A stretch of 33,621 bases of DNA. It comes from Acidobacteriota bacterium. GTDB lineage: Bacteria > Acidobacteriota > Blastocatellia > UBA7656. A model generated the notes under the pieces. It saw only the letters and a list, made by a program, of their open reading frames with translations, did no database searches and was not told the DNA's origin. Shown in pieces: positions 1 through 33,621 of the stretch. Each line of letters begins with the position of its first letter. The first letter of the stretch is position 1. The translations under genes and the position numbers were made by a program. The stretch is taken from assembly GCA_016201275.1 (NCBI GenBank), contig JACQDB010000078.1, forward strand, positions 1-33,621, written 5' to 3'.

Positions 1-1
1 C

Positions 2-229
2 GGGGGATGGTTAAAGTCCAACCTTGCCCGATGCTCTGTAGGTTGGACTTTAACCATCCCCCAACTGCCGTTGGGGGGATTACAAAAAAACTTTGCTTGC
101 TGGGTGTGTAGGTAGGACTTTAAGCATCCCCCAACTGCCGTTGGGGGGCTTCAGATGAATGGCCTCACTGCCTCGGCTCTCCGTTGAGGGATTCAGATGA
201 ATGGCCTAACCGCCTCGGCTCTCCGTTGC
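2..229. repeat. Nested palindromes and direct repeats
   Basis: A perfect 22-bp inverted repeat (2-23 against 41-62) encloses a 17-nt loop. It is followed at once by a second hairpin with arms cccccaac/gttggggg (58-65, 70-77). The block from about 38 to 79 is repeated with a few changes at about 108-149. A second direct repeat, starting cagatgaatggcct, occurs near 152 and near 192. No coding frame is convincing here. This is a dense cluster of short intergenic repeats; the function is unknown. Confidence 0.8.
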
Positions 230-278
230 TAGATTTTCCAGAGGCGCAGCAGCTTGATTTCATCGGCTTGTTCAACCC

Positions 279-425
279 TTGGAGCGGTTTTTGTGTGAGA
301 TTACGGAAACCTCAAATCCGTTGAGCGGCGGTCGAAGACCTTCGTGCGGTCGAAGACCTTCGCGCCGTCGAAGACCGCTGCTCAACGATAGGGGAGTCCG
401 TACCCCCATATGCAAACCGCTCTAG
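279..425. repeat. MITE-like element, copy 1
   Basis: This is a non-coding element of about 147 bp. Its outer ends are inverted repeats (gagcggttt at the left, aaaccgctctag at the right). It is clearly homologous to 29992-30120. The interior carries a larger palindrome (ttgagcggcggtcgaagac against gaccgctgctcaacg) and a short array of cgaagacc-containing units: three here, two in the other copy. The left end is slightly decayed (ttggagcgg instead of ctagagcgg). It encodes no protein and would need a transposase supplied in trans, if it is mobile at all. Confidence 0.75.
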
Positions 426-460
426 CTTTTTATATCGAAAAGCAAAATAGAATGAGAGAA

Positions 461-514
461 GTTGAGAGGCGGTCTTTGACCGCGTATTCCGGCGGCCAAA
501 GACCACCTCTCAAC
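461..514. repeat. Imperfect inverted repeat
   Basis: The 18-nt arms 461-478 (gttgagaggcggtctttg) and 497-514 pair with a single mismatch around an 18-nt loop. The arms resemble the inner arms of the neighbouring MITE-like element (ttgagcggcggtcgaagac), so this may be a diverged relative. It lies directly before the terminator-like hairpin at 522-546. Confidence 0.65.
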
Positions 515-521
515 AGACACG

Positions 522-546
522 AAGCCCATTTTTTTCGGGCTTTTCT
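522..546 (+). terminator. Rho-independent terminator-like hairpin
   Basis: A six-base stem, aagccc (522-527) against gggctt (537-542), is followed by a T-rich tail (ttttcttt). It would end a + strand transcript arriving from outside the window, upstream of the DUF427 gene. The short stem makes it only moderately strong. Confidence 0.5.
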
Positions 547-625
547 TTGTGTTTCCCCCTGGCGAAAGAGTAACCTGTTAGCAGAGACCGTAACGATTTT
601 TCAACTGCAAAGAGAGGAAGATTTT

Positions 626-904
626 ATGAAAGCAATGTGGAACGGCGCAATCATCGCCGCAAGCGACGACACCATCGTGGTCGAAGGCAATCACTATTTT
701 CCGGCGGATGCCGTCAAGCAGGAATATCTACAGCCCAGCGATACCCATACCACTTGTCCGTGGAAAGGTCAGGCCAGTTATTACGACTTGGTGGTAGATG
801 GCAAAGTCAACAAAGACGCCGCGTGGTATTATCCGCAAACCCAAGAGGCCGCCGCTAATATTCAAAATCGCGTCGCCTTCTGGAAAGGCGTCAAAGTCGA
901 ATAG
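626..904 (+). CDS. DUF427 domain protein
   Basis: A 92-residue protein that matches the small DUF427 (beta-tent) family over its whole length. The family hallmarks are visible: a WNG start, the central CPWKGQASYYDL block, AAWYYP, and an aromatic end with VAFWKG. The function of the family is not established; members are small, soluble and probably cytoplasmic. The ATG at 626 is chosen because AGAGAGGAA lies just upstream (611-619) and because an in-frame extension to 410 would run through the repeats and terminator. The next gene starts 61 bp downstream on the same strand, so co-transcription is possible. Confidence 0.85.
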   Translation: MKAMWNGAIIAASDDTIVVEGNHYFPADAVKQEYLQPSDTHTTCPWKGQASYYDLVVDGKVNKDAAWYYPQTQEAAANIQNRVAFWKGVKVE

Positions 905-965
905 CCGATTGCCGACGGGCTACCGATTCGTCTTATCCGTCATCAGACCCAGGAGGAGAGCAATC

Positions 966-2582
966 ATGAAAAAAATCATCATCACGGGGATCGCGCTTAT
1001 GGCGTTGGTCAGCGTCACCGCTGTAGCGTTTACGACAATGGCGCAGGGGCGCGACTTGCGCGGCACGGCTACAGGTCGCGGCACCTTGAAATATGCAGGC
1101 GAACGCGATGCCAATTTGAGCGACGCCACGGTGTTCTTAAAACGCAACGGCGATATAGAGATTCGTTTGAACGGCACGCGCTTCAACGATTCGTACACCT
1201 TCACAGGCCATTGGTATGAAGGCCGCAACAACGACTACGAATTTGACTTGACCGATGGCTTTGGCACGGCGGGGGCGGTTGGCAAAGGCCGCGTTTCCCT
1301 ACGAACGAACGGGCAATTGCTGCGGCTGCAATTTTCCGGGTACTCGCAACGCCAAGCCTTCTCGGTGAACTTTGACGGCAACGCCGCAACCGACAACCAT
1401 CCGTCATTCAACAACGCGCCGGGCAATACCGACTATGCGGGAACCTACAGAAGTTCCGAAAGCACGCAGCGAACGAACCAAGATTTCACCATCATTCGTG
1501 TCTTGCGAATCAAAGCCGACGGCACTGCCGAACTGGTGTCGCGTTTCAAAGGCGGCGAACCGCTGGTGAATCGGGAAAACCTCAGCAAATACGGCAATCT
1601 GTTAAGCGATATACGCGACCGCAAAACCGTCTTGCACGTTGGCAACTGGCGCAACAGCGGACGCGGCATAGAGGTGACGTTGCGAACCCTTGACCCCGAA
1701 GAGCGCAACGACAAAGTAACGGCGACGCTGCGCTTGGAATTTCGCGGCAATGACCGCGACCAACTGCAAACCGTCAATTGGGATCGGCAACTCTACGGCA
1801 ACACCGCTTTTCAATTTGTCCGCGTCACCGAAGAAGACCGCGACGACTCTTATCAAAGACCGGCGGACAATTCTTCCAGACCTGCAACCGAGCGCCTCAA
1901 TTTGGCGGACGATGGCGATGGCACGTTATCCATAGGGCGCGACGCGCAGCGCTTCATCAAAAAAGCGAGCGTCAGCAGCGCCTACAATGACACGGTAGAA
2001 ATTCGTTTCACCTTGTCGGATGGCAACGTCATGCGCTTTGCCGGTAATCTGGTGAAGGCGGACAATCGCCGTCTCGATGTGCGTTTGACGAGTTCAGGCG
2101 ACGCCGACGCTTCGGGCAATCTCATCGTTGAAGAAGCGAGCAACGGCAGAATCCGCCGGATCAGCGGCAACGGGCGGCTTGATAGCCGCACCTTCACGGT
2201 AGATTTTCAAGGCGGCAATGTTGCGCCAGCGAACAAGCTGCCCAATGACCGCGATGGCATTAATATTTCCCAGAACGGCAACGGCTTGTGGACGCGCGAA
2301 GGCTGGCCGAATCTCAATATCGAAAGCGTCTCGGTCATCACGCGAAGCAATCAGGACGCTGATGTGTCGCTGCGTTTTTCCAGCGGTCAACGACTGGTCT
2401 TTAGCGGCAAAGTCGAAACCCGCAACGCCTACGGTCTGGTGCTTCGCATTACCAACTCCGGCAATCTGAATGCCTCCGGCACTCTCGAAGTAGATTATGG
2501 CAGGAACAATTCGATTACCACTTTGTCCGGCAACGGCAGATTGGATGGCAACCGCTTCACTATACAATTTTCGGGGCGGTAA
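966..2582 (+). CDS. Secreted beta-repeat protein of unknown function
   Basis: A 538-residue protein with a clear signal peptide (MKKIIITGIALMALVSV..., probable cleavage after the MAQ near residue 27). The mature part is made of internal beta-rich repeats. Two are obvious, about residues 318-417 and 435-538, sharing VEIRFTLSDG/VSLRFSSGQ, LTSSGDADASG/ITNSGNLNASG and SGNGRLD...F blocks. A more distant unit covers about 30-140 and another about 155-290. No catalytic motif or named domain was recognised. It is likely an extracytoplasmic structural or binding protein. The start at ATG 966 follows a strong AGGAGGAG site (951-958). Confidence 0.75.
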   Translation: MKKIIITGIALMALVSVTAVAFTTMAQGRDLRGTATGRGTLKYAGERDANLSDATVFLKRNGDIEIRLNGTRFNDSYTFTGHWYEGRNNDYEFDLTDGFGTAGAVGKGRVSLRTNGQLLRLQFSGYSQRQAFSVNFDGNAATDNHPSFNNAPGNTDYAGTYRSSESTQRTNQDFTIIRVLRIKADGTAELVSRFKGGEPLVNRENLSKYGNLLSDIRDRKTVLHVGNWRNSGRGIEVTLRTLDPEERNDKVTATLRLEFRGNDRDQLQTVNWDRQLYGNTAFQFVRVTEEDRDDSYQRPADNSSRPATERLNLADDGDGTLSIGRDAQRFIKKASVSSAYNDTVEIRFTLSDGNVMRFAGNLVKADNRRLDVRLTSSGDADASGNLIVEEASNGRIRRISGNGRLDSRTFTVDFQGGNVAPANKLPNDRDGINISQNGNGLWTREGWPNLNIESVSVITRSNQDADVSLRFSSGQRLVFSGKVETRNAYGLVLRITNSGNLNASGTLEVDYGRNNSITTLSGNGRLDGNRFTIQFSGR

Positions 2583-2983
2583 AACAGGCGTGCTTATCGG
2601 CAGGCGTCAATCCAAGCGTTGCAGCGCGATGGCGATTTTATGCCGACGGTGCTGCCAACCGGTTATGAAGGAAGCCACAAACTTTCGCCACCGCAAAGCG
2701 GCAGCACCGCAGAAACACCGCCTCGCAAAATAACGGGCGATGTCATAAGCGTCTGGTTATAGGAACGCCAAGCGGTGGGAGTTTGATTGAAACAGAAAAG
2801 GGTCTGCGGTGACGGTGATGGTGAAATATTTTTTCATCACCGCCATCACCGCAGACTCTGGGGATGGTTCACAAAACCTCTTTTTCGTAGCCGCGCAACA
2901 GGTTCAAGACCCCAAGAAAGCCAACCTCATACCACTCGTCCGGCAAGTTGCCGGTTGCGGCCTTCCTGCATCAGGCAAATTTC
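2583..2983. other. Convergent intergenic region with long hairpin
   Basis: This 401-bp gap separates the 3' ends of convergent genes. Its one clear feature is a 24-bp stem (2802-2825 against 2833-2856) with a 7-nt T-rich loop and only two mismatches when G-T pairs are allowed. It may stop transcription from both sides, although no T tract follows on either strand. The rest shows no convincing gene. Confidence 0.55.
2802..2856. terminator. Putative bidirectional terminator hairpin
   Basis: The left arm starts gtctgcggtga and the right arm ends tcaccgcagac. About 22 of 24 positions pair and the loop is tattttt. It sits between the convergent repeat-protein gene and the HD-GYP gene. There is no flanking U-run, so it could instead be a dispersed palindromic repeat. 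Confidence 0.45.
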
Positions 2984-4177
2984 CTAGCAGGGCAATTCCT
3001 GTAGCATACCCGTAGTGCCGGTTCGGCCTGCCATTTCATTGCGCTTGAGCGAAATGATGAAGGAGCGAATCTCGCGTTCGCCGATAATCTGCATCGAGTA
3101 GTCTTGGCCATCGGCGCGGGAACGAATGTCCATCAACTCCGCTTCGGGAATTCGCAAGAAGGCATCCACCGCATCAGGATCGAAATGCGCCCCCGAATTG
3201 ATGACGATCTCCTGACGCGCTTGACGATAGCTGCGTGCGGCGCGATATGGGCGGTCGCTGGTGATGGCATCGAAGGCATCGGCGACGGCAAAGATGCGTG
3301 CATGAATGTGAATGGCGTCGCCACTCAAGCCCAGCGGATAGCCGCTGCCATCATATTTTTCGTGATGCTGACCGACCACGGGTTTGGCTCCCGAAAGAAA
3401 ATCTATGCCTTGAATAATCTGCATACCATGATTGATATGTTCGCGCATCTCGACCCATTCGGCGGGGCTGAGTGGCCCTTTCTTGAGCAATATGGAATCG
3501 CGCACGCCGATCTTGCCGATGTCGTGCAGCAGCGCTCCCTGCTCCAAACCGATCATCTCTCTTTGCGTCAAGCCCATCTCTTTGCCTATGCGTAAACAAT
3601 AGGCGACGACGCGATCCGAATGGCCACGGGTCTCGACATCTCTGGCTTCCAGCGCCTGTGCCAATGAGCGCAGGGTCGAGCGATAATTGGAATAGAGAAC
3701 TTCCAGCATTTGATTGAGGCTGTCATTGAGCAAGCGCAGTTCGTTCGTGCGGGTGCGAACCGTCTCTTCGAGAGATTCTTCGTAGTGCCGTCGGAAGGCC
3801 AGCAGCGATTGATGCTGCAAGGCGCGCTCGACGACCATCGCAATCTGCACCAAGTCAAAGGGTTTGACCACATAATCGAAAGCACCGCGCTGCATGGCGT
3901 TGATCGCATATTCAATATCGGTCAACCCCGAAACCATGATGACCACGGTATCCGGCGATTTTTCATGGACAATCTTGCACAACTCCAAACCCGAAGCACC
4001 AGGCATGGCAATGTCGCTGATTACCAGATTGAACGACATACCGGAAAGCAGCGACAGCGCTTCGGCAGCGCTTGAGGCGGTCGCACAGGCGTAGGTGTTT
4101 CGCAAAGTCGAAAACAGAATATCGCGAATCGCTTCGTCATCATCAACGATTAAAACAGATATGGTTTTGTTATTCAT
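2984..4177 (-). CDS. Response regulator with HD-GYP domain
   Basis: A 397-residue two-domain protein. The N-terminal receiver domain (about 5-122) has the acidic pocket D12-D14, phospho-acceptor D55 (SDIAMPG), S83 and K105 (VKPF). A helical or coiled linker follows (about 123-175). The HD-GYP domain (about 178-350) shows H186, H218-D219 (LLHDIGKIG), H250, H271-H272 and the diagnostic HHEKYDGSGYP run (271-281). HD-GYP domains hydrolyse cyclic di-GMP, so the likely role is phosphorylation-controlled c-di-GMP turnover. No cognate histidine kinase lies in the window. The ATG at 4177 is preceded by a GAGGATGT site. All metal ligands look intact, so an active enzyme is expected. Confidence 0.93.
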   Translation of the reverse strand: MNNKTISVLIVDDDEAIRDILFSTLRNTYACATASSAAEALSLLSGMSFNLVISDIAMPGASGLELCKIVHEKSPDTVVIMVSGLTDIEYAINAMQRGAFDYVVKPFDLVQIAMVVERALQHQSLLAFRRHYEESLEETVRTRTNELRLLNDSLNQMLEVLYSNYRSTLRSLAQALEARDVETRGHSDRVVAYCLRIGKEMGLTQREMIGLEQGALLHDIGKIGVRDSILLKKGPLSPAEWVEMREHINHGMQIIQGIDFLSGAKPVVGQHHEKYDGSGYPLGLSGDAIHIHARIFAVADAFDAITSDRPYRAARSYRQARQEIVINSGAHFDPDAVDAFLRIPEAELMDIRSRADGQDYSMQIIGEREIRSFIISLKRNEMAGRTGTTGMLQELPC

Positions 4178-4644
4178 ACATCCTCATTCAATACGGTGTT
4201 GTATGGCCTCACCCTCTAGATGCGACTGCTCAGGCATCGGCGTGAGGGGGATGAAAGCTGTAGAAAGGCACGGCTCGCAACGCTTGTGTCAAGCGTTCAA
4301 TCGAAGGCGACGGCCTGTAGTTTTGCTATCAAGGAGAAGGAAATTCAACTTCGGAGTGTGGTCATTATCAATAGAGCCACAACTATGCCTGTCGGTAAAA
4401 GAACGTGGGCAGTGCTTGGGCGTTTTCGCCTTCATGAATTCCGACTTCTCAATCGAGAGTGTATTCGACTGGTCAGGCATGGTGTAGGGAATAGCAGCCG
4501 TTCAGAATATATCGCCGGGTGTCCTGTATCACAATAGTTTTTTTGCTGAATAAAATTTTTGCGACGCAAAGGCGTTGTTATGGCTGTCCTGCTGGTCTAG
4601 TTCATAGGGCAAACGGTAAACTGGACGACGGAGAGCAGAACCGA
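4178..4644. other. Divergent intergenic region
   Basis: This 467-bp gap lies between two divergent genes and should contain both promoters, but no clear -35/-10 pair stands out. A short perfect palindrome, aacgcttg-tgt-caagcgtt (4279-4297), is the only structure noted. Several open frames cross it, but none has a good ribosome site or recognisable product. Confidence 0.4.
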
Positions 4645-5940
4645 ATGCAACGAAATTACCGCGACCCGCTGCACAACATGATTTCCCTCAACGAAGAGGT
4701 GAAGGAAGACCGTTTGATTATCGAGTTGATTGATGCGGCGGAGTTTCAACGCCTGCGCCGTATCAAACAACTGGGGCTGGCGATGTTCACTTATCAAGGA
4801 GCAGAACACAGCCGCTTTACGCATTCGCTCGGCGTGATGCACCTGATGACGCGCACCTTGAATTTACTGGGCGTGCATCATCCGATCAGCGACGAAGCGC
4901 GCATCGTCGGGCGCGTCGGCGCGTTACTTCACGATTTGGGCCACGGGCCGTTTTCGCACGTCATCGAAAAAGTCTTCCACTTTCATCACGAAGACTGGTC
5001 GCGCCGCATCGTGTTGGACGACGCCACCGAAGTCAATCAGATTCTGCGGCGCTTCGATGCGCGGCTGCCGGAAAAGCTGGCGGCGCTTTATCAACACCTC
5101 TACCAACCCGCTTTCGTGTCGCAACTGGTCTCTTCGCAACTCGATTGCGACCGCATGGATTATCTGCTGCGCGATAGTTTGATGACCGGCGCGAAGTATG
5201 GCATTTATGATCTGGAATGGGTGCTGCACGCCCTCAAAATAGACGAAGCGTCGGATCGCATTTATGTCGAAGCCAAAGGGCTTTACGCTGTCGAAGAGTA
5301 TTTGCAGGCGCGCTACTATATGTTTCGTCAGGTCTATTTTCATCGCACCTTGCGCTCTGCTGAAGCGGTGCTGGTTTCGACTTTGAAACGCGCTCGCCTG
5401 CTTTTGGAGAATCAGCAACTGGGGTTTCGCCTGCGCGATTCGATCTTTGAAAAGCTGCTCAGAGGCGAACCCATCACCACCGCGCAGTATCTGCAAATGG
5501 ATGATACCGAGGTGACTTTTCATGTGAAGCAGTGGGCGCATGACAACGATGCGATTCTTGCCGACTTGGCGACTCGCTTCATCAATCGCCGCCTCTTCAA
5601 AGCGGTTGATCTGGAATTGACGGGCGACGCCGAAGCCGGGTTCTGGATCAAAGCGCGTGACTTGGTGGCGCAAGCGGGTTATGACCCCGAATATTATTTG
5701 ATTGCCGACCACGCTTCGGATATTCCGTATTACGGCATCTATTCGCCCGCCGGGGTCGCGCCCGAAAAATTAATTTACATGGAAAGCGGCTCCACGCCAT
5801 CCACCATTAAAGAGATTAGCGAAGTCTCGGAGGTGGTGCGCGGAATGCGAAGCTATCAAATCAACCGCGTCTGTTTTCCCCTTGAATTGAGCCACGAAAT
5901 CGCACGCCTCATCAACGACAGCACCGCTAGAGAAGCATAG
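4645..5940 (+). CDS. HD-domain phosphohydrolase (COG1078-like)
   Basis: A 431-residue protein of the HD superfamily related to dNTP triphosphohydrolases of the SAMHD1/YwfO type. The family signatures are present: the RDPLHNMI start, [13 protein letters not shown] (55-67), the metal-binding [10 protein letters not shown] (96-105), and [15 protein letters not shown] (164-178), which supplies the later aspartate ligand. Members cleave phosphate groups from nucleotides; the exact substrate cannot be read from the sequence. The ATG at 4645 is preferred because the protein then begins like its relatives and GGAGAGCAG lies at 4630-4638. It is monocistronic, followed by a repeat-rich gap. Confidence 0.88.
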
Positions 5941-5991
5941 AAGGCAAAAGTAAAAAGTAAAAAGTAAAAAGGCAAAAGTAGAAAGCAAAAG
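5941..5991 (+). repeat. A-rich short tandem repeat
   Basis: Immediately after the HD-protein stop codon, a low-complexity purine tract is built on an imperfect 7-bp unit (agtaaaa, with ggcaaaag variants). This is likely replication slippage. No terminator stem accompanies it. Confidence 0.65.
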
Positions 5992-6070
5992 CCAGAACGC
6001 GCCAAACGCTCTTCTTCACTTGGTAGTGCGAAAAAGTAAGGCTCGACCGGCAACCAACTGCGCCGGTTTA

Positions 6071-6253
6071 ACTCCGTAGGAGCGACTTACGGTTTCGCTC
6101 CGTAGCCGCGACCTGTCTATAGAATCTAGCGCAGAACCAATTCCCTAGCTCCGTAGGAGCGACCCCTGATTGCTACACCAGCCGAGGTCGCTCCTACGGA
6201 GCTGGAGAAATTCTCCTACTCAATCTCTATAGACAGGTCGCTCCTATGGAGCT
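6071..6253. repeat. Nested palindromic repeat block
   Basis: The motif agctccgtaggagcgacc occurs at 6147-6164 and its exact reverse complement at 6186-6203. The same core (ctccgtaggagcgac) appears at about 6072-6086, and a variant in reverse at 6237-6253. An outer pair, gacctgtctatag (6110-6122) against ctatagacaggtc (6227-6239), encloses the inner hairpin, giving a 130-bp two-tiered inverted repeat. It lies between the HD gene and the aceA 3' end. This is a non-coding, probably multicopy repeat. Confidence 0.75.
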
Positions 6254-6315
6254 ACTCATCGGTTCAATTGTTCCCACTTCAACCTTACTTTTTAGCACTA
6301 CTAAAATCTATCGCG

Positions 6316-7635
6316 TCAGGCGGCGTTCTCTTCCGCTTCGTCTGCAAACGCCCGGTCTTCAAACTGCTCTTCTTCGGTCGAACCTTTCAACGCGGTGGTG
6401 GAAACTTCGCCGCCCGCTATGGTTTGCGCTAAGGCGTCGAAATAGCCTGTGCCGACAAACGCTTGATGTTTGACGGCGCGATAGCCATTTCTTTCATGCG
6501 CGAATTCGCTCTCCTGCAACTGTGAATAAGCCGCCATGCCGGTTTCCTTGTAGCCCCGCGCCAGTTCAAACATTCCCAGATTAATCGAATGAAATCCGGC
6601 CAAGGTCACGAACTGAAATTTGTAGCCCATCTTGCCAAGCTCGTTTTGAAAATTGGCGATGGTGTCGTTGTCGAGTTTCTTTTTCCAATTAAAAGACGGC
6701 GAGCAGTTATAAGCTAAAAGTTTGCCGGGAAATTCCGCGTGAATGGCTTCGGCAAATTGGCGTGCTTCTTCCAAGTTCGGCTCCGAAGTTTCGCACCAGA
6801 TCATATCCGCATACGGCGCATAAGCCAGTCCGCGAGCGATGGCCTGATCTATGCCGCCGCGCACTCCGAAGTAGCCTTCAATGGTGCGTTCGCCGGTTAA
6901 AAATTGTTGATCATAAGGGTCTATGTCGCTGGTCAACAAGTGCGCGCCGTTGGCATCGGTGCGGGCAATCAAAATGGTCGGTACGCCGCACACATCCGCC
7001 GCCAGTCGTGCGGCTACGAGTTTCTGCACGAACTCCGAAGTCGGCACTAGAACTTTGCCGCCCATGTGTCCGCACTTTTTAGCTGCCGCCAGTTGATCTT
7101 CAAAATGCACGGCGGCAGCGCCTGCTTCAATCATGCCTTTCATTAACTCGAAGGCGTTGAGGTTGCCGCCGAATCCGGCTTCGGCATCGGCAACAATAGG
7201 CGCGAACCAGTACGTCCCTTCGCGGCCTTCCGAATGTTGAATCTGATCGGCGCGTTGAAAAGCGTTATTGATGCGGCGCACTAAATTCGGCACGCTGTCC
7301 ACAGGGTACAAGCTCTGGTCTGGATAGGTAGCGCCTGCGCCGTTGGCATCGGCGGCGACCTGCCAGCCGCTGACGTAAACGGCGTGCAATCCGGCCTGCA
7401 CCTGCTGCACCGCCTGCGAACCGTTCATCGCGCCAAGCGCCGCTATGTAGTCTTCGCTGTGCAGCAATTTCCATAAACGCTGTGCGCCCAATTCGGCGAG
7501 CGAATATTTGATACGTATGGAACCGCGCAAACGCGCCACATCACGCGCTCGGTAGGGGCGACGGATTTTTCGCCAGCGTTTATTCACTGCCCATTCTTCT
7601 GCTATGGCTTTCGCGTCGTACTCATAAGTGTTCAA
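6316..7635 (-). CDS. aceA: Isocitrate lyase
   Basis: This enzyme cleaves isocitrate to glyoxylate and succinate, the first step of the glyoxylate shunt. The protein aligns end to end with E. coli AceA. Visible landmarks are [13 protein letters not shown] (about 89-101), YPDQSLYP, the catalytic KKCGHMGG (186-193, nucleophile C188), SPSFNWKK and the STEEEQF tail. The start is taken as TTG at 7635 because AAAAAGGAG lies 8 bases upstream. The product is then 439 residues, close to the E. coli length of 434; the alternative ATG at 7704 would overlap the end of aceB. The gene follows aceB by 55 bp on the same strand, so the two form an operon, presumably controlled by the IclR-type protein next door. 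Confidence 0.95.
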
Positions 7636-7690
7636 TTGTGGATTCTCCTTTTTGTTGAAATGAGTTTGAAGTTCTGTTTTCGCGTCCGTT

Positions 7691-9250
7691 TTATTGCGGA
7701 TCAAATTCCTGTCGCGCCATCATCTGTTCGCTGATGCGCCTTGCCTGAACAAATTTTTCCAGCGTCGTTTCATCGGTGGTTTTCGGGAGTTCTCGAATGA
7801 GGCGATGCAACTCTTCATCGAACCATTCGCTGACCTGTTCCGGCGTGTGCTTGACCGCTTTGCCCTCGGCATCAAAGACCGGCACGGCGTCTGTGTGCAA
7901 GATGCGTTGAGCAATCATCAGGCGATAGATGCGGTCGGTCGCCAAATCTTCCATATAGCCGTCGAGTAAACTTGCGCCTTTGCCGTTCAATACGCCGTGG
8001 CGATAACGAATCACCGTGCGTATGGCGGCGCGTGTGCCTGCGACGGTGCGTTTGCCAATGCCTACGGGCGCGGGGCGCAAATCGGTATAGCGCGGCGTGT
8101 CGGGATGGCGTTGGTTGATTTGATTGGGAAAAGGGAATTGGGCGATGGCGATTTCGTTTTGATCGGGGTGGCCGGTCCACGCGCCGTCCATGCCGCAATC
8201 GGCTTCGTTCTTTTTATCTATCGCCAAAACTTGCAAAGCGCGTTCGTTCAACTCTGCATCGGTGCGGCTCGGATACAAAGCCGTCATGCCGCCAATCGCT
8301 AGCAGCCCGTGACGATGACAAATTTCCACCAGCAATTCGCGCAGGCGTTGAAAGAACGCTACGTCGTGCGGGATAGTGTTGCGATCCGGCAAAACCCATT
8401 TCGCATCGTGCAGGTTGAAATGAATCAGGCTCGCCATATAATCCCAGCGCCCCAGATTCAAACCCAGTATGTGGTCTTTCAAATTGAAGACAAACTCTTC
8501 CATCTCGTAAGCCAAGGGGTGCGCCTCGACTAAAGCCATGCACTTGATGAAATCGTGTGGCAAATTTTTGGCTTTGGCCACTGCCTGAAACAGGTCGCGC
8601 CACCACAATGCTTCTTCGGCGGATTCGGATTTCGGTATATAAAACGCCAGCGGATGCTTCAACGCCGCAGGCTGAATTTCATAAGCAATTCTTGCGACAT
8701 CGAACAACGACGCCGACAGCCACTCTTGGTGATTTTCCAATACGCCTGCTTGATTCAAGTGCAGACCGCGAGCGCGAACCCAAAGCACTGTCGGACTCGG
8801 TTTGATCGAGATGGTTTGTTGGCGTTTGGTGTCGTCATAAGCCAACTCGCCGCGTAGGGCTTGCAAGGTGTTAGCAATGCCGCGCTGTAGATTCTCCCAG
8901 GTGTTGGCCAGCGAATCTTCGAGGTCAAGCATCATGCCGGGCGCGCCGGAGTTGAGCATCTTCACGCAAAGTTCGGCATCGTCGGCAGGGCCGGTCATCT
9001 GATTGCGTTGATCGCAACACCATGCAGGCAATTGAATTTGCCAGTCGCTTGTGGCAGTTGAAACGGGCAGGTGATTGGGCCGTATGCCATGATGCGCGGC
9101 GGCGAGTCTCGTGGCGCGCTTGCGAACGAGTTGTTGTTGACGCGGCGTGAACTCCTCGTGCAAGGGCAAGAGAAATTCCCGAAACCCGGCGGGCAAATCC
9201 CGCTTCGCGTCAAACCCTTGCGGCGCGCAATTGATGCGTAAATCCATCAT
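7691..9250 (-). CDS. aceB: Malate synthase A
   Basis: This enzyme condenses glyoxylate with acetyl-CoA to malate, completing the glyoxylate shunt with aceA downstream. The 519-residue protein shows the A-type isoform pattern: [25 protein letters not shown] (108-119), VRARGLHL (158-165), the signature [15 protein letters not shown] (258-272), and MEDLATDR (433-440), where D435 matches the catalytic base region. The length is near the E. coli 533. Two adjacent ATG codons (9250 and 9247) could start translation; GAGG sits 4 or 7 bases away, and the second gives the more usual spacing. A promoter with overlapping IclR-type operators lies upstream at 9356-9452. Confidence 0.95.
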
Positions 9251-9355
9251 AAATCCTCGGTTTTAGCGGCGCTTTCCACCTCTTCATCAACACCATTTAT
9301 GGGGCTATCAATTCCACTCGCCCAGATTACCCGCATTGATAAGTTCATAAGCGCC

Positions 9356-9373
9356 TGTTCAACATACCGAACA
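9356..9373. promoter_or_regulatory. IclR-type operator, site 1
   Basis: tgttcaacataccgaaca is an 18-bp near-palindrome matching site 3 at 15 of 18 positions. It lies downstream of the predicted aceBA promoter, where a bound regulator would block transcription. It is spaced 20 bp (two helical turns) from site 2, suggesting co-operative binding on one DNA face. Confidence 0.65.
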
Positions 9374-9375
9374 GA

Positions 9376-9393
9376 TGTTCGATATGCCGCACT
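9376..9393. promoter_or_regulatory. IclR-type operator, site 2
   Basis: tgttcgatatgccgcact has an intact left half (tgttcgatat) and a weaker right half. It resembles, from memory, the TGTTCGATAATCGCACA type of site bound by PcaR/PcaU-class IclR proteins. It overlaps the -10 box of the aceBA promoter. Confidence 0.6.
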
Positions 9394-9419
9394 ATAAGGG
9401 ATTGCTTTTTGCGTGTCTA
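9391..9419 (-). promoter_or_regulatory. Sigma-70-like promoter of aceBA
   Basis: Read on the minus strand, TAGACA (plus positions 9414-9419) is followed after exactly 17 bp by TATAGT (9391-9396). These match the consensus hexamers at five of six positions each. It faces aceB about 140 bp downstream, and an operator-like palindrome (9376-9393) overlaps the -10 box. Confidence 0.7.
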
Positions 9420-9434
9420 GCACTTTTTAATAGT

Positions 9435-9452
9435 TGTTCGATATATCGAACA
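9435..9452. promoter_or_regulatory. IclR-type operator, site 3 (perfect palindrome)
   Basis: tgttcgatatatcgaaca is a perfect 18-bp palindrome and the best of the three sites. It lies upstream of the aceBA -35 box and 80 bp before the regulator gene's start, so it could serve autoregulation of the regulator or DNA looping with sites 1 and 2. Confidence 0.7.
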
Positions 9453-9532
9453 GAAAATTCAAATGCTGCACAGCGGGTTGGAGCGTGGCCAGCCATCGGG
9501 TAAAATCAACGGCGAGAGGAACGAGTGCAGAC

Positions 9533-10327
9533 ATGAAAAACAAAGACGAGAGTTCATCGGCGGCGGTCGAGCGCACGCTGGCGATACTGGAAGCGGTGGC
9601 GCAACGCGACAGCGGTTTAACCAATTCGGAAATCAGTCGCAAGCTGGAGATTCCCAAAAGCACGGCGAGTTATTTATTACGCACCCTGGAGCAATGCGGC
9701 TATTTGCGCCGCGAGGCGGACAGTGGACAATACCGCCTCGGCCTGAAAGTTTTATCCTTGAGTCGCGGCGTGCAGATCGGGCGCGATATCAAAGAGGCAT
9801 CGCTACAGGTTATCAAACGATTAGCCGAGCGCAGCGGTTTGACCGTGCATATCGCCATACTTGATCACGGCGAAATGGTCTATATCGAAAAAGCCGAATC
9901 GCCCGGTTTCATACAGACCAGCACCTGGGTGGGCAAACGTATGCAGGTGAATTCGACCGGCGTAGGCAAAGCTATGGCGGCGCATTTATCAACCGGCGAA
10001 CTGGAAGCCATCGTAAAAGAGCATGGCTTGAAGAAGCGCACCGTGAAGACCATCACGACGCAGGCCAAATTTTTCAGCGAACTGGAAAAGGTGCGCGAAC
10101 GCGGCTATGCGGTGGACGATGAAGAGAATAGTATGGGAGCGCGTTGCGTGGCCGCGCCGATCTTTGACAGCTTTGGCAAGCCGATAGCAGGCATAGGCTT
10201 GAGCGGCACGACCAGTCAAATCAATCGCGCCTTTCTGGCCAAAGCCGCAGAGATGGTGCAAGAAGCGGCCAAGAAAATTTCGCAAAACCTCAATCAGCAA
10301 ACGACGCCGGGAAAAGATAGAGGTTAA
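9533..10327 (+). CDS. IclR-family transcriptional regulator
   Basis: A 264-residue protein with the two IclR-family domains. An N-terminal winged helix (about 8-72) includes LTNSEISRKLEIPKSTASYLLRTLEQCGYLRR. A C-terminal effector-binding domain (about 80-255) includes MQVNSTGVGKAM, GYAVDDEENSMGARCVAAPIFD and GIGLSGTTSQI. It is transcribed divergently from aceBA, and three palindromes of the IclR type lie in the shared region, so it most likely represses aceBA and itself. In E. coli iclR lies after aceBAK on the same strand, so this arrangement differs. The ATG at 9533 is used; the frame is open further upstream, but that would cover operator 3. The ribosome site (AGAGGAAC) is rather distant. 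Confidence 0.9.
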   Translation: MKNKDESSSAAVERTLAILEAVAQRDSGLTNSEISRKLEIPKSTASYLLRTLEQCGYLRREADSGQYRLGLKVLSLSRGVQIGRDIKEASLQVIKRLAERSGLTVHIAILDHGEMVYIEKAESPGFIQTSTWVGKRMQVNSTGVGKAMAAHLSTGELEAIVKEHGLKKRTVKTITTQAKFFSELEKVRERGYAVDDEENSMGARCVAAPIFDSFGKPIAGIGLSGTTSQINRAFLAKAAEMVQEAAKKISQNLNQQTTPGKDRG

Positions 10328-10333
10328 GAAAAA

Positions 10334-10413
10334 GAAGTTTGGAGTTCCGCGCAACCGGGCAGCAGGCTTGAATGACGAAACTTGCCGCCCGGTTGCGCGG
10401 AACTCCAAACTTC
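10334..10413. repeat. Perfect 27-bp inverted repeat
   Basis: Arms 10334-10360 and 10387-10413 are exact reverse complements over 27 bases (core ttccgcgcaaccgggc) with a 26-nt loop. The repeat sits between the convergent regulator and peptidase genes, starting 6 bp after the regulator stop codon. It could act as a bidirectional terminator, but no T tract follows immediately, and the perfection of the arms suggests a recently acquired palindromic element. Confidence 0.8.
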
Positions 10414-10487
10414 GCATCCCTTGCTCAAGGAAAATTTTTTCTTGAAAGTTATCGTAACAAGTGATTGTGCAAGGCTGAGGGCTTTGG

Positions 10488-12485
10488 TTATTTGCCTTCC
10501 TGCGCGGCTTCGCCCCATACCCATTTGCTGAACCAGTCGAAGTTTTCTTCCATCACGGCGCGTTGTTGCTTCGGTTTGTCTATGCCGTGACCGAAGCCTT
10601 TATAGACGACCATCTTCACCGGCACGTTGCGGTCTTCAAGCGCCTGCTGCAACTCGTAGGCGTTCGGTATCGGCACGCGCTTATCCAACTCGCCGTGTTG
10701 AATCAAGGTCGGCGTCTTCGCATTATTCACATAAGAGATCGGCGAAGTCTTTTTGTAAATCTCCGGGTCCTGCCAAGGCGTCGCCTGCAAATACTGGCGC
10801 GTGAACGGGTGTATATCGGTGTTCACATAATAAGTCATCCAGTCAGAGATGCCCGCGCCTACCGATACGGCTTTGAAGCGGTCGCTCGTTGTGGTGATGA
10901 ACGCGGAAATATAGCCGCCCTGACTCCAGCCCATCGCGCCGACGCGCTCTTTATCCACCAGCCCTTTAGCGATTAAAAAATCCACGCCGGAAATTACATC
11001 CCAATAATCGCCTACGCCGAGATTGCGAACATTGAGCGCACGGAATTTTTCGCCGTAGCCCGCCGAGCCGCGATAATTCGGGCGCAGAATCAACGCGCCT
11101 TTGGCGGCGAATCGTTCAATAGGATAGTAACGGTCGGCGTTTAGAAAAGGCATATCTATGCCGGTAGGGCCGCCGTGAATCACCATCAGCAGCGGATATT
11201 TTTTTGCGGCGTCGTAATCGGTGGGCTTGATTAACACGCCTTCGATGGTCGCGCCGTCGGTGGATTTCCATTCGATGACTTCACGTGAAGCGAGCTTATA
11301 ATCTTTCAACTGTTCGCTCATCGCCGTGAGTTTTTTCGGCGCAAAGGGCTTGAGCGTTGATACGAAGACTTCCGAATAATTATTGGTGTTTGCGCCTATG
11401 AAGGCGGCTTGTTTGAAATCATTGGTGAAGGAATACGCGCCGGAGGTGAAGTTGTCGGCGCTGCTGATTTTTTCAAGCGCTGTGGTCGCAGGGTTCAAGC
11501 GAAACAGCTGCGAAGCGGTTTTCTGCAAGGCGTTGAAATAGATGCCATCAAGCGACCAAGCAAGCAGGCGTGGCAATTCATCGAAACTCTGAGTCAGAAT
11601 TTGCGGTGTGCCGCCATCGGCTGAGACTACGGCGATGAAGGAATTTTGATAGTAGAAAAACTCTTGACCGTTGGCAGTTTCAAAAGCGATCTGTTGATCG
11701 TCGGGCGACCATACGGGATTGTTATCCGGGCCTCTGGTGTTGACGATCTTCTTTATAGATTTATCGCTGACTTTTAACACATAAATATCAGCGGTGTCGG
11801 CGGAGCCAAGGTCAGGATCTTTGGCGGCGCTGAAGGCCAGGCGTTCGCCATCCTTCGACCAGTTGAAACCGTTGACGGTGAAACTTGTGCCTTCGGTGAG
11901 GCGAACAGGGTCGGCCTTTTTGTCTTTGATTTCCGCAGGCACTTCGATCATCCACAGGTGCGTCATGGTGTAGTCGCCTTTGACGATTTCGTAATCGCCG
12001 TATTTTTCCTTGCGCTCTTTGTGGGCTTTCGACTCCGGCTCTGCGGCGGTAAAGGCGATGCGCCGACCATCGGGCGACCAGTTGAAGTTGTTCACTCCGG
12101 TTTCGATATTGGTCAACTGCATGGCTTCGCCGCCTGTGGGTGCGATGAGATAAAGCTGGCGTTTGCCGTCGCGGTCAGAGATGAAAGCCAAGCGTTTTGC
12201 ATCGGGCGACCATTGCGGCGTTGAACTGGATTTTTTGGCGTTGGTTAATTGATAGCGCTCGCCGGTGGCGACGACGGCAATCCAGATTTCGGTTTCAAAA
12301 GCGTTCTCTTCCCAGTTGGTCTCCTGCACTTGATAGGCGACCAGGCGACCGTCTGGCGAGATGCGCGGATTGCCTGCGCTTTTCAAATTGAGCGATTGAT
12401 CAATCGTCGGCGTCTTGTCGAACGCGCCAAAGGTGAACGAAGCAAACGCGATGATGAAGCAAAGAGCAACGACCAGTTTTTTCAT
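10488..12485 (-). CDS. Exported S9 family peptidase
   Basis: A 665-residue serine peptidase of the prolyl oligopeptidase/dipeptidyl peptidase IV/acylaminoacyl peptidase group. A signal peptide occupies about residues 1-20. A beta-propeller with TolB-like WSPDG blades (about 35-390) gates an alpha/beta-hydrolase domain (about 400-660). The catalytic triad is S521 (GWSQGGY), D601 (HGELDKRV) and H633 (GFGHGID); HGGP (437-440) contributes to the oxyanion site. It likely degrades peptides in the periplasm or outside the cell. The start ATG at 12485 is preceded by GAGAGG. No partner gene lies in an operon with it. The finer substrate class cannot be told from sequence. Confidence 0.93.
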   Translation of the reverse strand: MKKLVVALCFIIAFASFTFGAFDKTPTIDQSLNLKSAGNPRISPDGRLVAYQVQETNWEENAFETEIWIAVVATGERYQLTNAKKSSSTPQWSPDAKRLAFISDRDGKRQLYLIAPTGGEAMQLTNIETGVNNFNWSPDGRRIAFTAAEPESKAHKERKEKYGDYEIVKGDYTMTHLWMIEVPAEIKDKKADPVRLTEGTSFTVNGFNWSKDGERLAFSAAKDPDLGSADTADIYVLKVSDKSIKKIVNTRGPDNNPVWSPDDQQIAFETANGQEFFYYQNSFIAVVSADGGTPQILTQSFDELPRLLAWSLDGIYFNALQKTASQLFRLNPATTALEKISSADNFTSGAYSFTNDFKQAAFIGANTNNYSEVFVSTLKPFAPKKLTAMSEQLKDYKLASREVIEWKSTDGATIEGVLIKPTDYDAAKKYPLLMVIHGGPTGIDMPFLNADRYYPIERFAAKGALILRPNYRGSAGYGEKFRALNVRNLGVGDYWDVISGVDFLIAKGLVDKERVGAMGWSQGGYISAFITTTSDRFKAVSVGAGISDWMTYYVNTDIHPFTRQYLQATPWQDPEIYKKTSPISYVNNAKTPTLIQHGELDKRVPIPNAYELQQALEDRNVPVKMVVYKGFGHGIDKPKQQRAVMEENFDWFSKWVWGEAAQEGK

Positions 12486-12814
12486 AGCGGCGACCTCTCA
12501 GATAATTTATGGTTTGGTGGTGGCGCAGTATAACACACTGCCGTTTTCCAGGAGTGCGTGACAGAACCGCCGAAAGGGCTTCAAGCGGATTCCCATCATT
12601 CGGTTTTTAATGATGAAGAAAATGTAGCGCAAGTCTGCAAAGGACACGGATATTCCGAATGTTCACGGATCAAGTTTTCTATCTGATCCGTCTAATCCGC
12701 TCAAGCCGTGTTCCATCAAGGTTGCAATGGCAAGCGCCTTCTTTTTATTGGCGACTACTGAATTATGCTGATAAAAAGCAGACGAAAAATGTGAATGGCG
12801 AGTCTCGCAATTTG
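12486..12814. other. Intergenic region, peptidase upstream
   Basis: This 329-bp stretch lies between the peptidase start and the TPR gene's stop codon. On the minus strand a TATACT hexamer (12527-12532) could be a -10 box for the peptidase gene, but no good -35 partner was found. No hairpin or gene stands out. Confidence 0.35.
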
Positions 12815-13123
12815 CTAAAGCATTTCGATAGCTTCCTGAATTTCGCTGCGCGTCTTCTGGTCACCGGCTTTGCTTGCCGCTTCGATGCCGCGTTGATATA
12901 CGCCTAGCGCCTCTGCGTCTTTGCCCGCTTTCGCTAACATTCTTCCCAGATGATAATAGGCCGCGACATAACTTTCATCACGCGCCAAGACTTCCTGAAG
13001 TTGGGCGATGGCTTCGTCGGCGCGCTCGGCTTTTTCCAGTTCTAGCGCCAGCGCATAACGCGAAAACGAATCGTTGGGGTCGGCAGCGACAAACTCTTCG
13101 AGCATCTCTCTGCGTGATTTCAT
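12815..13123 (-). CDS. Small TPR protein
   Basis: A 102-residue protein made of tetratricopeptide-type helical hairpins. Repeat-like segments run SRYALALELEKAERADEAIAQLQEVLARDES, then YVAAYYHLGRMLAKAGKDAEALGVYQRGIEAA, with A/G/Y residues at the usual positions. It has no signal peptide. TPR proteins scaffold protein contacts; no partner can be named. The ATG at 13123 is chosen over one at 13174 because GGAG lies 5 bases before it and the protein then begins directly with the helical region. It follows the rplS operon on the same strand but is separated by a hairpin. Confidence 0.8.
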   Translation of the reverse strand: MKSRREMLEEFVAADPNDSFSRYALALELEKAERADEAIAQLQEVLARDESYVAAYYHLGRMLAKAGKDAEALGVYQRGIEAASKAGDQKTRSEIQEAIEML

Positions 13124-13180
13124 AGGGACTCCGTAAGCTGCGTCTGGCAAAACGCCCGCTGATTCTCTACACACAGCTAG

Positions 13181-13213
13181 AGCTAGAGGAGATGAAAAAC
13201 GTCTCCTCTAGCT
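13181..13213 (-). terminator. Hairpin after rplS
   Basis: The 12-bp perfect arms agctagaggaga (13181-13192) and tctcctctagct (13202-13213) enclose a 9-nt loop, 48 bp after the rplS stop codon. It plausibly ends the ffh-rplS operon, but the T-run (on the minus strand) is in the loop rather than after the stem, so the mechanism is uncertain. Confidence 0.5.
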
Positions 13214-13260
13214 CATCTGCGAAACTATTGCATTGCCGGGATAAGGCGGACGAAAAAGCG

Positions 13261-13695
13261 TTATTCCGGCGAATTGGCGATTGGTTCGGGGGCGACAGCA
13301 GCAAGCGGCTTTTCGGTTTTGGCTGCGCCCTTGGGCTTGAAGCCTCGAGTATCTTTTTCACGAATACGCGCCGCTTTGCCGCGCAGGTCACGCAGGTAAT
13401 ACAATTTGGCGCGCCGCACGCGACCGCGACGGATGACTTCGATTTTATCAATGACGGTGGCGTGCAGCGGGAAGATGCGTTCGACGCCGACGCTGAAACT
13501 GATTTTGCGAACCGTGATGGTTTCGCGCACGCCCGAATGTTTGCGGGCGATAACCAATCCTTCAAAAATCTGTATGCGCTCTTTATCGCCTTCTTTAATT
13601 TTGACGTGAACGCGCACCGAGTCGCCCGCTTGAAACTTGGGCAAATCACTGCGTAATTGTTTTCCTTCTACACCTTGTATAACTGAGTTCATCAT
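13261..13695 (-). CDS. rplS: 50S ribosomal protein L19
   Basis: This protein lies at the 30S-50S interface of the ribosome. The core matches L19 throughout: [58 protein letters not shown], and [27 protein letters not shown]. It has 144 residues against roughly 115-120 in most bacteria; the excess is a C-terminal tail of about 25 residues rich in A, K and P. It is the last gene of the rpsP-trmD-rplS order and starts 5 bp after the trmD stop. Two ATG codons in tandem leave the exact start one codon uncertain. Confidence 0.97.
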
Positions 13696-13700
13696 TTCCG

Positions 13701-14432
13701 TTACCTCTTCAAATCTTTTTTATCTTTTAAAATCTCTTCGGCCTTTTGGTTGTGCTGCGCTTCTACTAAATCAGGCCGACAGCGCAGCGTTTTTTCCATA
13801 GCTTTTTGCTGTCGCCACTTTTCAATAGCGGCGTGATGGCCGCTCAACAAAATTTCCGGCACCGGCAAACCGCGATACTCGGCGGGGCGCGTGTAGTGCG
13901 GATAATCGAGCAGGCCGCTGGAAAACGAATCCTGCGCGGCGGAGTCTTCGCACCCCAAAGCGCCCGGCAGCAATCGCGTTACCGCATCCACGACGACCAT
14001 AGCGGGAATTTCGCCGCCCGATAATACATAATCACCAATCGAAAGTTCGTCGCTGACTAAATTTTCAACTACGCGCTCGTCTATGCCTTCATAGCGCCCG
14101 CAAATTAACAACACCCGCTCATCTTGCGCCAGTTCTGCGGCCAACGGCTGGTTAAACAATCGGCCCTGCGGCGACAGCAGTACCACGCGAGTTTGCGGCG
14201 CATCATGCGTGATGGCTTCAATGGCGCGAAACAGCGGCTCCGGTTTCATCACCATTCCCGCGCCACCGCCGAACGGGCGGTCATCCACCATGTGATGGCG
14301 GTCGGCAGTGTAGTCGCGCAAATCATGAATATGGATTGCCAGCAACTGTGCTTCTACAGCGCGACGAATAATGCCAAATTCAAAGACCCCACGAAAAATC
14401 TCAGGAAAAATCGTTATGACATCAAATCGCAT
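13701..14432 (-). CDS. trmD: tRNA (guanine-N1)-methyltransferase
   Basis: This enzyme methylates G37 of tRNAs reading CNN codons, using S-adenosylmethionine, and prevents +1 frameshifting. The 243-residue product shows the SPOUT-family TrmD features: the [13 protein letters not shown] start, [30 protein letters not shown], the knot region [44 protein letters not shown], and [12 protein letters not shown]. The length is typical. It sits 22 bp after rimM and 5 bp before rplS, the usual bacterial order. Confidence 0.97.
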
Positions 14433-14454
14433 TCAAGCGTCCGCATTTGGCCAT

Positions 14455-14997
14455 CTATAAATCAAGCAAACCTTCGGGCGGATTAATGGTCAGGCGCTGG
14501 CCTGGCACATCCACCTTTGGGCAAATCTCGTCCACGAAAGGAATCAGGATTTCGCGTTGCTCATCATTTTCAATTTTCAACAAATCGTTGCCGCTGGTGC
14601 GTAGCAACCCGGTGACGCGACCAACCGCTGTGCCGTCAAGCGTGACGACCTGCAAGCCCATCAAATCGTACTCGTAAAACTCATCGTCTTCGAGTTGCCA
14701 AGCATCCGCCTGAGCAATCACCAACAGACCGCCGACCAGTTGCTCGGCATCGGTCATGGTGTCAGTCTCTGCGAATTTCAAAATCACCCGGTCTTGATGA
14801 AACCAGTGGCGCTCAAGCCGCAAGTTTAAGCGCACCCCTTTGGGCATCACGACCGTCACGGCGTCAAGCGTCTGGAAGCGTTCGGGAAAATCGGTTTCCA
14901 TATCGCAAGCAACTTCACCGCGTATGCCGCGAGCTTTGACGATGCGAGCAATCACCACTTCATCGGCCTTCAATTGATACGGGCTCACCGGTTTCAC
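14455..14997 (-). CDS. rimM: 16S rRNA processing protein RimM
   Basis: This 30S assembly factor helps to mature the 16S rRNA head region and binds protein S19. The 180-residue product has the N-terminal RimM barrel (VVIARIVKARGIRGEVACDMETDFPERF) and a C-terminal PRC-barrel region (EDDEFYEYDLMGLQVVTLDGTAVGRVTGLL...DEICPKVD). The start codon is GTG, and its G is also the last base of the preceding gene's TAG stop (TAGTG), so translation of the two is probably coupled. The neighbours are the KH protein and trmD. Confidence 0.95.
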   Translation of the reverse strand: MKPVSPYQLKADEVVIARIVKARGIRGEVACDMETDFPERFQTLDAVTVVMPKGVRLNLRLERHWFHQDRVILKFAETDTMTDAEQLVGGLLVIAQADAWQLEDDEFYEYDLMGLQVVTLDGTAVGRVTGLLRTSGNDLLKIENDEQREILIPFVDEICPKVDVPGQRLTINPPEGLLDL

Positions 14998-15242
14998 TAT
15001 TCCAAAATTTCCAGCACAAAGCGCTTCTTCAATTTCATCCCTGCGCCGCGCAAGATGGTTCGCATGGCGCGGGCGGTGCGGCCCTGCTTGCCGATAATTT
15101 TGCCGAGGTCAGGATGCGCGACCCGCAGTTCCAAAACCACCGTCGCTTCGCCATCAATCTCTTTTACCGTTACCTCTTCAGGACTATCCACTAGAGCTTT
15201 CGCTATAGTCTCGATGACGCTTCTCAATGAATCGTCTGCCAT
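14997..15242 (-). CDS. khpA: KH-domain RNA-binding protein (KhpA/YlqC type)
   Basis: An 81-residue single-KH-domain protein of the group between rpsP and rimM in many bacteria. The KH core is visible: [30 protein letters not shown], with the GKIIGKQGR loop (GxxG) intact. Such proteins bind RNA and are linked to ribosome function and, in Gram-positives, small RNAs. The ATG at 15242 is selected because GGAGG lies 7 bases upstream and a longer version would add residues not seen in the family. The stop codon overlaps the GTG of rimM by one base. Confidence 0.9.
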
Positions 15243-15331
15243 AACTTCGCCTCCTTCCGCTATTGGGTACGGGTGGAAAGACGCCAAGCACGCCCGAAGA
15301 AATTGTCAAACATACTGAAAGCAAATATTAA

Positions 15332-15592
15332 CTAGGCGCTGGCTTCAGGGCTGGCGGCTCCGACATTGCTTTTGAGTATGTTTCGCACTGTATCAGTCGG
15401 TTGCGCTCCGCGTTCGATCCAATAATTCACACGTTCGCTATTCAGCTTGATATTGGCAGGCTTGCTGCAAGGGTCATAGTAGCCCACCGCTTCAAGGAAA
15501 CGACCATCGCGTTTAGACCGTTTTTCGGTGACGATGATTCTATAAAAGGGCTTCTTTTTCGCCCCCATTCTGGTCAATCGAATTGCTAACAA
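15332..15592 (-). CDS. rpsP: 30S ribosomal protein S16
   Basis: A core small-subunit protein. Alignment with the S16 start (MVKIRLTRMGRKKRPFYRIV in others) places translation at a TTG codon at 15592, reading [24 protein letters not shown] site lies 6 bases before it. The product has 86 residues, and YYDP, the [16 protein letters not shown] region and a short AS-rich tail follow as expected. A start at the internal ATG would lose the first beta strand. It lies 103 bp after ffh and 89 bp before the KH gene. Confidence 0.95.
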
Positions 15593-15695
15593 AATACACC
15601 TCCGTGTCGAACTGCTAAATAAAATAAATGGTTGAACGTATAAGTGAAGTCGGTGACTTCTCAACGACTCCCAGATTATACCTTAAAAAGTGGCC

Positions 15696-17129
15696 TCAGC
15701 GCTTCTTTTTCTTTTTCTTGCGTTTGGTGGCTTTGCGGCGAAAACCGCCGCCGCCCAAGCCCCCGGCAAGTCCTCCGGCCAGACTGCCCATATTGCCCAA
15801 GCCGCCCATCATACTGCCCAAGCCGCCCGAAGTCATCATCCGCATCATCTTCCGCATCTCGGTATATTCGTTGATCATTTGATTGACCTGTTGTACCGAG
15901 GTGCCGCTGCCTTTGGCGATACGTTTGCGGCGCGAGGCGTTGAGAATATCGTGATTGCTGCGCTCAACCGAGGTCATCGAATTGATAATGGCGTCGGTCA
16001 TCTTGAACTTGCGCTCCATCTCCTGATTCTGTTCGGCGGTCATCTTAAAGCCGCCGAATAAACCCGAAGGCAACATATCCATGAGCTTGTCCAGCGAACC
16101 CAGTTTTCTGACTTGTCGCAGTTGGTCGCGGAAATCTTCCAGCGTAAATTGATTCTTCATCAACTTGCGCTGCATCTCCAGAGCCTGCTCTTCGTCAACT
16201 TCGGCCTGCACCTTTTCGATCAGCGACAAGACATCGCCCATGCCTAAAATGCGCTGCGCGATGCGGTCTGGATAAAACGGTTCAAGGGCATCGTACTTTT
16301 CGCCGACGCCGATAAATTTAATCGGCTGGCCGGTGACCTCTTTGATCGAAAGCGCCGCGCCGCCGCGAGTGTCGCCGTCCATCTTGGTGAGGATAACGCC
16401 GGTCAGCCCGATGCGCTGGTGAAATTGTTGCGCCGAATTCACCGCGTCCTGGCCGGTCATCGAATCGGCGATGAAGATGATTTCGTTGGGCTGCGTCTCG
16501 TCCTTAATCTGCTGCAACTCGTTCATCAACTCGTCGTCAATGTGCAAACGCCCAGCCGTGTCTATAAGCAAAGTGTCATAGCCTACGAGTTGGCATTCGC
16601 GCAACGCCTGTTTGACCAGCGCAACCGGGTCGTTAAGTTCCGGCAGTTTGAGAACCGATTGATGAATCGCTGCGCCGATAATTTCCAGTTGCTGGCGCGC
16701 CGCCGGACGATACACGTCAACGGAGACCATCAAGGGGCGGCGTTTGTGCGTTTCGGCAAGGTGCTTGGCGAGTTTGCCTGTGGTGGTGGTTTTGCCAGAG
16801 CCTTGCAAACCGACCATCATAATCACGTTGGGAACGCGCTTGGTGAAAATGATTTGCGTAGAGGTGCCGCCGAGCATTTCGACCAGTTCATCGTGAACCA
16901 CTTTGACCACCTGCTGGTCAGGCGACAGCGACCCCAAGACCTCTTGGCCTAAAGCTTTCTCTTTGACGCGGTCAACGAAGGACTTGACAACTTTGAAATT
17001 GACATCGGCTTCAAGCAAAGCGATGCGAATCTCGCGCATCGCCGCTTCGATGTGCGCTTCGGTTAAGCGCCCTTGTCCGCGCAAGTCCTTTAAGACTTTT
17101 CTTAACTTGTCCGAAAGTGCTTCAAACAT
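15696..17129 (-). CDS. ffh: Signal recognition particle protein Ffh
   Basis: This is the SRP54 GTPase that binds signal sequences and 4.5S RNA and targets ribosomes to the membrane with FtsY. The 477-residue product has the N domain (about 1-90), the G domain with P-loop GLQGSGKTTTTGKL (107-120), DTAGR (190-194) and TKMDGD (248-253), and a methionine-rich M domain (about 300-440). It ends in a glycine-rich stretch and a run of lysines and arginines. It is the first gene of the ffh-rpsP-khpA-rimM-trmD-rplS order. A possible promoter lies 33-59 bp upstream of its ATG. No 4.5S RNA gene was recognised in the window. Confidence 0.97.
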   Translation of the reverse strand: MFEALSDKLRKVLKDLRGQGRLTEAHIEAAMREIRIALLEADVNFKVVKSFVDRVKEKALGQEVLGSLSPDQQVVKVVHDELVEMLGGTSTQIIFTKRVPNVIMMVGLQGSGKTTTTGKLAKHLAETHKRRPLMVSVDVYRPAARQQLEIIGAAIHQSVLKLPELNDPVALVKQALRECQLVGYDTLLIDTAGRLHIDDELMNELQQIKDETQPNEIIFIADSMTGQDAVNSAQQFHQRIGLTGVILTKMDGDTRGGAALSIKEVTGQPIKFIGVGEKYDALEPFYPDRIAQRILGMGDVLSLIEKVQAEVDEEQALEMQRKLMKNQFTLEDFRDQLRQVRKLGSLDKLMDMLPSGLFGGFKMTAEQNQEMERKFKMTDAIINSMTSVERSNHDILNASRRKRIAKGSGTSVQQVNQMINEYTEMRKMMRMMTSGGLGSMMGGLGNMGSLAGGLAGGLGGGGFRRKATKRKKKKKKR

Positions 17130-17161
17130 GATGCTACCTGCCTATAAAGACAAACAGTTAA

Positions 17162-17188
17162 ACTATATGCCCAATGCCCATCTGTCAA
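17162..17188 (-). promoter_or_regulatory. Candidate promoter of the ffh operon
   Basis: On the minus strand TTGACA (plus 17183-17188) is followed by TATAGT (17162-17167). The -35 is a perfect consensus and the -10 matches five of six, but the spacer is only 15 bp, shorter than ideal. It faces ffh and lies just upstream of its start. Confidence 0.5.
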
Positions 17189-17282
17189 GGGGCGCGCCAA
17201 GTGCCAAAGCCCTAGCAGTCGCAGCGCTTGGCCGCGTCAATGGCGGGGAAATTCGATGGTGTCTTGGTCGCTCTTCTAGCGC

Positions 17283-17849
17283 TTAATCGCCGCTATCGGG
17301 CGCTTCTTTCAACTTGCGTTTGGCCAGTTGTTGCCGCACTCCCTGGGTGTAGAGTTTGACGAATTCAAAAGCCGACAAGCGCTGCGGTTTGCCTTCATAA
17401 TAAAAGGTGCAGGCGTTGCCGATTTCGCGTTGCAGCAATTTCAAATCCAGCGGATCGAGCGGAAATTTCAAACACGCATTCGGTGCGTGCGGCGAAGTGT
17501 AAATCGAACAGTGGGTGTTGAACGGCCCTTCATCCACAAAGAAAGGGCACTGAAATTGAATCTTGCAGCACAGCCCGCAACGATTGCACTCGCCTCTTTG
17601 ATACGCCTTGTAGCGCGTCGCCAGATTATCAGGCAGAAAATTCGCCAGCATCGTGCGGCGCAACGCCGCAAAGGTGTGCAGCGAAAACGGCGACCGCGAC
17701 ACTTTCTTGGCGACCGCACGAAACATTTGCCAGTACATCCAGGTGCGTGAAGGGACTTCTTCAGGCAGGGTAGACTCTTTGACAGGTTGAGAGATTACAT
17801 TGGTAAAGACATGAAGGACTTTTGCGCCTTCTTGTTTTTCCTGACTCAT
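17283..17849 (-). CDS. YkgJ-type cysteine cluster protein
   Basis: A 188-residue protein with the CxxCxxCC motif of the UPF0153/YkgJ family: C88, C91, C94, C95 (ECNRCGLCCKI), then C101, C114 and C126 (HAPNACLKFP). The cysteines are expected to bind a metal or iron-sulfur cluster. The biochemical role of the family is not settled. The N-terminal 80 residues and C-terminal 50 residues show no other domain. There is no signal peptide. It lies upstream of ffh on the same strand with a 153-bp gap containing a candidate ffh promoter, so the two are probably separate units. Confidence 0.82.
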   Translation of the reverse strand: MSQEKQEGAKVLHVFTNVISQPVKESTLPEEVPSRTWMYWQMFRAVAKKVSRSPFSLHTFAALRRTMLANFLPDNLATRYKAYQRGECNRCGLCCKIQFQCPFFVDEGPFNTHCSIYTSPHAPNACLKFPLDPLDLKLLQREIGNACTFYYEGKPQRLSAFEFVKLYTQGVRQQLAKRKLKEAPDSGD

Positions 17850-18190
17850 TATTTGTCCTCTTATGAAAGCTGAATTCGAGATGAATCAAAATAACGGGCT
17901 TGATCTTCGACATTCCTCTAAGCCATCAAGCTGTGCGTACTAAAGGAACTACGTAAAAACAGTATCATTATCGGCTTGAACACGGCAACTGACAATCATC
18001 TGCCAGACTGAAGAATCGCGTCGTTGATTCCGGCACAAAGCGCGATTTGCCGCTTCTTGCGCCCACCTGCTACAGTCTATTTGGTGAACTTCCTGATGGT
18101 GATGACGTTTAAGCCCGTGTGCGAAAAATAAATCTCTTACATCGAACGAAAAAACCCGGCAGAGAATCGAAGTAGGGCGGTGAACATACT
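17850..18190. other. Divergent intergenic region
   Basis: This 341-bp gap lies between divergent genes. It contains a 7-bp inverted pair (aatcgcg near 18014, cgcgatt near 18040) and no T-run. No gene, tRNA or clear promoter pair was recognised. Confidence 0.35.
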
Positions 18191-18703
18191 ATGAATAAGA
18201 TGAAAACTTTGCAGTCGCTTACCCAATCCATATCGTTGCGCGTTGTGGTGCTGGCGCTTTTATCTATCCAGGCTGCGGCGCAAAACCATGTTTCGTTTAC
18301 CACGCCCGATGGTGGCAGCGTGGCGCTTGCGGCGATGCGCGGCAATGTGGTGGTGCTATTGTTTGGCGGCGTGACCGACCCGCAATGCCGCAGCGAAATC
18401 AAGATGCTCGAAGCCTTGTCCGAACGCTACGCCGGCAAAAAAGTTGAAGTTTACTGGGTCAGTATAGACAACGCGGCCAATGCCACGGACGCCCAGTTAA
18501 AGAGCCCTTGCGGCGTTTCGACATCCGTAAAAATTTTACGCGATGCCAGTCGCTCGGCCTTCAAACAATTCGGCGGCAGACAACTGCCGACTATTGTAGT
18601 GCTGGATCAACAAGGCCAGATTTCCGGCCAAGCGCGTGGCGGCTTCAATCCGAATGCCGATTTTGTTAATGATATCGCGCAAATCGTTGACCGCCTGTTA
18701 TAA
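18191..18703 (+). CDS. Exported thioredoxin-fold protein
   Basis: A 170-residue protein of the redoxin/TlpA-AhpC class. A signal peptide covers about 1-30 (hydrophobic VVVLALLSI, then AAAQ). The thioredoxin fold follows: VVVLLFGG with DPQCRSE, and the cis-proline loop QLPTIVVLD (P133). The usual CxxC is absent: only C66 sits at the active-site helix, and a second cysteine, C107, is 41 residues later. This resembles a peroxiredoxin-like or atypical two-cysteine arrangement more than a classical disulfide reductase. The substrate is unknown. ATG codons at 18191 and 18200 are both possible. The mobile island starts about 150 bp downstream. Confidence 0.78.
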   Translation: MNKMKTLQSLTQSISLRVVVLALLSIQAAAQNHVSFTTPDGGSVALAAMRGNVVVLLFGGVTDPQCRSEIKMLEALSERYAGKKVEVYWVSIDNAANATDAQLKSPCGVSTSVKILRDASRSAFKQFGGRQLPTIVVLDQQGQISGQARGGFNPNADFVNDIAQIVDRLL

Positions 18704-18807
18704 GCAAACATCTGCAATCATCAGCAAAAGAAACCCCTGTAAACAAAGAGAATTTTCGCCTGCCTGTAACAGATGGCTTTATATTCTTGCTCATAGTTGC
18801 TAAATTT

Positions 18808-18827
18808 TTGTAACCAGTTTGTAACCA
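18808..18827 (+). repeat. Tandem ttgtaacca repeats before integrase
   Basis: Two identical 9-bp direct repeats (18808-18816 and 18819-18827) start 11 bp apart, about one helical turn, and end 22 bp before the integrase ATG. They could be an operator or arm-type binding sites for the recombinase. A related taaaccaaac lies just after the gene (19981). Confidence 0.4.
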
Positions 18828-18849
18828 AACCAAAAAGGAGAAAGCAACT

Positions 18850-19965
18850 ATGGGCGTGGCGATTAGAGAGCGTATCGTTAAAGATAAATCGAAAAGCAAG
18901 GCGCGAAATTCAAAAGACACCAGCGCAACGCAGAGAAAGAAGAATAACTATATCCGGCTCTACCTCGATCTTTACCATAACCGAAAGCGTTGGTCAGAGT
19001 TTCTTGATCTATATTTCTATGAGAAAGACGCGAAGCAAAGAAAGGAGTCGTACAGAGTTGCTGAAGAGATCAAAAAGATTCGTGAACAGGAGCTAATCAG
19101 TAGAGACTACGGTATTGAGTCGCCGAGCAAAACTAAAGCTGATTTCGTGGCGTACTTTGAAACCATTGCCAAGACCAAACCAGCGAGGTATTCTGCGTGG
19201 CATAATTGCAGAAAGCATCTACGCGATTTCACCAGCGGCTACCTGCAATTCAAGAACATCTCTGAAACATGGCTTGAGTCTTACCAAGCGTATCTACTCG
19301 GCAAAGTAGCGGCTAACACGGCGCACACTTATTTCGCGCATATTAAGATCGTACTGAGAAAGGCGTTCAAAGAAGGTTATCTACGAAGAGACTTTTCATC
19401 GCTCGTTCCGAATGTGAAAAAGCTAGACACAAGCAGGGAATTTCTGACGACGGAAGAACTACAGCGGCTATTAGATACTCCATGCCAGCACAGCGAGATT
19501 AAGAGAGCCTTTCTCTTTGCCTGTCGCACCGGCTTGCGATTGGGCGATATAGAGGCACTGACGCCGAGCCACATTCAAAACAATCAAGTTAAAGTCCGGC
19601 AGCAAAAAACGGATGGATTTGTAACCGTGCATCTTGATAGCACAGCACGATTCCTGCTCTACGGCACAGACAACATAAGCCTCATGCCGCACACAAAAAT
19701 CTTTGACCTGCCTAGCAGACCCTATATCCTTCGCACTCTCAGGAAATGGGCTACGGATGCGAAGATTGATAAGAAGATTTCCTTCCATGTCAGTCGTCAT
19801 ACATTCGCAACCGCTCTGTTAAGCGAAGGCAGTGATCTCTACACCGTGTCGAAGTTGTTGGGACATCGCAATATGCGGACAACGGAGATTTATGCGAAGG
19901 TTGTTGACGCGAAGAAAAAAGAGGCGATAGAGCGCCTTCCCGCCTTAAAATTCGGAGCCAGTTAG
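18850..19965 (+). CDS. Tyrosine recombinase / integrase
   Basis: A 371-residue site-specific recombinase. It has a basic N-terminal arm-type region (about 1-95), a SAM-like core-binding domain (about 96-190) and the catalytic domain (about 195-365). The catalytic set is complete: R230 (GLRLGD), K253, H313 and R316 (HVSRHTF), H339 (GHRN) and nucleophile Y348 (TEIYAKV). The overall form resembles integrases of conjugative or phage-type islands. The ATG at 18850 follows AAGGAG with good spacing. The codon usage looks richer in A/T than that of the housekeeping genes. The gene borders a region of insertion sequences; no tRNA or clear att repeat was found. Confidence 0.92.
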   Translation: MGVAIRERIVKDKSKSKARNSKDTSATQRKKNNYIRLYLDLYHNRKRWSEFLDLYFYEKDAKQRKESYRVAEEIKKIREQELISRDYGIESPSKTKADFVAYFETIAKTKPARYSAWHNCRKHLRDFTSGYLQFKNISETWLESYQAYLLGKVAANTAHTYFAHIKIVLRKAFKEGYLRRDFSSLVPNVKKLDTSREFLTTEELQRLLDTPCQHSEIKRAFLFACRTGLRLGDIEALTPSHIQNNQVKVRQQKTDGFVTVHLDSTARFLLYGTDNISLMPHTKIFDLPSRPYILRTLRKWATDAKIDKKISFHVSRHTFATALLSEGSDLYTVSKLLGHRNMRTTEIYAKVVDAKKKEAIERLPALKFGAS

Positions 19966-20035
19966 GGACACAACATAGAGTAAACCAAACAATTCACCAC
20001 CACAAAATATAGTTGCTTTTGTTTGCTTTTTTTCA

Positions 20036-20329
20036 TTGACACGGCATCCATTTTCGATTACCCACTTAAATGCTGCGGGAAATAGAAAAGCGAAAACACA
20101 AGTTTTCCAGTAGCAAAATCAAGGGGTTCAAATACGCATTAACACCTGCGTTTGTGAGTCAGTCATTCAGGTTCCAGCTATCAGCCGTCATGCCTAAATT
20201 GCCGCTATCTAAGCAGGGATAGCGCGAAGCCAACTTCAACTTACTTGGCTGGCAAAGCGACCACCCTCAGCGGTGAGTTCGCTTGCAGTGGAAAGACTAT
20301 GATGAGGAGCATCCTTTCAAAAGGAACGC
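20036..20329 (+). ncRNA. Structured leader / candidate RNA element
   Basis: This stretch between the integrase and a truncated gene contains several hairpins: gaaaac/gttttc (20092-20107), acgca/tgcgt (20134-20151), cgctatc/gatagcg (20203-20224), agccaa/ttggct (20228-20250), and gcaa-a-gcga/tcgcttgc (20252-20286) with an inner cacc/ggtg. The last, tcctt-tcaa-aagga (20312-20325), places the ribosome site AAGGA in a stem arm. A perfect -35 TTGACA lies at 20036-20041, but the -10 is weak. It may be a translation-controlling leader or a free RNA. No known RNA family was recognised. Confidence 0.4.
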
Positions 20330-20402
20330 ATGGCAAACAATGAAATAGAAAAAGAATTATTAGAAATCAAGCAATGGCTAATCGCACAGCCTCTTGATCA
20401 GC
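20330..20402 (+). pseudogene. 5' fragment of a gene cut by the IS21 element
   Basis: An ATG at 20330 with AAGGA 4 bases upstream opens a frame reading M-A-N-N-E-I-E-K-E-L-L-E-I-K-Q-W-L, then about seven more native codons. After this the frame runs into the AT-rich repeat that marks the IS21 end. Only about 24 codons of the original gene remain. The residue pattern suggests an amphipathic, acidic N-terminal helix. The product is not recognised, and the rest of the gene was not found on the far side of the mobile elements. Confidence 0.5.
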
Positions 20403-20403
20403 G

Positions 20404-20442
20404 ACAATTAGAATTCCCGTTGACGACAATTAGAATTCCCGT
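20404..20442 (+). repeat. IS21 left-end direct repeats
   Basis: The 17-bp sequence acaattagaattcccgt occurs twice, 22 bp apart (two helical turns), before istA. In IS21 elements such repeated end sequences bind the transposase. The first copy may include or abut the flanking host DNA. Confidence 0.7.
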
Positions 20443-20492
20443 TTTTAAAGATGAATGCGACTCTCCAAGTATCTCTTTTTCAGGAGGCTTGG

Positions 20493-21971
20493 ATGGTCAC
20501 AGACAAACAATTCAGGAGGCTTATGACATTTATTCACGACGGGGATGCGCTCTCGGTTGCCGCTGCCAAAACTGGCATGGATGACAAAACCGCCAGAAAG
20601 TATCGCAAACTTGGCAAACTCCCCTCACAACTCAAATCGACTCGTCACTGGCGCACTCGCACAGACGTTTTCAAAGCGGTCTGGGGCGAAATCGAACAAC
20701 TGTTGCTCAACGAACCGGCTTTAGAAGCCATCACCATCTTTGATTATCTTTGTCGCCAATACGAAGGACAATTTCAAGCTGGGCATCTGCACACGCTGCA
20801 ACGTCGCATCAAGGCCTGGCGCACCCAGCACGGACCACCAAAAGAGGTTTTCTTTCCCCAACAACATACCCCAGGCTTGATGGGGCAATCGGACTTCACC
20901 CACATGAGCAAACTGCAAATCACCATTGCCGGGGAGTTCTTCGCCCATCTGTTTTATCACTTCACCTTGACCTATTCGAACTGGGAGACCGGCTCCATCT
21001 GTTATTCGGAATCCTTCGAGAGCCTATCGGGCGGTTTGCAAAACGCCTTATGGGAGTTGGGCGCAGTGCCTTTCGAGCATCGCACCGATTCGCTGTCGGC
21101 AGCCGTCAACAATCTCTCCGATTTAGAAGAGTTCACCCAAAACTATCAAGGCTTGTTGGCGTACTATCATCTGCGAGCCAGCCATAATAATCCCGGTCGC
21201 GGTCACGAAAACGGCGATGTCGAACAATCGCATCATCGCTTCAAGCAAGCTGTAGATCAGGAGTTGTTACTGCGTGGCAGTCGCGACTTTACCAGTCTAA
21301 AGGACTACGAGGCTTTCCTCACCAAGATGCTCAAGCGCCGCAACCAAAGTCGGCAAGAGCGCCTTCAGGAAGAACGAGCGCATCTGCAAGCGCTGCCGCC
21401 GATGCGCCTGCAAGATTACAGCCGCTTGCCTGTGCGGGTGTCGCGCAACGCCACCATCCGCGTCAAAGGCAATCTCTATTCGGTGAGTTCGCAGTTGATC
21501 GGCGAACTCGTTGAGGTACGTTTGTTCAGCGCCAAGTTGGAGATTTACTACGCTGATCAACGCCTTGAAGAGATCCGGCGACTGCGAGGCACTGGAAAAC
21601 ATGCGATCAACTATCGTCATATCATCCATTCCCTGGTGCGTAAGCCCGGCGCCTTTGCCCATTATCGTTATCAAAGTGATCTGTTGCCGCGCTTGCTCTT
21701 TCGCGTCGCCTACGACTGCTTGCGAGAAAACTACCCGGCGACGGCTGAGCGGCAGTATCTGAAGATTCTGGAACTGGCGGCCACCGTCAGTGAACAGCGG
21801 GTCGAGGAAGGCTTGCGCCAGATGATTAAACAGGGTCAGCGCATCAGCGAAGAAAGGGTGCGGCAGTATCTGCAAAGCGCCACGCCGCAAGCCCTGCCAT
21901 ACTGCGTCGAAATCGCACCCGTGCAACTCCAGCACTACGACCTGCTGTTGGAGAGTCAGGAGGTGCGCTGA
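20493..21971 (+). CDS. istA: IS21-family transposase IstA
   Basis: A 492-residue DDE transposase. An N-terminal helix-turn-helix (ALSVAAAKTGMDDKTARKYRKLGKLP) precedes the retroviral-integrase-like catalytic core: D134 (GQSDFTHM), D199 (HRTDSLSAAV) and E244 (ENGDVEQSHH). A C-terminal Mu-type beta domain (about 330-380, RVKGNLYSVSSQLIGE) and a helical tail follow. It looks complete. The ATG at 20493 is chosen because CAGGAGG lies 5 bases upstream; an upstream ATG at 20451 is less well supported. Its TGA overlaps the ATG of istB (TGATG), the usual IS21 coupling. Confidence 0.92.
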   Translation: MVTDKQFRRLMTFIHDGDALSVAAAKTGMDDKTARKYRKLGKLPSQLKSTRHWRTRTDVFKAVWGEIEQLLLNEPALEAITIFDYLCRQYEGQFQAGHLHTLQRRIKAWRTQHGPPKEVFFPQQHTPGLMGQSDFTHMSKLQITIAGEFFAHLFYHFTLTYSNWETGSICYSESFESLSGGLQNALWELGAVPFEHRTDSLSAAVNNLSDLEEFTQNYQGLLAYYHLRASHNNPGRGHENGDVEQSHHRFKQAVDQELLLRGSRDFTSLKDYEAFLTKMLKRRNQSRQERLQEERAHLQALPPMRLQDYSRLPVRVSRNATIRVKGNLYSVSSQLIGELVEVRLFSAKLEIYYADQRLEEIRRLRGTGKHAINYRHIIHSLVRKPGAFAHYRYQSDLLPRLLFRVAYDCLRENYPATAERQYLKILELAATVSEQRVEEGLRQMIKQGQRISEERVRQYLQSATPQALPYCVEIAPVQLQHYDLLLESQEVR

Positions 21972-22354
21972 TGTCGGAAACTCTCAAACCGCAGATTACG
22001 GATTGCCTCAAACAACTGCGCCTGCCAGCCTTCGTCGCCAACTTTTCGCCGCAGGCGGCGCTGGCTGCTAATGAAGGCTGGCCCTATGACCGCTATCTCT
22101 TGAACCTGTGCAAACTGGAATTGGAAGAGCGCGAGCAGAGAAAGATCAAGAAGTTGCAACACTCATCAAGACTGCCAAGAGAGAAAACCCTGAGCGCCTT
22201 TGATCGCAGCCGCCTCAAGAAAGCCGTGGATCGCCAGGTGTCGGCCTTACTGGAAGCCGACTTTCTCGATCGCCGGGAGAACGTCCTGGTGTTTGGTAAT
22301 CCGGGAAGTGGCAAGACCCAACCAAACAACTACCCCTATCGGGCAAGAGGTTAG
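21971..22354 (+). pseudogene. istB: IstB helper ATPase, truncated after Walker A
   Basis: The start overlaps the istA stop. The first ~116 residues match the IS21 helper ATPase: LKQLRLPAFVANF, LEEREQRKIKKLQHSSRLPREKTLSAFD, and the Walker A motif GNPGSGKT. Normal IstB continues with a conserved helix and Walker B for about 130 more residues. Here the frame instead reads QPNNYPYRARG and stops at 22354. The junction near 22318 marks a deletion or insertion that joined the element to a different mobile cassette. ATPase function must be lost, so this copy is probably immobile unless helped by another copy. Confidence 0.88.
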
Positions 22355-22623
22355 CCCGGAACTGATCATTATCGTCATTGACCCACGCCAGGCTCTCTAT
22401 GAGCAATCCTTCCCGGTCATCGGCACCATCAATCGCCAGGATTACGGCCCGTGCTTTGTCGTCTGGACCGCCACTGGTCTCCAACAGCACATCCCAATCG
22501 CCGCCACCGATCAGGCTTCCGATCCGCCCGTGCCGCTTTCCACGCCGCTCAGTGTACCCTCTATCAGCAAGCTCTTATCAGTTTATGCTCACTTCTCTGA
22601 GCCACGGAAGGAGCATACTGATT
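22319..22623 (+). pseudogene. Fragment of unknown mobile-cassette ORF
   Basis: After the istB junction, one frame reads TTTPIGQEVSPELIIIVIDP, then RQALYEQSFPVIGTINRQDY and GPCFVVWTATGLQQHIPIA, continuing to a proline- and serine-rich stretch. This looks coding and resembles, at low confidence, the small DUF5372-like proteins that sit before large serine recombinases in some transposons. It has no start codon of its own because its 5' end was lost at the junction. It ends before or overlaps the next small ORF. Confidence 0.35.
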
Positions 22624-22845
22624 ATGGCAACTCGACAACCACATCTACCCACAGCCCCGCTTCAGCAAGAGCAACTCTATCTGCCTCTCACCAAGACGCA
22701 GACCGCACAGTCCATCTCGACTCAAGAGGTCTGGCTCACCCTCAATGCCCAGCAACAAGCGCAACTCTTTCGCCAGATGGTGCAAATCTGCTGCAGCCTG
22801 CTGACGACGAGTCATCCCAAGGAGGTGGACGATGAAACGAGATGA
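22624..22845 (+). CDS. Small ORF before serine recombinase
   Basis: A 73-residue product rich in Q and L (TAPLQQEQLYLPLTKTQTAQ, then VWLTLNAQQQAQLFRQMVQI). It has an AAGGAG site about 10 bases before its ATG. It overlaps the serine recombinase start by 14 bases, which argues for translational coupling within one cassette. No domain is recognised. Small partner ORFs of this kind are common beside large serine recombinases of transposons, but their role is not known. Confidence 0.55.
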   Translation: MATRQPHLPTAPLQQEQLYLPLTKTQTAQSISTQEVWLTLNAQQQAQLFRQMVQICCSLLTTSHPKEVDDETR

Positions 22846-23509
22846 GCTTCCGGTCTCTTCTTCCAAGATCACCCTCCGGCATCTTCAGCGACTGGCTTAT
22901 GTGTACGTCCGCCAATCGTCCCCCAAACAGGTCGAGCGCAATCGCGAGAGCCAGTTCTATCAGTACCAACTCTCGCAGCGCGCCCAACAACTTGGTTGGG
23001 GTGCCGAGCGCATCCGCATCATTGATGCCGATCTCGGTTTGTCGGCGCAAGGAAGTCAGTATCGCGATGGCTTTCAGGAACTGGTCGCCGAAGTTTCGCT
23101 CGGTCACGTCGGCATCCTCTTTGGCTATGAAGTCTCGCGACTGGCGCGCAATAACGCGGATTGGTATCACCTGCTCGATCTGGCTGCCGTCTTTGCTACA
23201 CTGATCGCCGATGCCGATGGCACCTATGATCCGCGTCTCTACAATGACCGTTTGCTGTTGGGACTCAAAGGCACGATGAGCGAGGCCGAGTTGCATCTGC
23301 TGAAGATGCGTCTGGAAGCCGGGCGTCTCCATCAAGTACAGCGCGGTGCTTATCGGCAAGCGCTGCCGACCGGATTGGTTCGTCTGGCGGATGGCGCGGT
23401 CGTCAAAGACCCCGACCTTCAGGTGCAGCACGTCCTGGTGATGATCTTCAGCAAGTTCGTGGAACTGGGGAGTTGCCGTCAGGTGCTGCGCTACCTGAAG
23501 CAGGAGTAG
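22832..23509 (+). pseudogene. Large serine recombinase, C-terminally truncated
   Basis: 225 residues remain of a protein that usually exceeds 500. The resolvase domain is complete: YVYVRQSSPKQVERNRES (nucleophile S29), RIRIIDADLGLSAQG, LFGYEVSRLARNNADW, and LKGTMSEAELHLLKMRL. The start of the recombinase DNA-binding domain (RGAYRQALPTGLVRLADGAVVKDPD) follows. The reading stops at TAG (23507-23509) within LKQE. Continuing past it would read V-L-L, the expected family sequence, so a CAG-to-TAG change is possible; 10 bp later the IS701 element begins. The rest of the gene is not present beyond that IS. The start has a strong AAGGAGGT site. Confidence 0.85.
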
Positions 23510-23515
23510 GTTCTC

Positions 23516-24854
23516 TTAGCTCGACTTTATCCATTTGCTCTTTGAAAAAATAACGGCAGGCTGTGTAAGCTACAAGACTTTCCACCAAGAAAGGAATTTG
23601 TATGCTGACACTGCCTACCGAACTGTTGCTGGTCATTGTAAACTTTGCCCCGCTGTTCTCGAAAGCGGTTTTCGAACCCGCCAAAGTTTTGCTGGTCGGT
23701 GCCCTTCTGGCTCCCGGCAAACGCACCGTGACGGCTTGCCTGCGCGTCTGCGGCAAAAGCCAGGAGCAGAACTTTCAGACTTATCATCGCGTCCTCAATC
23801 GCGCTCGGTGGTCGACTTTGGCTGCCAGTCACATTCTCCTCAAGCTCTTGCTGGCGACCTTTTCGCCAAGCGGAACTTTGGTTTTCGGACTCGATGACAC
23901 CCTTGAGCGACGGCGCGGCAGTAAGATTGCCGCCAAGGGGATTTATCGCGACCCGGTGCGTTCGTCGCACTCGCATTTTGTCAAAGCCAGTGGCTTGCGT
24001 TGGCTCTGTTGTATGTTGTTGACCGAGATTGGCTGGGCGGGGCGGGTTTGGGGGTTGCCGTTTTTGAGTGTGCGGTGTCCCTCGGAGCGCTTCTACCAGG
24101 AGCGCAAGCGGCGTCATCAAACGCTGGTCGAACGGGCTTGGCAAATTATTCAACTGCTGGCGCGCTGGTTGCCGACGCGCCCTTTGATCTTTGTTGCTGA
24201 CAGTAGTTTTGCGGTCTTGGACTTGCTCAACAAAGTCCGGGGTTTGCCCAATGCCAGTCTGATTACGCGCTTGCGCTTGGACGCGGCGTTGTACGAGGTC
24301 GCGCCGCCACGAAAGCTTGGTCAGAAAGGGCGATCACGATTGAAAGGCAAACGCCTGCCGACGCTGGCGGCTCGGCTCCTTGATGAGAGTACCCAGTGGA
24401 CGAGGGTGAAGGTGGAGAATTGGTATGGTAAAGGCGAACGCGAAATCGACATTTGTAGCGACACTGCCCTGTGGGATCACGCGGGAAAGCCGCCCGTCGA
24501 GATTTGCTGGGTGTTGATTCGCGATGTCAAAGGCGAGTTTCAAACGCAAGCCTTGCTCTCGACCAAGGTGGAGCATCAACCGGAAGAAATCCTTGCGTGG
24601 TTTAGGAGACGATGGCAGATGGAAGTGACCTTTGAAGAAGGGCGGGCGCATCTGGGAATCGAGACGCAACGGCAAGGGAATGATTTGGCAATCGGTCGCA
24701 GCACGCCGTGTTTGTTGGGGCTGTTTTCGGTGGTGACATTGCCATTTTTCAATGTCCGGTTCAGAGGGTGAAGTCATAAAAATCCCACGAGCGTTATTTG
24801 AGCGCTTAACAGATACGCTCTGCTACGCTGCGTGATGGATAAAGTCGAGCTTAG
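23516..24854 (+). mobile_element. IS701-type insertion sequence with TTAG duplication
   Basis: The inverted ends agctcgactttatcca (23518-23533) and tggataaagtcgagct (24836-24851) are perfect over 16 bp. The element proper spans about 23520-24850 (1331 bp), flanked by the direct repeat TTAG (23516-23519, 24851-24854). This fits the 4-bp YTAR target recalled for the IS701 family. A single transposase gene fills it. It looks like the most recent insertion of the island. Confidence 0.88.
23602..24771 (+). CDS. IS701-type DDE transposase
   Basis: A 389-residue DDE transposase (DDE_5/PF13546-like). Likely catalytic residues are the first aspartate in VFGLDDTLERR (D98 or D99), D200 in FVADSSFAVLDLL, and the glutamate in RRRWQMEVTFEEGRAHLG (E341 or E345). 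The end, TPCLLGLFSVVTLPFFNVRFRG, is shorter than in relatives I recall (usually above 400 residues), so the C-terminus may have been trimmed by a frameshift or internal deletion. The start ATG at 23602 has an AAAGGAA site. It is wholly inside the IS ends. Confidence 0.85.
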   Translation: MLTLPTELLLVIVNFAPLFSKAVFEPAKVLLVGALLAPGKRTVTACLRVCGKSQEQNFQTYHRVLNRARWSTLAASHILLKLLLATFSPSGTLVFGLDDTLERRRGSKIAAKGIYRDPVRSSHSHFVKASGLRWLCCMLLTEIGWAGRVWGLPFLSVRCPSERFYQERKRRHQTLVERAWQIIQLLARWLPTRPLIFVADSSFAVLDLLNKVRGLPNASLITRLRLDAALYEVAPPRKLGQKGRSRLKGKRLPTLAARLLDESTQWTRVKVENWYGKGEREIDICSDTALWDHAGKPPVEICWVLIRDVKGEFQTQALLSTKVEHQPEEILAWFRRRWQMEVTFEEGRAHLGIETQRQGNDLAIGRSTPCLLGLFSVVTLPFFNVRFRG

Positions 24855-24909
24855 AAAGTAAGGCAATACATCCTGATTGTCCGACTAAATTTCAGTTGAG
24901 GAGAACTAC

Positions 24910-26829
24910 ATGAAAAACCGAGTCGCAACTTTTCTGCTAACCATAAGTTTTGTTTTTTTTGTTACTTGCATCTTGGTCGGTGAAAAGTCAAGATAACGCT
25001 GTTGCGTCAGATAAATTTCGCAAAGTGGCCAAGCCGATTCTGAATCAATATATCGTTGTCTTCAATGATGACCAACCAAGAGAGGAAATCCATTCATTAG
25101 CGTCCAATCTAACGAATGCTCAACGTGGCAAATTGCAAGCTATCTACAGTCATGCGTTGAAAGGGTTTTCGATTCACGGCATATCGGAAGCCGCAGCGAT
25201 AGCTTTGAGCAATGACCCGCGAGTGGAGTTTGTTGAAGAGAATTGCGAAGGCAGGACGGGGAGTGTACAGACTGTAGATTACTCACAGCCTCATGCTTCC
25301 TGGCATCTTGACCGCATAGACCAAAGAGGCGGGGTTACAGGAATGGGTACGGGGAGCTACACCTATAATCAAACCGGTACAGGCGTTCACGCTTATGTAT
25401 TGGATTCAGGAATCCGTTCAACCCACACAGAATTTGGAGGGCGGGTTGTGTTCGATGCCGACTATGGTACCACCGATCCGACTTATCATCCAACCTTAGA
25501 TGGGAACGATTGTGAAGTTGTTGATGGATCAAATCAAGGACACGGCACACAAGTCGCGGGGGCGGTTGGCGCATCTACTTATGGTGTTGCCAAGAACGTG
25601 ACGCTTCACAATATTCGGGTCTGCAATTGCAATGGGCAGTGTCCTTCTGCACAAGTGATACAAGGAGTAGATTATGTCACAGCAAACCACACAAAACCTG
25701 CCGTAGTTAATATGAGCATCTGGATGTCACCTTCTACGGCGCTCGAAAAAGCCATAAGAAAATCACAAGCTGCTGGTGTTACTTATGTGGTTATTGCTGG
25801 GAATGGTAATGGAGCGGATGCATCTGGTTATACTCCAGCGCGGATGTCGGAAGTCATCACGGTTGCTTCAAGCACCATCGGAGATGCCAGAGAAACCACT
25901 TCTAATACGGGCGCTGTCGTTGATTTATACTCGCCTGGGTACAACACTCCTTCTCCACAAAGATTCAGTGACATTTACATCAATGACTATTTTCAAGGCA
26001 CATCTTCTGCTGCTCCGAAAGTCGCTGGCGCAGCCGCTATGTATTTGGAAAGTGATACGAAAGCTTGCCCTTGTACGATCAGCAAAGTTCTCACGGATAA
26101 TGCCTCTGTCGGCTATTTAACAGACTATGATCCGTTTACTTTGGGTACACCCAACAAGTTATTGTACATCCCGCCATCGTGGCCCTCGCCAACTTACTAT
26201 TCGCTCTCGCTCAATGGCACAAGTGCCTATGCCAATGTTCCGACAACCACAAATCCGAGCGGCGTAACATTGAACATCACTGGTTCCATCACCGTAGGGC
26301 CTGGATACAGCTAAACTCAACAGGCGCTCGCCGTAGCATCGTCGAAAGGTACAAAGATATTTCCGGCGCATCGGAAGGCGGGTTTGCATTGAGAGTGAAT
26401 TCAAGCGGCAAGTTGGTGTTTTATACCTTAATCAACGGGTTCAATTTTGACTCTGTAACCGGCAGCACGATTCTTTCTTCAGGAGTTTGGTATCACGTTG
26501 CCGGAGTTTGGAATGGAACAACCTTGAAAGTTTTTGTCAACGGCGTACAAGTCGGCTCGAAGTCATCCACCTTTGCGCCGGGAACCGGAACCAGTGATGT
26601 GTTTATTGGTCGCGGCGGCGATGGCAGTGGGTACTTCAACGGTTTGATAGATAAAGTCCGAATCACTGCTGATGCAATCTACACTTCAAACTTCACGCCG
26701 CAGAACCGGTTGACCGGCGTGAATGGCACAAAGGGCTTGTGGCGCTTTGACGGTCAAGACGTGAAAGATTGCGCCAACATCAATCATGGCATAAACAACG
26801 GGGCGACGTTCTCAACATCCGTTCCATAA
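24910..26829 (+). pseudogene. Secreted subtilase with LamG-like domain, two frameshifts
   Basis: The gene starts at ATG 24910 behind GAGGAG and encodes a signal peptide (MKNRVATFLLTISFVF...). A tract of eight T (24953-24960) throws the frame; seven T would restore it. The second frame gives an I9-type propeptide (QYIVVFND...VEFVEEN) and a proteinase K-like S8 domain with D (VLDSGIRSTH), H (GHGTQVAG), oxyanion N (IAGNGNG) and S (GTSSAAPKVAG). The frame breaks again near 26297-26300, where one extra G would join it to AWIQLNSTGARRS and a LamG/concanavalin-like domain ending at 26829. Restored, it would be a roughly 640-residue extracellular protease with a carbohydrate- or protein-binding tail. 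Both breaks are in homopolymers, so they may be sequencing errors. Confidence 0.85.
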
Positions 26830-26840
26830 ATGAAGCAGTG

Positions 26841-26907
26841 GGAATAGAGACCTCTTGAACACTGGTTGTCGTTTCAGGCTTCCAATTTTGCAAGGAGTCT
26901 CTATTCC
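26841..26907 (+). repeat. Inverted repeat after subtilase
   Basis: The arms ggaatagagacctcttg (26841-26857) and caaggagtctctattcc (26891-26907) pair at 15 of 17 positions around a 33-nt loop. It follows the protease stop codon by 11 bp and precedes the next gene's start by 38 bp. It could attenuate transcription between them; there is no T-run. Confidence 0.5.
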
Positions 26908-26945
26908 TTAGCATAAGGTCTCTGCCAAAGTAAGGAATCAGAATT

Positions 26946-28061
26946 ATGAAACACCTATTCAGTGTGCTGTTTTGCCTGCTCTTTTTTGCAACTGCCATAG
27001 CTCATCCCCGAGCCTTGCAGCAATTTCAAGAGGTAAGTGAATCCTATTCGTTTGAAAATGATTTTGAGGGCTGGACACCCCGCAGAATGAGCGATAACAG
27101 AGAACTACCGCCAACCATAGATCGCAGCCAAGCCTTATCAAAAGACGGTTTTACCTCGCTACGAATTGATGTAAACCGTCAGTTTACCTTCGAGGATGAC
27201 TGGATTGAGAAGGCTTTTTTTCTTGAACCCAACCAATTTTATGAACTTGAATGTGAGTTTGCTTTTGCTTCACAGGATTTCACCAGTTCCAATCCTTTTA
27301 TCATCTTAACGGGCGCTACCCAAAAACCGGTGAGTACATTTGAGGATTTCCGTAATCTACAACAGGAATTTGCTTTCTATAGAGGGGACGCTTCTGACGG
27401 ATACAAATGGTTGGATAAACGCTACACTCTGGCGACGAGAACAAATGAAGACGGTAAACTCTATGTTGCGTTAGGGGTTCGCGGCACGGATTTATTTCAC
27501 CGTGTTTATTACCTTGATCGGGTACACATCAGCATCAGAAAGAAAGCTTCGCCAACAGAGTTTTTCCCGTTTAAGAATGACTTGGAAGGCTGGATGCCAA
27601 AGGGACTGGATTTGGATGCGACCACTTCGATAAACGACGCAGTAAAGTTATGGCGGTCTAGCACTGTTGATGGCGTGTCAGCTTTGCGATTTGAACTCAG
27701 CCAAAGCAACAGCAAAAGCACCATCTGGGTTGAAAAACCTTTCCCTGTCGAACGCGGAAAAAAGTATAAAATTACTATTGATTATGCGATTGTGCCTATA
27801 AGTCGCGCCTATCCGCAGCGCTCTCGGTTGGTGACGGGGATATCCAGAAAGCCGACCGCATCACTGGAAGATTTGAGTTGGTTTGAGGATGAAATTCCCG
27901 ATGTCGGAGATTTTGCATTTTATCTGCATAAAAAGTATGACTTCGTAGTAAAGGCAAAAAAAACGGATGTCTTGTATGTTGTCATTGGAATCAACGGCAA
28001 GGAAGATGTACGGCAAATCTATCACGTTGATGACGTTTTTATTACGTTGGAGAAAAAGTAA
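26946..28061 (+). CDS. Secreted protein with two jelly-roll-like modules
   Basis: A 371-residue protein with a signal peptide (MKHLFSVLFCLLFFATAIA, cleavage near residue 19-20). The mature part is a tandem duplication of about 170 residues: each half opens FENDFEGWTPR/FKNDLEGWMPK and continues with W(I/V)EK.F.(L/V)E, an LTGATQKP/VTGISRKP segment and a DFAFY-like block, and closes with a YYLDRVHISI/YHVDDVFITL strand. This is the pattern of carbohydrate-binding jelly rolls (CBM_4_9-like), but no ligand can be named. It lies 116 bp after the secreted protease on the same strand and could share its extracellular role. Confidence 0.75.
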   Translation: MKHLFSVLFCLLFFATAIAHPRALQQFQEVSESYSFENDFEGWTPRRMSDNRELPPTIDRSQALSKDGFTSLRIDVNRQFTFEDDWIEKAFFLEPNQFYELECEFAFASQDFTSSNPFIILTGATQKPVSTFEDFRNLQQEFAFYRGDASDGYKWLDKRYTLATRTNEDGKLYVALGVRGTDLFHRVYYLDRVHISIRKKASPTEFFPFKNDLEGWMPKGLDLDATTSINDAVKLWRSSTVDGVSALRFELSQSNSKSTIWVEKPFPVERGKKYKITIDYAIVPISRAYPQRSRLVTGISRKPTASLEDLSWFEDEIPDVGDFAFYLHKKYDFVVKAKKTDVLYVVIGINGKEDVRQIYHVDDVFITLEKK

Positions 28062-28092
28062 TGGAAAGATAATTGCGCCGTCGTGCGTCTAA

Positions 28093-28147
28093 ATCCACGA
28101 AGAGCGAGGTGCAGCAAAAGTTCCGTTCTTCGTGGATGATTTTTTAG
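28093..28147 (+). terminator. Rho-independent terminator
   Basis: A 14-bp stem, atccacgaagagcg (28093-28106) against cgttcttcgtggat (28124-28137), has one G-T pair and is followed by gattttttag. It ends the transcript of the jelly-roll protein gene. The palindrome may also be a repeat; the T-run supports a terminator. Confidence 0.75.
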
Positions 28148-28260
28148 CAGAGGTTCAAAGACGCGGATGCTTGATAAAAACACTCAATAAAATCGGGCAT
28201 TTTTTGATCCTTCACGACTTTTGCAACCCCGTCAGTTTTTACAGCGCTAGGAGTTTTCTT

Positions 28261-29835
28261 ATGCAATCAACGAATGCCGCACCGGTGCAAACCTCTATCT
28301 CTTCAAGAATCGTTTTGCTATCTTCGCTTCTCTTCCCGCCTCTGGGATTAATGCTTTTATGGTTGAAGCGCGACAGCCAAGCCGACAGAAAATTATTGGC
28401 TTCGGTAGGCATCGTCCTGTTCGGCGTTGTGTATTTCGGTTTGCTGGCCAGAGCCGGTGCGTTTTCCATTTTCATGTCGCGTCCGCCCGACGCGGAAAGC
28501 GAGGCGCGCTACAGCAATCTCGAACGCCATCGTCAGAAACAACGCGAAGAAATGAACGCAACCACCGCGAGCAATCCCAATCAACCGGTGGATGCCGCAA
28601 CCGCCGCGACAACTACTAGCGCAAGCGCTTCGCCCACTGCCGCAACCAACGGTTCCGGCGCAGACAATGTGACGACCAACGTGTGGACGAATTATCGCGG
28701 CAGCAATCGCGACGGGCGTTATGAGGAACAGAAAATTTTAACCGACTGGCCAGCCGGTGGCTTGAAGCCATTATGGAAACAACCCATAGGCGGCGGCTAC
28801 GCTTCGTTCGTCATTGCCAACAACGTCGCCTACACCATTGAACAACGGCGCAAACAGGAAGTTGTAGCGGCTTACGATATGCAAAAGGGGCGCGAGTTGT
28901 GGACGTATGGCTGGGACGCGGAGTTCACGGAATCAATGGGCGGCGACGGGCCACGCGCCACGCCGACTTTTGATGAAGGCAAAATTTACGCGCTCGGCGC
29001 AACCGGCGAATTGCATTGCGTGGAGGCAAAGAGCGGCAAAAAAATCTGGTCGAAAGATATTTTAACCGATAATGGCGCGACCAATCTGCAATGGGGAATG
29101 TCGGCTGCGCCGCTCATCGTTGATGATAAAGTGATCGTGCAACCCGGCGGCAGGTCGGGCAAATCCATCGTCGCTTATAACAAAAACACCGGCGCGGCAG
29201 TGTGGCGCACGCTCAACGACGCGCAGGCTTATGTTTCGCCTATGCTGATGACTTTGGCGAATCGGCGGCAGATTGTTGCAGTGACAGCGACTCGCGTGGT
29301 TGGGTTGAACACGGATAACGGCGCGTTGTTGTGGGATTATCCGTGGGCTACCTCTATGGGCATCAACTGTTCGCAAGCGTTAGCGGTTGATGCCAGTCAT
29401 TTTTTTATTTCATCGGGTTATGGCAAAGGCGCGGCATTGGTTGAAGTGAACGACAACGGCGGCAAATTTGCGGCCAGCAAAGTCTGGGAAAACACCAGCA
29501 TGAAAAATAAGTTCAACAGTTCGGTACTTCATAACGGCTATGCGTATGGATTGGATGAAGGGATACTGGCTTGCGTTGAGGTAGCGACAGGCGAGCGCAA
29601 ATGGAAAGGCGGACGCTATGGCTACGGGCAGGTGATACTGGCGAGCGACCATTTGCTTATCACCTCGGACACCGGCGAACTGGCGTTAGTGAAAGCGACG
29701 CCCGACAGTTTTCAGGAAGTCGCAAAGTTTGCGGCGCTCGAAGGCAAAACGTGGAATTATCCGGCCATCGCCAAAGGCAGATTACTGATTCGCAACGCTA
29801 CGGAAATGGCTTGCTTCGACCTTGCGGCGAAGTGA
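28261..29835 (+). CDS. Membrane-anchored PQQ-like beta-propeller protein
   Basis: A 524-residue protein. Two hydrophobic segments (about 16-36 and 47-64) lie near the N-terminus. A Q/A/T/S-rich linker follows (about 85-140), then a propeller domain (about 145-524). Blades of the pyrrolo-quinoline-quinone repeat type are visible (AYDMQKGRELWTYGW, VEAKSGKKIWSKDI, YNKNTGAAVWRTLN, LNTDNGALLWDYPW, VEVATGERKWKGGRY). The form resembles outer-membrane-assembly BamB-like or PQQ-dehydrogenase-like propellers, but no catalytic quinoprotein motif was found, so a scaffold or binding role is likelier. The ATG at 28261 follows AGGAG. Confidence 0.85.
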   Translation: MQSTNAAPVQTSISSRIVLLSSLLFPPLGLMLLWLKRDSQADRKLLASVGIVLFGVVYFGLLARAGAFSIFMSRPPDAESEARYSNLERHRQKQREEMNATTASNPNQPVDAATAATTTSASASPTAATNGSGADNVTTNVWTNYRGSNRDGRYEEQKILTDWPAGGLKPLWKQPIGGGYASFVIANNVAYTIEQRRKQEVVAAYDMQKGRELWTYGWDAEFTESMGGDGPRATPTFDEGKIYALGATGELHCVEAKSGKKIWSKDILTDNGATNLQWGMSAAPLIVDDKVIVQPGGRSGKSIVAYNKNTGAAVWRTLNDAQAYVSPMLMTLANRRQIVAVTATRVVGLNTDNGALLWDYPWATSMGINCSQALAVDASHFFISSGYGKGAALVEVNDNGGKFAASKVWENTSMKNKFNSSVLHNGYAYGLDEGILACVEVATGERKWKGGRYGYGQVILASDHLLITSDTGELALVKATPDSFQEVAKFAALEGKTWNYPAIAKGRLLIRNATEMACFDLAAK

Positions 29836-29901
29836 TTGTTGTCGGGGTGTTTCCGAACGCGTCGGACAAGGTTGGACGTTAAGAATTATGGATGAAATAG
29901 T

Positions 29902-29964
29902 CTGCAAGTCTTGAGTGATTTTTCCATGCCCTGTACGGGCGACCCTGCGGTGGTCGCCCGTACA
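29902..29964 (+). repeat. Dispersed palindromic repeat, copy 1
   Basis: This 63-nt unit ends in a perfect 13-bp hairpin (tgtacgggcgacc, 29932-29944, against 29952-29964, with loop ctgcggt). It matches 33529-33590 at about 80 percent by eye, in the same orientation, so the pair flanks the receptor gene. The hairpin could also stop the PQQ-gene transcript. Confidence 0.75.
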
Positions 29965-29991
29965 AAGTTGCACTTTATTTTATCCACAATC

Positions 29992-30120
29992 CTAGAGCGG
30001 TTTGGGTTTGAGATTACGGAAACCTCAAACCCGTTGAGCGGCGGTCGAAGACCTTCGTGCGGTCGAAGACCGCTGCTCAACGATAGCGCGTTCCGTACCC
30101 CCATATGAAAGCCGCTCTAG
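29992..30120. repeat. MITE-like element, copy 2
   Basis: This 129-bp homologue of 279-425 has better-preserved ends: ctagagcggttt at the left and aaagccgctctag at the right, inverted repeats of about 13 bp with one mismatch. The inner palindrome (ttgagcggcggtcgaagac / gtcttcgac on the opposite arm) and two cgaagacc units are retained. No coding content. Confidence 0.8.
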
Positions 30121-30182
30121 AAACAGCCGCTCAAACTTTTGGGTTCCGGCTATTACGAGGCTGCGGCGTTATGAAAAGCGGT

Positions 30183-33100
30183 TTAGAACAACAGTTTCAA
30201 GCCGAATTGAAGGTGACGCGGACTTTGCGCCGAACGGATTTGTCCGAAGGTCGGCGAGCCCAAAAAATTATCCGGCAAATCAAAATTCGGATGATTGAAG
30301 AGATTGAAAAACTCTGCGCGAAACTGTAGGTTGACGCTCTCCTTAATCTTGGTGTCTTTCACCAGCGACGCATTGACGTTTTGATAATCCGGCCCCGTCA
30401 AAATATTTCTTCCGGCGTTGCCGAAACTGCCAAACGGCGGAAACGCAAAGGCCGAAGTATTGAACCACCGATCTGGCGACGGATTAGAAACCTCCGCGTT
30501 GCTGACTATATTGGGGCGGTCGTTGGCTCCGAAACCTAAATTGGAGCGCCCGGTGTTGCTGTTATCAATATCCGGCAACAACGCCACGGTGAACGGTCTG
30601 CCGCTTTGCAGAGTGATGATGCCAAAGGTCTGCCACCCCGTAAACAAAGGCGTCAACCAACCCTGATCGCCCAATAATTTATGCCCCTTGCCGATGGGCA
30701 AATCGTAACCGTAGCTCATGGAAAAGCGCTGGCGCACATCGAAGTTCGAGCGTCCGCGTTCGGCTCGGACGTTGTGGCTGTCCTGCGGAAAGTTCGCGTC
30801 CCCGGCACTGGTGAAAAATCCCGAAGCGTCATCTATGGATTTCGACCAGGTGTAGGACGACAGGAAAGACAGCCCGAAATGGGTGTGTTGTTGCAGGCGA
30901 ATTTGCAGCGCGTTGTAATTCGAGTTCGAGCGCGATTCTAAAATATTGATGTCATCAAAACGCGGGTCGGGTCGGAGGTTCGGAAACGCGGTGCGGGGAA
31001 ATGGTTGATTGATGTCGCGTGCCGAAAACAGCTTGGTTCCTTTCGCGCCGACGTAAGCGATTTCAAAGATGCGGCTCGCGCCGAGTTGTTGTTGCAGGTT
31101 GACGTTGTATTGCTGCGTGTAAGGCGTTCGCAAATCGCGTTGAAAGGTGAACGCCGAAGACGGTAGCGTAAACGGCAAGTTGGTCGGAAACGGATTCGCC
31201 AAAGAGAGCGGAAACTGTCGGCTGGTGACGTAGAGATTAAAATCAAAATACGGCTTGTTGAAGTACAAGCCTTCGCCCGGCGCAAGCGATGATTGATCGT
31301 AATAAATGCCATACCCGGCGCGCAAAACCGTGGTGTCGCGCAGCGTCCAGGCGAGGCCTAAGCGCGGCGCGAAATTATTTTTATCGGCACGGTAACCGGC
31401 TCGCGGTATGCCGTTCACACCAACTGGCAGCAGCGAATGCGAAGCCAAATCATAAATCCTGGCGCGGTCGTTGGTGTCAACCGCAGGCGTGTTGTATTCA
31501 TAACGCAAGCCTGCCGTCAGCGTCACTTTTGGGGTAAGGCGATAGCTGTCGTTGATGAAGAAATTGTAACTCCTGGTTCGCAAGTGTTGCGGATTGTCGA
31601 GCCGCGCCACGCCGGTAACGACGGGCGCGCCGAGCAACATATCGGCAAGCGCGTTGCCGGTAATCTGCGCCTGCGCGATGAAGCTAATCAGGCCGCGAGC
31701 CTGCACATCGCGGAAAGCGTTTTGTTGCGTAGCGCGAAAATCGAAGCCGAACTTTGCGTAATGTTGCCCAATCACAGAACCCACCGTGTCGGAAAATTGA
31801 TAGGTATTGGTGACGCTTTGTTGCGGGTTGTTATATTCGTGACCAATGGCCGAAAAGCCGGTCAAGGTGATGAAGCTCAAACCGAAATCGCGTTCGCGTG
31901 TAGAGACTTCGGGCAAACCTACCTGGCGATTGAGGCTGATGCCTGCGCCTTCCTGTGTGACGTTTGCAGCAACGCGATTGAAAGCGAAGCGCGCTTCGTT
32001 GATGACTCTTGGATTGAAGAGATGCGTTTCGCCGATCATGGCGTTTTGCGCGCGGCGCGGCACGTTGTTGCCAAAGCCGGGAATGGCGGCAAAGCTTGGC
32101 CCACCAAACGGCTCGAATAAATTGCGGTCGGCGAAACTGTAGCGTGCGGCGAGATGCGAAGCGTCATTCAATTGATGGTCAAAGCGCACATCGAATTGAT
32201 GATTGCGGTCGCGTTGAAGGGGCGACGAAACGAAATTTTGCAACGGCACATTGCGATTGGGCAAAGGGTAGAGATTGGCTATGGCTTTGCCTATCGGGTT
32301 GAGAAAGAACGATGGAATCTGATCGCCCGGAAAGCGTTGTTGGGTGAACGGATTGATGGGCTTCGCCAGAACGCTCTGCGAAAAATCGCCGTTGCGTTCG
32401 GCAAGCGTCGGCACGTTGGTCACCCGCGTAAGGCCTTCGCGTATGCGTGTGCCTTCGTAATCGGCGAAGAAGAAGGTTTTATTTTTGATAATTGCGCCGC
32501 CCAGCGAAGCGCCGAATTGATGGCGGTTGTATTCGGGCGCGGCTTCATTTTTCGGCGCGAAGAAGTTGCGCGCATCGAGCGCGCCGTTACGGAAGAATTC
32601 ATAAGCCGAGCCGTGAAAATTGTTGCTGCCGGTTTTCACCACGATGTTGATTTGGGCTCCGGCGTTGCGTCCGAACGAAGCGTCATAGCTGCTCGAAAGC
32701 ACCTCAAATTCAGAGACCGCATCAACCGGCGGCTTGATGGCAAAGGTGTTGAGTTTCGGGTCAACATTATACGCGCCATCGAGCAGAAAGTTGTTAGAGT
32801 CTTCGCGTCCGCCGTTGATGCTGAAAGCGAAATCGCCGCGCACCGAACCGGCGGAACCGGGCGCAGCATTGACCGCGCCGGGCGTAAGCAAAGCAAGTTC
32901 TAAGAAGTTGCGTCCATCAAGCGGCAAGCCCGTGACCTGACGATTTTCAATCACCGCGCCAAGCGAAGGCGAATCTTTTTTCAGTTGAGATAAAGGTGGA
33001 GTAATATCCAGATCACCCTGCAAACCCGCTTCAAGCGAAAAATCCAAACGCAATATCTGATTCACTTGAAGTTCTGTTTCACTTTTATATTTTCTAAACC

Positions 33101-33353
33101 CGGCGGCTTCTGCTTCAAAACGATACGAACCCGGCGGCAATAAAGAAATCGCAAATGCTCCTTCATCATCAGAGCTAACCGTTCTAATTTCATTGGTGTT
33201 TTTATTGGTTACTTTGATAGCAACTTTTGCAATGCGCGCCCCCGTTGCATCAGTGATGATGCCGCGAATCGAGGCTTTTTCGGACTGCGCCTGAGCCGAC
33301 AGATTGATAAACGAAAGGCACAACAAGAGTGCCAGCAGATGTTTTAGTTTCAC
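30183..33353 (-). CDS. Oar-like TonB-dependent receptor
   Basis: A 1056-residue outer-membrane protein. A signal peptide (about 1-22) is followed by a carboxypeptidase-regulatory Ig-like domain (about 27-110: [40 protein letters not shown]), a plug domain (about 120-260: [51 protein letters not shown]) and a long beta-barrel ending in the C-terminal F. This architecture is abundant in Acidobacteria and resembles Oar of Myxococcus. Substrates are probably large oligosaccharides or peptides, but none can be assigned. The start is GTG (33351-33353) with AAGGA upstream. The gene lies between two direct copies of a palindromic repeat. Confidence 0.93.
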
Positions 33354-33528
33354 GATTATCCTTAGCTCCTTAGCTGGGTTGACCGGGTGAATTAACTTCT
33401 CATCAATAACGAATAGATGTCAACGCGATCAACGATTTTGTTGAGCAAAGGTTCGGAAGGGTGTTGACGAAAGGATGGGCTTGCAATCCCTCCCGTTCTC
33501 ATCGCCTTATGATTGTGGCTGAAAGAAC

Positions 33529-33590
33529 CTGCAAAACTTGCGTGCTTTTCCAATGCCTTGTACGGGCGATCCTGCGGTGGTTGCCCCTCC
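33529..33590 (+). repeat. Dispersed palindromic repeat, copy 2
   Basis: This is homologous to 29902-29964, with the shared segment tacgggcgatcctgcggtgg. Here the right arm of the hairpin is altered and runs on into the separate palindrome at 33581-33621. Confidence 0.65.
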
Positions 33591-33621
33591 TTGAAAGCTA
33601 TTAGCTTTCAAGGAGGGGCAA
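33581..33621. repeat. Perfect 19-bp palindrome at window end
   Basis: ttgcccctccttgaaagct (33581-33599) and its exact reverse complement (33603-33621) enclose the loop att. The window ends exactly at the last base, so further extension cannot be seen. It follows the second dispersed repeat and lies beyond the promoter side of the receptor gene. Confidence 0.75.

Follow-up and report, generated by a model that had tools for sequence, protein, structure and literature searches.

Class II ribonucleotide reductases (RNRs) of the NrdJ type use adenosylcobalamin, and in some bacteria RNR genes are controlled by a cobalamin riboswitch. The consensus of the box recognized by the repressor NrdR, ACACWATATATWGTGT, reportedly goes back to Rodionov and Gelfand 2005. 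NrdR sites are paired 16-bp palindromic boxes, which in several bacteria lie 15–16 bp apart (PMC12051234). A further element, the nrdJ RNA motif, is named with reference to Weinberg et al. 2017 and is reported from Streptomyces (PMC8388888).

Here, we describe a locus of an Acidobacteriota bacterium (GCA_016201275.1, contig JACQDB010000078.1) in a window of 33,621 nucleotides, i.e., the whole stretch of DNA that was analysed, in which an NrdR-type operator, a promoter, and an nrdJ-type leader precede a fragment of another gene (Table 1). We interpret this stretch as a decayed paralogous copy of an nrdJ control region consisting of repressor sites, promoter, and folded leader, and give this reading, jointly with the dual control proposed below, a probability of roughly 0.7. 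The cobalamin riboswitch (RF00174) is likewise a leader RNA tied to B12-dependent metabolism; the leaders described here differ from it in having no match to its model at E-values up to 5–10. With the NrdR operators of RNR genes (PMC12051234) they share paired 16-bp boxes, a spacer of 15–16 bp, and an NrdR gene in the genome, yet here the operator is followed by a leader, 330–425 nt long at the intact copies, with a conserved hairpin, and the copy in the window precedes a gene fragment other than nrdJ. The nrdJ RNA motif (PMC8388888) resembles these leaders as a structured RNA from the non-coding part of class II RNR gene regions; it is reported from Streptomyces, and what sets the present leaders apart from it is the lack of an Rfam-model match at permissive thresholds.

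Table 1 Features of the operator, leader, and interrupted gene, in positions of the window
Feature	Position	Strand	Details
Tandem NrdR-type operator (putative)	19968-20015	+	boxes 19968-19983 (ACACAACATAGAGTAA) and 20000-20015 (CCACAAAATATAGTTG), spacer 16 bp
Promoter	20036-20064	+	-35 TTGACA 20036-20041; -10 position TACCCA 20059-20064; aligned with seven nrdJ promoters
nrdJ-type 5' leader, degenerate paralogue	20066-20329	+	264 nt; the intact copy in this genome has 354 nt
Hairpin 1	20203-20224	+	8 bp closed, 7 perfect Watson-Crick, -10.0 kcal/mol
Hairpin 1 loop GCAGG	20213-20217	+	hairpin homologous to the GCAGGA-loop hairpin conserved in nrdJ leaders
Hairpin 2	20228-20250	+	6 bp, -4.9 kcal/mol
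Hairpin 3	20252-20286	+	interrupted stem, -14.1 kcal/mol (fold)
Hairpin 4	20312-20325	+	5 bp, -2.8 kcal/mol; AAGGA in 3' arm
5' fragment of a gene, MANNEIEKELLEIKQWLIAQP...	20330-20394	+	ORF; 34% GC, against 52% in the window
IS21-family remnant	20395-22354	+	Pfam Mu-transpos_C_2 and IstB_IS21
IS21 end repeats CGACAATTAGAATTCCCGTT	20402-20421, 20424-20443	+	repeat search
istA	20451-21971	+	IS21-family, Pfam
Truncated istB	21971-22354	+	IS21-family, Pfam

A search of the whole genome (G000; 6.84 Mb, 162 contigs) with positions 19966-20460 returned one further matching place, located on contig 4 (E 7e-38), and the alignment of the two copies spans the NrdR-box region through to the start codon. 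The match on contig 4 is the leader directly upstream of a 1551-aa ORF (L004 923-5578) with ribonucleotide reductase barrel, all-alpha, TSCPD, and intein domains. This ORF is the class II (B12-dependent) ribonucleotide reductase NrdJ, and the genome has a single RNR large-subunit gene. The leader thus has a homologue with an intact downstream gene, namely nrdJ; the copy in the window itself is followed by no intact nrdJ, its 21-codon fragment bearing no likeness to NrdJ. Overall, the two leaders are 77.7% identical with 116 gap positions, and the window copy is without stretches of about 43 and about 56 nt that are present on contig 4. Identity is distributed as a mosaic, with 93% over 20072-20174 (103 bp; L004 5802-5904), 75% over 20182-20254, and about 70% for all that lies beyond the 5' 103 nt. 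Because leader identity between species is merely 48–65%, this pattern points to gene conversion or to partial duplication in recent times, as judged from the alignment.

G000 is a Blastocatellia-like acidobacterium; relatives known by name that have its nrdJ type are Chloracidobacterium sp. UBA7656 and the Blastocatellia bacteria AA13, nzgw74, and Chersky_418. NrdJ with a matching N-terminus was found in 7/7 genomes of the Blastocatellia family, G000 and six relatives. This N-terminal type was not found in another 155 genomes of the class (E 1e-8) or in 393 others in an evenly drawn set of the phylum (E 1e-25). The genome_contigs collection yielded four of the same species and one MAG labelled Chloroflexi that has no TTGACA block. 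Upstream of nrdJ, each of the seven genomes carries a ACCACAATATNTTGTA-like box, TTGACA, and a TA-rich -10, followed by 330–425 nt to the ATG. The seven nrdJ leaders and the window copy form the set of eight leaders compared here, in which re-use of the leader before a second gene was apparent in G000 only. No conserved upstream leader peptide was detected, the short frames differing among the leaders of the species, nor was a terminator established that all leaders share. The stretch ATCAAGGGGTTC (20116-20130; L011 ~1374-1386) is common to the 5' leader domain of the G000 nrdJ, the window copy, and the nrdJ of G002, and is not obvious in leaders of other genera.

The operator was evaluated by counting matches to the 16-bp consensus ACACWATATATWGTGT, with a maximum of 32 for a pair. 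Both boxes in the window score 12/16 (shuffle p ~0.001), and they make up the sole pair scoring at least 22 on either strand of the 33.6 kb. Pair scores at the nrdJ promoters range from 21 to 24 of 32, and over a further 186 kb of strand sequence (~250 kb scanned in total) pairs scoring at least 22 occurred exclusively at nrdJ promoters. NrdR protein is encoded in 8/8 genomes tested. Two 16-bp boxes, a spacer of 15–16 bp, and NrdR in the genome thus mark these as putative NrdR-regulated promoters. The pair in the window lies upstream of the -35, as do the best-scoring pairs in G005 and G001, whereas in the other nrdJ copies the second box overlaps the promoter. Compared with TATACT, TAAACT, or TAATAT in the nrdJ copies, the -10 of the window is degraded.

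All four hairpins claimed in the original prediction are present, and the start codon ATG at 20330 follows downstream of the fourth. The first is homologous to a GCAGG(A)-loop hairpin kept, with varying stems, in all eight leaders, where the motif sits in the loop of a stem 117–209 nt before the ATG. When the motif was held fixed and its flanks were shuffled, a comparison of stability within each leader found the native stem to be stronger than the shuffles in every one of the eight (p 0.002–0.04; window p 0.024). The combined Fisher p is 1.3e-8, a value more extreme than the true one because the sample, seven species plus the paralogue, includes the related pairs window/contig 4, G004/G006, and G001/G005. 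Five of the leaders could be aligned, and 90.7% of their cells are paired, as against 18–44% with the partner slid by 1–3 columns, and changes on both sides of the stem occur at two pairs; column covariation did not exceed chance in a letter-dealing control (281/500). Since column covariation is modest, it is the retention of the stem that carries the argument. The hairpin arms are placed at a different offset in contig 4 and in the window, the latter using the inner CGCTATC/GATAGCG arms. A covariance model (R1) derived from five leaders gave a single strong hit per genome in the five source genomes, in each case at nrdJ, with chance-level matches elsewhere. As R1 matched G002 weakly (13.7 bits, at the correct place) and missed both the window copy (no match at 20192-20267) and the intact contig 4 leader, the model is narrow and its consensus loose.

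The remaining stems fared differently, so that of the covariation envisaged for all four only that of stem 1 held. At hairpin 2, contig 4 can pair CUCA/UGAG at the same place of the two-sequence alignment, which gives this stem weak support from one pairwise comparison, namely two possible compensatory changes that depend on where a single gap is placed. For hairpin 3, which gained no support, the alignment with the contig 4 nrdJ leader shows no clear counterpart. The fourth hairpin does hold the ribosome site in its 3' arm; across all leaders, Shine-Dalgarno (SD) accessibility was not lower than with shuffled upstream sequence, and occlusion of the ribosome site by this hairpin was rejected as a shared mechanism, being no better than in shuffled leaders. 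Visual inspection of some leaders suggested a long-range GUUGU/ACAAC pairing; it is not kept in all and was also discarded.

An unlikely alternative to a regulatory RNA is that the nrdJ leaders are nothing more than long untranslated regions that evolve fast, that NrdR alone controls the genes, at the level of transcription, and that the hairpins have no regulatory role. The poor conservation of the leader sequence between species (48–65%), the non-conserved SD occlusion, and the absence of an Rfam match would agree with this, as would the folding energy of the window leader, which is only slightly stronger than that of dinucleotide shuffles (z -1.34 and -1.40), 11/100 and 19/200 of which folded as well. 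The chance of meeting, within 135 nt, two perfect stems of at least 6 bp that do not overlap is p ~0.02, and for three of at least 5 bp it is p ~0.07. The hairpins on which the original prediction built are real, but their density is suggestive at most as a sign of structure, and with z ~ -1.4 folding energy alone gives no proof of it; the real support for a structured leader is the comparison with related sequences. This comparison argues against plain untranslated regions: a constant loop of 5–6 nt and a stem kept while its letters change are found in eight leaders (combined p ~1e-8) that otherwise diverge between species, and every nrdJ copy has a leader of at least 330 nt. Homology with the nrdJ leaders and conservation of the hairpin across its changing stems thus support the predicted cis-regulatory leader RNA. 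The other possibility offered at the outset, a free structured RNA, gained no support, and a search for tRNA and tmRNA found none.

An integrase ORF (18850-19965; Phage_integrase, SAM-like, and Arm-binding domains) does precede the leader, and insertion sequence genes (istA/istB from 20451) follow it, as first described. The gene behind the leader was indeed cut by an IS21-family insertion, at ~20395, though after ~21 codons and not the 24 initially given, because the IS21 end repeats begin at ~20395. The fragment is AT-rich and unlike NrdJ, a homologue of it was found in none of nine genomes, and no remainder of the gene could be recognised on the far side of the IS region. That region is composite, consisting of the IS21 remnant, a resolvase-type ORF (22832-23509), and a further IS. 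The latter (23514-24855) encodes a DDE transposase (23602-24771) between near-perfect 21-bp terminal inverted repeats (23514-23534 / 24835-24855) and adjoins the other two, i.e., the mobile elements are clustered or nested. The operator before the cut gene hints that this gene may have belonged to nucleotide metabolism. The gene start also matched within an unrelated ORF of G056, a hit put down to chance similarity of AT-rich sequence and rejected. A second gene for an RNR large subunit, found in G004 (L074; 633 aa, Cys-rich C-terminus), was rejected as the identity of the lost gene, since its N-terminus is unrelated and no NrdR-box pair lies upstream of it.

With the integrase ending ~100 bp upstream, the leader had originally been assigned to the cargo of an island; a mobile gene would then have brought its own leader, resembling that of nrdJ by chance. 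The GC content of the fragment (34% versus 52%) and the lack of synteny of the region in relatives would fit this proposal, which we nevertheless consider quite improbable. Operator, promoter, and leader match the nrdJ control region of the host by up to 93%, pattern scans of viral contigs found no copy of the leader, phages and plasmids gave no match beyond IS ends, and the leader is otherwise confined to nrdJ of this family. Homologues of the integrase are only 39–40% identical. Neither a counterpart of the integrase region nor a syntenic empty site was found in the relatives, the latter because they diverge after the YkgJ-like gene. An origin as island cargo is thus unsupported, the family-wide home of the leader being the chromosomal nrdJ.

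A scan of the window with Rfam 15 at curated (gathering) scores gave no match, and a permissive search of the eight leaders, with E-values up to 5–10, gave chance matches only and none to the models of the cobalamin riboswitch or the nrdJ motif. It is therefore very improbable that the leaders belong to one of these known classes, cobalamin riboswitches or the nrdJ RNA motif of actinobacteria, and have diverged beyond the reach of the models, even though NrdJ uses adenosylcobalamin and an RNA motif has been named after nrdJ.

We return to the paralogous nrdJ control region and propose the following model. In the intact form, i.e., on contig 4 and in the six relatives, an abundance of dATP would lead NrdR to bind the tandem boxes at the promoter. 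Transcripts that start nonetheless would carry the structured leader of 330–425 nt, whose GCAGG(A)-loop hairpin may take part in a second, RNA-level cis control of nrdJ. In the window, the same layout of NrdR-box pair, TTGACA promoter, shortened leader with the loop hairpin, and ribosome site led into the AT-rich gene, until the IS21-family element cut the latter after ~21 codons. With its gene interrupted in this way, the window copy has no intact gene left to control. Should the leader be regulatory, an essential enzyme would be under double control in these bacteria, the supply of dNTPs depending on a repressor, NrdR, as well as on an RNA that forms part of the transcript itself, and the window copy shows that such a control module can be duplicated and set before another gene. 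It is tempting, if speculative, to go further and suppose that the class II RNR genes of this family carry an undescribed regulatory RNA that acts together with NrdR, possibly a riboswitch sensing adenosylcobalamin or a nucleotide, and that this module was re-used before a second gene; we hold this as a tentative possibility.

The coding regions behind the nrdJ leaders differ in length. The nrdJ of G000 on contig 4 has intein domains at two places, one of them with a LAGLIDADG domain. G002 and G003 likewise have very long nrdJ frames, of 2180 and 2613 codons, and the frames of G001, G004, G005, and G006 comprise ~900 codons.
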